NCBI RefSeq assembly: GCF_024746835.1
Contig: NZ_CP080531.1
Coordinates: forward strand, 4,174,001-4,238,000
Source: Mesorhizobium sp. AR02
Lineage (GTDB): Bacteria > Pseudomonadota > Alphaproteobacteria > Rhizobiales > Rhizobiaceae
Length of the DNA: 64,000 nt
Direction: 5' to 3'
The notes under the pieces are model-generated. The model searched no databases, had not been told where the DNA came from, and was given only the letters and a program-made list of their open reading frames with translations. The position numbers and the translations under genes were made by a program. Positions 1 through 64,000 of this stretch are shown here, piece by piece (position 1 is the first letter of the stretch; each line of letters begins with the position of its first letter).

Positions 1-251
1 TCGGTGTCGAAGGTCCAGCCCCACAGCCGCTGATAGGCGCGTGAGCCGGTGATGACATAGGACGGGAAGGTCTTGGAATTGGTGAAGGACAGATAGATCG
101 TCCACAGGATGAAGCCGTAGACGAAGACGATGGTGATGGCGAAGCTCGGCGCCAGCACGATCTTCGGCAACGCGTCTTGCAGGCGTGAGCGCACAGAGGG
201 GCGTGACCGCTCCGGCGTCAGCTTGATCTGGCTTGTTGCTACAGTGCTCAT
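1..251 (-). CDS. Sugar ABC transporter permease, N-terminal part (cut by window edge)
   Basis: This is the first 83 residues of a MalF-type inner-membrane permease. The ATG at 249-251 has GGGAGGAGCTC just upstream, and the frame stays open to base 1. The protein begins MSTVATSQIKLTPERS, then has one clear membrane segment (KIVLAPSFAITIVFVYGFIL) followed by WTIYLSFTNSKTFPSYVITG, the usual start of carbohydrate permeases of the MalF/UgpA kind. It lies 153 bp downstream of the substrate-binding protein gene on the same strand, so it should be the membrane partner of that protein. The rest of the permease, and probably a second permease and an ATPase, would lie outside the window. Confidence 0.85.
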   Translation of the reverse strand, partial: MSTVATSQIKLTPERSRPSVRSRLQDALPKIVLAPSFAITIVFVYGFILWTIYLSFTNSKTFPSYVITGSRAYQRLWGWTFDT

Positions 252-357
252 GAGCTCCTCCCGTTTCGGGTCGTCCGTGCTCTGCCTCAGGCGGCAAGGC
301 GGCCCGTGCATACGGGTCTTTGGTCGGCAGGTGTCGGAGGCCGGCCAATCGTTGAGA

Positions 358-392
358 TAAAACCTCCCCCGCCGAAGCGGGGAAGGTGTTTT
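358..392 (-). terminator. Stem-loop between binding-protein and permease genes
   Basis: On the minus strand a stem of CCTTCCCCGC and GCGGGGGAGG with a TTCG loop is followed by TTTT. It has the form of an intrinsic terminator. It sits between the binding-protein gene and the permease gene of one operon, where a partial terminator or 3' stabiliser would let the binding protein be made in excess. Confidence 0.7.
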
Positions 393-404
393 CAGGCTTG
401 ACGC

Positions 405-1658
405 TTACTTGGCGTCGTCGATCGCCTTGACCAGCTCGGTCACGGCTTCGTCCGAGGTCTTGATCTGACCATGGACGAACTTCGAGACGACATCCTTGTA
501 GGCATTGGCGACCGCCGGAGGCGCGCCATAGCCCTGGGCCAAGGAGCCGAACAGCGTGCCGCCGTCGTTGGCCTTCTTCAGGTCGGCGATGCCCTTCTTG
601 CCGCAAGCGTCGAAGTCGGTGTCCGGAACGTCGGTACGGGCCGGAACCGAACCCTTGACGACGTTGAAGGCCGACTGGAAGCTCTTCGACAGGGTGGCGG
701 TGGCCAGTGCGACCTGGGCGCCCTTGCGGTCGTCCGGAACGTTGAACATGCCGAACATGTCGGAGTTGTAGATCACGGAGCCGTCAGTGCCCGGGAAGCG
801 ATAGCACAGGAAGTCCGTGCCCGGGGTCTTCTTGGCGGCGTGGAACTCACCCTTGGCCCAGTCACCCATGACCTGCACCAGGGCATCGCCCTTGATGACC
901 ATGGCGGTGGCAAGGTTCCAGTCGCGGCCCGAGAAGTTCGGGTCGACATAGGTGACGAGCTTGGCGAGGTTGTCGAACGACTTCTTCATCGTGTCGGACT
1001 TGAGCGACGCGTCGTCGAGGTCGTTGAAGGCCTTCTTGTAGAACTCAGGTCCGCCGGTCGACAGCACGACCGAGTCGAACATGGTGGCTTCCTGCCAGTT
1101 CTGGCCGCCGAGAGCGAGCGGGATCACGCCTGCCGCCTTGGCCTTGTCGAGCAGGGCAACGAAGTCGTCGAAGGTCTTCGGCTCGGTGCCGCCGATCTTG
1201 TCCATGACGGCCTTGTTGATCCACAGCCAGTTGACCGAGTGGACGTTGACCGGAGCCGCGACCCACTTGCCTTCATAGACCGAGAATTTCTGCAGGGCCG
1301 CCGGAACCGACTTGTCCCAACCTTCCTTCTTCGCCGTCTCGGTCAGGTCGCCCATCACGCCGGCCGCCGCATAGTCGAGCACGGTGTAGCCGAGCATCTG
1401 CGAGGCGGTCGGATAGTTGCCGGCCGCGACCATCGCCTTCAGCGCGGTCATGGCGGCGTCGCCGCCACCGCCGGCCACCGGCACGTCCTTCCAGGCATAG
1501 CCTTCCTTGGCCAGATCGCCCTTGAGGACGTTGAGGGCAGCCGCTTCGCCGCCCGATGTCCACCAATGCAGCATCTGCACTTCCTTGACGTCCGCGGCAT
1601 GCGCCGAGAACGCAAAGCTCGTCGCGAGAGCCGTTCCGATAAGCAGTTTGCGCAACAT
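405..1658 (-). CDS. Carbohydrate ABC transporter substrate-binding protein
   Basis: This is a periplasmic solute-binding protein of the family-1 (MalE/UgpB) type, about 417 residues. The ATG at 1656-1658 is preceded by GGGAGGAAGT. An upstream in-frame ATG at 1679 is less likely. The start [21 protein letters not shown] is a signal peptide cut after AHA. The mature part starts with [20 protein letters not shown], the typical first strand of this family. The length is normal. It is the last complete gene of the minus-strand catabolic operon and feeds the permease at 1-251. The ligand cannot be told from the sequence. The company of DUF993, Gfo/Idh and CoA-thioester genes suggests a sugar-like or cyclitol-like compound (inference). 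Confidence 0.9.
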
Positions 1659-1716
1659 GTACTTCCTCCCTTGTTGCATTACACGACCGGTGGAAGCCCA
1701 CCGGGTTCTTCCAAAC

Positions 1717-3229
1717 TCAGCCGACCCACCATCCGGTGCGCTGGCCGCGATGAAACTGGATTGTCTTTTCCTCGGTATAATCCTCGACGGCGCGCTTGCC
1801 GAGTTCGCGTCCGAGACCGGACTGCTTGTAGCCTCCGAAAGGCAGCTCAGGATAACCTTCCATGAATGTGTTCACCCAAACCGTCCCCGAACGCACCCCA
1901 CGCGCCACCGACATGCAAGTGTCGATGCTGGCGCTCCACACGCCTGCAGACAGACCATAGGGCGTGTTGTTGGCGATGTGCAACGCCTTTTCAATCGTTT
2001 CAAAAGTCAGCACGGAGAGCACCGGTCCGAACACTTCCTCCCGTGCGATGGCCATATCCTCGGTGACACCACGGATGATGGTGGGGTTCGAGGTATTGGC
2101 CGGCATTGGAGGCCAGTTGCTTGCCGCCACTGAAGACGTTGCTGCCTTCGCCTGCCGCTGCCGTAACGTAACCCGTCACCTTGGCCAGATGGTCGGACGA
2201 GATCATCGCGCCGACCTTGGTGCGATCATCCAGCGGATCTCCCACAGTCACTTTCGACGTAAGTGCCTTCACGGCGGCCAGAAAATCGTCGGCGATCGCC
2301 TCGTGCACGATCAGCCGGCTGCCGGCATTGCAGCATTCGCCGGCATTGAAGAAGCCGCCGAACACCGCCGCGTCGGCGGCTGCGTCGAGATCGGCATCGG
2401 GGAAGACGATCTGGCCGTTCTTGCCGCCGAGCTCCATCGAGACCTTCTTCAGCGACTGCGCGGCGGAAGCCATGGTCATCTTGCCGACGCGGGTCGAGCC
2501 GGTGAACGACACCATCTCGACCAGGGGATGGCTGACCATCGGCGCGCCGACATTGCCGCCGAGACCGGCAAGGATGTTGACGACGCCGGCAGGCAGGCCG
2601 GCCTCCAGCAGAATGTCGCCCAGCACAAAGGTCGAGGCCGAGGTCATCTCGCTCGGCTTGACCACCGCCGTGCAGCCCGCGGCGAGCGCGAAAGGCAGTT
2701 TCTGGCTGACGATGAGAAACGGGAAATTCCATGGCGTGATGATCGAGACGACACCGATCGGCTCACGCACGACCACGCCCAGCATGGCGTCGCCAAGATT
2801 GGCGTAGCTCTCGCCATGCAGCGTGCGGGCGAGCGCGGCGGCATAGCGCCAGATGTCGACGGCGCCGCCGATCTCGCCGCGCGCCTGGGCGATCGGTTTG
2901 CCGGATTCCAGCGCATCGAGCCGGGCGATGTCTTCCAGCCGCGCCTCGATCAGGTCGGCCGTCTTGAGCAGGATCGCGGCGCGTTCCGAGGCTTTCATGC
3001 GCGGCCATGGGCCGGTCTCGAACGCTTTGTGCGCGGCCTGCACCGCGGCTTCCACTTCGGCCTCGCCGGCCTGCGCATAGCGCGAAACGGTGAAGCCGTG
3101 GCCAGGGCTCTTGCGTTCCAGCGTGCGGCCGTCGCGGGCATCGACATGCTTGCCGTCGATCAGCAGCCGATAGGTTTTTGGCGCGGCTGCCGCCTCGGCG
3201 GGCATGGCGATGTTGAGAGGTGCGTTCAT
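1717..3229 (-). pseudogene. Aldehyde dehydrogenase (NAD(P)+), interrupted by a one-base frameshift
   Basis: The two halves of one ALDH-superfamily protein lie in adjacent frames. The N-terminal part (3229 down to about 2085) has the cofactor-site PWNFP, the general base Glu266 (SMELGGKNG) and the catalytic Cys300 (FFNAGECCNAG). The C-terminal part (about 2090 down to 1717) has EEVFGPVLSVLTF, NNTPYGLSAGVWS and the end [13 protein letters not shown]. The reading should pass from QYLEP to TIIRGVTEDMA. In the given bases a run of four G at 2083-2086 (C on the coding strand) puts HHHPWCHR there instead, and removing one base restores the frame. The whole protein would be about 500 residues, normal for the family. 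The shift could be a real recent mutation or a homopolymer sequencing error. It follows the enoyl-CoA hydratase gene by 14 bp. Confidence 0.85.
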
Positions 3230-3243
3230 CAGGCTTGTTTTCT

Positions 3244-4012
3244 CTAGGTTCTTGAAAATGCTGGCTTCTGCTTGGTCTTGAAAGCGCCGACACCGGCCTT
3301 GAGGTCGCCGGTGAGCGCGATGAAGCCGCTGGCCAGTGCTTCGGTCGCGGCGGCACTTTCCTCGCCTTCGGCCACCGCTATCATCAGCTTGGCCGCTTCC
3401 GTCGCCAGCGGGCCACGCTCGGCGATCTTTTCAGCCCAGGCCTTGGCCTCGGCAAGCGCCTTTCCGGCTTCGACCACCCGGTCGACGACGCCCAGGGCCA
3501 GCGCTTCGGGGGCGAGCAGAATCTCACCACCCAGCGCCATGCGCCGCACGGTCTGCGCGCCGAAGCGGCCCACCGCGCGTTGCGTGCCGGACCAGCCGGG
3601 GACGACGCCGATAGAGGTTTCGGGGAAGCCGAGCTTGACGTGTGTTTCCGCGACGCGGAAATCGCAGGCGACCGCCAGTTCCAGCCCGCCGCCCAGCGCG
3701 TGGCCCGAGAGCACGGCGATGGTCGGTTGCCTGAGCCGCGCCAGCCGGTCGAAGACACGATGGCCGTAGCGCACCCATTGCACCTGGAAATCGGCCGCGC
3801 TCATTTGCGCCCACGCTTCGACATCGCCGCCGGCGCAAAAGCCCTTGCCTTCGCCGGTGAGCAACACGACGCGGACGCCGTCGGCCATTTCCGCTTCGTC
3901 GAGCGCGGCTTCGAGAGCGCGCAGCATGGGAATATCAAGCGCGTTGAATTTCTCCGGCCGGCGCAGCGTGACGGTGCCGATGGCGCCATCCCTTTTGAAG
4001 GTCACGAGGCGC

Positions 4013-4020
<8 letters not shown>
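3244..4020 (-). CDS. Enoyl-CoA hydratase/isomerase family protein
   Basis: This is a crotonase-fold protein of 258 residues acting on an acyl-CoA (hydration, isomerisation or a related reaction). The oxyanion-hole segments are visible as GEGKGFCAGGDVEAW and SGHALGGGLELAVACDFRV, followed by LGFPETSIGVVPG, which carries the usual catalytic Glu position. The ATG at 4018-4020 was chosen because GGAGG lies 6 bases upstream. It overlaps the end of the CoA-transferase gene by 8 bp, which suggests translational coupling. An in-frame ATG at 4047 is possible. The neighbouring CoA transferase probably supplies its thioester substrate. The true substrate is unknown. Confidence 0.88.
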
Positions 4021-7682
<3,662 letters not shown>

Positions 7683-7718
7683 CCCGATGCATCCTCCCGA
7701 TTTTCTCGATCAAATTTA

Positions 7719-7732
7719 TTGGAACGTTCTAA
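7719..7732. promoter_or_regulatory. LacI-type operator, lacI-proximal copy
   Basis: TTGGAACGTTCTAA is a near-perfect dyad with the central CG typical of LacI-family operators. It shares the 15-mer TTTATTGGAACGTTC with the second copy at 7883. It lies 37 bp upstream of the lacI start, so it would give autorepression. Confidence 0.75.
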
Positions 7733-7882
7733 TCATTGGTTCAATCTTGAGTCAACCGTGATTTTTTCTCAGTCTGAAAAACCGATTGTACGTACTCAAA
7801 TGGCTTGGCTTGCAAGGCTTTCTGTGTTGCGACGCAGCATTCGTCCGATAGTTCATTCCGAATCCGAAGGTTCTTGATTTAT

Positions 7883-7894
7883 TGGAACGTTCCA
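7883..7894. promoter_or_regulatory. LacI-type operator, DUF993-proximal copy
   Basis: TGGAACGTTCCA is a perfect 12-bp palindrome within ATTTATTGGAACGTTCCATT. It lies 29 bp before the DUF993 start codon, where a bound repressor would block transcription. It is 164 bp from the first copy. Confidence 0.78.
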
Positions 7895-7922
7895 TTTATA
7901 GGCGCTGCGAAGGGAGAGATCG

Positions 7923-9077
7923 ATGGACATTGCCTTGCCTGGTGAGGGTGGCCGCAGCACCCGTTACACGCTTGTCGGACAACCGGTGCAGCCTGACATC
8001 GGTGCGCGGTTTTCGCGCATCGCCTATGCCGCCGCGCATGTCGTTGCCGATCCCCATGAAATGACCGATCCATGGTCGCGGCCCGTGGTCGACTGGGACA
8101 GGACGATGGCGTTCCGCCATCATTTGTGGCGGCTGGGCTTCCGCATCGCCGAGGCGATGGACACGTCGCAGCGCGGCATGGGTTTCGACTGGGCCAATGC
8201 GAAGGAATTGATCCGCCGTTCGATCGCCGAGGCGCGAACGGTTCCGGGCGCCGATCTTGCCTCGGGTGCGGGAACCGACCATCTGGCGCCGGCGTCGGCC
8301 AGGACACTGCACGATGTGATTGCCGCCTATGAGGAGCAGTTCGCTTTCATCGAAGGGCAGGGCGGCAAGGCGATCATGATGGCCAGCCGCGCACTGGCGG
8401 CTGTGGCGAAGGGTCCGGACGACTACGCCGCAGTCTATGACCGGATCGTCAGCCAGGCCTCCGGCAAGGTCATCCTGCACTGGTTGGGCGACATGTTCGA
8501 CCCGGCCTTGAAGGGCTATTGGGGCAGCGGCGATTTCGAGACAGCGCTCGATACGGTGGTCGCCATCATCGAGCGCCACGTGAACAAGGTCGAAGGCATA
8601 AAGATATCGCTGCTCGATGCCGGCAAGGAGGTCGCGCTCCGCAACCGGCTGCCGGACGGCGTCGTGATGTTTACCGGCGACGACTTCAACTATCCCGAAC
8701 TGATCGCCGGAGACGGCAACAGGCATTCGCACGCGCTGCTTGGCATTTTCGACGCCATCGCGCCGGTCGCCAACGCCGCCCTGGCAAGGCTCGCCGCGGG
8801 CGATCAGGCCGGCTATGACGCGCTGATGGCGCCGACGGTGCCGCTATCGCGCAAAATCTTCGAGGCGCCGACCGAATATTACAAGGCCGGCATCGTCTTC
8901 ATGGCCTGGCTGAACGGCCATCAGGACCACTTTACGATGGTCGGCGGCATGCAGTCGGCGCGCGGCATCCGCCACTACGCCGAGATCTTTCGCCTTGCCG
9001 ACCAGGCAGGCCTGCTGGCCGATCCCGACCTTGCCATATCGCGGATGAAGAGCCTGGGCGCCGTCGCGGGCGTCTGA
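7923..9077 (+). CDS. DUF993 family protein (dihydrodipicolinate-synthase-like aldolase)
   Basis: This 384-residue protein matches the DUF993 family as I know it, which is usually annotated as dihydrodipicolinate-synthase-like and expected to have a TIM-barrel aldolase fold. Recognisable parts are DPWSRPVVDWDRTMAFRHHL near the start, VILHWLGDMFDPALKGYWG in the middle and KISLLDAGKEVALRNRLP with the Lys-containing strand. The ATG at 7923 has AAGGGAGAGAT upstream. It is divergent from the LacI operon and shares its operators. A carbon-carbon cleavage or condensation step in the same pathway is likely, but no reaction has been shown for the family that I can name. Confidence 0.85.
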   Translation: MDIALPGEGGRSTRYTLVGQPVQPDIGARFSRIAYAAAHVVADPHEMTDPWSRPVVDWDRTMAFRHHLWRLGFRIAEAMDTSQRGMGFDWANAKELIRRSIAEARTVPGADLASGAGTDHLAPASARTLHDVIAAYEEQFAFIEGQGGKAIMMASRALAAVAKGPDDYAAVYDRIVSQASGKVILHWLGDMFDPALKGYWGSGDFETALDTVVAIIERHVNKVEGIKISLLDAGKEVALRNRLPDGVVMFTGDDFNYPELIAGDGNRHSHALLGIFDAIAPVANAALARLAAGDQAGYDALMAPTVPLSRKIFEAPTEYYKAGIVFMAWLNGHQDHFTMVGGMQSARGIRHYAEIFRLADQAGLLADPDLAISRMKSLGAVAGV

Positions 9078-9098
9078 GTCGAACCAAATCAGGCCAGA

Positions 9099-9122
9099 AG
9101 AATCCCCGTGAGGGGGATTTGC
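9099..9122 (+). terminator. Hairpin after the DUF993 gene
   Basis: AATCCCC-GTGA-GGGGGATT followed by TG. It is a compact stem 22 bp after the DUF993 stop. The U tract is weak, so it may be a 3' stabiliser or an inefficient terminator. Confidence 0.45.
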
Positions 9123-9395
9123 GGAAAGCGCCGGTTGTCCTGATCCGACAGCGAGTGCATCGACGACATTTATGCCGATCCGCATGAACGCAAAGCCCGT
9201 TTCTCCTTGGGAGGTGCAGGAGACGCAGCCCTGCGAGATCTACAATCTTGGCGCCCAGAGCCACGTCCGCGGCTCGCCGCGGCGGCGTGTATCATTTTAA
9301 TACAATCCCCAATTGGTAGACTCGCGCGAAACACCGGCAGTTAATTCCTCCCGTCAGGCCAAAAGGAGGGAAAGGCCGCGGACCGGGAGGAAACG

Positions 9396-9602
9396 ATGTC
9401 TGTGCAAAAGGAAGACTATCGAACGAACAAAGCCGATTATGTGATTGCTGCGACGTATGGCCGAATTATTGCAGATGATGGCGACCGCCATGAGCTGCTC
9501 GCAAATGAGAAGTTCCTGCGGCTAAGAGATCGGCGATTCGCCAAATTGGCCGCAAACCCGGCGGAAAGCTCGCCAGGATGGAAAGCCAGACCGCGCGGTT
9601 AG
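9396..9602 (+). CDS. Small hypothetical protein
   Basis: A 68-residue ORF begins MSVQKEDYRTNKADYVIAAT and is hydrophilic with no membrane segment or recognised motif. The support is a strong GGGAGGAAACG ribosome-binding site directly before the ATG, and a hairpin terminator about 36 bp after the stop. The stretch before it (9123-9395) shows no gene. Base composition is lower in GC than its neighbours. It could be a real small gene or a remnant. I do not recognise it. Confidence 0.4.
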   Translation: MSVQKEDYRTNKADYVIAATYGRIIADDGDRHELLANEKFLRLRDRRFAKLAANPAESSPGWKARPRG

Positions 9603-9637
9603 CGCCGGCCACTCGTTTTAGCGAGTTGAACGCATGG

Positions 9638-9673
9638 AAAAGCCCCGCCGACCGGGAGTCAAGCGGGGCTTTC
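9638..9673. terminator. Bidirectional hairpin terminator
   Basis: AAGCCCCGC and GCGGGGCTT form a 9-bp stem with a 15-nt loop. It has T-rich ends on both strands and would stop transcription of the small ORF on the plus strand and of the tRNA unit on the minus strand. Confidence 0.6.
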
Positions 9674-10010
9674 TGGACAGGCTTTTGGGATGTCCAACGA
9701 TCCGAGAGGATCGGCTTCAATCTAGAGTCCCCTTTGATCCAGCGCATCGGCCGAATAGATGAAAGGACCCGTCGGCTGGCGCATGGAGTCGGTATCGCGT
9801 CAGTCCGGTCGGCGTGGGAACTGGCAGCCGATAGTGGGTGACTTGATCCGGTCATTGCGAGGCAGGCGGCGATCACGCCGCACTTTCTGCGCTACGGCGC
9901 GACGTGGGATGATCTTCAACGGCGTCCGTATCTGGAGGCGACCGGCGCATCCGATGTGTCGGCAAACCGCCCGGCTTTTTATGCCAAACGGTAGAGGTTC
10001 TTTGAAAGGA
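9674..10010. other. Intergenic stretch without recognised gene
   Basis: Short ORFs on both strands here have no good ribosome-binding site and no known motif. The stretch lies just 3' of tRNA-Val. I see no direct repeat of the tRNA end and no integrase, so nothing supports an integrated island. Confidence 0.5.
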
Positions 10011-10085
10011 TGGTGGGCGTGACAGGGATTGAACCTGTGACCCCTGCAATGTCAATGCAGTGCTCTCCCGCTGAGCTACACGCCC
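10011..10085 (-). tRNA. tRNA-Val (anticodon GAC)
   Basis: The minus strand folds as a normal cloverleaf. The acceptor stem is GGGCGTG with CACGCCC, the D arm GCTCAGCGGGAGAGC, the anticodon stem CTGCA/TGCAG with loop TTGACAT, so the anticodon is GAC, and the T arm CACAGGTTCAATCCCTGTC. The discriminator is A and CCA is encoded. Length is 75 nt. Confidence 0.96.
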
Positions 10086-10190
10086 ATCCGAAGCCGCGCA
10101 TACACCATTTTTGGTCCGGCGCGTCAATAGCGAGAAAAAGGAAAGAAGGCGTCGTCTCGCCGCAGCGGCGATGCCTCAGTGGAAGACGGC

Positions 10191-10553
10191 TCAGGCCGCC
10201 TGCAGCATCTTCTCGACCTCGTTGACGAGATCGCGCAGGTGGAAGGGCTTCGACAGCACCTTGGCGTCTTTCGGCGCCTTGGAATCCGGGTTCAGCGCAA
10301 CGGCGGCGAAACCGGTGATGAACATGACCTTGAGGTCGGGATCGATCTCGGTGGCGCGACGCGCCAGTTCGATGCCGTCCATCTCCGGCATGACGATGTC
10401 GGTCAACAGCAGCGAGAACGGTTCCTCGCGTAGCCGCTCATAGGCGCTGGCGCCATTGTCGAAATCGCTGACCTGATAACCGGCGCGTTCCAGCGCCTTG
10501 ACGAGGAACCGACGCATATCGTCGTCGTCTTCCGCCAGAAGAATGCGTGCCAT
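10191..10553 (-). CDS. cpdR: Single-domain response regulator CpdR
   Basis: This is a 120-residue stand-alone receiver domain. The acidic pocket is LLAEDDDD near residues 7-12, the phosphorylated Asp is D52 in LLLTDIVMPEMDG, the switch Thr is T80 and the Lys is K102 in VLSKPFHLRDLV. CpdR controls loading of ClpXP at the cell pole and so the timed breakdown of cell-cycle proteins such as CtrA in Caulobacter and Sinorhizobium. The sequence LSKPFHLRDLVNEVEKML resembles that of alphaproteobacterial CpdR throughout. The neighbouring N-formylglutamate amidohydrolase gene, divergent from it, is often next to cpdR in Rhizobiales to my knowledge. Confidence 0.9.
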   Translation of the reverse strand: MARILLAEDDDDMRRFLVKALERAGYQVSDFDNGASAYERLREEPFSLLLTDIVMPEMDGIELARRATEIDPDLKVMFITGFAAVALNPDSKAPKDAKVLSKPFHLRDLVNEVEKMLQAA

Positions 10554-10717
10554 GATATCCCGTCCGAATCACCCGCCCGAGACTGCCGCCCGGGCAGCCC
10601 GTTAACCATCCTGTATATGAGGAGGTGACGGTAAACATCAAGTGAACGCGGCGAAGCATTATCCGCATTTGGCAAGGCGATGCGGGATGGCGAAATGCTG
10701 GACATGCGGCCAGCAAG

Positions 10718-11659
10718 GTGGCACTTTCATACGATGATGCATTGGTGTTTTCGGGTTCGTGCAAATTGAAGACGGCAGCCGAGGATTTTTCGGTCGTTCA
10801 ACCCTTCGAAATCCGATCGGGCGCCGAGCAGCGCGTCCCCTTCCTGTTCAACTCACCGCATAGCGGCCGCTACTATCCGGAACGCTTCCTCGCCATGGCG
10901 AGGCTCGACCGCAACGCCATCCGCCGCTCGGAGGATTGCTACGTCGATGAATTGTTCGGTGGCGCTGTGGCGCTTGGCGCGCCGATGCTGGCGGCGAATT
11001 TCCCGCGCGCCTATCTCGACGTCAACCGCGAGCCCTGGGAACTCGACCCGCGCATGTTCGCCGAGCCGGTGCCGTCCTTCTGCAATATCCGCTCGGCGCG
11101 GGTGGCGGGCGGACTTGGCACCGTGCCGAAGCTGGTGGGCGAGGGGCTCGACATCTATTCCGGCCGCCTGCCGCTGGCCGAAGCCGTTGCCCGCATCGAG
11201 GCCGTCTACAAGCCCTACCACGAAACGCTGAAGCGGCTTTTGACCAGAACCCATGCCCGCTTCGGCTTTGCCGTGCTGATCGATTGCCATTCGATGCCGG
11301 CAAGCATCCGTGTCAGCGACAGCGGCCTGCGGCCGGACTTTATCATCGGCGACCGTTTCGGCATCTCGGCGACCGCGGCCCTGACCGAGACGGCGATCGG
11401 CCTGCTGACCGCGATGGGTTACACCGTCGCCCACAACAAGCCTTATGCCGGCGGCTTCATCACCGAGCACTATGGCCGCCCGGCGCGCCATCTGCATGCG
11501 CTGCAGATCGAGGTCAATCGCGGGCTCTACATGAATGAGCGGACGTTCGAGAAGGCTGCCGGCTTCGACGCGCTGGCCGACGATCTGACGCGATTTTCAG
11601 CGGATCTGATGGCAATGCCCGACCATCACTTCATCGACCTGCCGTTGGCCGCGGAGTGA
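10718..11659 (+). CDS. N-formylglutamate amidohydrolase family protein
   Basis: This 313-residue protein belongs to the FGase (HutG-like) family, which releases formate from N-formylglutamate or similar amides. It has the family's FLFNSPHSGRYYP, the Arg/Asp pair in RRSEDCYVDELF, the DVNREPWELDPRMF block, LIDCHSMP with the metal-binding Asp/His, and LQIEVNRGLYM near the end. The frame is open from a GTG at 10718 with little ribosome-binding signal, so the start is uncertain by some 20-30 residues. No other histidine-use genes are nearby, so a role outside histidine breakdown is possible. The stop is followed within 30 bp by the terminator of the antisense-oriented sRNA. Confidence 0.88.
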   Translation: MALSYDDALVFSGSCKLKTAAEDFSVVQPFEIRSGAEQRVPFLFNSPHSGRYYPERFLAMARLDRNAIRRSEDCYVDELFGGAVALGAPMLAANFPRAYLDVNREPWELDPRMFAEPVPSFCNIRSARVAGGLGTVPKLVGEGLDIYSGRLPLAEAVARIEAVYKPYHETLKRLLTRTHARFGFAVLIDCHSMPASIRVSDSGLRPDFIIGDRFGISATAALTETAIGLLTAMGYTVAHNKPYAGGFITEHYGRPARHLHALQIEVNRGLYMNERTFEKAAGFDALADDLTRFSADLMAMPDHHFIDLPLAAE

Positions 11660-11684
11660 AATAGCCGGCCCGAGGTGCAAGGCG

Positions 11685-11770
11685 TAAAAAAAGACCGCAT
11701 CGTTTGCACGATACGGTCGAAGTCTAGGGAGGAAACGCCCAAGGAGGGCATGGACAGGAAAACCTGTCCG
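11685..11770 (-). ncRNA. mmgR: Small RNA of the MmgR / suhB (alpha-r8) type
   Basis: The minus strand carries a compact RNA of about 85 nt. In order it has a perfect hairpin GGACAGG-TTTT-CCTGTCC, a second hairpin GCCC-TCCTT-GGGC with a CUCC loop, the single-stranded motif GUUUCCUCCCUAG, and an intrinsic terminator stem GACCGTATCGT / ACGATGCGGTC followed by seven T. The pyrimidine motif UUUCCUCCCU is complementary to Shine-Dalgarno sequences. Its place between an N-formylglutamate amidohydrolase gene and an inositol-monophosphatase-family gene agrees with the suhB/MmgR family of rhizobia, in which MmgR limits polyhydroxybutyrate storage. The family name is from memory of these features; the RNA gene itself is well supported by promoter and terminator. 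Confidence 0.85.
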
Positions 11771-11776
11771 AGGTCG

Positions 11777-11805
11777 AGGGTATTGTGCGGTGCACAAATG
11801 TCAAG
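11777..11805 (-). promoter_or_regulatory. Sigma-70-type promoter of the small RNA
   Basis: On the minus strand CTTGAC (11800-11805) is a perfect alphaproteobacterial -35 box. It is followed after exactly 17 nt by TACCCT (11777-11782) as a -10 box. This places the RNA start near 11770, the base before the first hairpin. Confidence 0.75.
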
Positions 11806-11974
11806 CGACCTTCAGGCTTTTTTAATTCAGAGTGATGTGGAAATTGCGTTTCGATGACGTTCATGTGACATTTGGGCAACAGCTGTCGCGACGAATAAAT
11901 CGATAAACAGGCTTGTTTTGGCGGGAAAGTGTCGGCAGAGCCCGGTTGGGCACTCGGCAATGCGGGAGAATCAG

Positions 11975-12748
11975 TTGGACATCAGCATCGATTTCATGCG
12001 CCGTATCGCGCAGGCGGCAGCGGCCGAGACCTTGCCGCGCTTTCGCGCCCAGGGTGCCGTGGCCAACAAGGAAAAGGGCAGTTTCGACCCGGTCACCGAA
12101 GCCGACCGCGAGACGGAACGCGCCATCCGGGCGCTGATATCGGCGCAGTATCCCGACCATGGCATTCTCGGCGAGGAGCACGGCAGCGAGAACATCTCCA
12201 GCCGGCATGTCTGGGTGATCGACCCGATCGACGGCACGCGCGCCTTCATCTCCGGCCTGCCGGTGTGGGGGACGCTGGTCGGGCTGACGGTCGACGGCGA
12301 CGCGGTCGCCGGCATGATGGCGCAGCCCTTCACCGGCGAACTGTTCTACGCCAACGCCTCCGGCTCGCACTATGAGGGGCCGGGCGGCCCGCGCAAGCTT
12401 TCCACCCGCAAGACGACCAGCCTCGCGGAGGCAACGCTGTTCACCACCACGCCGGCGCTGTTCAAGGGCGAGGCGCGCACGCGCTACGACGCGTTCGAAA
12501 AGCAGGTCCAGCTCGCCCGCTATGGCGCCGATTGCTATGCGTTCGCCATGATCGCCTCGGGAAGCGTCGACATCGTCGCCGATCCCGGCCTGAAGCCCTA
12601 CGATATCGTGGCGCTGATCCCGATCATCGAGAAGGCGGGCGGTGTCGTCACCACCTTCGATGGCGGGCCGGCGGAAAAGGGCGGCGATGTGCTGGCGGCG
12701 GCGACGCCGGAGCTTCATGCGGCCGCCATGGCTGCCCTGCGCGGCTGA
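11975..12748 (+). CDS. hisN: Histidinol-phosphatase / inositol monophosphatase family
   Basis: This Mg-dependent phosphatase of about 257 residues has the family's metal-site motifs GILGEEHG and VIDPIDGTRAF, and the C-terminal block GLKPYDIVALIPIIEKAGGV. The PYD in place of the WD seen in SuhB-like inositol phosphatases is what I associate with the HisN type, which removes phosphate from L-histidinol phosphate. The start is unclear. A TTG at 11975 has GGGAGA 5 bases upstream and gives MDISIDFMRRIAQ; an ATG at 11960 and a weak TTG at 11918 are alternatives. The MmgR-type RNA upstream points the other way. Confidence 0.85.
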   Translation: MDISIDFMRRIAQAAAAETLPRFRAQGAVANKEKGSFDPVTEADRETERAIRALISAQYPDHGILGEEHGSENISSRHVWVIDPIDGTRAFISGLPVWGTLVGLTVDGDAVAGMMAQPFTGELFYANASGSHYEGPGGPRKLSTRKTTSLAEATLFTTTPALFKGEARTRYDAFEKQVQLARYGADCYAFAMIASGSVDIVADPGLKPYDIVALIPIIEKAGGVVTTFDGGPAEKGGDVLAAATPELHAAAMAALRG

Positions 12749-12764
12749 TATTTCGGTGTTTTTT

Positions 12765-12821
12765 GCATGACGCAACTCCTGTGGGAAAACCGCTACACAC
12801 GTTTCCTGGAATTGCTTCAGT
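12765..12821. repeat. Extragenic palindrome, copy A
   Basis: Outer arms GCAACTCC and GGAATTGC enclose GGGAAAACCGCTACACACGT. It ends right at the stop codon of the AraC gene on the minus strand. Copy B at 13811 is about 80% alike, and a more distant relative is at 56292. Such elements are common between genes in Mesorhizobium and could act as 3' hairpins. Confidence 0.7.
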
Positions 12822-13652
12822 TCAGCGCGATCTGATCGAGCGCTGGAACTCCGCCGGCGTGCGTCCGTAGACCTGCCTGAACGACGCGCTGAAATGGCTG
12901 TGGCTGGAGAAGCCGAGGTCCATGCCCAAAGTGGTCAGATTGTCGTAGCGGCCAAGCAGGTCGAGCGCGCGCGCCAGACGCAGGCGCAGATGATAGCGAT
13001 AGAGCGGCATCGCCTCGACCTGCTGGAACACCTGCGTCAGATAGACCGGCGAGACGCCGACCTCGCCGGCAATCTCGGCCAGCGTCCAGCGCCGCGACAG
13101 GTCCGACGCCAGCACGAGCTTGGCGCGGTCGACCAGCTTCTGCCGTCCGGGGCTGGCGCCCGCGACATGCGAGGTGCGCTCGCCGAGCGAGCGCCGCACC
13201 AGCGTTAGCGCCAGCGTCTCGGCCTCCAGCGTCTCGGCGACATTGCGGCTCAGGCTGTGGCGCAGCAGTGCCACCAGTGCCTGCGCGCGCGGGTCGATGC
13301 GCCGACGCTGGCGACGAAAGGCCAGGACGCCGCCGGCGCGCAACTGCTCTTTTGGCGCCAGCTCGCGCAACTGGCCTGCCTCGATGACGAGATCGATGCA
13401 GGCGTCGCCGCCCTCGATGGGATGGCTGACCTGGTAGGCCTCAGCCTCATTGAAGAACAGCAGCTGATTGGCTTCCGCGACGGCGTCATTGCGGCCGACA
13501 TGGCGCACGAAGACACCGCGATAGGGAAACACCAGATGCGTGGCCGACGTGCATTCCTCATCGCTCCTGTGCCGGCACTCGCCGCTGCAGACGACGTTTC
13601 GCACCTTGACGATGCCGGTGTCGAGCAGCGGATGAACCTGGAATTGCGACAT
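12822..13652 (-). CDS. AraC-family transcriptional regulator
   Basis: This 276-residue regulator has an N-terminal cupin-like sensing part (residues about 1-110, with HLVFPYRGVFVRHVGR and LLFFNEAEAYQVSHP). The C-terminal AraC DNA-binding domain has two helix-turn-helix units: RRWTLAEIAGEVGVSPVYLT and NLTTLGMDLGFSSHSHFSAS followed by FRQVYGRTPAEF. It stands alone between two copies of the same extragenic palindrome, with no obvious target gene beside it. What it senses is unknown. Confidence 0.88.
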   Translation of the reverse strand: MSQFQVHPLLDTGIVKVRNVVCSGECRHRSDEECTSATHLVFPYRGVFVRHVGRNDAVAEANQLLFFNEAEAYQVSHPIEGGDACIDLVIEAGQLRELAPKEQLRAGGVLAFRRQRRRIDPRAQALVALLRHSLSRNVAETLEAETLALTLVRRSLGERTSHVAGASPGRQKLVDRAKLVLASDLSRRWTLAEIAGEVGVSPVYLTQVFQQVEAMPLYRYHLRLRLARALDLLGRYDNLTTLGMDLGFSSHSHFSASFRQVYGRTPAEFQRSIRSR

Positions 13653-13810
13653 GACCGCTATGCTCTTTCCTCACGTCGCAATGTTCCGGCGGCGCAAAGG
13701 ACATTCTACGCAAGCGGCCTGCCCAATCCTGTCAGGAGACTTCTCGACAAGCGCTGCTCAATCCCACAAAAGCAGTTCGCCGTTTCATGGAACCGGCGAA
13801 CTGCTTCTGC

Positions 13811-13868
13811 TTTTTGTTTTGACGCAATTCCCGCGGGAAAACCGCTTCACACTTTTCCCGGAATTGCC
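13811..13868. repeat. Extragenic palindrome, copy B
   Basis: Outer arms GCAATTCC (13824-13831) and GGAATTGC (13860-13867), inner arms GGGAAAA and TTTTCCC. It ends directly before the stop codon of the DUF1127 gene, as copy A does for the AraC gene. Confidence 0.75.
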
Positions 13869-14105
13869 TTAGCGCCGCCTGAATTCCGAATAGGCATCGC
13901 CGCGCGATAGACCAATGTCCTTGAGCTGTTCATCGGTCATTTCCAGCAAGGCAAGCCGGCTTCGGCGCTTCTCCATCTGCCGGCCGAGCCATCTCGCCGC
14001 CGCGATGCATTGGGCGTGCAAGAATTGCAGGATGGCCGTGGTGCGGGCTGGCGGCGCCGGGACCTGGCCGGCCAGGCGTTGTGCCGCTGCGTGATCGGGG
14101 CGCAT
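13869..14105 (-). CDS. DUF1127 domain protein
   Basis: This 78-residue protein ends in the DUF1127 (YjiS-like) motif: RRSRLALLEMTDEQLKDIGL then SRGDAYSEFRRR. Small Arg-rich DUF1127 proteins in rhizobia and Agrobacterium have been linked to phosphate and carbon homeostasis and to RNA binding. The N-terminal half is longer than in the shortest members. It begins 3 bp after the stop of the Cys-rich small gene upstream, so the two are probably co-transcribed. Confidence 0.85.
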   Translation of the reverse strand: MRPDHAAAQRLAGQVPAPPARTTAILQFLHAQCIAAARWLGRQMEKRRSRLALLEMTDEQLKDIGLSRGDAYSEFRRR

Positions 14106-14108
14106 GGC

Positions 14109-14264
14109 TCAATCCTCGCTCACGCCGGCCGCCGAGGCGCCGGCCTCGTTCAGCGCCTGGGCGCATTCCTCGCAGCAGACCTCAACGGTCTTGCCGCCGA
14201 CCTTGACGCGGATCGGGTTGGCATCGAGCTGGCAATCGCAGGCGGCGCAGGTTTTCTCGGTCAT
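14109..14264 (-). CDS. Small Cys-rich putative metal-binding protein
   Basis: A 51-residue protein starts MTEKTCAACDCQLD, with GGAGATGAG just upstream of the ATG at 14264. Cysteines come as CAACDC in the N-terminal part and CCEEC in the C-terminal part, separated by PIRVKVGGKTVEV. The pattern is like a TRASH-type or zinc-ribbon metal site. I see no signal peptide. It precedes the DUF1127 gene by 3 bp. It is probably a metal chaperone or sensor fragment, but no function can be assigned. Confidence 0.75.
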   Translation of the reverse strand: MTEKTCAACDCQLDANPIRVKVGGKTVEVCCEECAQALNEAGASAAGVSED

Positions 14265-14431
14265 GATCTCATCTCCATGGCGTTCAATTCGACGCATGCA
14301 GATGAGCATTCCGGGACGGGCGCGGGCTGTCAGAATCTTTAGCAGTTTGCGTGCCGCGGGGCGCGGTCGGTCGATCATCCTGACAACGGTGTGTCAGCTA
14401 TGCCGGCCCGGTGGAAGAGCTGCGCTACCAG

Positions 14432-15409
14432 TCAGGCCGTCGGGTCGTCGGAGCCGGGAATGAAGGCGTCGAAGGCGGCGAGGAATTGTTCGCGGTAGAG
14501 GTCGACTTCCTGCAGGATTTCGTGCTTGGAGCCGTCGATCATCAGCAGCGAACCGAGCCTCAGACTTCTGGCGTAGGCCTCGACCGCCCTGGTCGAGACG
14601 ACCTGGTCGGCGCCGGCGGCGATGATCAGCAGAGGCACCTGAATCCGCGCCATGAAGTCCGGATCGCTGATCGCTTCCGACGCCTTCGCCGCTGCCTGCA
14701 GCCAGCGGATCGTCGGCCCGCCAAGCGCCAGTTGCGGATACTCTTCATAGATGCGGGTGTTGCGGCGGTAGCGCAGTGGATCCGACGTCACCTTGTTGGC
14801 TAGGAAAGGCAGCGTGTGTCTCGGCCGTGGCCCCCAGGCGGCATAGAGCCGGCCAAGGCCCAAAACACAGAAAAACGAACAGACGCGGCGGACCGTTCGG
14901 ATCGAGACCGGCAGGTCGGGCAGCGTCAGGAACGGCGCGATCAGCACCATGCGCCGCACGCGGTTGACCATGGACGGCGCGGCAAGCAGCGCAATCACCG
15001 CCCCGGCGGAATGGGCGAGGATATAGTACGGTCCGCGGCAGTCGGGCAGCACGATCTCCTCGAAGAACTGCTCCAGATCAGCCGTGTAGTCGCGGAAGGA
15101 CCTGACATAGCCGCGCTGGCGATCGCGGATCAGCCGGTCGGAATCGCCCTGGCCGCGCCAGTCAAGCGTGGCGACGCCAAAGCCCCGGGCGGCAAGGTCG
15201 CGGATGGTTTCGAAATATTTCTCGATGCACTCGTTGCGGCCGGACAGCAGCACCACGGTGCCTTTCATCGGACGCGCCACCGCAGCGAACAGGCCGTAGC
15301 GGATCTTCTTGCGATCGCGTGTGACGAAGAAGCCGCCGGTGGCGTTTTCCGGCCGCGGATTGCCCTGAGTTTCGTGAAAAAGGGGCGTGTCGTGGAAAGT
15401 ATCCGTCAT
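14432..15409 (-). CDS. Alpha/beta hydrolase, lysophospholipase-like
   Basis: This 325-residue serine hydrolase is similar to PldB/monoacylglycerol-lipase proteins. The fold is seen in GTVVLLSGRNECIEKYFETI and FGVATLDWRGQGDSDRLI. The nucleophile Ser is in ILAHSAGAVIAL, the acid in LLIIAAGADQVVS and the His in DGSKHEILQE. The ATG at 15409 gives a normal start MTDTFHDTPLFHETQGNP. A longer frame to 15496 has no ribosome-binding support. It probably acts on membrane lipid breakdown products in the cytoplasm; the substrate is not known. Confidence 0.87.
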   Translation of the reverse strand: MTDTFHDTPLFHETQGNPRPENATGGFFVTRDRKKIRYGLFAAVARPMKGTVVLLSGRNECIEKYFETIRDLAARGFGVATLDWRGQGDSDRLIRDRQRGYVRSFRDYTADLEQFFEEIVLPDCRGPYYILAHSAGAVIALLAAPSMVNRVRRMVLIAPFLTLPDLPVSIRTVRRVCSFFCVLGLGRLYAAWGPRPRHTLPFLANKVTSDPLRYRRNTRIYEEYPQLALGGPTIRWLQAAAKASEAISDPDFMARIQVPLLIIAAGADQVVSTRAVEAYARSLRLGSLLMIDGSKHEILQEVDLYREQFLAAFDAFIPGSDDPTA

Positions 15410-15529
15410 TCGGCGCTTCGTGCTCGGCGTCTTCACGTGCCTGCCTGATATGGCTGGCCCCGCCAAAGGTGATAGACGCCAATACGCCAAAAGCAAAGGA
15501 ATTCCGGGTTATGGGACTCCAATGAGGGA

Positions 15530-15564
15530 AGGCCGGAAGCCGCTCGAGAGCGTGCTTCCGGCCT
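15530..15564. repeat. Strong intergenic stem-loop
   Basis: AGGCCGGAAGC and GCTTCCGGCCT pair perfectly over 11 bp, and CGCT/AGCG continues the stem around a CGAG loop with one bulged T. It has no U tract. It lies 120 bp upstream of the hydrolase start, between divergent units. Confidence 0.7.
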
Positions 15565-15688
15565 CTGTCGATCCGGGAGGAAGGGACGTTAACACCCGGT
15601 TCGGCCTCGTTGCGGCACCTCTGCAAAATCCGGTGCTGCCAATCCTTGATCTTGGGGACACTTTAGCCGTGCCTGTCTGAACGCGCGC

Positions 15689-15740
15689 CGAAGCGCCGGT
15701 TCATCTGCCGTTCATCAAGGGCAGGGCGCTTCGTTTTTTT
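15689..15740 (+). terminator. Intrinsic terminator with no assigned upstream gene
   Basis: CGAAGCGCC (15689-15697) pairs with GGCGCTTCG (15725-15733) and CTGCC with GGCAG inside it, followed by seven T. It is a strong plus-strand terminator, but I see no coding gene on the plus strand for over 2.9 kb upstream (hisN ends at 12748). A small RNA in 15565-15740 is possible. Confidence 0.75.
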
Positions 15741-15755
15741 GCCATCCGGAGAAAT

Positions 15756-15784
15756 CTTGAAATGCATTCGCGTGCTCCCCAGAT
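15756..15784 (+). promoter_or_regulatory. RpoH (sigma-32) type heat-shock promoter
   Basis: CTTGAAA (15756-15762), 14 nt, then CCCCAGAT (15777-15784). This matches the sigma-32 consensus CTTGAAA-N13/14-CCCCATNT in all but one base. The transcript would start near 15791, giving a leader of about 100 nt. Confidence 0.75.
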
Positions 15785-15791
15785 GTGGGTT

Positions 15792-15890
15792 GCGGTCGCC
15801 AATGTCGGGGCCGCTGGTCCTCCCGAAACGCCGCTCACGGGTTTCGCACCGGCCATACGCAAACCATGTTGCTCGACAGGAGAACACCTC
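15792..15890 (+). promoter_or_regulatory. ROSE-like RNA thermometer in the hsp20 leader
   Basis: The leader ends GTTGCT-CGAC-AGGAGAAC before the ATG. The UUGCU box faces the AGGA Shine-Dalgarno across a short loop, which is the conserved 3' hairpin of ROSE elements in rhizobial small heat-shock genes. An upstream hairpin CGAAAC/GTTTCG is also present. Position, length and the RpoH promoter fit the class. The full fold was not computed. Confidence 0.65.
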
Positions 15891-16358
15891 ATGCGTCACG
15901 TTGATTTTTCCCCGCTTTACCGTTCGACCGTCGGCTTCGACCGTCTTTTCACCATGCTCGATTCGCTTGCGCAGCCCGATGGCGCGCAGACCTATCCGCC
16001 CTACAACATCGAGCGCACCGGCGAGGATTCCTACCGGATTTCGATGGCGGTCGCCGGCTTCTCGGACGAGGAAATCTCGATCGAAGCCCACCGCAACGTG
16101 CTGACCGTGAAGGGTGAGCGCAAGGACGAGGGCACCGGCGAAGGCTCCGAGCTGCTCTATCGCGGCATCGCCTCCAGGGCGTTCGAGCGCCGCTTCCAGC
16201 TTGCCGATCACGTTGAAGTCGTCGGTGCCGCGCTGAAGAACGGCCTGCTCTTCGTCGACCTCAAGCGCAACATTCCCGAGGAACTGAAGCCGCGCAAGAT
16301 CGCGATCACCTCGGCTCCGGCCAAGGCTAAGCAGATCGAAGCCAAGACCGCTGCGTAA
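15891..16358 (+). CDS. Small heat-shock protein, Hsp20 family
   Basis: This 155-residue chaperone resembles IbpA. It starts MRHVDFSPLYRSTVGFDRLF. The alpha-crystallin domain follows from about residue 38 (PPYNIERTGEDSYRISMAVA; VLTVKGERKD; AFERRFQLADHVEVVGA), and the C-terminal tail has the usual extension (KPRKIAI). It binds unfolding proteins in the cytoplasm and holds them for DnaK/ClpB. ATG at 15891 has AGGAG 10 bases upstream. Expression is likely controlled twice, by RpoH at the promoter and by the ROSE-like leader at translation. Confidence 0.93.
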   Translation: MRHVDFSPLYRSTVGFDRLFTMLDSLAQPDGAQTYPPYNIERTGEDSYRISMAVAGFSDEEISIEAHRNVLTVKGERKDEGTGEGSELLYRGIASRAFERRFQLADHVEVVGAALKNGLLFVDLKRNIPEELKPRKIAITSAPAKAKQIEAKTAA

Positions 16359-16383
16359 TATCTAAAGTCTCCTCCCGAGACGG

Positions 16384-16412
16384 AAGCGGCGCCGAAAGGC
16401 GCCGCTTTTTTG
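16384..16412 (+). terminator. Terminator of hsp20
   Basis: AAGCGGCGCC-GAAA-GGCGCCGCTT with six T, a near-ideal intrinsic terminator 26 bp after the hsp20 stop. Confidence 0.9.
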
Positions 16413-16431
16413 TTGTCCGGGAGATGGATTT

Positions 16432-17484
16432 CTATCCGGCGATCAACTGGCCAAAGCGGTCGACTTCCTCGGTGGTGGTCGCAAAGCTGGTGACGAAGCG
16501 GTAGAGCAGCTCGTCCTCGCCGATATGGCCGTCGAAGCCGTGCGGCTTGTGCCAGTCGTAGAAGGCCGCGCCGGCCGCCTGCAGCCTGTCGGCCTCGGTC
16601 TTCTTGATCACCGCGAACACCTCGTTGGCCTGCGGCAGCCAGGCCAGCTTGGCGTGGGCCGAATCCTCGATCGCAGCCGCGAGGCGGGCGGCCATGGCGT
16701 TGGCGTGGCGCGCGGTGTCGAGCCATTGGCCGTCCTTGAAATAGGCTTCGAACTGCGCCGCGACGAAACGCGACTTCGAAAACAGCTGGGCGGCACGCTT
16801 GCGCAGGAAGGCCAATTCCTTGGCGCGGTCGAGGTCGAACAGCACGATCGCCTCGGCGCACCAGCAGCCATTCTTGGTGCCGCCGAAGGACAGGATGTCG
16901 ACACCGCGTTTCCAGGTCATTTCGGCCGGCGTCGTGTCGAGCGCGACCAGCGCATTGGCAAAGCGGGCGCCATCCATGTGCAGCGGCACGGAATGCTGTT
17001 TGGCGATGGCCGAAATCGTCTCGATCTCATTCAGACCGTAAATGGTGCCAACCTCGGTCGACTGGGTGATCGAAACCGCCATTGGCCGTCCCCAGTGGAC
17101 GATTTCGGGCGCGAAACGGCCAATGGTCCGCTCCAGATTGTGCGGGTCGATCTTGCCCAGTGCGCCGTCGACGGCATGCAGCCGTGAGCCGCCGGAAAAA
17201 TACTCCGGCGCGCCGCATTCGTCTTCGATGACATGCGATTCGCGATGGGCAAAGGAAATACCGCCGGGCTTGTTGAAGGTGGTCAACGACAGCGAATTGG
17301 CGGCGGTGCCGGTCGCCACGAAGAACACCGCGACCTCGCGTTCGAAAATCTCGCTGAAGCGCTGGTAGACCGCCTGGTCGAGTGCGCTGTCGCCATAGGC
17401 GGTGGCAAAGCCGCCGGCCGCGGCCGACAGGCCGACAACAATATTGGGATGGGCGCCTGCCCAATTGTCGGAAGCGAAGAACAT
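16432..17484 (-). CDS. ltaE: Low-specificity L-threonine aldolase family
   Basis: This 350-residue PLP enzyme of the beta-eliminating lyase family cleaves threonine or allo-threonine to glycine and acetaldehyde. It starts MFFASDNWAGAHPNIVVGLS. The PLP Lys is K204 in ILSFGGTKNGC, and the Asp/Arg pair is in LHMDGARFANALV. The ATG at 17484 was chosen for the good family start; a longer frame to 17598 is not supported. It is a single gene, divergent from gltB. Some members have other beta-hydroxy amino acids as substrates. Confidence 0.87.
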   Translation of the reverse strand: MFFASDNWAGAHPNIVVGLSAAAGGFATAYGDSALDQAVYQRFSEIFEREVAVFFVATGTAANSLSLTTFNKPGGISFAHRESHVIEDECGAPEYFSGGSRLHAVDGALGKIDPHNLERTIGRFAPEIVHWGRPMAVSITQSTEVGTIYGLNEIETISAIAKQHSVPLHMDGARFANALVALDTTPAEMTWKRGVDILSFGGTKNGCWCAEAIVLFDLDRAKELAFLRKRAAQLFSKSRFVAAQFEAYFKDGQWLDTARHANAMAARLAAAIEDSAHAKLAWLPQANEVFAVIKKTEADRLQAAGAAFYDWHKPHGFDGHIGEDELLYRFVTSFATTTEEVDRFGQLIAG

Positions 17485-17496
17485 GCATCTGCCTGT

Positions 17497-17529
17497 GTTT
17501 GGGGGAAATCGGGGTTTGGGGGAAATCGG
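17497..17529. repeat. Short tandem duplication upstream of ltaE
   Basis: GTTTGGGGGAAATCGG occurs twice with a 17-bp period, 13 bp upstream of the ltaE start codon. It may be a replication slip or a doubled regulator site. Confidence 0.7.
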
Positions 17530-17978
17530 TGGGGAGTTGACCGGTTTCGCAAGCCGATCGCAAGGGCCACACGCCGGAAAACCGTTAAAGCCAGCCAAGC
17601 CGACAGGGCCGGGATCGGCGACTGAAGCTTACGTTTTCCCTCAACTTCACGTAATTTTATGTCGCGGGAAGCTCAAGTTTTTTGTGAATCGGTCTTGTGT
17701 GCGTCCGGGAATTCTGCCATAAAAATTTAGGACAGTAGTGCTGTCTTATTTTGTCGCACAAAACAGGCTGGATTGGCGTAACATATTGGCCTCTCCGGCT
17801 GTTGCTGCGAGCGACAGGTGGACGGCCAGACGCTGGCCTGTACGATACCAGACGCGAACCATGCGGAAAGCCGCTTGGTTCGGCAAGGATTTCGCAAGAC
17901 GTGCCGCAAGGATCAGGGTGAGCCAAGCGCTTGCCGAGGCAAACCAGCGCCTGAAGGGCTGGAATGGAGGACAGGACA
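17530..17978. other. gltB upstream region
   Basis: This 450-bp stretch between divergent ltaE and gltB has no convincing gene. It is A/T-richer around 17640-17790 and probably holds the gltB promoter. I could not fix promoter boxes with confidence. Confidence 0.5.
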
Positions 17979-20900
17979 ATGACGGACATGACGCTCTCTG
18001 CGACGAACGGCCAGGCCGCGCAGACGAAAGCGGCTGCCGTCAAAAATACGTCCCGAACCGACATTGGCCGAACCGCCATCGGCCGAACAGACATTGGCCA
18101 AACCGGTTTTGCCCCTCGGGGCCTCTACGATCCGCGCAACGAGCATGACGCCTGCGGCGTCGGCTTCATCGTCAACATGAAGGGCGTGAAGTCGCATCAG
18201 ATCGTCAAGGACGGCCTTGCCGTGCTTGAAAACCTGACGCATCGCGGCGCTGTCGGCGCCGACCCGCTGGTCGGCGATGGCGCCGGCGTGCTGGTGCAGC
18301 TTCCCGACCAGTTCTTCCGCGAGGAGATGGCAGCCCAGGGCATCGAACTGCCGCCGGCGGGCCAGTACGGTGTCGGACACTGGTTCATGCCGCAGGACGC
18401 GGCGCTGCGCGCCCATATCGAGGACATCATCGCCGAATCGGCGCAGTCCGAAGGACTGCCGCTGCTCGGCTTCCGCGATGTGCCCGTCGACAATTCGTCG
18501 CTGTCGAAGGCGCCCGACATCGTCGCGTCCGAGCCGTTCCATCGCCAGGTGTTCATCGGCCGCACGGCGGATATTCCCGATGACGAGGAATACGAGGCCC
18601 GGCTCTATCTGCTGCGCAAGGTCATCTCCGGCCGCATCTATGCCGAGAACGACAACAAGGACATCGGCGCCTATTGCGTGTCGCTGTCGGCGCGCACCAT
18701 CGTCTACAAGGGCATGTTCCTGGCCTACCAGGTCGGCGCCTACTACAAGGACCTCAAGGACCCGCGCTTCGAGACCGCGCTGATCCTTGTCCATCAGCGT
18801 TTCTCGACCAACACCTTCCCGTCGTGGAAGCTGGCGCATCCCTATCGCATGGTCGCGCACAATGGCGAGATCAACACCGTGCGCGGCAACAACAACTGGA
18901 TGGCGGCGCGCCAGGCCTCGGTCGATTCCGAGCTGTTCGGCAACAACATCTCGAAGCTGTGGCCGATCTCCTATGACGGCCAGTCGGACACCGCCTGCTT
19001 CGACAATGCGCTCGAATTCCTGTTCCAGGGCGGCTACAGCCTCAGCCACGCCATGATGATGCTGATCCCGGAAGCCTGGGCCGGCAACAAGCTCATGGAT
19101 GCCGATCGCAAGGCTTTCTATGAATATCATGCCGCGTTGATGGAGCCGTGGGACGGGCCGGCGGCGGTCGCCTTCACCGACGGCCGCCAGATCGGCGCCA
19201 CGCTCGACCGCAACGGCCTGCGCCCGGCACGCTACATCGTCACCGACGATGACCGCGTCATCATGGCTTCCGAGGCCGGCGTGCTGCCGGTGCCGGAAGA
19301 GAGGATCGTCAAGAAGTGGCGGCTGCAGCCCGGCCGCATGCTTCTGATCGACCTTGCCAAGGGCCGCATCGTGCCCGACGAGGAGATCAAGTCGGAGATC
19401 GCGACCAAGCACCCCTACAAGACCTGGCTCGCCAACACGCAGCTCATCCTGGAGGATCTGAAGCCGGTCGAACCGCGCGCGCTGCGCAAGGATGTCAGCC
19501 TGCTCGATCGCCAGCAGGCCTTCGGCTACACCCAGGAAGACACCAAGCTGTTGATGTCGCCGATGGCGACCACCGGCCAGGAAGCGGTGGGCTCGATGGG
19601 CACCGACACGCCGATCTCGGCGATGTCGGACAAGTCGAAGCTGCTCTACACCTATTTCAAGCAGAACTTCGCCCAGGTCACCAATCCGCCGATCGACCCG
19701 ATCCGCGAGGAGCTGGTGATGAGCCTGGTGTCCTTCATCGGGCCGCGGCCGAACATTTTCGACCTGGTCGGCAATTCGCGCCGCAAGCGGCTCGAAGTGC
19801 GCCAGCCGATCCTGACCAATGGCGATCTCGAAAAGATCCGTTCCATCGGCCACACCGAGGACCGTTTCGACACCAAGACGATCGACATCACCTATGGCTC
19901 GAATGAAGGCGCTGCCGGCATGCAGGGCGCCATCGACCGCTTGTGCGAGCGCGCGGAAGCGGCGGTCGCCGGCGGCTACAACATCATCATCCTGTCCGAC
20001 CGCCAGCTCGGCCCGGACCGTATCGCCATTCCGGCGCTGCTGGCGACGGCCGCGGTGCATCATCACCTGATCCGCAAGGGGCTGCGTACCTCGGTCGGCC
20101 TCGTCGTGGAATCCGGCGAGCCGCGCGAAGTGCATCATTTCTGCTGCCTTGCCGGTTATGGCGCCGAGGCGATCAATCCCTACCTCGCCTTCGATACGCT
20201 CACCGACATGCACAAGCGCGGCGAGTTGCCGGAAGAGGTCGACGCCTACGAGGTCGTCTCGCGCTACATCAAGTCGATCGGCAAGGGCATCCTCAAGGTG
20301 ATGTCGAAGATGGGCATCTCGACCTATCAGTCCTATTGCGGCGCGCAGATCTTCGACGCCATCGGGCTGAAGACCGATTTCGTGCAGCAGTATTTCACCG
20401 GCACCGCGACGCTGATCGAAGGCGTCGGGCTGGATGAGGTCGCGGGCGAAACCGTCAGCCGCCACACGGACGGTTTCGGCAGCGATCCGGTGCTGCGCAA
20501 CAGCCTGGATGTCGGTGGCGAATATTTGTTCCGCATGCGCGGCGAGGCGCATATGTGGTCGCCCGACGCGGTCGCCACCTTGCAGCACGCTGTGCGCCAG
20601 GGTTCGTGGGAGACGTTCAAGGAGTATTCGGCGCAGATCGACAGCGAGACCGCGCGCGCGCAGACCATCCGTGGCCTGTTCAAGATCAAGCTGGCAGAGG
20701 AGAGCGGGCGCAAGAAGGTCGCGCTCGACGACGTCATGTCGGCAGCCGACATCGTCAAGCGCTTCTCGACCGGGGCAATGTCGTTCGGCTCGATCTCGCG
20801 TGAGGCGCACACCACGCTGGCGCGCGCCATGAACGCCATAGGCGGCAAGTCGAACACCGGCGAGGGCGGTGAAGAGGCCGACCGTTACCTGCCGCTGCCC

Positions 20901-22739
20901 GGCGGCGGCAAGAACCCGGAACGCTCGGCGATCAAGCAGGTCGCCTCGGGTCGCTTCGGCGTGACGGCTGAGTATCTGGTCAATTCCGATGTCATGCAGA
21001 TCAAGGTCGCGCAGGGCGCCAAGCCCGGCGAGGGCGGCCAATTGCCCGGCCACAAGGTCGACGCGACCATCGCCAAGGTGCGGCATTCGACGCCCGGCGT
21101 CGGCCTGATTTCGCCGCCGCCGCATCACGACATCTATTCGATCGAGGATCTGGCGCAGCTGATCTACGATCTGAAGAACGTCAATCCGGCGGCCGACGTT
21201 TCGGTCAAGCTGGTGTCGGAAGTCGGTGTCGGCACGGTCGCGGCCGGTGTCGCCAAGGCGCGCGCCGACCACATCACCATTTCGGGCTATGATGGCGGCA
21301 CGGGTGCCTCGCCGCTGACCTCGCTCAAGCATGCCGGCAGCCCATGGGAAATGGGTCTTGCCGAAACGCACCAGACCTTGGTGCTGAACGGCTTGCGTTC
21401 ACGCGTGGCGTTGCAGGTCGATGGTGGCCTGCGCACCGGCCGCGACGTCATCATCGGCGCGCTGCTTGGCGCCGACGAGTTCGGCTTCTCGACCGCGCCT
21501 TTGATCGCGGCCGGCTGCATCATGATGCGCAAGTGCCACTTGAACACCTGTCCGGTTGGCGTCGCCACCCAGGACCCGGTACTGCGCAAGCGCTTCAAGG
21601 GCACGCCCGAGCATGTCATCAACTTCTTCTTCTACGTCGCGGAAGAGGTGAGGGCGCTGCTCGCCGAAATGGGCTTCACCCATATCGACCAGATCATCGG
21701 CGACGCCGATCTTCTGGAGAAGCGCGACGTGATCCAGCACTGGAAGGCGCGCGGTCTCGACTTCTCGAAGATGTTCTACAAGCCCGATGCGCCGCACGAA
21801 GCGGTGCACTGGACAGAGCGCCAAAAGCATCCGATCGACGATGTGCTCGACCGCAAGCTGATCGAACTGGCCAAGCCCGCGCTGGAGGCCAAGCAGCCGG
21901 TCAAGATTGAGGTGGACATCCGCAATGTCGACCGTTCGACGGGCGCCATGCTGTCGGGTGAAGTCGCCAAGCGCTTCAAGCACAAGGGCCTGCGCGAGGA
22001 CACGATCCAGGTCAAGCTGACCGGCACCGCCGGCCAGTCCTTCGGTGCCTTCCTGGCGCGCGGCGTCTCGTTCGAGCTTGTCGGCGCCGGCAATGACTAT
22101 GTCGGCAAGGGCCTGTCGGGCGGGCGCATCGTCATCCGGCCGCCGGAAGAGGCCAGGATCGTCGCGGCGGACTCCATCATCGTCGGCAATACGGTGCTTT
22201 ACGGCGCGACCGAGGGCGAGGCCTATTTCGCCGGCGTTGCCGGCGAGCGTTTCGCGGTGCGCAATTCGGGCGTCGCCGCCGTCGTCGAAGGCGTTGGCGA
22301 CCATGGCTGCGAATACATGACCGGCGGTGTCGTCGTCGTCATCGGCAAGACCGGACGCAACTTCGCCGCCGGCATGTCGGGCGGCGTCGCCTATGTGCTG
22401 GACGAGGCCGGCGATTTCGCCGAGCGCTGCAACATGGCCATGGTCGAGCTGGAGCCGGTGCCGGAAGAAGACGACCTTATGGAAAGGCTGCTGCACCATG
22501 GCGGCGACCTCGACCACAAGGGCCGCGTCGACGTGTCGGGCGACATGACCAGCCATGACGAGGAAAGGCTCTATCAGCTGATCTCGAACCACGTGCACTA
22601 TACGGGTTCGGTGCGCGGCCGCGAGATCCTCGACGACTGGACGATTTTCCGGCCGAAATTCCGCAAGATCATGCCGGTCGAATACCGCCGCGCGCTGATC
22701 GAGATGGAACGCATGCGCATGGGCGTCGCGGCCGAATAG
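17979..22739 (+). CDS. gltB: Glutamate synthase (NADPH), large chain
   Basis: GltB makes glutamate from glutamine and 2-oxoglutarate in the GS-GOGAT cycle. It has about 1586 residues. The class-II amidotransferase domain follows a long propeptide and starts at Cys59 (HDACGVGF). The central domain is followed by the FMN domain ([40 protein letters not shown]), the Fe-S cysteines in [16 protein letters not shown], and the C-terminal GXGXG domain ([15 protein letters not shown]). The start 17979 has GGAGGAC 8 bases upstream; an ATG at 17964 overlaps that site. The propeptide contains three copies of an (T)DIG(R/Q)T-like unit. gltD follows 143 bp later. Confidence 0.97.
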
Positions 22740-22882
22740 ACTTATGAGAATTGCCGGGGAGCCCAGGTTTCCCGGCCCACCTTCATCGACAGTTTGACCT
22801 CGGGCGCAAGCTTGCCATGGCTGCCTCAAGAGGTTAACGGGTGCGGCGAAAACCGCACCATCTGGACAGCAGGAACTGGACT

Positions 22883-24337
22883 ATGGGCAAGGTAACAGGC
22901 TTTCTCGAAATCGACCGGCAGGTGCACAAGTATCAGCCGGCCTCCGACCGCATCCGGCATTTCCGTGAGTTCACGCTGCCGATGTCGGACAAGGAGGTCG
23001 AGAAACAGGCCGCGCGCTGCATGGATTGCGGCATTCCGTTCTGTCACGGGCCGACGGGCTGTCCGATCCACAACCAGATCCCCGACTGGAACGACCTCGT
23101 CTACAACAGGGACTGGGACAACGCGATCCGCAACCTGCACTCGACCAACAATTTCCCGGAGTTCACCGGCCGCATCTGCCCCGCACCTTGCGAGGAAGCC
23201 TGCACGCTGAACCTCGAGGACATTCCGGTCGCCATCAAGACGGTCGAGCAGGCGATCGCCGACAAGGCCTATGAGACCGGCCATATCAGGCCCTATCCGC
23301 CGGAGAAGAAGACCGGCAAGCGGGTCGCCATCATCGGCTCCGGCCCGGCCGGCATGGCGGCCGCCCAGCAGCTCGGCCGCGCCGGTCATGACGTCCATGT
23401 CTATGAGCGCGAGAGCCGCCCGGGCGGGCTGATGCGCTACGGCATTCCCGACTTCAAGATCGAGAAGCACTATATCGACCGGCGCATCGAGCAGATGCAG
23501 GGCGAGGGCGTGACCTTCCATTGCGGCGTCAATGTCGGTGTCGACAAGCCCGTCGCCGAACTGCTCGCGGAGCATGATGCCGTGCTCTATTGCGGCGGGT
23601 CGGAAACGCCGCGTGCCGCCGGCATTCCAGGCGACGATCTCGGCGGCGTGCATGACGCGATGCCCTATCTGGTGCAGCAGAACCGCCGCGTCGGCGGCGA
23701 GCCGATCCAGTCGGTGGCTTGGCCGTCGCATCCGATCATCGCCGGCGGACAGCATGTCGTCGTCGTCGGCGGCGGCGATACCGCGTCCGACTGCGTCGGC
23801 ACTGCCTTCCGTCAGGGCGCGGTGCGCGTCACCCAGCTCGATATCCGCCCGCAGCCGCCCGAGAAGGAAGACAAGCTCGCCGTCTGGCCCTACTGGGCAA
23901 CCAAGATGCGCACCTCGTCCTCGCAGGCCGAGGGCGCCGAGCGCGAATTCCAGGTGGCGACGCTCGAATTCATCGGCGAAGAGGGCCAGCTGACCGGCGT
24001 CAAATGCTGCGAGGTCGACGACAAGCGCAAGCCGATCCCTGGCACCGAATTCGTCATCCGTGCCGACCTTGCTTTCATCGCCATTGGCTTTGCCGGACCG
24101 GCGGCGGTGGGCGTGGCGAAGGAACTCGAGGGTGACATGAAGATCACCACCGACAACCGCCGCTCCCGGAATGTCGAGGCCAATGACCGCGACTATCGCA
24201 CCAGCGTCGACCGGCTCTATGCGGCGGGCGACGTGCGCCGTGGCCAGTCGCTGGTCGTGTGGGCGATCCGCGAAGGCCGCCAGGCAGCGCGCTCGATCGA
24301 TGAGGCGCTGATGGGGTCGACTGTGCTACCGCGTTAA
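22883..24337 (+). CDS. gltD: Glutamate synthase (NADPH), small chain
   Basis: This 484-residue FAD/Fe-S subunit passes electrons from NADPH to GltB. The N-terminal cysteine motifs for 4Fe-4S clusters are [16 protein letters not shown] and [11 protein letters not shown]. The FAD-binding fingerprint is [18 protein letters not shown], and the NADPH one is [15 protein letters not shown]. The end has [23 protein letters not shown] at 22883 is preceded by AGGAAC. Its stop codon TAA shares the sequence TTAA with the stop of the convergent DUF459 gene, so the two genes overlap tail to tail by 4 bp. Confidence 0.97.
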
Positions 24338-25563
24338 GGAGTAATCGCCGTCGTCGTGTCGGCCGCCGCGGCTGTCGCCGGCGGCTCCGCCTTCGGTGGC
24401 CAGGAGAAATCGTCGGCGCGTCCGGGCGACGCCTCCGGCGCCTTGCCTTCGATCACCAGTCTTTCCCCGGGAAGAGCCGGATTGGCTTTTGCCGGCGGGG
24501 CGGCGCCGAGCAGTTCGGTGCCACCGTCGAGTGCCGGATCGCTGAGCAGCATCGGTACGGTGCGGTCGATGACAATGGGTGCGGCTGCCGGCGCCGGTGC
24601 TTCGACCGGCGCGCCTGCTGGTGCCGTGGCCGGGGCCACGCTTCCAGGCGCGGCCAGGCCCAGTATCTTCATCAGCGGCTTTTCGGTGTAGAAGGCGAGT
24701 TTGCGCTTGCCGGCCTTGGAGACGTTGATGCCGTCATCGGCGCGCAGCCGCACCGGCTGGCCGTTCATGTCGGGGCCGGTGGTGATGAAGGCACCATTCT
24801 CGTCGACGAAGCCGTCCCAGACATCGACGAATTCGCCGCCATGGCCTTCGGCGGCCTTGTGGTAGATGTCGTTGAAGGCCAGCATGTCGGACGTCATCTT
24901 CGGCACCCGGAATGCTGGCATGCCGACCCACAGGAAAGGCACCTTGGCCGTGGCGATGGCCTTGCCGAGTTCGTCGGTGCGGCGCTCATATTCCTTGGTC
25001 CAATTCTCCGACCGGGGCTGCTCGCGCACATCGCCCACTTTCATCTGCTGGCGATCGTTGGAGCCCAGCATGACGACCACCGCGGCCGGTTTCTCGGTCT
25101 CGATCAGCGATTTGATCTGTTCTGGCCAGTTGTAGAAATCATCGCGCACAAAGCCGGATGAACCATTTGAGCGGACGACGATCCTGATGGCTGGGTTGTC
25201 GGCAAAGGCGGTGTCCAGGCCTTCGGCGAGACCGGACGCCATGAAGTCGCCGACCACCAGGACAGTGCGGGCGTCTGGCGCCTTCTCAACTATTGGCACT
25301 TGTGGTTCGACCGGCGCACGTGGCACCCGGGGTTTGCGAGGCTTCGGCTTTGCCTTCTGAATGTCGAGCGGCGGCTCGACGCGTTCGCTGCGGCGCGGGA
25401 ATAGAAGATCGCGCAACGACCAGCCACGATTTTGCTGCGGCTGCTCCTGCGCCATGGCCGGCGCATGGAAGGCACCGGCGGCGCCAATCGCCAGCAGGAC
25501 GATCGCCAGAAAAAGGATCGGCGTGCGACGAACAAGCAACGCGATACGCGCGGCCGAAACCAA
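24334..25563 (-). CDS. DUF459 / SGNH-hydrolase family protein
   Basis: This 409-residue envelope protein has one N-terminal membrane or signal segment (PILFLAIVLLAIGAAGAFHA). A Pro/Lys/Arg-rich linker follows, then an SGNH-like domain: VLVVGDFMASGLAEGLD (block I, with GDF where many have GDS), VVVMLGSNDRQQ (block III) and the late DGINVSKAGKRKLAFY. The C-terminal 90 residues are Pro/Ala-rich. DUF459 proteins are probably periplasmic esterases or acetylesterases acting on cell-envelope sugars. The Ser position of block I appears changed or shifted, so the catalytic residue needs care. Confidence 0.82.
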   Translation of the reverse strand: MVSAARIALLVRRTPILFLAIVLLAIGAAGAFHAPAMAQEQPQQNRGWSLRDLLFPRRSERVEPPLDIQKAKPKPRKPRVPRAPVEPQVPIVEKAPDARTVLVVGDFMASGLAEGLDTAFADNPAIRIVVRSNGSSGFVRDDFYNWPEQIKSLIETEKPAAVVVMLGSNDRQQMKVGDVREQPRSENWTKEYERRTDELGKAIATAKVPFLWVGMPAFRVPKMTSDMLAFNDIYHKAAEGHGGEFVDVWDGFVDENGAFITTGPDMNGQPVRLRADDGINVSKAGKRKLAFYTEKPLMKILGLAAPGSVAPATAPAGAPVEAPAPAAAPIVIDRTVPMLLSDPALDGGTELLGAAPPAKANPALPGERLVIEGKAPEASPGRADDFSWPPKAEPPATAAAADTTTAITP

Positions 25564-25591
25564 TCACTCCTCCATCCCCTTGTGCCTGGTC

Positions 25592-25616
25592 CCGCAAACC
25601 GGAGCCGGTTTTGCGG
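25592..25616. repeat. Intergenic hairpin
   Basis: CCGCAAACCGG-AG-CCGGTTTTGCGG, a near-perfect stem in the gap between the MltB-type gene's stop and the DUF459 start. There is no U tract, so it may be a 3' stabiliser for the upstream message. Confidence 0.55.
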
Positions 25617-25687
25617 CCGGGCGCAAGTTCAAAGTGCCATGGCGCCCGCCGAGTGCGCTGGAAACGCGCGTGGCGCCCTGGTCAGCT

Positions 25688-26911
25688 CTATTTTTGTCTG
25701 AGCCATTTGAGCACTTCCATGCTCGGATAGCCGTCCTGGGTCAAGCCGACCTTTGCCTGATAGGTCATGATGGCTGTTTTCGTGCCGTCACCGATCTTGC
25801 CGTCGAACTTGCCGTCATAGAGCCCGTGCTGCGAAAGCCGCTTCTGCAACTCCTGCCTTTCCTCGAAGGTGAGCTTGGTGAAGGGCCGTTTCCAATCCTG
25901 GACCAGGCCGCTCCCGCCGGCGATCTCATCGGCGAGCAAGCCAACAGCCAGCGCATATTTGTCGGCGTTGTTGTAGGCCTTGATGACCGAGAAATTCCTG
26001 ACCATCAGGAAGGCCGGTCCGCCACGGCCATCTGGCACCTTCAGCGTCGCCTTGTCGGTGAGGTTCTTGAACGGCTTGCCGCTGGCCCTGACGACGCCAA
26101 GCGCCTGCCATTGCGCCAGCGTCTTCGAGCCGCCTGGCAGTTTTCCGGCCGGGATGGCGACTTCGTAGCCCCAGGTCTTGCCGGCCTGCCAGCCATTCTT
26201 CTTCAACAGATTGGCTGATGTCGCCAGCGCATCGGGGATGGAATTCCAGATGTCGCGCTTGCCGTTGCCATCCATATCGACGGCATAATGCTGGTAGCTG
26301 GTAGGGATGAACTGCGTCTGCCCCATGGCGCCGGCCCAGGAGCCCATCAGGTGGCTTTCATCGATGTCGCCGGTCTGCAGGATCTTCAGCGCCGCGACCA
26401 GCTGGGTGCGGGCATATTTCGACCGCTTCGGGTCGCCATAGCCCAAAGTCGCCAGCGAACGCACGACGTTGCGCATGATGTCGTCGCGCTTGAGGATCTC
26501 GCCATAGTTCGATTCCATCGACCAGATGGCGAGCAGAATGTAGCGGTCGACGCCGAACCGCGCCTCGATCCTGTCCAACCACGGCTTCCACTTTTTCGCC
26601 ATCTGCTGGCCAACGGCGACCGACTGGTCATGGACGCGGTTGTCGAAATAGTCCCAGGCGGGCGCGGTGAATTCCGGCTGGGTGCGCGCCTTTTCCAGCA
26701 CCACCGGATCGGGCTCTTTGATATCCCGGAAAGCCTGGTCGTAGACAGCGCCGGAAACCCCACCCGCCACGGCGGTGGCGCGGAAACCGGCGACCCACTG
26801 CCGGAAACCGGCGTCGGCGAAGGCTGGGCCGGCAGGCATCAGCAGAGCGAGCGAGAGGCTGGCGGCCGTCATGACGCTGGTGAAACGTTTTGCGGCATTG
26901 CGAACGGACAT
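25688..26911 (-). CDS. Lytic murein transglycosylase, MltB family, with peptidoglycan-binding domain
   Basis: This 407-residue periplasmic enzyme cuts the glycan strand of peptidoglycan with formation of 1,6-anhydro-MurNAc. It has a signal peptide (SVMTAASLSLALLMPAGPAFA), an SLT_2-type catalytic domain with the Glu in WSMESNYGEI and GAMGQTQFIPTSY, and a C-terminal peptidoglycan-binding domain (LYDGKFDGKIGDGTKTAIM; YQAKVGLTQDGYPSMEVL). ATG at 26911 has AAGGAGGAAAAC upstream. The length fits the family. It stands as its own transcription unit. Confidence 0.92.
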   Translation of the reverse strand: MSVRNAAKRFTSVMTAASLSLALLMPAGPAFADAGFRQWVAGFRATAVAGGVSGAVYDQAFRDIKEPDPVVLEKARTQPEFTAPAWDYFDNRVHDQSVAVGQQMAKKWKPWLDRIEARFGVDRYILLAIWSMESNYGEILKRDDIMRNVVRSLATLGYGDPKRSKYARTQLVAALKILQTGDIDESHLMGSWAGAMGQTQFIPTSYQHYAVDMDGNGKRDIWNSIPDALATSANLLKKNGWQAGKTWGYEVAIPAGKLPGGSKTLAQWQALGVVRASGKPFKNLTDKATLKVPDGRGGPAFLMVRNFSVIKAYNNADKYALAVGLLADEIAGGSGLVQDWKRPFTKLTFEERQELQKRLSQHGLYDGKFDGKIGDGTKTAIMTYQAKVGLTQDGYPSMEVLKWLRQK

Positions 26912-27123
26912 GTTTTCCTCCTTCTCTGTCTCAGGAAAGACCATTCATCGCCGAACCGGGTTAGGAATTAGTTTACCATAGGTGTCGCCTGGAACGAAAA
27001 GACACCCTCGATGCTTTAACCGGTGGAAGTTTCCCTCACCCGCCCCAGTAATCTTCAATTCCGGCGTGAAAATGTCGCGAAACAGGGATTGCGGAGCCGG
27101 CCAGCAAACGGATAATTGAAAGC

Positions 27124-28029
27124 ATGAAGAGAGTTCGCAAGGCAGTTTTCCCGGTCGCCGGTCTCGGCACGCGGTTCCTCCCGGCCACCAAGGCTGTTCC
27201 CAAAGAGATGCTGACCGTCGTCGATCGGCCGGTCATCCAGTATGTGGTGGATGAGGCGCGCGAAGCCGGCATCGAGCATTTCATCTTCGTGACGGGCCGA
27301 AACAAGGCGGTCATCGAAGACCATTTCGATATCCAGTTCGAGCTCTATGACACGCTGGCCCAGCGCGGCAAGGACGAGCAGCTTGCCCGGTTGCAGCGGC
27401 TGCAGCCGGCGCCGGGGCAGACCAGCTTCACCCGCCAGCAGGTGCCGATGGGTCTCGGCCATGCCGTCTGGTGCGCGCGCGAGCTGGTCGGTGACGAGCC
27501 GTTCGCGCTGTTGTTGCCCGACATGATCATGCAGTCGGAAAAGAGCTGCATGAAGTCGATGGTCGAGCTCTACGAGGAAACCGGCAACAACATCATTGCC
27601 GTGCAGGAATGCGACCCGGCAGAGGCGCACAAATATGGCATCGTCGGCCGCGGCGAGGACACGCATCATGGCTTCCGCATCACCGAGATGGTGGAGAAGC
27701 CGAAGACCGGCACGGCACCCTCCAATCTCTACATCAACGGCCGCTACATCCTGCAGCCCGAGATCTTCAAGATCCTCGAAGGCCAGGAAAAGGGCGCCGG
27801 CAACGAGATCCAGCTCACCGACGCGATGCTGAAGCTGGAAAAGCAGCAGGCCTTCTACGGCTACCACTATCAGGGCCGCACCTTCGATTGCGGTTCGCCG
27901 GAAGGCTTCGTCGAGGCCAATGTCGCCTTCGCGCTGTGGCGCAGCGACATGAACGAGAACATGGCCGGGGTGATCCGCACGCTGCTCGACGAGATGAAGC
28001 CGTCGGAGCGCCGCGGGGCGGCTTTTTAG
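27124..28029 (+). CDS. galU: UTP-glucose-1-phosphate uridylyltransferase
   Basis: This 301-residue nucleotidyltransferase makes UDP-glucose for exopolysaccharide, LPS and cyclic glucans (called exoN in Sinorhizobium). It has the N-terminal nucleotide loop [20 protein letters not shown], followed by [28 protein letters not shown] with the metal Asp, [15 protein letters not shown] and [16 protein letters not shown]. The start is ATG 27124 in the context ATTGAAAGC-ATG, with a weak ribosome-binding site. The upstream 27000-27123 region shows no clear promoter to me. It is directly followed by an extragenic palindrome. Confidence 0.95.
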
Positions 28030-28040
28030 GCCCCACACCG

Positions 28041-28230
28041 TCGTCATCCACGGGCGGAGCAGGAGCGAAGCTCCGTCGCGGAGACCCGAGGATCCATTCT
28101 GTTACATGAGACCCAGAGTGTTAGCGGTCCGGAACGATGTCTCCAGGCCCACCACCGCAGAGGCGCTCATAAGTCGCGGCATGGATCCTGGGGTCTGCGC
28201 CGCGTCGCTTCGCTCCTTGCTTCGCCCCAG
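28041..28230. repeat. Large extragenic palindrome interrupted by the IS
   Basis: The left arm (28041-28100) has TCGTCATCCACGGGCGGAGC, then CGGAGACCCGAGGATCCATT. The right arm (28179-28230) reads back as its reverse complement: CATGGATCCTGGGGTCTGCG, then CGCTTCGCTCCTTGCTTCGC. The right arm lacks its last bases here. GATGACGA, which mirrors the TCGTCATC of the left arm, is found 1.15 kb further on at 29385, just past the IS. The middle (28101-28178) has no arm. Confidence 0.8.
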
Positions 28231-28261
28231 GATTGTTTGAGCAGGATTGGGTAGTGTGGCG

Positions 28262-28435
28262 GCCGGGACTGCGGCCCATCACAACCGGCAGTCCCGGCGG
28301 CAGGCGACCGTCCCTGGGATCGGGCAACACCCGACGTCATCATGGTCCCTGCCGTCTTTGTCCGCCATCGCTTGGAGAGTTGATTGGCCGCTGGCTTGCG
28401 CCACGCCCGCAAACAATCCGAAGCCTTAGAAGGAT
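28262..28435 (+). ncRNA. Bridge RNA of the IS110 element (about 174 nt)
   Basis: 5' stem-loop: GCCGGGACTG (28262-28271) with CAGTCCCGGC (28289-28298). Target-binding loop: basal stems GGCAG/CTGCC (28299-28303/28349-28353) and ACC/GGT (28307-28309/28344-28346); left target guide CCCTGGGAT (28312-28320); apical hairpin CGGG-CAACA-CCCG (28321-28333); right target guide CGTCATC (28335-28341). Donor-binding loop: basal stem GCTT-GG / CC-g-AAGC (28370-28375/28418-28424); left donor guide AGAGTTGAT (28376-28384); apical stem TGGC/GCCA; right donor guide CAAACAAT (28410-28417). The order, size and guide placement are those of the IS621 bridge RNA. Ends are estimates. Confidence 0.92.
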
Positions 28436-28444
28436 ACCACCAGC

Positions 28445-29386
28445 ATGGCCTTCTTGCATCAACAACCGAGCCTGTGCCTCGGCCTCGATATCGCCAAGGA
28501 CACCATCACCGCCGCCGACGGCACCACCACCCAAGTCATCGACAACCAGCGACGCACGATCCGCGCCTTCCTCAAGAGCCACAAACAGGCCGATCTCGTG
28601 GTCTGCGAACCGACCGGTGGCCATGAGAGCCTGCTGCTCGAAGAGTGCCTGCGCGCCGGCATCGCCTGCCATCGCGCCGACACGCTCAAGGTCAAGAGCT
28701 TCATCCGCTCCTACGGCACGCACGGTAAGAGCGATGCCATCGATGCCGCCATGTTGAGAGCCTACGGTCGCGAACGCTGGGAAAAGCTGACCCTTTGGCA
28801 AGCCCCGGACCCCGACGAGACCCGCTTGCGCGCCCTGGTGCGCCGCCGCCAGGAACTCATCGCCATCAAGATCGCAGAGAAGAACCGCGCCAAGGCACCT
28901 GGTGGCCGCGAGCTCGCTGCCTCCTTCGAGGCCGTGATCAAAGTCGTCGAGCGTCAGATCCAAGCCATCGATGCAGCCATGCGCGAGCTGATCGCCGGTA
29001 GCAGCGCCCTCAAGCATCGAGCCGCCATCTGCACGGCCATGGACAGTCTCGGCCCGATCGTGACCGCCAAGCTGCTGGCCATCTTGCCCGAGCTCGGCAC
29101 CATGACACGCCGAAAGGCTGCAGCCCTTGCAGGGCTCGCGCCTCATCCAAACGACAGCGGACAAAAGCAAGGCTACCGCAAAATCCGCGGCGGACGACCG
29201 GAAATCAGGAGCATCCTCTACATGCCCGCATTGCACGCCGCTGCCGGAAGGGGCGAGTTCGCCACCTTCTACAAACGCCTCATCACCAACGGCAAAAAGC
29301 CAATGGTGGCCATCGCTGCCGTCATGCGAAAAATCGTCGTCACCCTAAACGCCAGGCTCAGAGACGCCACCATTCCTCAGAGTTGA
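28445..29386 (+). CDS. IS110-family recombinase (transposase)
   Basis: This 313-residue DEDD/Ser recombinase appears intact. The RuvC-like DEDD residues are D15 (LGLDIAKD), E55 (VVCEPTGGHE), D97 and D100 (GKSDAIDAAML). The C-terminal Tnp domain has SLGPIVTAKLLAILPELG and the catalytic Ser238 in APHPNDSGQKQGYRKI. With its bridge RNA it should join the circular element to a target by strand exchange at the core dinucleotide. ATG at 28445 follows AGAAGGATACCACCAGC, with AAGGA about 9 bases away. The stop codon TGA (29384-29386) takes its last A from the core AT. Confidence 0.95.
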   Translation: MAFLHQQPSLCLGLDIAKDTITAADGTTTQVIDNQRRTIRAFLKSHKQADLVVCEPTGGHESLLLEECLRAGIACHRADTLKVKSFIRSYGTHGKSDAIDAAMLRAYGRERWEKLTLWQAPDPDETRLRALVRRRQELIAIKIAEKNRAKAPGGRELAASFEAVIKVVERQIQAIDAAMRELIAGSSALKHRAAICTAMDSLGPIVTAKLLAILPELGTMTRRKAAALAGLAPHPNDSGQKQGYRKIRGGRPEIRSILYMPALHAAAGRGEFATFYKRLITNGKKPMVAIAAVMRKIVVTLNARLRDATIPQS

Positions 29387-29405
29387 TGACGAAGCTCGGA
29401 CGTTC

Positions 29406-31205
29406 TCAACGCTGCACTTTCAGGCCGAGATAGATGCTGTTGGCGGTGTAGTCGCGGCCAGGCAGGTTGCTGGTCAGCTTCTCGGTCCTCACCCTTGTGG
29501 TGAGGCCGGCATAGCGGTTCAGCCACCAGGTCAGCCCTGTCTCGGCGCTCAGGATCCTGTCATGGCCATCGATGCCGACATAGTGGCGCCAGTCGAGGCC
29601 CAGAGCCGCATTTGCGGTAAGATTGGCGCGGATCTGGCGTTCACCGGTCAGGCGGCCGGAGTAAAGGATATCGCCGCTTTCACCTGATGTGGTCGTGGTC
29701 TCGACGGTGGTCTTGCCGGTCAAGCCGATCGTGGTGCCGCGCTCCGGCGACCATTTGAGGTCGGCGTTGACGGTGGCGCCCGAAATCGCCTCCAGGCTCT
29801 TGTCATCGATCGCTTCCCGCAGCCAGCCGGCCGAGAATTCACCCGACAGTTTCTCGCCCATGTCGAGTTGCAGGCCGGCGCGGGCGCCGAGGCGCGTCGA
29901 GGAACGCTCGAAGCCTTCATTGTCGATGCGCTGATCATAGGCCCGGCGGCCGACCTCGATCTCGGTGAACGGGGTGAGGGCAGGGGAGATTTCGTAACCG
30001 GTGCGCAAGGTCGCCGTGTAGAGCGTGTTGTCCTGATCCTTCTGCGACAGCGTTGTGCCGTCCGAAAGCTTGGCGTCACCATAGAAGTCGTGCGAGACCG
30101 CGCCAGTCAGCGTGTACTGCATCTTGCCGATGTGCTTTTCGACGCCGAGGCTGCCGTCGATCGTCTGCCGCAGCGGCTGGGTGCTGACGCCGGCAATGGC
30201 ATTCGGTGATGACGCCGTCTCCGGTACCGCTTCATAGCCGAGCTTGGCGATGGCGCGCAGTTCGTTGTCGAGGTCGACATTGAGCTGGCCTTCGATGCGG
30301 CCTTGCGCATCGTGAACCCGGTAGCCCGAAACGGTCTCGCGAAACAGGCCATAGCCGTCGATGGTGGCGGCGTTTTCGCGCCAGTCGGAAACGGCGGTAA
30401 AGCGCAACGCCGTCTCCGACAGCAGCGCCGAGGTGCCGGCACTGCTCGAATCACCATTCGTGGTGGCGGTCAGCCCTTGTTCGATCGACGGCCGGATGAC
30501 GAAGGAGCCCCATTTGACGCCGGTGGGCGCGAACGGATCCTCTTCGGCTTTCTTGTTCTGGCCTTCAATGGCGGCGGTGCGCTCGGCGCCGGGGTCGAGC
30601 TTCTGCCTGTCGGCGCTGTCGACGGTGAGGGCACGGCGGTTGGCCGTCTCCTCATCGGTGTCGGTCGTACCGGCAGCGTCCGTCGTGGAGGCCGTTGTTG
30701 AAGCGGTGGTGTCGGTGGTTGCAGCCGTCGTTTTTTTCTTCTTTTTCGACTTGTCGGCCGTCTTGGTGCCCGCTTTGGTCTTGTCCTGATCCGCCGCGTT
30801 CTGCCTGGCAGTCGATGGGCGGCGGCGAGGCTTGGGCGGCGTCGGATTGTCGGTGGACGTGTCGTCGGTCGCCTGCGGTGGATCGAAAACGCTGCCGGTG
30901 GCGGCATCGGTGTTCGTGTCGTCGGGGACAGCGCCGACGCTGGCCGGCAGATAGGTGCGCGGCGGCGTATCGTCCTGCGCGGCGTTGGCCGGCGCCTGCT
31001 GGCCCTTGGCGGCAAGGGCGAGCTGCCTTGCCTTGCGCTGCTGGTCGGACAGGATCGCCGATTCGGAAACCTCGCCGCGCAGCTCGGTCTCCTGGGCATG
31101 AAGCTGCCCTGGGCGCAGCAAGGCAAGCATGCTGGTCGCCAGCAGCAGGGCGCATACCGCCTTGCCCTGTCGTCCTCTTGATTTTTCTGGCTGGGCCCCG
31201 GACAT
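29406..31205 (-). CDS. Outer-membrane beta-barrel protein with long disordered N-terminal region
   Basis: This protein of about 599 residues has a signal peptide (VCALLLATSMLALLRPGQLHAQ). A disordered region of about 190 residues follows, rich in Thr/Asp/Pro with a Lys run (DKSKKKKKT) and Thr/Ala repeats (TTASTTASTTD). The C-terminal 380 residues have alternating amphipathic strands (WGSFVIRPSIEQGLTATT; YTLTGAVSHDFYGDAKLS; LSGEFSAGWLREAIDD) and end NSIYLGLKVQR, as in BBP2-type putative porins. ATG at 31205; a GTG at 31214 is possible. The IS inserted 19 bp beyond its stop codon, so its 3' end may have lost its native terminator. Confidence 0.82.
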   Translation of the reverse strand: MSGAQPEKSRGRQGKAVCALLLATSMLALLRPGQLHAQETELRGEVSESAILSDQQRKARQLALAAKGQQAPANAAQDDTPPRTYLPASVGAVPDDTNTDAATGSVFDPPQATDDTSTDNPTPPKPRRRPSTARQNAADQDKTKAGTKTADKSKKKKKTTAATTDTTASTTASTTDAAGTTDTDEETANRRALTVDSADRQKLDPGAERTAAIEGQNKKAEEDPFAPTGVKWGSFVIRPSIEQGLTATTNGDSSSAGTSALLSETALRFTAVSDWRENAATIDGYGLFRETVSGYRVHDAQGRIEGQLNVDLDNELRAIAKLGYEAVPETASSPNAIAGVSTQPLRQTIDGSLGVEKHIGKMQYTLTGAVSHDFYGDAKLSDGTTLSQKDQDNTLYTATLRTGYEISPALTPFTEIEVGRRAYDQRIDNEGFERSSTRLGARAGLQLDMGEKLSGEFSAGWLREAIDDKSLEAISGATVNADLKWSPERGTTIGLTGKTTVETTTTSGESGDILYSGRLTGERQIRANLTANAALGLDWRHYVGIDGHDRILSAETGLTWWLNRYAGLTTRVRTEKLTSNLPGRDYTANSIYLGLKVQR

Positions 31206-31413
31206 CGCCACCACTGCTTGCGCGGCGCTGTGCGCGCCATACTTACCGAACCGTAAATGGGGATGGTTAACGGAGGGTTGAGGTGGCGATCGTTCGTCCG
31301 GTTAAAGTGCCGCTGTTTGCGGGATCGAGCACCGCGTCCGAGGTCTCTGCCCCCAAGGCGCCACAGCCATTTCTGTTGGACAGGCGGGCGGCAAAGCGCT
31401 AATCGCATCACCC

Positions 31414-32415
31414 ATGCATGCGAAATCCCTGGATAAGAAGCCCCTGGACAGGCAAGCGTCGATTGATTCGGCACTGAGAACGGTGGCAACCGAGCAGGCC
31501 GGGATCGCCGCCCTGGCCGAAGCGCTCGAGAACGGACTGGCCGCGCCTTTCGCGCAGGCCGTCGACATGATCTCGAAGATCGAAGGCCGGCTGATCGTCA
31601 CCGGGGTCGGCAAAAGCGGCCATATTGGCTCGAAGATCGCGGCGACGCTGGCCTCTACAGGCACGCCAGCCTTCTTCGTCCATCCCGTCGAGGCCAATCA
31701 CGGCGATCTCGGCATGATCGCCAAGGACGATGCTATCATCGCCATGTCGTGGTCGGGCGAAAGCCTCGAGCTCAAGGGCATCATCGCCTATTCCAGGCGC
31801 TTCTCCATTCCGCTTATCGCCATAACCGCTGGGGAGACATCGGCGCTGGCGCGTGCGGCCGACGTGGTGCTGCTTTTGCCGCGCACCCCGGAGGCCTGCC
31901 CGCACGGCCTGGCGCCGACGACATCGACGCTGCTGCAACTGGTCATCGGCGATGCGCTGGCGATCGCGCTGCTCGAGGCGCGCGGCTTCACGCCGGATCA
32001 TTTCCGCACCTTCCACCCCGGCGGCCAGCTCGGCGCCAACCTGACCATGGTCTCCGAGATCATGCGGGTCGGCGACCAGATGCCGCTGGCCGTGCTCGGC
32101 ACCAAGATGCCGGAAGCGGTGATGACGCTGTCGCAGAAGAAGGTCGGCTGCGTCCTGATCGTCGACGCCAATGGCGAATTGGCCGGGATCATCACTGACG
32201 GCGATGTCGCGCGCAACCTGCACCGCCACCTGGCCGACGTCATCGTCGACGAGGTGATGACCCGCACGCCCAAGACGGTCGACCCGCAGACGCTTGCCGG
32301 CACCGCGATCGCGCTGCTCAACGAGCACAATATCGGCGCGCTGGTGGTGACCAAAAATAATATGCCGCTGGGCGTGGTGCATTTCCATGACCTGCTGCGC
32401 ATCGGCGCAGCCTGA
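31414..32415 (+). CDS. kpsF: Arabinose-5-phosphate isomerase, KpsF/GutQ family
   Basis: This 333-residue isomerase turns ribulose-5-phosphate into arabinose-5-phosphate, the first step towards Kdo for lipopolysaccharide. The SIS domain spans about residues 30-190 (RLIVTGVGKSGHIGSKIAAT; VHPVEANHGDLGMI; SWSGESLELKGII; PHGLAPTTSTLLQLVIGDAL). Two CBS domains follow (MPEAVMTLSQKKVGCVLIVD; IALLNEHNIGALVV). The family is single-copy in most rhizobia. It is followed at once by an extragenic palindrome. Confidence 0.93.
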   Translation: MHAKSLDKKPLDRQASIDSALRTVATEQAGIAALAEALENGLAAPFAQAVDMISKIEGRLIVTGVGKSGHIGSKIAATLASTGTPAFFVHPVEANHGDLGMIAKDDAIIAMSWSGESLELKGIIAYSRRFSIPLIAITAGETSALARAADVVLLLPRTPEACPHGLAPTTSTLLQLVIGDALAIALLEARGFTPDHFRTFHPGGQLGANLTMVSEIMRVGDQMPLAVLGTKMPEAVMTLSQKKVGCVLIVDANGELAGIITDGDVARNLHRHLADVIVDEVMTRTPKTVDPQTLAGTAIALLNEHNIGALVVTKNNMPLGVVHFHDLLRIGAA

Positions 32416-32420
32416 GGTGC

Positions 32421-32549
32421 ATTGATATTCAGGTGAGGCCGGCCTGCGAACGGCGGCTTTCTGCGCTTCCGGTGCTCACGTACTTAAGTACGCTCCGCTC
32501 CGGTTCTCGAAAGCCATCGTTCTCGGCTCGGCCTGACCTGAATCTCAAT
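32421..32549. repeat. Large extragenic palindrome after kpsF
   Basis: ATTGATATTCAGGTGAG at the left end and CTGACCTGAATCTCAAT at the right end pair at 15 of 17 positions. The inner arms GCCGGCCTGCGAACGGCGGC and GCCATCGTTCTCGGCTCGGC are partly complementary. The exact centre is the 14-bp palindrome CGTACTTAAGTACG (32479-32492). The outer 130 bp could fold into one long hairpin. It is a different family from the ones at 12765 and 28041. Confidence 0.8.
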
Positions 32550-32584
32550 ACACCTCGCCGCCGCGCGGTGTGTGCTGTGAAAAT

Positions 32585-33049
32585 TCAGACGCGTTCCACC
32601 GTCAGTTCCAGGTCCGTATCCGCGGCGCTCGTCACGCGCACCTGCGTGCCGGCTGGCAGGTCGGGGCCGGACACACGCCACAGCGTGTCGCCGAGTTTGA
32701 TGCGGCCGCGGCCGTTGGCGATCGGCTCGGCGAGCGTCGCCATGCGACCGACCATCTGCGCGCCACGCCGGTTGAGCAGTGGCTGGTCGGTCGGGTCATG
32801 GCGCCCGCCGACCAGTCTCTTGCCGACATAGGCCGAGACCAGCGACAGCGCCAGGAAAGCGAGAACCTGGACCTGCCAGGTCCAGATCGCCGCATCCCAG
32901 ATCAGCAGCGACACCGCGCCGATGATGAGCGCGGCGATGCCGATCCACAGCATGAAGATGCCGGGCGCGATGATTTCCATCACCAGCAGGACGAAGCCCA
33001 GAACCATCCAGCTCCACGGGCCGAGTTCGGAAATGACACGATCGATCAT
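32585..33049 (-). CDS. NfeD-like membrane protein
   Basis: This 154-residue protein has three or so membrane segments (WSWMVLGFVLLVMEIIAPGI; FMLWIGIAALIIGAVSLLIW; VQVLAFLALSLVSAYVG). A C-terminal OB-fold NfeD domain follows (MVGRMATLAEPIANGRGRIK; LGDTLWRVSGPDLPAGTQVR). NfeD proteins work with SPFH/stomatin partners in membrane microdomains. The gene follows the SPFH gene by 23 bp, with GAGGAGAACACC before its ATG, so the pair forms an operon. Confidence 0.92.
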   Translation of the reverse strand: MIDRVISELGPWSWMVLGFVLLVMEIIAPGIFMLWIGIAALIIGAVSLLIWDAAIWTWQVQVLAFLALSLVSAYVGKRLVGGRHDPTDQPLLNRRGAQMVGRMATLAEPIANGRGRIKLGDTLWRVSGPDLPAGTQVRVTSAADTDLELTVERV

Positions 33050-33072
33050 GGTGTTCTCCTCTGTTGGAGACT

Positions 33073-34023
33073 TTAATTATCGGTCGGACGCACGACCGGC
33101 GGGCGGGCGGACTGGCGCTGTGCGCCGGTCGTGCCTTCGCTGCGGAAGACTTCCTTGGCGATTTCGCCGATGCCGCCGAGCGAGCCGATTAGCGATGACG
33201 CCTCGAAGGGCATCAGCACGATCTTGCTGTTGGTGGCGGTGCCGATCCTGCCAAGTGCTTCGGTGTATTTCAGCGCGACGAAGTAATTCAGCGCCTGGAC
33301 GTCGCCCTTGGAAATCGCTTCCGACACCACCTGGGTGGCGCGGGCTTCGGCCTCGGCCGAGCGCTCGCGCGCCTCGGCGTCACGGAAGGCCGCTTCCTTG
33401 CGGCCCTCGGCTTCGAGGATCTGCGACTGCTTGAGGCCTTCGGCGGCGAGGATCTGCGCGCGCTTGTTACGCTCGGCGGTCATCTGGCGGCCCATCGATT
33501 CGATGAGGTTGGCCGGCGGGTTGATGTCCTTGATCTCGACGCGGGTGATCTTGATGCCCCACGGATGCGCCGCCTCGTCGACGACGCGCAGCAGGCGCTC
33601 GTTGATGGCGTCGCGGTTCGACAGGAGCTCGTCGAGGTCCATCGAGCCCATGACGGTACGGATGTTGGTCATCGTCAGGTTGAGAATGGCATTCTGCAGG
33701 CCGGCAACCTGATAGGCAGCCTGGGCCGCATTGAGGATCTGGTAGAAAGCGATGCCGTCGACACCGACGATGGCGTTGTCGCGGGTGATGATCTCCTGGC
33801 TCGGAACGTCGAGCACCTGTTCCATCATGTTCATCTTGGCGCCGATGCGGTCGACGAAGGGCGTGATGATGTTGAGGCCGGGGCTCAGTGTCCTGGTGTA
33901 ACGACCAAAGCGTTCGACGGTATAATTGTAGCCTTGCGGAACTGTCTTGATGCCTTTGAACAGCACCAGCACGACAAGCGCGACAAGAACAATGACCGCA
34001 ATATCGAAACCACTGAAATCCAT
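33073..34023 (-). CDS. SPFH/band-7 domain protein (stomatin/QmcA-like)
   Basis: This 316-residue protein has an N-terminal membrane anchor ([18 protein letters not shown]). The SPFH domain follows ([60 protein letters not shown]), then an Ala/Glu/Arg-rich coiled coil ([20 protein letters not shown]). The family forms large ring-shaped membrane assemblies and often modulates FtsH-like proteases. It is the first gene of the pair with nfeD and probably acts with it at the inner membrane. Confidence 0.93.
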
Positions 34024-34144
34024 TTGGCTCTCCCTCAGAAGCAGGCTGCGAGAGCCATTCCCGCGCAGCCGACTTCACCAAAGACTTAAGTGTGTTTCAG
34101 GTGCGTTACAATCAGGTGATGATGGATTGTTTGTCGGTTTGCAC

Positions 34145-35356
34145 TCACTGGTTGAAGGCGAAGAGCTCTGCGTCAGTGTCGGCGAGTCCTTTGATCGAAG
34201 CCGAAATAATTTCGGAAGCGATGCGCGAGAAGGTGATGCCATTGCCACCGTAACCCATGACCGCATGGATGCGTGGGTGCCTCGGGATGGCGCCGATATA
34301 GGGCAAGCCGGTGGACGTGGTGCCGAAGGAACCGGTCCAGGCGAACTCAGGCTTGACGTCGAGATGGGGGAATAACCGGCCGAGTTTTTCGGCAATACGG
34401 GCACTCTTGTCGGCGATCAGTTCATCGCGCCTTGTCTCGTCGACAAAATCCTCGTCCTCGCCGCCGCAGATGACGCGGCCATCCGCCGTCGCGCGCATGT
34501 AGAGGTAGGGATCGGACGCTTCCCAGATGAACGCTGCACCCGGCCAGAGCTTTCGCGGTTGCGGGCGCGTCGCGATCGCCCAGGTCGAGATGATCTGGTG
34601 GGCCGCGGCAGGCACGATGTCGACCAGTTCGTAGCCGGTGGCCAGGACCACATACCGTGCCGTGATGGTCGGGCCATCCTTTGTTGTCACGACCACCTCG
34701 TCGGCATTGTCCTCGATCGCCGTCGCTTCGACGGGCGCATGGAAACGCGCCTTGCGCCCCAGCGCCTTGAGCAGCAGCCCGGCCGTCAGTCTGCGCGGGT
34801 CGAGCGCGATGTTGCCGTGGCTGAGGATGGCGCCGCCGCGGTCGATGCCGAATGTCTCCGTCAGCGGCTGCGGCGTCAGATAGGTCGCGGCAATGCCCGC
34901 TTGCCGCCGCGCTTCGGCTTCATCCCGCAGTTCCGACGGGCCGAGCACCGTGCCGGCCAGATAAAGCGACTGGGTGCGGCGCAGGCGACAGTCGATTGCG
35001 AGATCCTCGATGCGGCCAGCTAGGTTGGAAACGGCGAGCCGCGAGCGTCGCCAGGCCTGCTGTGCGCTGGCCTTGCCGATCATCTTCGAGAGCGTTGAAA
35101 GCGGCTGGTCGATTTCGAATTGGACCAGCGCCGTCGTTGCCGCGGTCGAGCCTTTCAACGGCCCGCGCCGGTCGATGCAGATCACCGCATGACCGTCTGC
35201 CGTCAGCGCCTCGGCCATCATGGCGCCGCTGATGCCCATGCCGATGATCAGCACGTCGGTCTTGGCGTCGCGGGTCAGCGCCGATGTCGGCACGGCAGGG
35301 GCGCGATAGGCCGACCAGACGGGCCGGCCAGTTCTGAGGTCGAGTTTGCGGGGCAT
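34145..35356 (-). CDS. FAD-dependent oxidoreductase, DadA/glycine-oxidase type
   Basis: This 403-residue flavoenzyme has the dinucleotide-binding motif DVLIIGMGISGAMMAEALT near residue 35 and the DAO-fold features ARYVVLATGYELVDIVP, DGRVICGGEDEDF and, at the end, SFGTTSTGLPYIGAIP and VMGYGGNGITFSRIASEII. Family members oxidise amines or amino acids with oxygen or a quinone. The N-terminal 30 residues precede the FAD motif as in GbuM/PuuB-like enzymes. It is probably independent of hemH, which lies 54 bp downstream on the same strand. Confidence 0.85.
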   Translation of the reverse strand: MPRKLDLRTGRPVWSAYRAPAVPTSALTRDAKTDVLIIGMGISGAMMAEALTADGHAVICIDRRGPLKGSTAATTALVQFEIDQPLSTLSKMIGKASAQQAWRRSRLAVSNLAGRIEDLAIDCRLRRTQSLYLAGTVLGPSELRDEAEARRQAGIAATYLTPQPLTETFGIDRGGAILSHGNIALDPRRLTAGLLLKALGRKARFHAPVEATAIEDNADEVVVTTKDGPTITARYVVLATGYELVDIVPAAAHQIISTWAIATRPQPRKLWPGAAFIWEASDPYLYMRATADGRVICGGEDEDFVDETRRDELIADKSARIAEKLGRLFPHLDVKPEFAWTGSFGTTSTGLPYIGAIPRHPRIHAVMGYGGNGITFSRIASEIISASIKGLADTDAELFAFNQ

Positions 35357-35410
35357 CGAGTTCTCCGGAAGGTGCGCCTCAACGCTCCGGAGTGGCCGTT
35401 GTTCCGGGTG

Positions 35411-36475
35411 CTAGATCCAGCCGGAAAGTTCGCGCCGCACCATCGCCTCGATCACCGCCATGCCCTCGGCGCTGTCGTTGAGGCAAGGGATATGGGCGAA
35501 ATTCTTGCCGCCGGCGTGATGAAAAGTCTCGGCCGCCTCGCGGCCGATCTCGTCCAGCGTCTCGATGCAGTCGACCGAAAAGCCGGGATTGACGATGGCG
35601 ATCGACTTCACGCCGTCCTTGCCCAGCTTTTCAACCGTCTTGTCGGTGTAGGGTTGCAGCCATTCCTGCGCGCCGAAGCGCGACTGGAAGGTGGTGATCA
35701 GCCTCTTCTCGTCCCAGCCGAGCCTGTCGCGCAACAGCCGCGTCGTCTTCTGGCAGTGGCAATGATAGGGATCACCCTTCTCGAAATAGGGTTTTGGGAT
35801 GCCATGATAGGAGGCGAGGACCACTTCTGGCTCGAAATCCAGCGTTGCGAGGTTCTGCTCGATCGAACGCGCCAGCGCCTCGATGTAGACAGGCTCGTCA
35901 TAGTAGGGCGGCACACTGCGGATGGCGGGGGCTGCGCGCATCTTCATCAGCGCGCGAAACAGCTGGTCGTTGGCGGTCGCCGTCGTGGTCGCCGAATACT
36001 GGGGATAGAGCGGGAACGAAACGATACGGTCGCAGCCTTGCGCGACCAGCCTTTCGGCGACGCTTACCGTTGAAGGGTTGCCGTAGCGCATCGCCCAGTC
36101 GACGACGACGTCGGGCAGGTCGCGCAACGCTTCGGCCAGCTTTTCGCTCTGCGCGCGCGTGTAGGTGCGCAGCGGCGACTCGTTCCTCTCCCGGTTCCAG
36201 ATCCGGGCGTAATTGGCGCCCGACTTCTTCGGTCGCGTGGTGAGCACCAGGCCGTAGAGGATCGGATACCAGATCGCCCTGTTGAGCTCGATGACACGCG
36301 GATCGGACAGGAATTCCCGGAGATACCGCCACATCGGCTTGAAGTCGGTGCCATCAGGCGTGCCGAGGTTGACCAGCATGACGCCGACCTTGCCGGTCTT
36401 GACCGGCGGATGCCCGGCCGGCCGTGGGGCGAGGGCCTTCGCGGCTTTGGGATCGACAGGGGTGGAAAGCGTCAT
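35411..36475 (-). CDS. hemH: Ferrochelatase
   Basis: This 354-residue enzyme inserts Fe2+ into protoporphyrin IX, the last step of haem synthesis. Motifs seen are GVMLVNLGTPDGTDFKPMWR, FPLYPQYSATTTAT, LASYHGIPKPYFEKGDPYHC with the metal-site His, QSRFGAQEWLQPYTDKTVE with the Glu, and NPGFSVDCIETLDEIG. The ATG at 36475 has GGAGAACCCTT just upstream; an open frame to 36562 lacks such support. The cysteines in YHCHCQKT and near the C-terminal SVDC/IPC are of interest for a 2Fe-2S cluster, which some alphaproteobacterial ferrochelatases carry. Confidence 0.94.
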   Translation of the reverse strand: MTLSTPVDPKAAKALAPRPAGHPPVKTGKVGVMLVNLGTPDGTDFKPMWRYLREFLSDPRVIELNRAIWYPILYGLVLTTRPKKSGANYARIWNRERNESPLRTYTRAQSEKLAEALRDLPDVVVDWAMRYGNPSTVSVAERLVAQGCDRIVSFPLYPQYSATTTATANDQLFRALMKMRAAPAIRSVPPYYDEPVYIEALARSIEQNLATLDFEPEVVLASYHGIPKPYFEKGDPYHCHCQKTTRLLRDRLGWDEKRLITTFQSRFGAQEWLQPYTDKTVEKLGKDGVKSIAIVNPGFSVDCIETLDEIGREAAETFHHAGGKNFAHIPCLNDSAEGMAVIEAMVRRELSGWI

Positions 36476-36559
36476 AAGGGTTCTCCGGACACGGCGTGAA
36501 ACTAGCGATGGTGCGCCGGTTTTCAATGCAGCGTCTGGCCGCACCTTAGCCTGAAAACG

Positions 36560-36589
36560 CAAAACCCGCCCGGTTTCCCGGACGGGCTT
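36560..36589 (-). terminator. Terminator of the 5'-nucleotidase gene
   Basis: On the minus strand AAGCCCGTCCGG-GAAA-CCGGGCGGGTTTT. It lies 25 bp after the stop of the nucleotidase gene and before hemH. Confidence 0.88.
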
Positions 36590-36613
36590 GTCATTGCAGA
36601 ACCCGAAGCGGCG

Positions 36614-38728
36614 TTACTTCGCCGGGATGGTCAGCGTCGCGCTAGGCATAAGCCGATGCGGCCGTTGACCCTTGTTGGCTTCATAGATCAGCTTCCACTT
36701 GGTCGCGTCGCCATAGGCCTTCTTGGCCAGATCCCAATAGGTATCGCCGGCGACGATGACATGGCTGCCTGTTGCTGGCGCTGCCTCAGCGGGTTTTGCC
36801 GGTTCTGCTGGCGTTGGTGCCGCCGGTGCAGGGGCAGCTTCGGCCGGTTTTGCCGGTTCGGTTGGTGCAGGTGCTGGAGCAGCGGGAGCCGGCGGGGCCG
36901 GTGGCGGAGGCGCTGCATCCGTCGATATGGCCGGTGGTGTGTTGGCGATATCGCCTGAATTGGCGGGCAATTCGGGCATTGCCGGTGCCGTATCCGCGGG
37001 CTTTGCGGCCTCAGCGGGTTTGGCAGGCTCTGCTGGCGCGGGGGCAGGGGTTGCCTCGGCAGGCTTTGCCGGTTCGGCAGCCTTGGCCGGTTCCGCTGCC
37101 GGTGCCGCCGCGACAGTCGCGGCGATCTCGGTGATGCGGCCGTCGAGTTTGGGTGTGTAAGGCCGGTGGGCGCCGAGATAGTCGGCCACGACCTGCTCGA
37201 GGCCCGGACCGTAATCATAGGCGTTCTTGGCTTTTTCGGCGAAGACCTTGTAGCCGTCGCCGCCCTGGCGGACATAGTTGTTGGTGGCGACGAGATAATC
37301 CTTGTCGGGGTTGATCGGCGTCCAGGCGCCGTTCTCCATCACCTCCACCGACTTGACGCGGCCGGCATTGGGCGCGACCGACTTGTCGAAGGAATATTTG
37401 AGACCCGCGACCTGCGGGAAGCGGCCGGCGCCGTCCTCGATCTGGCTGAGGCCGCCTTCGAGACCGGCCACCAGGTCCTTGCCGGAAATCTGGAAGGTCG
37501 CCAGCGTGTTCTGGAACGGCAGCACGGTCAGCACCTCGCCCATGGTGACGGTGCCCTTGTCGATCGAAGCACGCAGGCCGCCGCCATTGGAAATGACGAT
37601 CTCGACGCCCTGTCCCTTGACGCGGTCGAGGATCGCGTCGGAGACGAGGTTGCCCATCGCGCATTCCCTAGCGCGGCAATTCTCGCGGCTGCCGTCGATG
37701 ACGTCGGTGGTCTCCGCCACTTCCTTGTTCTTCAGGGCCTCGATCGGCGCGCCAAGCTCCTTGATGCGGGCGAGCACGGCGGGATCGGGCGTGATCGACT
37801 TGTCGAGATAGATAGGATCGCCGCTGGCGGATTTGACGACGCCATTGTCGTCGAAGACGATCTTGAACTCGCCGAGATATTTTGAGTAGGAAGCCGCCTG
37901 CACCACCGGCACCTTGTAGCCGCCGGGATTGTCGACCATCGTCGGATAGGGGCCTGCCGCCTTCGGATCGGTGTTCGACAAAAGCGTATGGCTGTGGCCG
38001 CCGACGACGACGTCGATGCCGGGGATCTTGGCGATGACATCGCGCTCCCTGTTATAGCCGATATGGGTCACGGCGATGATCTTGTTGACACCTTGTGCCT
38101 TCAGCTTCTCGACCTCCGCCGTGATCGACTTGACGTCGTCCGCGATGGTGATGTTGGGGCCGGGGGAAGCGAGTTCGGGCGTGTCGTTGGTGACGGCGCC
38201 GACAATGCCGATCTTCTGCCCGCCGACTTCGACGACGATCGACGGCTTGATCTTGCCGGCTGCGCCGGACTTGTCGTTGGGCACGACATTGGCACTGACG
38301 ATCGGGAACTTCGCCTTGTCGAGGTAAGGCACCAGCGCGCTCTCGCCGTCGTCGAACTCGTGGTTGCCGAGCGTCACCGCGTCGGGTTTTATCTGATTGA
38401 GGAATTCCTCTTCCACGGCGCCCTTGTAGGTGGTGTAGAACAGCGATCCCTGGAAGCTGTCACCTGCATTGAGCAGCAGCACGTTCTGGCCTTCGAGCTT
38501 CTTGCGTTCCTGGGCGATCGCCGTGATCAACCGGCCCGCGCCGCCGATGCATTCGCCCTTGGTCTCCTCGTCGGCCGAACAGGTCGATTCGTATTTGTTG
38601 TTGCCTTCGATGCGGCTGTGCCAATCATTGAAATGCAAAATGTTCAATGTGTAGTCGGCAAAGGATGCGCCGGCCGACAGGCCAAGCGTCGACACGGACA
38701 GGGCGGCAATGGCGGCAAGCTTCTTCAT
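36614..38728 (-). CDS. Periplasmic metallophosphatase / 5'-nucleotidase with C-terminal LysM domain
   Basis: This 704-residue secreted enzyme has a signal peptide (LAAIAALSVSTLGLSAGASFA). A UshA-like metallophosphoesterase domain follows: ILHFNDWHSRIEG, LLLNAGDSFQGS, VTLGNHEFDDGES and VVVGGHSHTLLS carry the metal ligands. The 5'-nucleotidase C-terminal domain has NLVSDAILDR, GGGLRASIDKGTV and TNNYVRQGGDGYKVF. Then comes a linker of about 120 residues with AEPAKPAEA repeats and a final LysM domain (VIVAGDTYWDLAKKAYGDAT). The LysM would bind peptidoglycan and hold the phosphatase to the wall. GGGAGACGAAG precedes the ATG. Confidence 0.93.
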   Translation of the reverse strand: MKKLAAIAALSVSTLGLSAGASFADYTLNILHFNDWHSRIEGNNKYESTCSADEETKGECIGGAGRLITAIAQERKKLEGQNVLLLNAGDSFQGSLFYTTYKGAVEEEFLNQIKPDAVTLGNHEFDDGESALVPYLDKAKFPIVSANVVPNDKSGAAGKIKPSIVVEVGGQKIGIVGAVTNDTPELASPGPNITIADDVKSITAEVEKLKAQGVNKIIAVTHIGYNRERDVIAKIPGIDVVVGGHSHTLLSNTDPKAAGPYPTMVDNPGGYKVPVVQAASYSKYLGEFKIVFDDNGVVKSASGDPIYLDKSITPDPAVLARIKELGAPIEALKNKEVAETTDVIDGSRENCRARECAMGNLVSDAILDRVKGQGVEIVISNGGGLRASIDKGTVTMGEVLTVLPFQNTLATFQISGKDLVAGLEGGLSQIEDGAGRFPQVAGLKYSFDKSVAPNAGRVKSVEVMENGAWTPINPDKDYLVATNNYVRQGGDGYKVFAEKAKNAYDYGPGLEQVVADYLGAHRPYTPKLDGRITEIAATVAAAPAAEPAKAAEPAKPAEATPAPAPAEPAKPAEAAKPADTAPAMPELPANSGDIANTPPAISTDAAPPPPAPPAPAAPAPAPTEPAKPAEAAPAPAAPTPAEPAKPAEAAPATGSHVIVAGDTYWDLAKKAYGDATKWKLIYEANKGQRPHRLMPSATLTIPAK

Positions 38729-38862
38729 CTTCGTCTCCCGGTAGGCTGATCAGAGGCGTTTAGCGCCCTTGCTTGACTGGGGTATAACAGCCAGCGTTTT
38801 GACCATGTTCCCATCGCGTTCCGGCTGACGCAAGCGGAAATGCCGAGGTTGTTTGCAGCCGC

Positions 38863-38950
38863 AAAACCCGGGGTATTTTCTGGCGAAAAACCCGGGGTAT
38901 TTTCTGGCGAAAAACCCGGGGTATTTTCTGGCGAAAAACCCGGGGTATTT
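38863..38950. repeat. 24-bp tandem array (four copies)
   Basis: AAAACCCGGGGTATTT begins at 38863, 38887, 38911 and 38935, a strict 24-bp period. The spacer TCTGGCGA is the same in the first three. Each copy holds a partial dyad of CCCGGG with AAAA and TTTT on its sides. The array lies 135 bp upstream of the nucleotidase start and just past the omp10 terminator. Confidence 0.95.
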
Positions 38951-38960
38951 GCAAATGCAA

Positions 38961-38994
38961 AAAAGGACGGCGGCCACAGGGCCGCCGTCCTTTT
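38961..38994. terminator. Strong terminator after omp10
   Basis: AAAAGGACGGCGGCC-ACAG-GGCCGCCGTCCTTTT, a 15-bp perfect stem with A and T tracts on the two sides. It ends the omp10 message on the minus strand and could also stop plus-strand transcription. Confidence 0.92.
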
Positions 38995-39012
38995 AGCTCG
39001 GTCAGTGTTGGT

Positions 39013-39390
39013 TCAAGTACGACGCGTAAACACGAAGTTCTTGCCAGCCGAGTCTGTGCAGTTGAGCTGGTTGATGGAGACCATCAGGCAGTTGGTGTTG
39101 ATCTGCGTGTGGCGGATCAGCGAGGTGCCGGTGATCTCGAGGGACGTGGCGCCGGTCATGGTGTAGGAACCCTCGGCGAATGGCTCTCCAGTCTCGGCGG
39201 AAACAGTCTTGTATTTTCCGCCGTTGAATGTCGAAAGTGCCTTGCCCGTGCCGTCGATCCACGAACCTTCGACGCCTTTCGGTGCTGCCGCCATTGGCGG
39301 CTGGTCAGGACCGGTGGTGGTGCAGGCAGCGAGCATCAGGGCAACCGAACCCGCCACGCCCATCGAAAGAACTTTGCGCGCAATAGTCAT
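39013..39390 (-). CDS. omp10: Outer-membrane lipoprotein, Omp10 type
   Basis: This 125-residue lipoprotein has a signal sequence with lipobox ALMLAAC and lipidated Cys23. The mature part GVEGSWIDGTGKALSTFNGG, GEPFAEGSYT and SINQLNCTDSAGKNFVFTRR follows the pattern I recall for Brucella Omp10 (GIEGSW, SSFNGG, LAEGNY, QLNCTSSAGS, LTRR). It should sit in the outer membrane with a small beta-barrel of the Omp10/protease-inhibitor type. The ATG at 39390 has GGAGAGGATT upstream; the longer frame to 39603 is not supported. Confidence 0.85.
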   Translation of the reverse strand: MTIARKVLSMGVAGSVALMLAACTTTGPDQPPMAAAPKGVEGSWIDGTGKALSTFNGGKYKTVSAETGEPFAEGSYTMTGATSLEITGTSLIRHTQINTNCLMVSINQLNCTDSAGKNFVFTRRT

Positions 39391-39572
39391 CTGAAATCCT
39401 CTCCAAACGCATCGGCCCAAGAATCGGTTTTCGATTTTGGCAGGCGCGATGCGAACGTCCAAAGTACTGAAGCGGCGTGCGTCCGACGGGACGCGCGCTG
39501 CTCCAGGCCGCATCTCTTCAATCGCCCGATTTCCGGGCGATTGCAAGGCAATGGCGCATGGTGCGCGCGACG

Positions 39573-41018
39573 CTATCGGACGAGGATGTTGCGGAATTGC
39601 CACGGATCGCTGCGGTCGAGGTCCTCCGGGAACAGCCCCGGGCGTCTGTCGAGCGGCGTCCAGTCGGTATAATGGCCTTCGACCGGTCCGAGATAGGGCG
39701 ACTGCACTTCCAGGCAGCGCTTGTAGTCCATCTCGTCGGCCTCGACGATGCCGGCATCCGGGTTTTCCAGCGCCCAGACCATGCCGGCCAGAACCGCAGA
39801 GGTGACCTGCATGCCGGTGGCGTTCTGATAGGGCGCCAGCTTGCGCGCCTCGGCGAGCGAGAGGTGCGAGCCATACCAGTAGGCATTCTTGTCGTGGCCG
39901 TAGAGCAGGACGCCGAGCTCGTCGACACCGTCGACCAGCTCGTTCTCGTCAAGCACGTGGTGCACCGGCTGAGGCTTGCCGGCGGCGCCGAACATCTCGT
40001 CCAGCGACAGCATCGCATCGTTGCAGGGATGGTAGGCGTAATGGCAGGTCGGCCGGTATTGGACCTTGCCTTTCTTGGAGCGCACGGTGAAGAAATCGGC
40101 GATCGAGATCGCCTCGTTGTGCGTCACAAGCAGGCCGTATTGCGGGCCTGGCGTCGGGCACCAGGAGCGCACGCGCGTGTTGGCGCCGGGCTGCTCCAGA
40201 TAGATCGCGGCCTTGGAGCCGTGCTTGTGCTTCTTGCCGTTCTTCGGCATCCATTTCTCATGCGTGCCCCAGCCGAGTTCGGCCGGCTGCAGGCCCTCGG
40301 AGATGAAGCCCTCGACCGACCAGGTGTTCCAGAACACATCCATCGGCTTCGGCTTCTTGGCGCGCTGGGTGTCGCGCTCGGCGATATGGATGCCCTTCAC
40401 GCCGGCCTTCTTCATCAGCTTGGCCCAGCCCTCGCGGTCTTCCTGCGCGGGCTCCGAGAACTCCAGGCCAAGATCGGTGGCGAGGTTGACCAGCGCCTGC
40501 TTGACGAACCACGAAACCATGCCGGGGTTGGCACCGCAGGTCGACACGGCGGTGGCGCCGCCCGGTCTGTCGTGCTTTTCCTTGATCAGCGCTTCGCGCA
40601 GCGCATAGTTGGTGCGGCTGGCATTGTCGGCCTTGGCGTCGAAATAGAAGCCGGGCCACGGCTCGACGACGGTGTCGATGTAGAGCACGCCGAGCTTGCG
40701 GCAGAGCCGCATCAGGTCTACCGAGCCGGTATCGACCGACAAATTGACGCAAAAGCCCTGGCCGCCGCCATTAGTCAGCAGCGGCGTCAGAAGCTTCTTG
40801 TAGTTCTTCTCGGTCACCGCTTCCTGGACGAAGGCGATGCCGCGCTCGTCGAGCAGCTTGCGGTCGGTATCGCGTGGGTCGAGGACCGTCATGCGCGACT
40901 TGTCGAACTTGAAATGGCGTTCGATGAGCGGCAGCGTTCCCCGTCCGATCGAGCCGAAGCCGATCATCACCACGGGGCCGGTGATCTCACCGTAAACGGG
41001 CCAGTTTTCATTCGCCAT
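39573..41018 (-). CDS. hss: Homospermidine synthase
   Basis: This 481-residue NAD-dependent enzyme makes homospermidine from two putrescine units (or putrescine and spermidine). It starts MANENWPVYGEITGP, with the Rossmann fingerprint VVMIGFGSIGRGTLPLIERH directly after. Other blocks are GFCVNLSVDTGSVDLMRLC, STCGANPGMVSWFVKQALVN, GWGTHEKWMPKNGKKH and DEMDYKRCLEVQSPYLGPV. Homospermidine is a main polyamine of rhizobia. ATG 41018 has AAGGAG about 13 bases upstream. It is a single gene. The gap to omp10 (39391-39572) holds nothing I recognise. Confidence 0.94.
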   Translation of the reverse strand: MANENWPVYGEITGPVVMIGFGSIGRGTLPLIERHFKFDKSRMTVLDPRDTDRKLLDERGIAFVQEAVTEKNYKKLLTPLLTNGGGQGFCVNLSVDTGSVDLMRLCRKLGVLYIDTVVEPWPGFYFDAKADNASRTNYALREALIKEKHDRPGGATAVSTCGANPGMVSWFVKQALVNLATDLGLEFSEPAQEDREGWAKLMKKAGVKGIHIAERDTQRAKKPKPMDVFWNTWSVEGFISEGLQPAELGWGTHEKWMPKNGKKHKHGSKAAIYLEQPGANTRVRSWCPTPGPQYGLLVTHNEAISIADFFTVRSKKGKVQYRPTCHYAYHPCNDAMLSLDEMFGAAGKPQPVHHVLDENELVDGVDELGVLLYGHDKNAYWYGSHLSLAEARKLAPYQNATGMQVTSAVLAGMVWALENPDAGIVEADEMDYKRCLEVQSPYLGPVEGHYTDWTPLDRRPGLFPEDLDRSDPWQFRNILVR

Positions 41019-41129
41019 TTTATCGAGCACTCCTTCGGACACGTGCAAAAACCCGGGCATTTTCGCCCAACGGTCATGCGCTACATCACAGATCATTGTC
41101 ATAAACCAGCGAAAAGCGCCAACCTGAGG

Positions 41130-42068
41130 CTAGCCGTCCCTGGCCATGTGGTTAAGGACCGACATCAGCCGGGCGCGGTCTGATGTCAGGCCCTTATAGT
41201 CGAGCTGGTCGAGATCGAGCGCTTCCAATTGAGCGGCAAAAGACACTGCGAGCGTTGCCCGGTCGGGATGCCGCGCCAGTACGGCGAGCGGGTCGAGATG
41301 GATGCGGATGGTGAACAGGATGTCGCGTGAGGACGGCAGCTTGCGCAGCGTCTGACGCTCGACGCGGATGAAGGCGTGCGCCTTGACGTCACCGTCAGGG
41401 AAGCGTGTCGGCCGGTTGGTGGCGCGGTCGATGCGCTCGACATTCGATAGCGGATGGTAGAGCGCATTGTCGGCCTGGATCGACCAGTTGAAGCGCTCGA
41501 CCGCCTGGCCCTGCAGACCGTCGAACATGCGGTTGATCAATGCGGCGGGGCGCGTGCCCGGGCCGAAGCCCGGCACAGGCTCATGGATCTGCTGCAGCGG
41601 CTTGCCGAACTTTTCGAGCAGCGACCAGGACGAGGGAAAGCACAGCGAACCCGCCGCGAGCCGCCAGCCGCTGTCGTCGCGGCGCATCAGGATCAGGTCT
41701 TCCTGGACCAGCAGCGAGGCTGCGACCAGCGGCGCGCCGGCAAGACCCGAAGGCAGGGCAGGGTGGTTCGCGGCGTCGACCACCTCGACGCCCGCATCGG
41801 TGCGGCGATGGGTGTTTGGAAATCTCTCCGGCAGGTACGCGCCGAGCAAGTCGAGCACTTCGCCCTGGGCGTCCCGTGTACCGTCCTCCTCGACGAAAAC
41901 CCGTTCGGGGATTTCAGCATAAAGCCGGCGCTTCTCGGCGAGATAGGGCAGGAGATGGCTGTCGACCTCGATCCAGCTTGCGGGGTCGAGCGGCTTCAGG
42001 CCGATGTTGAACAGCTTCGACGAGCCATCATAAGGGGTGTGGGTAGGCAGGGCCTCGACCAAGCTCAT
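41130..42068 (-). CDS. DUF3445 protein (haem-dependent oxidative N-demethylase-like)
   Basis: This 312-residue protein resembles the DUF3445 family, which includes the alpha subunit of a haem-dependent oxidative N-demethylase. Typical blocks are NIGLKPLDPASWIEVDSHLL, LVAASLLVQEDLILMRRDDS and GWRLAAGSLCFPSSWSLLEK, then GKPLQQIHEPVPGFGPGTR and FIRVERQTLRKLPSSRDILF. The ATG at 42068 overlaps the stop of the YciI gene by ATGA and has AAGGAAGC before it. The reductase and other subunits of the known enzyme are not nearby, so the electron donor and substrate are open. Confidence 0.85.
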   Translation of the reverse strand: MSLVEALPTHTPYDGSSKLFNIGLKPLDPASWIEVDSHLLPYLAEKRRLYAEIPERVFVEEDGTRDAQGEVLDLLGAYLPERFPNTHRRTDAGVEVVDAANHPALPSGLAGAPLVAASLLVQEDLILMRRDDSGWRLAAGSLCFPSSWSLLEKFGKPLQQIHEPVPGFGPGTRPAALINRMFDGLQGQAVERFNWSIQADNALYHPLSNVERIDRATNRPTRFPDGDVKAHAFIRVERQTLRKLPSSRDILFTIRIHLDPLAVLARHPDRATLAVSFAAQLEALDLDQLDYKGLTSDRARLMSVLNHMARDG

Positions 42069-42352
42069 GCTTCCTTGAAAGCGTCGAGACCGCCGGCGGT
42101 CATCCTGGCCAGGAATTCGGTGACGTCGTAGTCCGCGGCACCCGCCTTGGCGAAGGGGTCGGCAGCCAGCCTGGCGTCGAGGATTTCGCGCGGGCCTTGC
42201 GCGATGATCATGCCTCCGGTCCGCGGTTTCTTCGGCCCGGAGGCGATGAAGATGCCCTCCGCATAGCAGGCCCTCAGCCATTCGATATGCGCCGCCTGCA
42301 AGCGGTCGATCTCGGTCAACGGCACCTTGTAGTTCAGCGAAACGACGAACAT
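42065..42352 (-). CDS. YciI-like protein
   Basis: This 95-residue dimeric alpha-beta barrel protein starts MFVVSLNYKVPLTEIDRLQA and continues with HIEWLRACYAEGIFIASGPK and GGMIIAQGPREILDARLAAD. The HIEWL His and the later Asp (ADPFAKAGAADYDV) are at the positions usually conserved in YciI. Its reaction is unknown. It is coupled by ATGA to the DUF3445 gene and follows pabC by 13 bp, so pabB, pabC, yciI and DUF3445 genes may be one message. Confidence 0.87.
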   Translation of the reverse strand: MFVVSLNYKVPLTEIDRLQAAHIEWLRACYAEGIFIASGPKKPRTGGMIIAQGPREILDARLAADPFAKAGAADYDVTEFLARMTAGGLDAFKEA

Positions 42353-42365
42353 GGCATTCTCCTGG

Positions 42366-43028
42366 TCACACCAGCTTTGCGGGAATCAGGCCGCGCAGCG
42401 AATTGCCGACAAAGAGAGCCTTGGCCGACTTCAGATCATCGTAGGTGTAGATCGCTTCCGCCGCCCGGCCTTCATCCAGAAGCTCGGCGCGCAATACGCC
42501 AGGCAGCAGGCCGCAATCGAGCCGGGGCGTTGCCAGCACGCCGTCGCCGAAATCGGCGAAGACATTGGTGATGGTGCCTTCGCAGATTTCGCCGCGCTCA
42601 TTGGCCAGGATCACCTCGTCGGCCTGGGTGACGAGATATTCGGAACGGGCATGGGTGTAGAGTTGCCGCCGGCTGGTCTTGTGGCGCAGCAGCGTGTTGC
42701 TTGAATCGAGCCGCGTCCGCGCCAGCCGCAGCACCCAGACCTTGTCGGCGGCCAGCGGTTCGTAGGGTTGCGCCGAGGCGGTGGCTTCGCCGTTGCGCGC
42801 CAAAGCGAGCCGCGTGCGCATGGCGGTCTGGGAGCCGTCGATCGCGTTGCCTAGCACGGCGCCTATTCCCTGCGGATCGCAGGCAAAGCCGAGCTCCGCC
42901 GCCGAGCCATAGAGGCGTGCAAGGTGGCGATCGAAGCGCAGGAAGCCCGTCCCGGTCTGCCAGCGCATGGTCTCGATCAGCTCGAAATCGGCGGTGTCCC
43001 CGTCGCGAAGCGGGCTTTGAGCAGACAC
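42366..43028 (-). CDS. pabC: Aminotransferase class IV, probable aminodeoxychorismate lyase
   Basis: This 220-residue PLP protein is of the PabC/IlvE fold. It starts at a GTG (43026-43028) and reads DFELIETMRWQTGTGFLRFD. The PLP Lys is expected in LLRHKTSRRQLYTHA, and the Glu in ANERGEICEGTITNVF. It would release p-aminobenzoate and pyruvate from the aminodeoxychorismate made by PabB. It overlaps the end of pabB by 52 bp in another frame. The only later ATG (42968) would cut off the first 20 residues. Confidence 0.85.
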   Translation of the reverse strand: MSAQSPLRDGDTADFELIETMRWQTGTGFLRFDRHLARLYGSAAELGFACDPQGIGAVLGNAIDGSQTAMRTRLALARNGEATASAQPYEPLAADKVWVLRLARTRLDSSNTLLRHKTSRRQLYTHARSEYLVTQADEVILANERGEICEGTITNVFADFGDGVLATPRLDCGLLPGVLRAELLDEGRAAEAIYTYDDLKSAKALFVGNSLRGLIPAKLV

Positions 43029-44122
43029 TCCTGATACTCCTCCTCAGGCGTCGAATCGAAGACAATGCCGCCGCCGACATTGTAGACGGCCTCGCCACTG
43101 GCAAAGAGCGAGATGGTGCGGATCGCCACGGAAAAGCGCATCGTGCCGCCGGGCGCGATCCAGCCGATGGCGCCGCAGTAGACGTCGCGCGGCGTGCCCT
43201 CCAGATCGTGCAGGATCTCCATGGCACGGATTTTGGGCGCGCCGGTGATCGAGCCACAGGGAAAGAGTGCTGCGAAGATCTGGCGGATCGAGAGCCCCGG
43301 CAGCAGCTTCGCCCTGACGTCGCTCACCATCTGGTGGACGGTCGGGTAGCTCTCGATGCGGAACAGTTCCGGCACCTCCAAGGTGCCGACCTCGCTGATC
43401 AGCGAGATGTCGTTGCGCAGGAGGTCGACGATCATCCGGTTCTCGGCCTGGTTCTTTTCGTCATTGCGCAGGAAGGTCTTCTGCCGCTCGTCTTCGGCCT
43501 TGGTCGCGCCACGCGGGGCCGTGCCTTTCATCGGATGCGTCTCGATCATCCCGGCGGCATTGATCTCGAAGAACAGTTCAGGCGAGCGCGACAGCACGAT
43601 CGGGTCACCCAGCGCCACCAGCGCGCCATACTTCACCGGCTGGCGCTCGGTCAGGGCGTTGAAGGCGGCAAGCGGGTCGCCAGACCATTGCGCCTGCACC
43701 GGAAAGGTCAGATTGCCCTGGTAGCAATCGCCTTGCCTGATGTGTTGATGCAGCCGCGAGAAGCGTTTCTCATAATCCTCGAACGACCAGGCCGCCCTTG
43801 CATCGAAGATCGGGCCGTTGGTCGCTGCTGCGTTGCGCGGCGGCACCGCTTCTTCGGCCGGAGTGTCGAAGACGCCGAGGCAGACCAACGGTGCGCGACG
43901 TCCCTTCGGCAGCAAGGGAACGAGTTTCGGTTCGAGCAGGTAGCCAGCCTCATAGGAGAAATAGCCGGCCAGCCATTTGCCGGCATCGTGCGCGGCCTGT
44001 GCTGCTTGCAACGCCGCCGGGAAGTCCTTTGCCTCATGCGCCACGATGATGTCAGCAGGCCGGTCGAAGACGAGCTGACGCGCGCTTTCGTCGTTGCGGA
44101 AAATGGCGGCGGGCAGGGACAT
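42977..44122 (-). CDS. pabB: Aminodeoxychorismate synthase component I
   Basis: This 381-residue chorismate-binding enzyme aminates chorismate for folate synthesis. The C-terminal catalytic blocks are visible: SRSPELFFEINAAGMIETHP then MKGTAPRGATKAEDE, NRMIVDLLRNDISLISEVGT, YPTVHQMVSDVRAKLLPG, and FPCGSITGAPKIRAMEILHD. The N-terminal part is short (about 100 residues), as in the stand-alone PabB of many alphaproteobacteria. No glutaminase (PabA) gene is nearby; TrpG may serve. It overlaps pabC by 52 bp, close to a natural PabB-PabC fusion. Confidence 0.93.
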   Translation of the reverse strand: MSLPAAIFRNDESARQLVFDRPADIIVAHEAKDFPAALQAAQAAHDAGKWLAGYFSYEAGYLLEPKLVPLLPKGRRAPLVCLGVFDTPAEEAVPPRNAAATNGPIFDARAAWSFEDYEKRFSRLHQHIRQGDCYQGNLTFPVQAQWSGDPLAAFNALTERQPVKYGALVALGDPIVLSRSPELFFEINAAGMIETHPMKGTAPRGATKAEDERQKTFLRNDEKNQAENRMIVDLLRNDISLISEVGTLEVPELFRIESYPTVHQMVSDVRAKLLPGLSIRQIFAALFPCGSITGAPKIRAMEILHDLEGTPRDVYCGAIGWIAPGGTMRFSVAIRTISLFASGEAVYNVGGGIVFDSTPEEEYQECLLKARFATGTPPISS

Positions 44123-44237
44123 GGGACTCGGGTGCTGCGGTCAATGAAGCCGTTGACCGCTCTATATGGGGGGCCGCCTGCGCGCAATCGAGGGAACGTC
44201 ACCTTGCCCCTTAAAGCCGACCTGCTGGATCGGGTCG

Positions 44238-44274
44238 GCAAAAACAAACCGGCGGCGCCCGTGGCGCCGCCGGC
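44238..44274 (-). terminator. Terminator of the coiled-coil/HhH gene
   Basis: On the minus strand CCGGCGGCGCC-ACG-GGCGCCGCCGG is followed by TTTGTTTTTG. It is an 11-bp perfect stem 22 bp past the stop codon. Confidence 0.92.
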
Positions 44275-44295
44275 TGTGATCCTTGCTTCGGCCGC

Positions 44296-45060
44296 TCAGG
44301 TGTTGCTGGCGGTTCCCGCCGAAGGAAATTGCTTGGCGAATTCCGCCTCGTTGCCGGCCGCCAGCAACTTGGCCTGTTCGACCCAGCGCTCGCGCTCGAC
44401 ACGGCCACCGAATTGCAGGGCGTGCTCGATCCGCTCGATGTCGGCGGCCGTCCAGGCGGCGATCTGGGCGAAGCTGGTCACGCCTTGTCCCTTGAGCAGC
44501 TTCTCGTTGACAGGGCCGATGCCGATCAGCCTGCGCAGGTTGTCTGGCTTGGCCGTGGCTGGCCTGGCTGGCGCCGGTGCGGCTGTCTTGGCAGCTGCTG
44601 CCTTGGGAGCGGCCGCGCTCTTGGTTGCAGAGCCGGCGGCTGCGGGTTTGCTCGCCGCGGGTTTGGCTGGAGCCGCGGCCTTGGCCGCGGCGGGTTTCGC
44701 CGCTGCCGGCTTTGCCGCGGCTGGTTTGGCCGGTGCAGCCTTGGCCGCCGGAGTGGATTTGGCCGTGGCCGGCGTCGACATCAGGGTGGCTGATGGTTGA
44801 CTGGCGGCCTTTGCTCCGCCAGCACCCGTGGATGCCTGCGCCTCGCGCAACTGTCGCTCGAGGTCGGCGCGGGTCTTGCCGCATGCATTGAGTTCGCCGG
44901 TCAGGCGGTCGCTGTCGGCGCGCAGCCGGTCGCGCTCGCTGCGGGTGCGGTCGAGGTCGCCGCGCAGGCTGTCGAGTTCACCACGCAGGCGGCCCCAGAT
45001 AAACCAGCCAACCAACACGCCTACCAGGAACGCCAGGACCACGTAGAAAAAAGTGCCCAT
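44296..45060 (-). CDS. Membrane-anchored coiled-coil protein with Ala/Lys/Pro linker and HhH-like C-terminal domain
   Basis: This 254-residue protein has four parts. Residues 4-22 are a membrane anchor (FFYVVLAFLVGVLVGWFIWG). Residues 23-75 are a charged heptad-like coil (RGELDSLRGDLDRTRSERDR). Residues 85-170 are low-complexity AKPAA repeats like histone-H1 tails. Residues 173-235 form a helix-hairpin-helix-like domain (DNLRRLIGIGPVNEKLLKGQ; GVTSFAQIAAWTAADIERIE). The last part resembles domains found next to ribosomal L21-like or NADH-dehydrogenase-annotated proteins in rhizobia. It could bind DNA near the membrane, but this is only inference. Confidence 0.8.
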   Translation of the reverse strand: MGTFFYVVLAFLVGVLVGWFIWGRLRGELDSLRGDLDRTRSERDRLRADSDRLTGELNACGKTRADLERQLREAQASTGAGGAKAASQPSATLMSTPATAKSTPAAKAAPAKPAAAKPAAAKPAAAKAAAPAKPAASKPAAAGSATKSAAAPKAAAAKTAAPAPARPATAKPDNLRRLIGIGPVNEKLLKGQGVTSFAQIAAWTAADIERIEHALQFGGRVERERWVEQAKLLAAGNEAEFAKQFPSAGTASNT

Positions 45061-45420
45061 TGTCTCTCTCCAGTCAGATCCGTCTGCCGTGGGTCATGAC
45101 CTTCGGCGATGGACTACTCGATGATGGTTCCGCGGGTTCGCAGAACAGCCGGCTTCGGTTCGAGCTGTTGGCGATCGGCTTTGCTTGCCCATGGCCAACG
45201 GCCGTTGTCGCGTTCGCCTGAGCGTCACGGCCGGCTGAGATTTTCCCTCGCCGATCCGCATGTGCTCCGGCTGAGCTTGCAGCGAAGGCTATCATAGAGC
45301 TTGCGGAAAGCTACGGGAAAACGTCCGTCGAGAGTTCTTCAAGAACAAATATTTAGCGCAAGAATAGTGCGATCCCAACATGCATTCCGGCTAAACTGTT
45401 CTTGGCAGGATGGAGAAGTC
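45061..45420. other. Intergenic stretch without recognised gene
   Basis: The 360 bp between divergent-looking units hold only short unsupported ORFs. A small palindrome GTTCTTCAAGAAC lies at 45336-45348 in an A/T-rich patch, and may be a regulator site. No RNA gene or terminator is seen. Confidence 0.4.
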
Positions 45421-47259
45421 TCAACCGTCGAGCGTTTCCAGTTCGTCGATCAGGCCGCTGATGACACCGAGCCCGATCTGCCAGAAGGCGGGGTCGGTGG
45501 CGTCGAGGCCGAAGGGCGCCAGAAGCTGCGAGTGATGCTTGGTGCCGCCGGCGCGCAGCATCTCGAAATACTTGTCCTGGAAGCCGCGCTCGGCGTTCTG
45601 GTAGACGGCGTAGAGCGAGTTCACCAGGCAGTCGCCGAAAGCATAGGCATAGACGTAGAAGGGCGAATGGATGAAGTGCGGGATGTAGGTCCAGAACACC
45701 TCGTAGCCGTCGCGCAGTTTGATCGCGGGACCGAGGCTTTCGGCCTGCACTTCCAGCCAGAACTGGCCGAGCCTGTCGGACGTCAGTTCGCCGTTGCGGC
45801 GCTCGGCATGCACCTTGCGCTCGAATTCGTAGAAGGCGATCTGGCGGACCACCGTGTTGATCATGTCCTCGACCTTCTGGGCGAGCATGGCCTTGCGCTC
45901 ACGCCTGTCGGTGGTCTGCTCCAGCAGCGAGCGGAAGGTCAGCATCTCGCCGAAGACGGAAGCCGTCTCGGCCAGCGTCAGCGGCGTCGAGGCCATCAGC
46001 GCGCCCTGGCCGGCGGCCAGCACCTGGTGCACGCCGTGGCCGAGCTCATGCGCCAGCGTCATCACGTCGCGCGGCTTGCCCATGTAGTTGAGCAGCACGT
46101 AGGGGTGCGCCGACGGCACGGTCGGATGCGCAAAGGCGCCTGGCGACTTGCCCGGGCGCACCGGCGCGTCGATCCAGTTGCGGTCGAAGAAGGTGCGCGC
46201 GATCTCGGCCATCTCGGGGGAGAAGCGCTGATAGGCCGACAGCACGGTGTTCCTGGCTTCGTCCCAGCCGATCACCGCCTGCGGTGTCTCCGGCAGCGGC
46301 GCGTTGCGGTCCCAGTGGTTCATCACCTCCATGCCGAGCCAGCGCGCCTTCATCGCGTAGTAGCGGTGCGACAGGCGCGGATAGGCCTCGCGCACGGCGG
46401 TGGCGAGCGCATCGACCACGCCACGCTCGACACGGTTGGCGAGATGGCGTGAATCGGCGATGTCCTCGAAGCCGCGCCAGCGGTCGGATATTTCCTTGTC
46501 CTTGGCCAGCGTGTTGGTGATCAGCGTGAAGGTGCGCAAATTCTTGCGGAAGGTCGCGGCCAAGGCCTCGGAGGCGCGGCGGCGCACCTCGCCGTCGGCA
46601 TCCTGCAGGCGGTTGAGCGCCGGCTCCAGCGTCAGCTCCTCGCCATCGACGTCGAAGCGGAGGTCGGTCATCGTCTCATCGAACAGGCGGTTCCAGGCGC
46701 CGCGTCCGGTAATCGACTTCTCGTGGAAAAGCTGCTCGACGCGATCCTCGAGCTGGTAGGGTTTGTCCATTCTAAGGTCGAGCACCCAGGGCCGGTAGTG
46801 GCCGAAAGCGGAATCGGTCGCCAGCGCGCTCTCGATCGCGGCGTCCTCGATCAGGTTCAGTTCGAGCGCGAAGAACAGAAGATGCGCGCTGGCGTCGGTC
46901 ATCTTCTCCTGGATGTCGCCATAGAGCTTGGCGCGCTGCGGATCGGCGGTGTTGCCGGCATAGACCAGGCCGGCATAGGAGACGATGCGGCCGATCAGTT
47001 CCTCCAGCGCCTCGTAGGCGACCAGCGCCTCGCCCAGCCTGCCGGCGCTGCCGCGCCCGGCCTCGGCGGCGAGCGTGCCCTTCCAGCGGCTCTCGAAAGC
47101 GATCGCGTCGGCGGCGGCCCTGGCGATGTCACGCTTCAGTTCCGGGGCTTCCATGCCGGCATAGAGGTCGGCAAGGTTCCATTCCGGCAGATCGCCAAGC
47201 TCGGCCGCGCCCTGACCGGACGCCGGTGCCGCAAGCCGCCGACCAAACATCATGCGCAT
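45421..47259 (-). CDS. pepF: M3 family oligoendopeptidase F
   Basis: This cytoplasmic zinc peptidase of about 612 residues cleaves short peptides. The zinc motif is VMTLAHELGHGVHQVLA, and the third ligand Glu is in LAETASVFGEMLTF. The N-terminal helical part has EWNLADLYAGMEAPELKRDI and GRIVSYAGLVYAGNTADPQR, as in the M3B clade. Further conserved segments are FIHSPFYVYAYAFGDCLV and LYAVYQNAERGFQDKYFEML. The ATG at 47259 has GAAGG upstream; a TTG at 47265 is possible. Its start faces the sigma-54 regulator gene. Confidence 0.92.
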   Translation of the reverse strand: MRMMFGRRLAAPASGQGAAELGDLPEWNLADLYAGMEAPELKRDIARAAADAIAFESRWKGTLAAEAGRGSAGRLGEALVAYEALEELIGRIVSYAGLVYAGNTADPQRAKLYGDIQEKMTDASAHLLFFALELNLIEDAAIESALATDSAFGHYRPWVLDLRMDKPYQLEDRVEQLFHEKSITGRGAWNRLFDETMTDLRFDVDGEELTLEPALNRLQDADGEVRRRASEALAATFRKNLRTFTLITNTLAKDKEISDRWRGFEDIADSRHLANRVERGVVDALATAVREAYPRLSHRYYAMKARWLGMEVMNHWDRNAPLPETPQAVIGWDEARNTVLSAYQRFSPEMAEIARTFFDRNWIDAPVRPGKSPGAFAHPTVPSAHPYVLLNYMGKPRDVMTLAHELGHGVHQVLAAGQGALMASTPLTLAETASVFGEMLTFRSLLEQTTDRRERKAMLAQKVEDMINTVVRQIAFYEFERKVHAERRNGELTSDRLGQFWLEVQAESLGPAIKLRDGYEVFWTYIPHFIHSPFYVYAYAFGDCLVNSLYAVYQNAERGFQDKYFEMLRAGGTKHHSQLLAPFGLDATDPAFWQIGLGVISGLIDELETLDG

Positions 47260-47432
47260 CGACAATACCTTCTGTGAATCAAGGAGCCAGAATCAGGGGG
47301 CCAAAATCAAGGTGAATGAGCAAGCCGGTCAAATCCTAAGGAATTCGTTCACCGGGTTTTTTGAAACCTTATTTAGAACCCTGTGCCAAGATGATCCATG
47401 GGGATTTCGAGCGCGGGCAGTTCAAGACAGTC

Positions 47433-48968
47433 ATGACAGGTTCCATACTCATAGTCGATGACGATCCCGTGCAGCGCCGGCTGCTCGAGGCGGCGGTGAC
47501 GCGCTTCGGCCACACGGCAATCGTCGTCGACGGCGGTGCCGCCGGCCTCGACGTGCTCGACGGGCCTGGCGCCCGCGACGTCTCTGTGGTGATCCTCGAC
47601 CTGGTCATGCCCGGTGTCGACGGCATTGGCGTGCTGAAGGCGATGCGCGAACGCGACATCACCGTCCCGGTCATCGTGCAGACCGCCCAGGGCGGCATCG
47701 AAACCGTGGTGTCGGCGATGCGCCACGGCGCCTTCGATTTCGTCGTCAAGCCGGCTTCGCCCGACAGGCTGCAGGCGTCGATCGCCAATGCGCTGAAGGT
47801 CGAGGCGGTCGAGGGCGAGGTCAAGCGCACATCGCGCAAGCGCGGCGGGCTTTTGACCTTCAGGGACATGATCACCCACAGCCCGGCCATGGACAGGGTG
47901 ATACGTCTCGGACAGAAAGCGGCTGCCTCCAACATCCCGATCCTGATCGAAGGCGAATCCGGCGTCGGCAAGGAACTGGTGGCGCGCGCCATCCAGGGCA
48001 CCGGTGACCGGCGCTCGAAACCGTTCGTCACCGTCAATTGCGGCGCCATTCCCGACAATCTGGTCGAATCGATCCTGTTCGGCCACGAGAAGGGCTCGTT
48101 CACCGGCGCTACCGACAAGCACACTGGCAAGTTCGTCGAGGCGCATTCGGGCACGTTGTTCCTCGACGAGATCGGTGACCTGCCGCTCGACGTCCAGGTC
48201 AAGCTGCTGCGCGCCGTGCAGGACGGCGAGGTCGATCCGGTCGGCGGCCGCGCCACCGTCAGGGTCGACATCAGGCTGATTTCGGCGACGCACCGCAACC
48301 TCCTGCAGCAGGTCAAGGACGGCAAGTTCCGCGAGGACCTGTTCTACCGGCTGAATGTCTATCCCATCTTCGTGCCGCCGCTGCGCGACCGCCGGGACGA
48401 CATTCCGCATCTGGTCACGCATTTCATGGAAAAGGTGGCGCCCGCCGACCCGCGCCGCCGCCTGCAAGGCATTTCGGCGGCAGCACTTGCGGTGCTGCAG
48501 GCCTATGACTGGCCCGGCAACATCAGGCAGCTCGAAAACGCCGTGTTCCGCGCCTCGGTGCTGTGTGACGGCGACGTGCTCGATGTCGATGATTTCCCGC
48601 AGATCCGGGCGCAGGTGGAAGGCACCGTCAATCTCGAAACTGACGATACGGCACCGCACTTTTCATCGCCACCAGGACCGCGCGATGAGGAGGTCCCGGA
48701 CGGCGATTCCACCCCGATGGCTGAGCCGGATCGGCCGGCCGTGCTTCAGCCCAGGTTCGGCACGCTGCGGGCGCTCGACGAACGCGGCAATGTGCGGGCG
48801 CTGGCCGATGTCGAACTCGAGATGATCAAGCTCGCCATCGATCATTACAACGGCCAGATGAGCGAAGTCGCGCGCCGCCTCGGCATCGGCCGTTCGACGC
48901 TTTACCGCAAGCTCAAGGAATACGGCATCGATCCGGAAACTGGCCGCGTCGAGCGGCTCGCGTCCTAA
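47433..48968 (+). CDS. Sigma-54-dependent response regulator
   Basis: This NtrC-family activator has 511 residues from the ATG at 47433. A receiver domain (1-115) has SILIVDDDP, phospho-Asp D56 in VVILDLVMPGVDG and VVKPASPDRL. The AAA+ domain follows: Walker A EGESGVGKE, the sigma-54 contact loop reads GSFTGA instead of GAFTGA, Walker B SGTLFLDEIGDLP, and DWPGNIRQLENAVFRASVL. A Pro/Asp-rich spacer leads to the Fis-type HTH (MSEVARRLGIGRSTLYRKLK). Starts at 47391 or 47361 are possible; none has a strong ribosome-binding site. No sensor kinase is adjacent. Confidence 0.9.
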   Translation: MTGSILIVDDDPVQRRLLEAAVTRFGHTAIVVDGGAAGLDVLDGPGARDVSVVILDLVMPGVDGIGVLKAMRERDITVPVIVQTAQGGIETVVSAMRHGAFDFVVKPASPDRLQASIANALKVEAVEGEVKRTSRKRGGLLTFRDMITHSPAMDRVIRLGQKAAASNIPILIEGESGVGKELVARAIQGTGDRRSKPFVTVNCGAIPDNLVESILFGHEKGSFTGATDKHTGKFVEAHSGTLFLDEIGDLPLDVQVKLLRAVQDGEVDPVGGRATVRVDIRLISATHRNLLQQVKDGKFREDLFYRLNVYPIFVPPLRDRRDDIPHLVTHFMEKVAPADPRRRLQGISAAALAVLQAYDWPGNIRQLENAVFRASVLCDGDVLDVDDFPQIRAQVEGTVNLETDDTAPHFSSPPGPRDEEVPDGDSTPMAEPDRPAVLQPRFGTLRALDERGNVRALADVELEMIKLAIDHYNGQMSEVARRLGIGRSTLYRKLKEYGIDPETGRVERLAS

Positions 48969-49351
48969 GGCGCGCCGCGTCGAAACGGATTCACGCGACG
49001 CGCTTTAGGACTTTGGCTCTTATACAGTCGTTCGCCCAGGACCGAGGTCACTTTCGGGCGACAAGCATTCGACGCAAGGTCGGGACCAGCTTGCAGTGCC
49101 ATAGTGGGCCCTGTAACGGTGTTTCGGCTGGAATATGGCAAGCCTGTGGACAGCTCTGTTCACGCATTAAGGCTAACGGTAACAGATCGTGTTCGGCCAA
49201 AGCCGGAATCCTGATCTAAACCAGCGGTTTACCAAGAAACCTTGTGAACAATTTTTGACGGGATATCGCCATGGTGTTACCGCATTTCGGCTTCAATAAG
49301 CGATGATTAACCATTAGGATCGATATTCGGATGTGAAAACGACACATCCGT
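48969..49351. other. Intergenic region with a small palindrome
   Basis: At 48974-49004 GCGCGCCGCGTCG and CGCGACGCGC pair around AAACGGATTCA, a hairpin common between rhizobial genes and just 6 bp past the regulator's stop; it may end that message. The rest (49010-49351) is A/T-richer and probably holds the promoter of the DUF882 gene. No gene is recognised. Confidence 0.5.
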
Positions 49352-51277
49352 TTGGGCAAATCCGGGGACAAACGGCAGCCTGCAAGGCCTTTTGATTTGA
49401 ACAGAATCGAACGACTCACAAACGGGCGTCATCATCATTTGAGCGTCTGGCCGAGATGGCTGGCAGCTTTGATTGTCGCTTTTGGTTTTGTTGCCGCGGC
49501 CGCCACCGGCGCCCAGGCCGAAGTTCGTTCGCTGAAGCTCTACCACCTCCACACGCACGAAAAGGCCGAGATCGTCTACAAGCGCAACGGCCGCTACGTT
49601 CCCGAGGGCTTGCGCAAGATCAACATCATCCTGCGCGACTGGCGCCGCAACGAGCCGACCAAGATGGATCCGCGCCTGCTGGACCTGGTCTGGGAGGCCT
49701 ATCGGGAAAGCGGCGCCACCGACTATATCCAGGTCGTCTGCGGCTACCGTTCGCCGGCGACCAACTCGATGCTGCGCAGCCGCAGCCGGGGTGTCGCCGA
49801 GAAGAGCCAGCATATGCTCGGCAAGGCGATGGATTTCTACATTCCCGGCGTGCCGCTGAAGAAGCTGCGCAATATCGGCCTCAAGATGCAGGGCGGTGGC
49901 GTCGGCTACTATCCGACCTCCGGTTCGCCGTTCGTCCATATGGATGTCGGCAATGTGCGCCACTGGCCCGGCATCAGCCGCCAGGAACTGGTCAGCCTGT
50001 TCCCCAACGGCAAGACGCTGCATGTGCCAAGCGACGGCCGGCCGCTGCCGGGCTATGAGCAGGCAATGGCCGCCTACAAGGCACGCAAGGGTTCGGGTAC
50101 GCCCAATGTCGAGATGGCCAGTGTCGGCGGCGGTAAGAAGTCGGGTGGGTTCCTGTCTGCTCTCTTCGGTGGCGGCGGCTCCGATGAAGCCGACGACAGC
50201 GCCGATGTCGAAACCGCTTCGGCCGAGCCGGCGCCCAAGGCTAGAAGCCTGAAGCCGGCCGCGACCGCCAAGAGCAGCAACCTGCCAGGCATCGCCATCG
50301 TCGCGCCCGAGAAAGCGCAGCGCGCCAACATTCCGCAGATTGCCGAAGAGCAGGCTCCGGAACCGGAAAAGGATACGCCGGAAACGATCATTGCCGCGCT
50401 GCCGGCCAAGGAAATTCCGGTGCCCGATTTCGCGCCGCGGCCGAAGGCCGATGTCGGCGCGGAGCCTGAGAATGTTCCGTTCGCCATGGCGGACGCGACG
50501 GCGACCACCGAACAGGCCGTGGCGACCGCGCAGGCGCCGGCGAATATGCCTTTCAGCAAGGCTGACCCTGCCGCGGCATCGGCGGCTGCAGCCGCCGATC
50601 CGGCGCAGGTTGCCGTCAACAACATCCCCTTGCCGACATGGCGTCCCGAACGCACGCTGCCCGCGGAACTCGCACCGCCGCCCAGCAAGGATGTGCTGAT
50701 GGCGCTGGCGGATACGGCTGAACAAGGCAGCACCGCGACCGATGCGTTCTCGGTGCTGCCGACGGCGCGGCCCGAGCCGGCCAAGCCGGACGCCGTCAAG
50801 GCCGTGCTCGACGAGGCCAATGCCCAGGTCGGCAATGCCGACGAATATCAGGTTGCGTCGCTGTCCGAAGAACCCCGCTCGGCCTTCAACGATCCGTCTG
50901 ATATCAATGCCGCATCGCCGCGCCAGGCAGTTGCTGCCCGTCCGGCCGGTTCCGATCCGGCCGCCGCGATCGGCGCCGGCGTGAAGACGACCCGCAAGGA
51001 AGCCAGGGCCACCGCCCGCGACCAGAAGCCCGGCCCCAGGGCCATGGTGGTTGCCGCGGCACCCCAGGCCGCCCGCTGGGCGCTGACCAGCGGCGATAAC
51101 GTCGCCAGCGTTTCGAGCGCGACGACGGCGCCTGGCTACGCCTACAATATCGTGCATACGCCGCCGAGCGAGGTCTACACGGCCGGCTTCCAGCCGAGCA
51201 ACGAGGTGGCTGACGTCAATCGCTTCACCGGCAATGCCGTCAAGTTCATGTCGGTCGCCCGCTTCCAGACGAAGTAA
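49352..51277 (+). CDS. DUF882 (YcbK-like, M15 fold) periplasmic protein with long disordered tail
   Basis: This is an envelope protein of up to 641 residues. A signal segment (WLAALIVAFGFVAAAATGAQA) leads to a DUF882/peptidase-M15-like domain: SLKLYHLHTHEKAEIVYKRN, VCGYRSPATNSMLRSRSRGV, EKSQHMLGKAMDFYIPG and GGVGYYPTSGSPFVHMDVGN, where His/Asp/His are the zinc ligands of the M15 fold. After about residue 260 the chain is Ala/Pro/Glu-rich and likely disordered, and it ends VNRFTGNAVKFMSVARFQTK. No in-frame ATG exists near the start; TTG at 49352, 49397 or 49439 are candidates. It probably acts on or binds peptidoglycan peptides. Confidence 0.87.
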   Translation: MGKSGDKRQPARPFDLNRIERLTNGRHHHLSVWPRWLAALIVAFGFVAAAATGAQAEVRSLKLYHLHTHEKAEIVYKRNGRYVPEGLRKINIILRDWRRNEPTKMDPRLLDLVWEAYRESGATDYIQVVCGYRSPATNSMLRSRSRGVAEKSQHMLGKAMDFYIPGVPLKKLRNIGLKMQGGGVGYYPTSGSPFVHMDVGNVRHWPGISRQELVSLFPNGKTLHVPSDGRPLPGYEQAMAAYKARKGSGTPNVEMASVGGGKKSGGFLSALFGGGGSDEADDSADVETASAEPAPKARSLKPAATAKSSNLPGIAIVAPEKAQRANIPQIAEEQAPEPEKDTPETIIAALPAKEIPVPDFAPRPKADVGAEPENVPFAMADATATTEQAVATAQAPANMPFSKADPAAASAAAAADPAQVAVNNIPLPTWRPERTLPAELAPPPSKDVLMALADTAEQGSTATDAFSVLPTARPEPAKPDAVKAVLDEANAQVGNADEYQVASLSEEPRSAFNDPSDINAASPRQAVAARPAGSDPAAAIGAGVKTTRKEARATARDQKPGPRAMVVAAAPQAARWALTSGDNVASVSSATTAPGYAYNIVHTPPSEVYTAGFQPSNEVADVNRFTGNAVKFMSVARFQTK

Positions 51278-51298
51278 CCGCCTGGCCAGATGTGATAG

Positions 51299-51329
51299 AA
51301 GCCGCGCTGGGCAATCGGCGCGGCTTTTT
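51299..51329 (+). terminator. Terminator of the DUF882 gene
   Basis: AGCCGCGC and GCGCGGCT pair around TGGGCAATCG, followed by TTTTT, 22 bp after the stop. Confidence 0.88.
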
Positions 51330-51459
51330 GCCGACCAAAGGCGCGATGCATGCGACGCCTCGATCCCTGCAAGATCACGCGCGGCTGAACTTCTCGTGAA
51401 GCCGGAACGGCAGACCTATTTCCGGGTTAGTAAGGGTGCGTTCCAACCCGGGGATATTC

Positions 51460-51636
51460 ATGAAGAAGATACTACTGGCATCAGTTCTGGCATTGGTTGC
51501 AGCCTCGGCCGCGATCGCTCCATCGCAAGCCGAAACCGTGATCATCAAGAGCGGCAAGCATCACTGCAGGACCAAGCTGGTCACGCATTGGGTTCACCAT
51601 CACAGGGTGACCGAGCAGGTCAAGGTCTGCCACTGA
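51460..51636 (+). CDS. Small secreted His/Cys-containing peptide
   Basis: This 58-residue protein starts MKKILLASVLALVAASAAIA, a signal peptide likely cut after SQA. The mature part is only about 33 residues: ETVIIKSGKHHCRTKLVTHW then VHHHRVTEQVKVCH. It is basic, with seven His and two Cys that could form a disulfide or hold a metal. GGGGATATTC precedes the ATG, and a good terminator follows. Similar short peptides are common in rhizobia but without known role. Confidence 0.75.
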   Translation: MKKILLASVLALVAASAAIAPSQAETVIIKSGKHHCRTKLVTHWVHHHRVTEQVKVCH

Positions 51637-51663
51637 TCGGGAACCGATAGGGTCTGGAGAATT

Positions 51664-51696
51664 GGCCCGGTCGGCAAGAGCCGGCCGGGCTTTTCA
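51664..51696 (+). terminator. Terminator after the small secreted peptide
   Basis: GCCCGGTCGGC and GCCGGCCGGGC pair around AAGA (one mismatch), followed by TTTTC. Confidence 0.85.
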
Positions 51697-51729
51697 TTGT
51701 CGCCCATAGTCACTTTTGGGCGGCGGGCG

Positions 51730-52623
51730 TCAGTCGATTTCCAGTGTGGCGGCCTCGCCCCTGGCGAGAAGCCGCGCGGCGTCACGCGCCGGCGGCAGTC
51801 CGAAATGGCGCGCATATTCCCGGCTGAACTGGGATGCGCTTTCATAGCCGACGACAAAGGCGACGCGCGCGGCGCTGCCTGGCTCTGCGATCAGCAGATG
51901 ACGCGCCTCCAGCAGACGGACCTGCTTCTGATACTGGATCGGGCTCATGGCGGTCGCCGCCTTGAAGTGGCGGTGAAACGAAGCGTTGCTCATATGCGCG
52001 AGCTCGGCCAGACCAGTCACATCGATAGGCTCGTTGTAGTGCGATCGTATCCAGGCGGTGGCGCGGCGGATCTGTGACAGGCGGCCGTCAGCGCGCGCGA
52101 GCTGGCGCAGCTTCGCGCCTTGCGGGCCCTGCAACAGGCGGAATGCGATCTCGCGTTCGAGCATGGGCGCGAGCACGGGAATTTCGGCTGGCCGGTCGAG
52201 CAGCCGCAGCATGCGGCGCCATGCATCGAGCAATTCGTCATCGGCCCGGTTGGTCACGAAGCTGTCGCCCTCGACCGCCGGCTTGTGGTCGATGATCAGG
52301 GCGGCGATCAGCTCGATATCGAGGGCGAAGGCGATGGCCATGTAAGGACGGGCGCTGCTCGCCTCGATCAACTGGCTGGTGGCGGGCGTCTCCACCGCAT
52401 AGACGAAATAGCTGCCGGCGCCATAGCGAAGCGTACGGTCGCCGATCAGCACCGTTTTGGTCCCCTGCAGCACGAACAGCGCCGTCGGCTGACAAAGCTC
52501 GGGCAGCGGCGGGCTCGGAACCTCGCTGCGGCCGATGGTGACACGCGGGATGGCTGTTTTGGTGCGCCGCCCATGCGCATGGCGGCCGGCGATCGCGATC
52601 AATTCCTGCAAGGCTTCTTCCAT
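51730..52623 (-). CDS. AraC-family transcriptional regulator (AraC_N type)
   Basis: This 297-residue regulator has the AraC_N sensing domain (PELCQPTALFVLQGTKTVLI; GDRTLRYGAGSYFVYAVETP; SSARPYMAIAFALDIELIAA). The C-terminal double HTH is EPIDVTGLAELAHMSNASFH and ARVAFVVGYESASQFSREYA. It is divergent from the SDR gene at 52754 with a 130-bp shared region. In many bacteria this type of AraC gene beside an SDR or aldo/keto reductase controls that enzyme, so regulation of the neighbour is likely. The effector is unknown. Confidence 0.9.
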   Translation of the reverse strand: MEEALQELIAIAGRHAHGRRTKTAIPRVTIGRSEVPSPPLPELCQPTALFVLQGTKTVLIGDRTLRYGAGSYFVYAVETPATSQLIEASSARPYMAIAFALDIELIAALIIDHKPAVEGDSFVTNRADDELLDAWRRMLRLLDRPAEIPVLAPMLEREIAFRLLQGPQGAKLRQLARADGRLSQIRRATAWIRSHYNEPIDVTGLAELAHMSNASFHRHFKAATAMSPIQYQKQVRLLEARHLLIAEPGSAARVAFVVGYESASQFSREYARHFGLPPARDAARLLARGEAATLEID

Positions 52624-52753
52624 GTCTTCAACATTGCCGATCTAGGCACCCCGCGCAACCGGTTGAGAGGATTAGGCAAGAGGACGCGAGTATCCGGCGC
52701 GCGAAACGGATCGATGCACGTCATATCCAGGTCACCAAGAAGGAGACATGGAC

Positions 52754-53503
52754 ATGACGACGAACATGAATGCGCTGGTCACCGGCGCCAACAAAGGCAT
52801 CGGCCTCGAGACCGCTCGCCGGCTGGCGGCCATGGGGTTCAAGGCCTGGCTCGGCGCCCGCGATGCGGAGCGCGGGGAGGCTGCGGCAAAGGCGTTGCGC
52901 AATGAAGGGCTCGACGTCGAATGGCTCGAGCTCGACGTCACCAGCGACGACAGCGTGGCGGCCGCGGCCAGAACCTTGACGGCGCAGGTATCCAGCCTAG
53001 ACGTGCTGGTCAACAATGCCGGCATTGCCCCCGGCTATGTTGACGCGCTCGGACCTGACGGCCGCTACGAACGGCCGCCGAGCCTGGAGAATGTCACCGA
53101 TATGAAGGCCACCTATGACGTCAACGTCTTCGGCCCGCTTCGCGTTACCCAGGCCTTCCTGCCGCTGCTCCTGGCATCGCCCGCCGCCCGCATCGTCATG
53201 GTCAGCAGCAATCTCGGCTCGATCGCGCGCGCCGCGGGCAACGGCCAGTCGCCCAATGTCATGGGCTATGGCAGCTCGAAGACAGCGCTCAATGCCATCA
53301 CCGTGGCCTTCGCCCGGGAGCTTTCGCCGCGCGGCATCATGGTCAACGCCGCCGCTCCCGGCTACACCGCGACGGACCTCAATGCGCATAGAGGCGGCCG
53401 TACGGTGCAGCAGGCTGCCGGGATCATCGTGCAGTTGGCGACGCTGAAGGCCGGCGGACCTACCGGCGGCTATTTCGATGAGAACGGTCCGTTGCCCTGG
53501 TGA
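52754..53503 (+). CDS. Short-chain dehydrogenase/reductase
   Basis: This 249-residue NAD(P)-dependent oxidoreductase has the cofactor loop NALVTGANKGIGLETARRLA, the NNAG motif in LDVLVNNAGIAPGYV, and the catalytic Ser and Tyr-x3-Lys in IVMVSSNLGSIARAAG and VMGYGSSKTALNAIT. The overall form recalls carbonyl reductases of the plant/human CBR1-like type. The ATG at 52754 is 8 bases from AAGGAG; the ATG at 52748 is too close. It is divergent from the AraC gene that probably controls it. Confidence 0.9.
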   Translation: MTTNMNALVTGANKGIGLETARRLAAMGFKAWLGARDAERGEAAAKALRNEGLDVEWLELDVTSDDSVAAAARTLTAQVSSLDVLVNNAGIAPGYVDALGPDGRYERPPSLENVTDMKATYDVNVFGPLRVTQAFLPLLLASPAARIVMVSSNLGSIARAAGNGQSPNVMGYGSSKTALNAITVAFARELSPRGIMVNAAAPGYTATDLNAHRGGRTVQQAAGIIVQLATLKAGGPTGGYFDENGPLPW

Positions 53504-53515
53504 GCGAAGGACCTG

Positions 53516-54154
53516 CTATTTCCTGAGCTGGCTGGCAGCGCGTGCGAGCGCTTCGATTTCGTCCCACTTGCCGGCCTTCACCATGTCGTCGGGCGCGACC
53601 CAGGAACCGCCGACGCAGACGACGTTGGGCAGGCTGAGGTAGTCGGCGGCGTTCTTGCCGGTGATGCCGCCGGTCGGGCAGAATTTGACATCGGCCAGCG
53701 GCGAGGCGAAGGCCTTCAGCGAGGCGATGCCGCCGGACTGCTCAGCCGGGAAGAATTTCAGGAAACGCAGGCCGGCCTCGCGCGCGGCCATGATCTCGCC
53801 GGGCGTGATGGCACCGGGCAGCAGCGGAACCTCGCTGTCGGCGGCGGCTGCCAGAAGCTCGCGGGTGATGCCGGGGCTGACGATGAAGCGCGAGCCCGCT
53901 GCGGCCGCCTCGTCGAACTGCTTGCTGTCGAGAATGGTGCCGGCGCCGACGATGGCTTCCTCGACTTCGGCCGCCATGCGCCGGATTGCTTCCAGCGCGT
54001 CAGTGGTCCGCAGCGTGATCTCGATCGCCGGCAGGCCGCCACGTGCCAGGGCGCGGGCCAGCGGTACGGCGTTGGCGACATCGGTGATCTTCAGCACCGG
54101 GATAACCGGCTGGCCGTTGAGGAGCGACAGGAGTTTTTCGGTCTTGCTGGGCAT
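53516..54154 (-). CDS. eda: 2-dehydro-3-deoxyphosphogluconate (KDPG) aldolase
   Basis: This 212-residue class-I aldolase splits KDPG into pyruvate and glyceraldehyde-3-phosphate in the Entner-Doudoroff pathway. The Glu is in LPAIEITLRTTDALEAI, the Schiff-base Lys in GLRFLKFFPAEQSGGIASLK, and the phosphate-site segment is KFCPTGGITGKNAADYL. The ATG at 54154 is placed by GGAGAG 4-5 bases upstream. It is convergent with the SDR gene with a 12-bp gap. No edd gene is nearby. Confidence 0.94.
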   Translation of the reverse strand: MPSKTEKLLSLLNGQPVIPVLKITDVANAVPLARALARGGLPAIEITLRTTDALEAIRRMAAEVEEAIVGAGTILDSKQFDEAAAAGSRFIVSPGITRELLAAAADSEVPLLPGAITPGEIMAAREAGLRFLKFFPAEQSGGIASLKAFASPLADVKFCPTGGITGKNAADYLSLPNVVCVGGSWVAPDDMVKAGKWDEIEALARAASQLRK

Positions 54155-54345
54155 CTGTCTCTCCATACCGATGGGAATTTCAACCGATTAGCAGACGGGT
54201 GTTTGCCTGTCCACGAAACCAAGCGTGTCGCGATGTCACGCGTTGCGGGGTTACCATATCAGCCATTACCATCAAACAGGGTGACGGGCTGATGAAACCC
54301 GCTTCGCCTTGAATCGGCGGCCATGAGCGGCTAGTTGCTCTGGCA

Positions 54346-55275
54346 ATGACACCGTCCACTCCATCCCAGCCTGTCCGCGTCGCCGCGCTCTACCGGTTTG
54401 CCCGGCTCGACGCCTTCGAGACGCTGCGCGCGCCGCTCGCTGCCTTCTGTTGCGGACGCGGCATCAAGGGCACGCTGCTTCTGGCGCATGAAGGCATCAA
54501 CGGCACCGTCGCGGGCAGCGAAGCAGTGATCGCCGAGCTCATCGAATACATCGAAGCCATCGACGGCCTGGCGGGCCTCGAGGTCAAGTACAGCGCAGCC
54601 GCGGAAATGCCGTTCCACCGCATGAAGGTGCGGCTGAAGCGCGAGATCGTAACCATGGGTGTCGAGGACATCGACCCGGCGACGAGCGCCGGCACCTATG
54701 TCGTGCCCGCCGATTGGAACGCGCTGATTTCCGAGCCCGACACGATCGTCATCGACACGCGCAATGCCTACGAGGTCTCGATCGGCACCTTCAAGGGTGC
54801 GGTCGATCCGGCGACGGCGAGCTTTCGCGAATTCCCGGCCTGGGTGGAAGCGCACCGGGCCGAGCTCGAAGGCCGCAAGGTGGCGATGTTCTGCACCGGC
54901 GGCATTCGCTGCGAAAAGGCGACCGCCTATGTCAAGTCGCTCGGCTTCGAGGATGTGTTCCACCTCAAGGGCGGCATCCTTAGATATCTCGAGGAGGTTC
55001 CGGCCGAACAGAGCCTGTGGGAAGGCGAGTGCTTCGTCTTCGACGAGCGGGTTTCGGTGTCGCACGGCCTCGCCGAGGGCGATGCGGAACTGTGCCGCGC
55101 CTGCCGCCATCCGCTGACGCCGAGCGAGCTGGCGTCGCCGAAATATGCCGCCGGCGTCTCGTGCCCGCATTGCTTCGATGCCCGTACCGACGAGGACCGT
55201 CAGCGCTACGCCGAGCGCCAGCGGCAGGTCGAGCTGGCGCAAGCGCGGGGCAAGGGGCCGCATATCGGGTCCTGA
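54346..55275 (+). CDS. trhO: tRNA uridine-34 hydroxylase (TrhO, rhodanese-fold)
   Basis: This 309-residue protein of the YceA/UPF0176 family hydroxylates uridine 34 of some tRNAs as an oxygen-dependent route to 5-hydroxyuridine. An acylphosphatase-like N-terminal part ([20 protein letters not shown]) leads to a rhodanese domain with [20 protein letters not shown] and the active Cys in [21 protein letters not shown]-terminal Cys-rich part has LCRACRHPL and SCPHCFD, perhaps a zinc site. Start ATG 54346. Confidence 0.93.
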
Positions 55276-55393
55276 TCCGGGCATCGGAGCCGCGGCAAAG
55301 CGGTGGCCTGTCATTGCAATGTCAGGTTTCGGGACCTACGTCTTCGGCGTTCGAAACCTGCCCGTTCGGCCGGGCATCTGCTGGAGGCAATGA

Positions 55394-56134
55394 ATGTTCG
55401 ATCCCAAGAAGCTTCTCGACGATCTGCTCGGCTCGCAAATTCCCGGCACCAGCGGCACGGTCCGCGACAAGGCTGGACAAGCGGTGCAGATGGCCAAGGA
55501 CAACCCGCTGGCCGCCGGTGCGCTTGCGGCGGTGCTGCTTGGAACAGGTGCCGGCCGCGAAGTGACGGGTGCCGCGGTGAAGCTCGGTGGCCTCGCCGCG
55601 ATCGGCGGTCTCGCCTACAAGGCCTACCAGAACTACAAGGCCGGCAACGCCCCTGAGCAGGCGCCCGCCGCCGGCGAACCGGAACTGCTGCCGCCGCCCA
55701 AGGACACGGCTTTCCATCCGTCGCAGGCGCCGCAGGGCGAGGATGAGTTCACGCTGACGCTGGTTCGCGCGATGATCTCGGCGGCCAAGGCCGACGGCCA
55801 TGTCGATGACGAGGAGCGCAAGAAGATCGCCGGCAAGCTCAGCCTTTCGGGGATCGGTACCGACGCCGAGAAATTCCTGATGGCGGAACTGGAAAGCCCG
55901 CTCGATCTCGACACGCTGGTGGCGGGCGCCCACACCGACGCGCAGAAGCTCGAGCTCTATACCGCGTCGCGCCTCACCATCGATCCCGACACGCGCGCCG
56001 AGCGCGGCTATCTCGACCTGCTCGCCGGCCGGCTTGGCCTGCCGGATGCGCTGGTGGACCATGTCGAGGCGACGGTTTCGGCGGCCAAAGTGCCGGTTGC
56101 CAAGGCAGGTACCTCGCCCAATCCGCGCTGGTAA
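55394..56134 (+). CDS. DUF533 / TerB-like membrane-associated protein
   Basis: This 246-residue protein resembles YebE/DUF533. It starts MFDPKKLLDDLLGSQIPGTS. A Gly/Ala-rich membrane-like segment (NPLAAGALAAVLLGTGAGRE; KLGGLAAIGGLAYKAYQNYK) follows, then a Pro-rich linker and a helical TerB-like domain with acidic Asp/Glu sites (RAMISAAKADGHVDDEERKK; LDLDTLVAGAHTDAQKLELY). TerB domains bind metal and lie at the inner membrane. The function is unknown; YebE is linked to envelope stress in E. coli. Confidence 0.85.
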   Translation: MFDPKKLLDDLLGSQIPGTSGTVRDKAGQAVQMAKDNPLAAGALAAVLLGTGAGREVTGAAVKLGGLAAIGGLAYKAYQNYKAGNAPEQAPAAGEPELLPPPKDTAFHPSQAPQGEDEFTLTLVRAMISAAKADGHVDDEERKKIAGKLSLSGIGTDAEKFLMAELESPLDLDTLVAGAHTDAQKLELYTASRLTIDPDTRAERGYLDLLAGRLGLPDALVDHVEATVSAAKVPVAKAGTSPNPRW

Positions 56135-56245
56135 GCCAAAACGGCACAGGGAGCCTGTTCCCGCGTTAACCTTTCGTTAACTCAGGAAGGGCATGATTCT
56201 ACACAGTCGGATCGGCTTTTCCTCCTCCCAAGCCCGGTTCAGATC

Positions 56246-56273
56246 AGGGCGGTCGCCAATGACCGCCCTTTTT
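56246..56273 (+). terminator. Terminator after the DUF533 gene
   Basis: AGGGCGGTC-GCCAAT-GACCGCCCT followed by TTTT, a 9-bp perfect stem. Confidence 0.9.
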
Positions 56274-56291
56274 GTCGGCCCTTGCTGGCGC

Positions 56292-56325
56292 GTTCTCCGA
56301 AAACCGGATTCCACTTTTCGAGGGC
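56292..56325. repeat. Extragenic palindrome, distant copy
   Basis: CTCCGAAAACCGGATTCCAC then TTTTCGAGG. The motif AAAACCG..TYCAC.CTTTTC is shared with copies at 12765 and 13811. The arms CTCCGAAAA and TTTTCGAGG pair at most positions. Confidence 0.6.
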
Positions 56326-56415
56326 ATGCTCTCTCGGCTGCGCTTGCCATCGCAGCCGTCATTTGCGATGCCTTCTGCCGAGCCAAATCCTGAAAATCAG
56401 TCGGGGATATCTGCC

Positions 56416-57171
56416 ATGACCGAGCAAAAAACCGCCATCGTCACCGGCGCCGGCACGGGCATCGGCAAGAGCGTCGCCACGGCGCTGCTCAAGGCCGGCT
56501 GGAACACGGTGTTCTGCGGCCGCCGCAAATCCGTGCTGGATGCCGCGATCGCCGAGGCTGGCCCGACCGAGGCCCGGGCATTGGCGGTTGCCTGCGACAT
56601 CAGCAAGGCCGGCGAGGTCGACGATCTGTTCGAGACGGTGGCGGAAGCCTTTGGCCGCGTCGACCTGCTCTTCAACAATGCCGGCATGGGCTACAAGTCG
56701 ACGCCCATCGACGAGATCCCCGTCGGGGTCTGGAACGACATCGTCGGCGTCAATCTCACCGGTTCGTTCCTGTGTGCCCGCGCTGCCTTCGGCGCCATGC
56801 GCAAGCAGCGGCCGATGGGCGGCCGCATCATCAACAACGGCTCGGTATCGGCCTATGCGCCGCGCCCGGGCTCGGTGCCCTATACGGCGACCAAGCATGC
56901 CATTACGGGCCTGACCAAGACGCTGGCGCTCGACGGCCGTCCCTATGACATCGCCTGCGGCCAGATCGACATCGGCAATGCGCTGACCGACATGGCGCAG
57001 CCGATGACCGTCGGCGTGCCGCAAGCCAATGGCTCGATCGCCGCCGAAGCGGTGATGGATGTCCAGCGCGTTGCAGACGCCGTCGTCCACATGGCCAGCC
57101 TGCCGCTCGACGCCAATGTGCTGTTCATGACCGTGATGGCGACCAAGATGCCGTTCGTCGGGCGTGGGTGA
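56416..57171 (+). CDS. Short-chain dehydrogenase/reductase
   Basis: This 251-residue oxidoreductase has the cofactor loop TAIVTGAGTGIGKSVATALL, NNAG in LLFNNAGMGYKSTP, Ser in IINNGSVSAYAPRPGSV and Tyr-x3-Lys in PYTATKHAITGLTK. The substrate is unknown. The ATG at 56416 was chosen for GGGGATATCTGCC upstream and the family start MTEQKTAIVTG; the frame is open to 56272 over the terminator and palindrome, which argues against a longer protein. Confidence 0.9.
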   Translation: MTEQKTAIVTGAGTGIGKSVATALLKAGWNTVFCGRRKSVLDAAIAEAGPTEARALAVACDISKAGEVDDLFETVAEAFGRVDLLFNNAGMGYKSTPIDEIPVGVWNDIVGVNLTGSFLCARAAFGAMRKQRPMGGRIINNGSVSAYAPRPGSVPYTATKHAITGLTKTLALDGRPYDIACGQIDIGNALTDMAQPMTVGVPQANGSIAAEAVMDVQRVADAVVHMASLPLDANVLFMTVMATKMPFVGRG

Positions 57172-57193
57172 GCAGTGGGCTTTCGCCGCCGGC

Positions 57194-57568
57194 TCATTTG
57201 CCAGCCAGCGGCGCGCCGGGCTTGAACAGTAGAATGGGCCTGATCTCGTAGACGGCGGTCGGATTGACGCGGCGAAGGCCGCGGGCGATGGCGATGGCCT
57301 CGTCCCGCGTGGCGCAGTCGACGACATAGAAGCCGAGTAACTGTTCCTTGGTCTCGGCGAAAGGACCGTCGATGATCACGCCGTCGCCAGGGCCGCGCAA
57401 GGTGAAGGCATTCTGCGTCGCTCCCAGACGCGCGGACGGTCCAAGCGTGCCTTCCTCACGAAGCTGGGTGGTGATCCCGAGCAACTCGGCCATCAGTGCC
57501 GCATCTTCCTGCGGCGTCAGTGCCTTGATCGCATCTTCCACGTGATAGGCAAGGATTGCATAGAACAT
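57194..57568 (-). CDS. YciI/DGPF domain protein
   Basis: This 124-residue protein is of the DGPF type: MFYAILAYHVEDAIKALTPQ, then IIDGPFAETKEQLLGFYVVD, which has the DGPF(A/T)E(T/S)KE signature, and RDEAIAIARGLRRVNPTAVY. These proteins often stand beside ECF sigma factors; none is here. The fold is a dimeric alpha-beta barrel. Function unknown. It is convergent with the SDR gene. Confidence 0.9.
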   Translation of the reverse strand: MFYAILAYHVEDAIKALTPQEDAALMAELLGITTQLREEGTLGPSARLGATQNAFTLRGPGDGVIIDGPFAETKEQLLGFYVVDCATRDEAIAIARGLRRVNPTAVYEIRPILLFKPGAPLAGK

Positions 57569-57718
57569 CTAGGGCACCCCGGTTCGATCCCAATCTCCGG
57601 ATCGTAACCGGTCCCGACATGGAGGCACAGTCTTGCCCGCGAGCCTCCCGACGGATCATGACACCGACATGGCGGCTGGCCGTTAATTATCCGGAAAGGC
57701 TCCGGCCTGCTTTGATGT

Positions 57719-58903
57719 CTATTTGGCCAGGAACGCGCCGATCCTGTCCAGCGCGCGCAAAATGTTTTCCTCGGAGTTGGCGTAGGAAAGCCTGACATAA
57801 CCTTCGCCGAGAATGCCGAAATCAGGGCCGCCGATCAGCGCCACGCCAGCGTCGTCGAGCAAAGCGGAGGCGAGCTTCTTTGCCTTCCAGCCGGTCTTCG
57901 AGACATTGGGGAAGGCGTAGAACGCGCCCTTGGGCGTGATGCAGGAAATGTTGGGCAGAGCGTTCAACCCTTCGACGACGACCTTCCGGCGGCGGTCGAA
58001 AGCGCGCATCATGGTGTCGACGTCGTCCTGCGGGCCGTCGATGGCCGCGATGCCGGCGAACTGGCTCGGTGCGTTGACGCAGGACCAGCAATTGACCGCC
58101 AGCTTGCGCACCTTGTCGTAGAGATGGGCGCCCTTGTCGCCGTTTGGCCAGATCGACCAGCCCATGCGCCAGCCGGTCATCGCCCAGGTCTTGGACCAGC
58201 CATTGAGCACGATCAGCCGGTCGCGGATCTCGGGAAAGCCGAGCAGCGAGCAGTGCGTCTCGCCGTCATAGGTCATGACGTCGTAGATCTCGTCGGAGAG
58301 GATTGCGACATCAGGGTGCTTCTCCAGTCCTTTGACCAGCTTTTCGATCTCGGCGCGGGGCGTGACGCCGCCGGTCGGGTTGGCCGGCGAGTTGAGGATC
58401 AAGAGCCTGGTCTTCGACGTGATCAGCGCCAGCGTTTCCTCGGCCGAGAAGGCAAAGCCGTTCTCCTCGCGCATCGGCACGGGAATGGGGGCCGCTCCGG
58501 TGAACTCGATCATCGAACGGTAGATGGGAAAGCCGGGATCGGGATAGAGGATCTCGGCGCCGGGTTCGCCGAACATCAGGATCGCGGCGAACATGGTCGG
58601 CTTGCCGCCGGGCAGGATCATCACCGTTTCGGGCGAGACCTCGACGCCGGTGGTGGCCAGCGTGCGGCGCACCACCGCCTCGCGCGTCGCCAGAAGCCCG
58701 TTGGCCGGCGTGTAGCCGTGGTGGCCGTCACGCAGGGCCTTGATCGCCGCCTCGACGATGTGCTGCGGCGTCTTGAAGTCGGGCTGGCCGATGCCGAGAT
58801 TGACGATGTCGCGGCCCTGTTGGGCCAGCGCCGTCGCCCTCGCCAGCACCGCGAAAGCATTTTCCTCGCCGAGACGGTCGAAGGCCGAAATCGTGTGGAG
58901 CAT
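57719..58903 (-). CDS. PLP-dependent aminotransferase, class I
   Basis: This 394-residue fold-type-I aminotransferase resembles aspartate/aromatic aminotransferases of subgroup I-gamma. It has DIVNLGIGQPDFKTPQHIVE, YTPANGLLATREAV, NSPANPTGGVTPRAEIEKLV, LSDEIYDVMTYDGETHCSLL, and the PLP Lys in VLNGWSKTWAMTGWRMGW. The late Arg that holds the substrate carboxylate is in GEGYVRLSYANSEENILRAL. Which amino acid it prefers is not clear. It is divergent from the acetyltransferase gene. Confidence 0.9.
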   Translation of the reverse strand: MLHTISAFDRLGEENAFAVLARATALAQQGRDIVNLGIGQPDFKTPQHIVEAAIKALRDGHHGYTPANGLLATREAVVRRTLATTGVEVSPETVMILPGGKPTMFAAILMFGEPGAEILYPDPGFPIYRSMIEFTGAAPIPVPMREENGFAFSAEETLALITSKTRLLILNSPANPTGGVTPRAEIEKLVKGLEKHPDVAILSDEIYDVMTYDGETHCSLLGFPEIRDRLIVLNGWSKTWAMTGWRMGWSIWPNGDKGAHLYDKVRKLAVNCWSCVNAPSQFAGIAAIDGPQDDVDTMMRAFDRRRKVVVEGLNALPNISCITPKGAFYAFPNVSKTGWKAKKLASALLDDAGVALIGGPDFGILGEGYVRLSYANSEENILRALDRIGAFLAK

Positions 58904-58986
58904 TTTTCCCGTCCGTGTGGTTCTTACTGTGGGGTTGCGTTTTTGTGAGCCTCACCAGGCAAAAGTCAAACGGATTGGAGTTTTGG

Positions 58987-59673
58987 GTGTCGGAAAATCT
59001 CAAAGATTGGCAACCGCGTCCACGGCCGGAGCGAAAGGCGATCGACGGCCGATATGTCCGGCTCGAACCGCTGAGCGCCGCAAAGCACGGCGATGGGCTC
59101 TATGAAGCGTCTTCCGTGTCCGATGTCGACGGCCGCTTCGCCTGGCTGCCCGACTATCCGCCGGAAACCCGCGCCGCCTTCCAGCCCTGGCTGGACAAGG
59201 TCGAGGCCAGCGAGGATCCGCTGTTCTTTGCCATCATCGACAAGGCGAGCGGCAAGGTCGCCGGACGCCAGACGCTGATGCGCATCGATCCCGCCTATGG
59301 CGTGATCGAGATCGGCAACATCTATTGGGGGCCGCTGATCTCGCGCAAACCGGCGGCGACGGAAGCGCAGTTCCTGTTCATGAAATACATTTTCGACGCG
59401 CTCGGCTATCGCCGCTACGAATGGAAATGCAACAACCGCAACGAGCCGTCGAAGCGGGCCGCGGAGCGGTTCGGCTTCAAGTTCGAGGGCATTTTCCGCC
59501 AGCACCTCATCGTCAAGGGTGAAAACCGCGACACCGCATGGTATTCGATCATCGACAAGGAATGGCCGGGCTTGCGCAAGTCCTATGAGGCTTGGCTCGA
59601 CCCGGCCAATTTCGACGGCGCCGGCCAGCAGAAGCGACGGCTCGAGGATTTTCGCGCGGAATTTGGCGCCTAG
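58987..59673 (+). CDS. GNAT family acetyltransferase (RimJ/RimL-like)
   Basis: This 228-residue N-acetyltransferase starts with GTG at 58987, with GGAG 7 bases upstream, as MSENLKDWQPRPRPERKAID. The GNAT core is seen in GRYVRLEPLSAAKHGDGLYE, FFAIIDKASGKVAGRQTLM, YGVIEIGNIYWGPLISRKPA, and RRYEWKCNNRNEPSKRAAER with the CoA-binding helix. The pattern with the Asn-x-x-Ser (NEPSKRAAERFGF) is typical of RimJ/RimL proteins. The target is unknown. It may be co-transcribed with the CDF gene 14 bp downstream. Confidence 0.87.
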   Translation: MSENLKDWQPRPRPERKAIDGRYVRLEPLSAAKHGDGLYEASSVSDVDGRFAWLPDYPPETRAAFQPWLDKVEASEDPLFFAIIDKASGKVAGRQTLMRIDPAYGVIEIGNIYWGPLISRKPAATEAQFLFMKYIFDALGYRRYEWKCNNRNEPSKRAAERFGFKFEGIFRQHLIVKGENRDTAWYSIIDKEWPGLRKSYEAWLDPANFDGAGQQKRRLEDFRAEFGA

Positions 59674-59687
59674 CAGGAGTCTTGTGG

Positions 59688-60659
59688 ATGGCGCATTCCC
59701 ACGACCATGGCGCGCAAGGTCATGATCACGGCGGCGCCGGCCATGTGCATGGCTCGACCGACAAGAAGCGGGTGCTGATCGCCGCCTGCCTGACGGCGGG
59801 CTTCATGGTGGCGGAAGCGCTTGGCGGCCTGTTCACCGGGTCGCTGGCGCTGCTGGCCGATGCCGGTCACATGCTGGCCGACGCCATCGCGCTCGGCCTT
59901 GCCTGGTATGCCTTCCATCTTGCGGGGCGGCCGGCGACCGGCGAGCTCACCTACGGTTTCGGCCGGGTCAAGACGCTGGTGGCCTATACCAACGGCATCG
60001 CCATCTTCGTCATCGCGCTGTGGATCGTCTACGAGGCCTGGGAGCGCCTGCAAACGCCGGCGCCGGTGCTGGGCGGACCGATGCTGGTGGTGGCGATCCT
60101 CGGCCTGCTGGTCAATATCGGCTCCTTCCTGGTGCTGCATGGCGGCGACCGCGAGAGCCTCAACATGCGCGGCGCCATCCTGCATGTGCTTGGCGACCTG
60201 CTCGGCTCGGCGGCGGCGATCGTGGCGGCACTGGTCATCCTGGCGACCGGCTGGACGCCGATCGACCCGATCCTGTCGGTTCTGGTCTCGCTGCTGATCC
60301 TGTCGACGGCCTGGTCGCTGATGCGTGCCGCGGCCCATGTGCTGCTCGAGGGCGTGCCGCCAAGCCTCGACCGGGACCTGGTAGCCAGGGATATCGAAGC
60401 GACGGTCGTGGGCGTGCGCGAAGTGCACCACATGCATATCTGGTCGCTCGATGGGACAAGCAACATGGCGACGCTGCACGCCTGCCTCGAGGAGCGCGTC
60501 GATGCCTATCAGGTGGTCAGCGCCGTCAAGAAGCGGCTTGCCAGCGAGCACGGTATCAGCCATGCCACCGTGGAATCGGAATTCGGCCAATGTGCCGATG
60601 ACGGCGACGATCACGAGCATGAGCACGATGCGATTGCGCATCACGGCCACCATCACTAG
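59688..60659 (+). CDS. Cation diffusion facilitator (CDF) metal exporter
   Basis: This 323-residue inner-membrane antiporter exports Zn2+, Co2+ or Ni2+. The N-terminal His-rich tail MAHSHDHGAQGHDHGGAGHV precedes six membrane segments. The transport site is in segment II (LALLADAGHMLADAIALGLA) and segment V (ILHVLGDLLGSAAAIVAALV), giving the HD-HD type set usual for Zn/Co. The cytoplasmic domain has VREVHHMHIWSLDGTSNMAT, and the end is His-rich again (DDHEHEHDAIAHHGHHH). The ATG at 59688 has AGGAG 9 bases upstream. It stands near a second metal transporter at 62436. Confidence 0.93.
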   Translation: MAHSHDHGAQGHDHGGAGHVHGSTDKKRVLIAACLTAGFMVAEALGGLFTGSLALLADAGHMLADAIALGLAWYAFHLAGRPATGELTYGFGRVKTLVAYTNGIAIFVIALWIVYEAWERLQTPAPVLGGPMLVVAILGLLVNIGSFLVLHGGDRESLNMRGAILHVLGDLLGSAAAIVAALVILATGWTPIDPILSVLVSLLILSTAWSLMRAAAHVLLEGVPPSLDRDLVARDIEATVVGVREVHHMHIWSLDGTSNMATLHACLEERVDAYQVVSAVKKRLASEHGISHATVESEFGQCADDGDDHEHEHDAIAHHGHHH

Positions 60660-60748
60660 GCCCGATTGATGACCATTGATCGGCCCTGCCTCAGGAGTTC
60701 TCCAGCTTTGAAACCCAGCCCGATGAACGACCGCCGCTCCGGTGCGGC

Positions 60749-60961
60749 ATGATGGACCGTGATACGCGCAATGCGGCCATCGCGGCGGTCTGGATCATGC
60801 TTCTGTTCGGCATTGCCGCCTTCTACCTGCCGACGGTGATGCTGGCACTCGGCAGTTTTTCGACGGTGCTCGCCGGTATCTTCGGCATTGTCTTCGTGCT
60901 GGCGTTTTTCCTCGTGTTCTGGCTGCGCGCGCGCAGCCAGCGCAAAAATCAGGGCAAGTAA
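60749..60961 (+). CDS. Small two-helix membrane protein
   Basis: This 70-residue protein (MMDRDTRNAAIAAVWIMLLF) has two membrane helices (about 10-33 and 37-59) and a basic tail RARSQRKNQGK. It stands between the CDF gene and the erythronate-dehydrogenase-like gene, with 12 bp to the latter, so it is probably co-transcribed with it. I do not recognise a family. The second ATG at 60752 is an equal choice of start. Confidence 0.65.
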   Translation: MMDRDTRNAAIAAVWIMLLFGIAAFYLPTVMLALGSFSTVLAGIFGIVFVLAFFLVFWLRARSQRKNQGK

Positions 60962-60973
60962 GGGAATTTTGAC

Positions 60974-61942
60974 ATGCGCATTCTGATCACTGGCGCCGCA
61001 GGCATGGTCGGCCGCAAGCTCATCGCCCGGCTGGCCAAGGACGGCACGTTGCGCGGCAAAAGGATCACCGCGCTCGATCTGCACGACATCGTGCCGCCGC
61101 AGGCGTCGGCCATGGATGGCGTCAGCATCAGCACCCATACTGGCGACCTTGCCGAGGCTGGTGCCGCCGAAAGCCTGGTCGCGTCGCGGCCCGACGTCGT
61201 CTTCCATCTCGCGGGCATCGTGTCGGGCGAGGCCGAAGCCAATTTCGATCTCGGCTACCGCGTCAATCTCGATGGTACCCGCGCCCTGTTCGATGCCATC
61301 CGCCTGGCGGGTTTTGCGCCACGCGTCGTCTTCACTTCGTCGATCGCAGTGTTCGGTGCGCCATTCCCGGATGTCATTCCTGATGACTTTCATCCGACGC
61401 CGCTGACCTCCTACGGCACGCAGAAGCAGATGAGCGAGGCGCTGCTCGCCGACTATTCCAGGCGAGGCTTCTTCGACGGCATCGGCATCCGGCTGCCGAC
61501 GATCTGCGTGCGCCCCGGCAAGCCGAACAAGGCGGCCTCCGGCTTCTTCTCCGGCATCATCCGCGAGCCCTTGAGCGGGCATGAGGCGATCCTGCCGGTG
61601 CCGCGCTCCGTCGTGCACACCCATGCCAGCCCGCGCTCGGCGGTGAATTTCCTGATCCATGCCGCGGAGATCGACGGCGCTGCCGTCGGGCCGCGACGCA
61701 ATCTGACGATGCCCGGCGTCGCCGTCACCGTCGGCGAGCAGATCGAGGCGCTGGAGCGCATCGCCGGATCGAAGACTGTGAGCCTGATCCGCGAGGTGCC
61801 GGACGAGACGATCTGGGCGATCGTCAAGGGCTGGCCGACCAGGTTCGAGGCGAGGCGGTCACGGGAACTCGGCTTCAGCGCCGAGAAGAGTTTTGACGAG
61901 ATCATCCAAGCCCATATCGAGGATGAACTGGGCGGCAAGTGA
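60974..61942 (+). CDS. denD: NAD-dependent epimerase/dehydratase, D-erythronate dehydrogenase-like
   Basis: This 322-residue extended SDR starts MRILITGAAGMVGRKLIARL. It has DVVFHLAGIVSGEAEANFDL, FTSSIAVFGAPFP and the Tyr-x3-Lys in LTSYGTQKQMSEALLADY, then GIRLPTICVRPGKPNKAASG and SVVHTHASPRSAVNFLIHAA. The last block with its substrate loop matches the DenD type, which oxidises D-erythronate at C2 for breakdown with kinase and decarboxylase partners. These partners are not in view, so the substrate is uncertain. Confidence 0.82.
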   Translation: MRILITGAAGMVGRKLIARLAKDGTLRGKRITALDLHDIVPPQASAMDGVSISTHTGDLAEAGAAESLVASRPDVVFHLAGIVSGEAEANFDLGYRVNLDGTRALFDAIRLAGFAPRVVFTSSIAVFGAPFPDVIPDDFHPTPLTSYGTQKQMSEALLADYSRRGFFDGIGIRLPTICVRPGKPNKAASGFFSGIIREPLSGHEAILPVPRSVVHTHASPRSAVNFLIHAAEIDGAAVGPRRNLTMPGVAVTVGEQIEALERIAGSKTVSLIREVPDETIWAIVKGWPTRFEARRSRELGFSAEKSFDEIIQAHIEDELGGK

Positions 61943-61966
61943 GCGGATGCGTTTTCACAACAGAAG

Positions 61967-62320
61967 CTATTGTTTCGGATGAGAACCCGATTCATCGCCC
62001 CATCGGGCAAAGAATTTTGTTTTTATGCCAATGTAAGCCAGGGCGATAAGTAGCCCTGCGCCGACAATCACGCTCTTGGTCAGAACTATCGCGATAAGAG
62101 ATAAAGCAAAGCCGCTTCCAACAATGAACCCGAAACGAAAGGAATGTTGTTGGCCTTTTCCGGCCCATCCCACTCCAATCGACATCGCAGCCCAGGCCAG
62201 GAAAATAAAGGTCGTTATTCCCCATTCCGAATCCCAGAATGGACGAAACGCAATTCCTGCAATGGTAGCGAGGATGCCGATTAAAAGACGTAATAGTAAC
62301 GTCCTGATGCCCTGATTCAT
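61967..62320 (-). CDS. Hypothetical small membrane protein of atypical composition
   Basis: This 117-residue protein (MNQGIRTLLLRLLIGILATI) has about three or four membrane helices and a charged C-terminal tail FFARWGDESGSHPKQ. GC of its bases is near 50% by my count over 300 bp, well below the neighbours (low 60s), and the codons for Ile, Ala and Gly are unlike theirs. It may have been acquired separately. I recognise no family. A shorter ORF on the same strand in another frame is less likely. Confidence 0.6.
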   Translation of the reverse strand: MNQGIRTLLLRLLIGILATIAGIAFRPFWDSEWGITTFIFLAWAAMSIGVGWAGKGQQHSFRFGFIVGSGFALSLIAIVLTKSVIVGAGLLIALAYIGIKTKFFARWGDESGSHPKQ

Positions 62321-62435
62321 TACGAAATCCCACCTGCTGGTAGGAATCCATGAGAGAGGGCAAGTCGTTAAGATTTCTCTTCACGCCATGCCGTCGAATG
62401 GCGCTCAACATTACGCTGAATGAAGATCGGCTGCT

Positions 62436-63659
62436 TTATCCACCGCTCGCCAGGCTGGCCGAAAGCAGCAGCAGCCCGAACAGGAAGACGAAAGCGGCGC
62501 CGCCGATCTCGACGATCGAATGGATGCGGTTGCCCATGCGGCCGTCGCCGGCGAAATACACCGCCCAGTTCTTGGCGGTCACCGCAAGCGTTGCCAGCGC
62601 CGAGACGGTGATCGCGGTTCCCAGCGACATCGCCAGCACCGACAGCAGGCCGCCGAGCCAGAGCCCGTTGAGCAGCGCGAAGCTCAGCACGATCAGCGCG
62701 CCGGAGCAGGGGCGGATGCCGACGGCGGCCACCGCTGACCAGGCGGTGCGCCAGTCGAAGCGGTCGCCCGACAGCAGCGCCGGATCGGGCGCATGCGAGT
62801 GGCCGCAGGTTTCGCAGACCTCGCCCGCCGCGTGATCGTGATGCGCATGATCGTGCGCGCCATGGTCGTGATGGTGGTCATGCGCGGCGGGGTCATGGTG
62901 GTCGTGCGAATGGTCATGAACATGGTCGTGATCGTCATGTACCTGCAGCGCGTGCGAATGGGCATGCGCCGAATGGCTGTGGGCCGCATGCGAATGGCCG
63001 GCATGGGAATGACCAGCGTGGCCGGCATGGGAGTGGCCACCGTGCGAATGGCCGGCATGAGCCGCCGACAGACTGTAGGCCGGCGCCCTGCCGAACAGGC
63101 GCAGGATGGAAGGGCCGAGCTTGCGCCACAGCAGCCAGGCGCCGAACAGGGTGACGAGGGCAAAGCTCATGATCTCCATGAACCAGGCCGCGTCGGTCAT
63201 CGAGATGGTGGTGCCGCGCAGGACGAAATAGGCGAGCAGCATGACCACGATCGCCGTCAGGCCCTGCAGCAGCGCCGAGACGAAGGACAACAGGACGCCG
63301 CGCCGCAGCGCCACTTCATTGGCGACCATGTAGGACGAGATCACCGCCTTGCCGTGACCGGGACCGGCGGCGTGGAAAATGCCATAGGCGAAGGACAGGC
63401 CGATGAGCACCCAGAGCTTGCTGTTGTCCTGGCGCATCGCCTTCATGGCCGTCGCCAGCGCGCGATAGAATTCCTGCTGCCGCAGGTTGATCCACATCAG
63501 GATGTGGGCGAACGGGCCGGTGGTCGGCGCCATGCCGTCATTGACGCCGATGCCGAGCGAACTCTGGGCGTGCGCGACATCAGCGAAATGCATCGACACA
63601 AAGGCGAGGGCCAACAGGCCGAATGCCAAACGCAGGGACGGTTTCGTCACCGGCTTCAT
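62436..63659 (-). CDS. NicO/RcnA-type nickel-cobalt transporter with His-rich loop
   Basis: This 407-residue membrane protein has a signal-like first helix (AFGLLALAFVSMHFADVAHA) and the family motif GIFHAAGPGHGKAVISSYMV, followed by AVGIRPCSGALIVLSFALLN, the second metal-site motif. Between them lies a loop of about 100 residues with some forty His (repeats AGHSHAGH and HDHxHDHHDP). NicO proteins move Ni2+ or Co2+; RcnA exports them. It overlaps the DUF1007 gene by ATGA, the usual partner in rhizobia, where the pair may take up metal or act on export. Confidence 0.9.
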   Translation of the reverse strand: MKPVTKPSLRLAFGLLALAFVSMHFADVAHAQSSLGIGVNDGMAPTTGPFAHILMWINLRQQEFYRALATAMKAMRQDNSKLWVLIGLSFAYGIFHAAGPGHGKAVISSYMVANEVALRRGVLLSFVSALLQGLTAIVVMLLAYFVLRGTTISMTDAAWFMEIMSFALVTLFGAWLLWRKLGPSILRLFGRAPAYSLSAAHAGHSHGGHSHAGHAGHSHAGHSHAAHSHSAHAHSHALQVHDDHDHVHDHSHDHHDPAAHDHHHDHGAHDHAHHDHAAGEVCETCGHSHAPDPALLSGDRFDWRTAWSAVAAVGIRPCSGALIVLSFALLNGLWLGGLLSVLAMSLGTAITVSALATLAVTAKNWAVYFAGDGRMGNRIHSIVEIGGAAFVFLFGLLLLSASLASGG

Positions 63660-64000
63660 CCTTCTGGCTGACAGGTCAGTTCGAGCTTGGTGGCAAAGAT
63701 CTTGCTCATGTCGGTGCCTGTCGGGTCGTTGAAGAAGGCATCCGTCAAGGTCTTCTGGTTTTCCTTGATGGCTTCATCGGGGTCCGGCCGGATCACCTTG
63801 CTGGTGCAATTCGACGGCAGGCCTGCAACGGTGATGTTGGAATCCTCGGTGAAGTCGATCGCCGTGTAGAAAGTCGGGTCGTAGACGCCGATGTCGATGG
63901 TGCCGGTCAGCTTGATCGGCGCCTTGGGCTCGGACTCGAACAGGATGATCAGCTGGTCGTTGTCGAAATTGGCCATCAGATGTGGGGGCGGCACCATCGT
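63656..64000 (-). CDS. DUF1007 family periplasmic protein, C-terminal part (cut by window edge)
   Basis: The frame is open to the window end, so the gene starts outside. The visible 115 residues (NFDNDQLIILFESEPKAPIK; LTGTIDIGVYDPTFYTAIDF) end with KIFATKLELTCQPEG. DUF1007 proteins are secreted partners of NicO-type transporters, often labelled as uncharacterised ABC-type periplasmic components. The stop overlaps the NicO start (ATGA), showing translational coupling in the order DUF1007-nicO. Confidence 0.85.
   Translation of the reverse strand, partial: TMVPPPHLMANFDNDQLIILFESEPKAPIKLTGTIDIGVYDPTFYTAIDFTEDSNITVAGLPSNCTSKVIRPDPDEAIKENQKTLTDAFFNDPTGTDMSKIFATKLELTCQPEG

Follow-up and report, generated by a model that had tools for sequence, protein, structure and literature searches.

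An IS110-family element in a rhizobial host palindromic repeat carries a predicted bridge RNA whose guides match its insertion sites

Results

The element and its insertion site

The window analysed here, a 64-kb stretch of an 8.9-Mb, four-contig genome, contains an IS110-family element of 1,154 bp at 28234..29387 (equally 28232-29385, the AT core being shared) on the plus strand, as are all element and target-site features below. The host probably belongs to Mesorhizobium, since insertions found in same-genus genomes recur in named Mesorhizobium contigs (L036 and L017). It consists of a 211-nt non-coding left end (28234-28444) followed by the reading frame of a 313-aa recombinase (28445..29386), whose stop codon is separated from the element end by 1 nt. 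The protein matches the DEDD_Tnp_IS110 (PF01548, RuvC-like, E 4.2e-13) and Transposase_20 (PF02371, E 2.7e-13) domains and, among solved transposases, IS621 (E 1.4e-27) and ISCro4 (E 4.2e-26). Its residues D15, E55, D97, D100 and S238 align with D11, E60, D102, D105 and S241 of IS621, and mutation of these IS621 residues abolishes activity (PMC11208158).

The element interrupts a host palindromic repeat. The left part of this repeat (ATCCTGGGG ... CCCCAGGAT) occupies 28185..28233 and closes with the left target CCCCAGG (28225..28231) and the left copy of the core AT (28232..28233). Element sequence then begins with the right donor TGTTTG (28234..28239), which together with the core reads ATTGTTTG, and finishes with the left donor AGAGTTGAT (29379..29387), which includes the right core AT; the repeat resumes with the right target GACG (29388..29391), seen in 5/5 copies and in empty sites. 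The final serine codon and the TGA stop of the recombinase fall within the left donor, so that the donor sequence and the end of the protein place constraints on one another.

When 146 same-genus genomes were searched with the joined flanks, 113 gave matches at E 1e-60; many of these matches cover just the right-hand gene. The element's left-end letters were absent from all nine same-locus relatives inspected. Four of these loci (L108, L109, L111 and L113, in genomes G029, G036, G104 and G094, respectively) carry the unbroken site CCCCAGGATGACG, base for base, with the bases of the left target and a single AT. The other five have variant repeats free of the element: CCCCAGGATGATG in L115 and L117, CTCCCAGGATAACG in L110, CCCGTGGATGACG in L114 and CCCGAGGATGACG in L116. 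The intact empty sites thus give exact boundaries with one shared AT, and the insertion is precise, with a short AT core and no target duplication.

A predicted bridge RNA in the left end

A reading made from the sequence alone had proposed that the left end is a bridge RNA with four guides, and all eight sequence segments on which it was built lie where it placed them and pair as it described. The predicted RNA, about 163 nt long, begins with a 5' stem-loop (28262..28298) whose arms, 28262-28272 and 28288-28298, pair at 11/11 positions (2/300 shuffles as good). A predicted target-binding loop follows (28299..28353), with a basal stem GGCAGG/CCTGCC that is invariant across 15 aligned sequences, an inner hairpin (28321-28333), the left target guide (LTG) CCCTGGGAT at 28312..28320 and the right target guide (RTG) CGTCATC at 28335..28341. 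The predicted donor-binding loop (28370..28424) has the basal stem GCTTGG/CCGAAGC and contains the left donor guide (LDG) AGAGTTGAT at 28376..28384 and the right donor guide (RDG) CAAACAAT at 28410..28417.

The LDG equals the right end at 29379-29387 (9/9), and the RDG complements ATTGTTTG, the left end at 28232-28239 (8/8). The RTG is complementary to the right-junction sequence GATGACG at 29385-29391 (7/7), and the LTG pairs with the left flank CCCCAGGAT (28225-28233) through seven Watson-Crick and two wobble pairs.

The minimum-free-energy fold of 28240-28440 has -89.8 kcal/mol (2/200 shuffles as good). The donor loop is absent from the centroid structure and is seen through its conserved stems, and the left end had no family match in Rfam at gathering thresholds. 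Elsewhere in the window, at 11679-11756 on the minus strand, Rfam gave a match to the suhB / mmgR small RNA (65.5 bits). For the 5' stem we compared 13 distinct arm pairs. A direct comparison of these arms (99% paired as found, 45% when swapped) was rejected, because arms picked for complementarity and differing in register inflate the contrast; the fair control passes shuffled sequences through the same arm choice. Twelve pairs match at 11/11 positions, with 0-4/300 shuffles as good, and the remaining one (L105) at 10/11, with 18/300. Relative to the window, three base pairs in L030 and one in L035 carry compensatory changes in which both sides changed and pairing was kept. RNAalifold on a MAFFT alignment gave a weak signal (covariation term -1.15), owing to wrong placement of the 5' stem and the variable guide in that alignment, and there is little donor-loop covariation because the basal stem is nearly invariant. 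We conclude that the left end has all three predicted parts of a bridge RNA: the 5' stem-loop, and a target and a donor loop that are recognized by conserved stems with little covariation.

Joining of the element ends is predicted to form a promoter-like pattern, in which the predicted -10 box TAGTGT (28252..28257) would stand 17 nt from TTGATT in the joined-end circle. Modelled end junctions, many from close relatives, fit TTGATT-N17-19-TANNNT in 22/22 sequences, with a spacing of 17 nt in 17, 18 nt in 4 and 19 nt in 1. For 18 of them the right end was in the sequence read; for the other 4 (L033, L035, L085 and L086) its TTGA was assumed, and the guide of L085 suggests a different end. The integrated copy reads AGGATT where the joined ends give TTGATT, so that the circle, once excised, would be the main expected source of the RNA, as has been described for IS621 (PMC11208160).

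Host copies and the repeat variants they occupy

The host genome has five near-identical copies of the element (99-100% protein identity). All five start after ...AGG-AT and stop before GACG, and thus share one position, ...AGG/AT/GACG, in the 3' arm of the palindromic repeat (ATCCTGGGG ... CCCCAGGAT-GACG). The sequence-only reading had taken target, donor and core as known from one copy; they are readable there, and with five copies the rule rests on more. What it had called the left flank does pair with the LTG and can now be described more closely as the 3' arm of a host palindromic repeat, which it had not mentioned. Uninterrupted 3' arms matching CGCCNNNGGATGACG number 62 in the genome, compared with 0 for the reversed control pattern; the occupied arm of L002 deviates from the CGCC start of this census pattern. 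A second copy of the repeat lies just upstream in the opposite orientation (28042-28097 and 28181-28233), and many repeat arms occur in minus/plus pairs with a spacing of ~166-240 bp, an arrangement that resembles paired REP units of the BIME type.

The rare CCA variant of the arm, which pairs with the host guide through two wobbles and zero mismatches, holds 3/5 host copies compared with 4/62 empty arms (p 0.007), and the commonest variant, CGT (29/62 empty arms), holds none of the five (p 0.05). This CCA enrichment and CGT avoidance are suggestive. Against random repeat arms, the host's own copies pair better with their own guide (p 0.044, with a wobble cost of 0.4 that was the analyst's choice); a swapped guide from the relative G047 does no worse (p 0.016), and for that reason this own-genome test, which does not discriminate, was rejected as guide evidence.

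It is conceivable that the RNA system is real and that the host copies are by now inactive relics, as the one copy with a recombinase split over two frames might indicate. We consider this unlikely: the other four frames are intact at 99-100% protein identity and the 215-nt left ends are identical in all five copies, which points to recent movement, and all five catalytic residues are present.

Guides and flanks in related insertions

For a comparison across relatives we assembled 50 non-duplicate insertions from 19 lineages (distinct guide sets), with 18 distinct left target guides including that of the window. They come from named genomes (19 loci) and from three overlapping genome sets, each including G000, with matches at E 1e-60 in 9/146, 9/297 and 8/397 genomes. 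At most 7 and 5 candidates per genome were scored in the sets of 297 and 397 genomes, respectively, and copy numbers in relatives are therefore lower bounds. Repeat sightings of one insertion under another locus id (L006, L036, L037, L039, L041, L043, L045-L048, L084, L094, L095 and L099), loci with cut or rearranged left ends (L020/L079 and L031), members of another IS110 subfamily (L007/L008) and loci found later (L129-L133) were left out. Pairing was scored over the seven non-core left-target positions, with 1 for a Watson-Crick pair and 0.5 for a wobble.

On this scale the LTG scored a mean of 6.17/7 against its own left flank and 4.28 when flanks were shuffled among lineages, and 0/20,000 shuffles reached the own value. 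True mismatches were absent from 28 of the 50 insertions, single in 17 and double in 5. The two core-adjacent positions, which hardly vary, pair in 48/50 insertions, and the mismatches lie elsewhere. Individual lineages illustrate the fit: the guide GCGTAGGAT of L026 has the flank GCGTAGGAT, that of L085 (TACAGGAAT) the flank CACAGGAAT, that of G320 (at least 5 copies) reads TTCCGGGAT in the flank TTCCGGGAT, and that of G393 (at least 4 copies) reads TCCCGGAAT in CCCCGGAAT or ACCCGGAAT. Among the loci found later, L129 (CCCTGGGAT in CCCTGGGAT) and L131 (CCCTTAGGAC in CCCTAGGAT) fit by eye; for L132 (TCCTAAGGTT in CCCAAGGAT) the fit, again by eye, includes one wobble and a departure in the core, and the sequence of L133 breaks off ahead of its guide.

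The RTG was compared with the right flank in the 16 lineages for which that flank is known, and 16/20,000 shuffles reached the own score. L030 shows a matched change, with the RTG CCTCATC and the flank GATGAGG. The RTG TGTCATC occurs in four Pleomorphomonas-type lineages with known right flank, and their flanks read GATGACA in 7/8 cases and GATGACG in 1/8 (L096). Mismatches at the seventh base were found in lineages St, St2 and G208 as well as in L080 and L096: the RTGs of St and St2 call for GATGACG and face GATGACC or GATGACA, and that of G208 calls for GATGACA and faces GATGACG. Judged by these pairings, the target guides co-vary with their flanks. Flanks that ignore the loop sequences had been named at the outset as the observation that would count against a bridge RNA; the left flank follows the guide in the 19 lineages.

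Could chance, or the alignment of GC-rich palindromic sequence, produce such agreement? Stems rich in G and C are common, and the fold of this one sequence beats its shuffles only moderately (z -2.65). Nonetheless, not one of the 20,000 shuffles over 19 lineages matched the observed score, in all 13 sequences the 5' stem does better than most shuffles, with compensatory changes among them, and four guides are right at once with the element ends exact, so that we regard an artefact as extremely improbable. The earlier judgement that the agreement goes beyond chance is borne out, as it recurs in independent insertions and relatives and is gone on shuffling.

Within narrower groups the LTG signal was smaller. 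For the six Mesorhizobium lineages alone, co-variation was not significant (2,360/20,000 shuffles reached the own score), and for the five Pleomorphomonas-group lineages alone 872/20,000 shuffles did so. The Mesorhizobium result would also be expected if the recombinase itself read the repeat DNA (the palindrome plus GGATGACG), the left end being only regulatory and the guide matches reflecting shared ancestry. The tabulated Mesorhizobium insertions with known right flank do share GG-AT-GACG, except L030, and small RNAs that regulate the transposase have been reported for the IS110 member ISPpu9 (PMC8450116). Three observations speak against a DNA-reading recombinase and make it, in our view, very unlikely. 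First, among recombinases that are 63-64% identical, the guides TTCCGGGAT and TCCCGGAAT sit in the flanks TTCCGGGAT and (C/A)CCCGGAAT, respectively. Second, the site of L018 lies outside the usual palindrome, with no left arm visible by eye, and fits its own guide at 7/7 left-target positions and beyond, the guide reading AC over the AT core. Third, the repeat variants occupied in G047 follow the G047 guide: of the five copies belonging to one lineage, three occupy the CAA variant, the best pairing of that guide, which accounts for 3 of the 100 empty arms listed of 129 (occupancy p 0.001). With the same 100 of 129 arms listed, the repeat-variant test in G047 gave p 0.0001 for the own guide and 0.23 for a swapped one.

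The donor guides were compared with the element ends in the same lineages. The RDG is complementary to the left end at 8/8 positions in 12/19 lineages and at 7/8 in the other 7, and it changes with the left end in three matched types (ATTGTTTG, ATTGTTCG and ATTGTCTG); in L085, for example, the RDG CAGACAAT accompanies the left end ATTGTCTG. The left end of G774 differs from its own RDG at one base. The LDG is invariant except in L085, the right end of which was unseen, so that it carries no covariation signal; in G579 the right end begins TGAG and the guide AGAG. Overall, the bridge RNA interpretation is supported by the LTG test and by an RTG and RDG that co-vary with exceptions.

Two further features of these loci are recorded here. 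L082 and L105 have the core GT at the left junction and AT at the right junction, as if target and donor cores had differed at insertion. In G047 (C1:1065724-1069035), L044 and L045 are two copies of the G047 element in inverted orientation, their reading frames about 1.4 kb apart.

Discussion

From these comparisons, we consider it highly probable that the locus is an IS110-family element with a predicted bridge RNA, and that it inserts by RNA-guided recombination. Its landing sites are likely chosen by RNA base pairing, as in IS621. In the mechanism we propose, the excised circle would join the right and left ends and thereby create a promoter across the AT core, from which the RNA would be transcribed with a start at about 28262. 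Base pairing would engage the 3' arm of the host repeat with one loop of the RNA and the joined ends of the element with the other; strand exchange at AT by the DEDD and serine recombinase would follow, leaving the target unduplicated.

Much of this, as predicted from sequence for the present element, is shared with IS621 of E. coli (PMC11208160, PMC11208158): the domain order, the D/E/D/D and S residue set, an RNA in the non-coding left end that runs from the 5' stem-loop through the target loop to the donor loop, the strand rules that the four guides obey, a core of two bases at which recombination would take place, and insertion into REP sequences. Where IS621 forms a promoter across its joined ends, the present element has a promoter-like pattern. 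There is one position at which the guide of IS621 and its natural REP target disagree, a G facing A that is read as rG:dT (PMC11208160); likewise, a guide G faces a target A here, at target position 5 in the five own-genome copies. Unlike IS621, the element has a recombinase of 31% protein identity to it, the core AT and not CT, another repeat family as target, different guides and a left donor that overlaps the recombinase stop codon. The mechanism, the anatomy, REP targeting and the G:T wobble at a REP position have already been published for IS621, and the known mechanism is unchanged by our results.

ISRm19 of Sinorhizobium meliloti is likewise a rhizobial IS110 element with Transposase_20, the likeness being drawn from its description; 4/4 copies lie in REP sequences (Table 2 of PMC1525189), a report from 2006 that predates bridge RNAs. 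The seekRNAs of IS1111/IS110 elements (ISEc11, ISXne4 and ISEc21; PMC11187229) share a non-coding RNA with two target-matching stretches, and a changed target-matching region has naturally re-directed ISEc11/ISXne4. ISEc11 and ISXne4 are of the IS1111 type, which has subterminal inverted repeats and carries its long non-coding region downstream, whereas the long region is upstream here. Membership of the IS1111 subgroup was considered and rejected: the non-coding region is upstream and the right end lies almost wholly inside the reading frame. The literature searches that we made returned no paper that we recognized as describing this element.

The analysis extends bridge recombinases to a rhizobial clade and adds natural guide-target pairs from 19 lineages, in which the guides follow the host repeat family across genera. 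Genomes with several copies, where one guide meets many repeat variants, provide a natural data set on mismatch tolerance, and the compact orthologues (313 aa, AT core) are candidates to test as recombination tools. More speculatively, the lineage may be a repeat-tracking parasite whose target guide is re-tuned to the palindromic repeat family of each new host, perhaps because sequence is copied from a repeat that it occupies, and not through gradual point mutation. We hold this to be rather unlikely; if true, one RNA would read dozens of interchangeable landing sites outside genes.

Left-end remnants and a second IS110-type element

Relatives were absent from a plasmid search (tblastn, E 1e-60) and from a viral-contig search. 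No RNA-only, non-autonomous copies were found in the host genome, where all 5 left-end matches (30/30 candidates scored) belong to recombinase copies. A left-end search of the same genus, with at most 5 candidates scored per genome, gave at least 40 matches, 11 loci of which were read. In two of these a full-length left end adjoins an incomplete recombinase gene: in L129, which lies at a contig end, and in L130, whose left end and flank are the same as those of L035. L131-L133 are cut by contig ends, and L134-L139 are six short remnants; in L134 and L136, from two other genomes, the match ends inside the loop of the 5' stem-loop. The host genome also carries a different IS110-type element (L007 and L008, at C2:1171678-1172574 and 4509450-4510346) with 34% protein identity, the two copies of which are 98.9% alike over about 1.3 kb.
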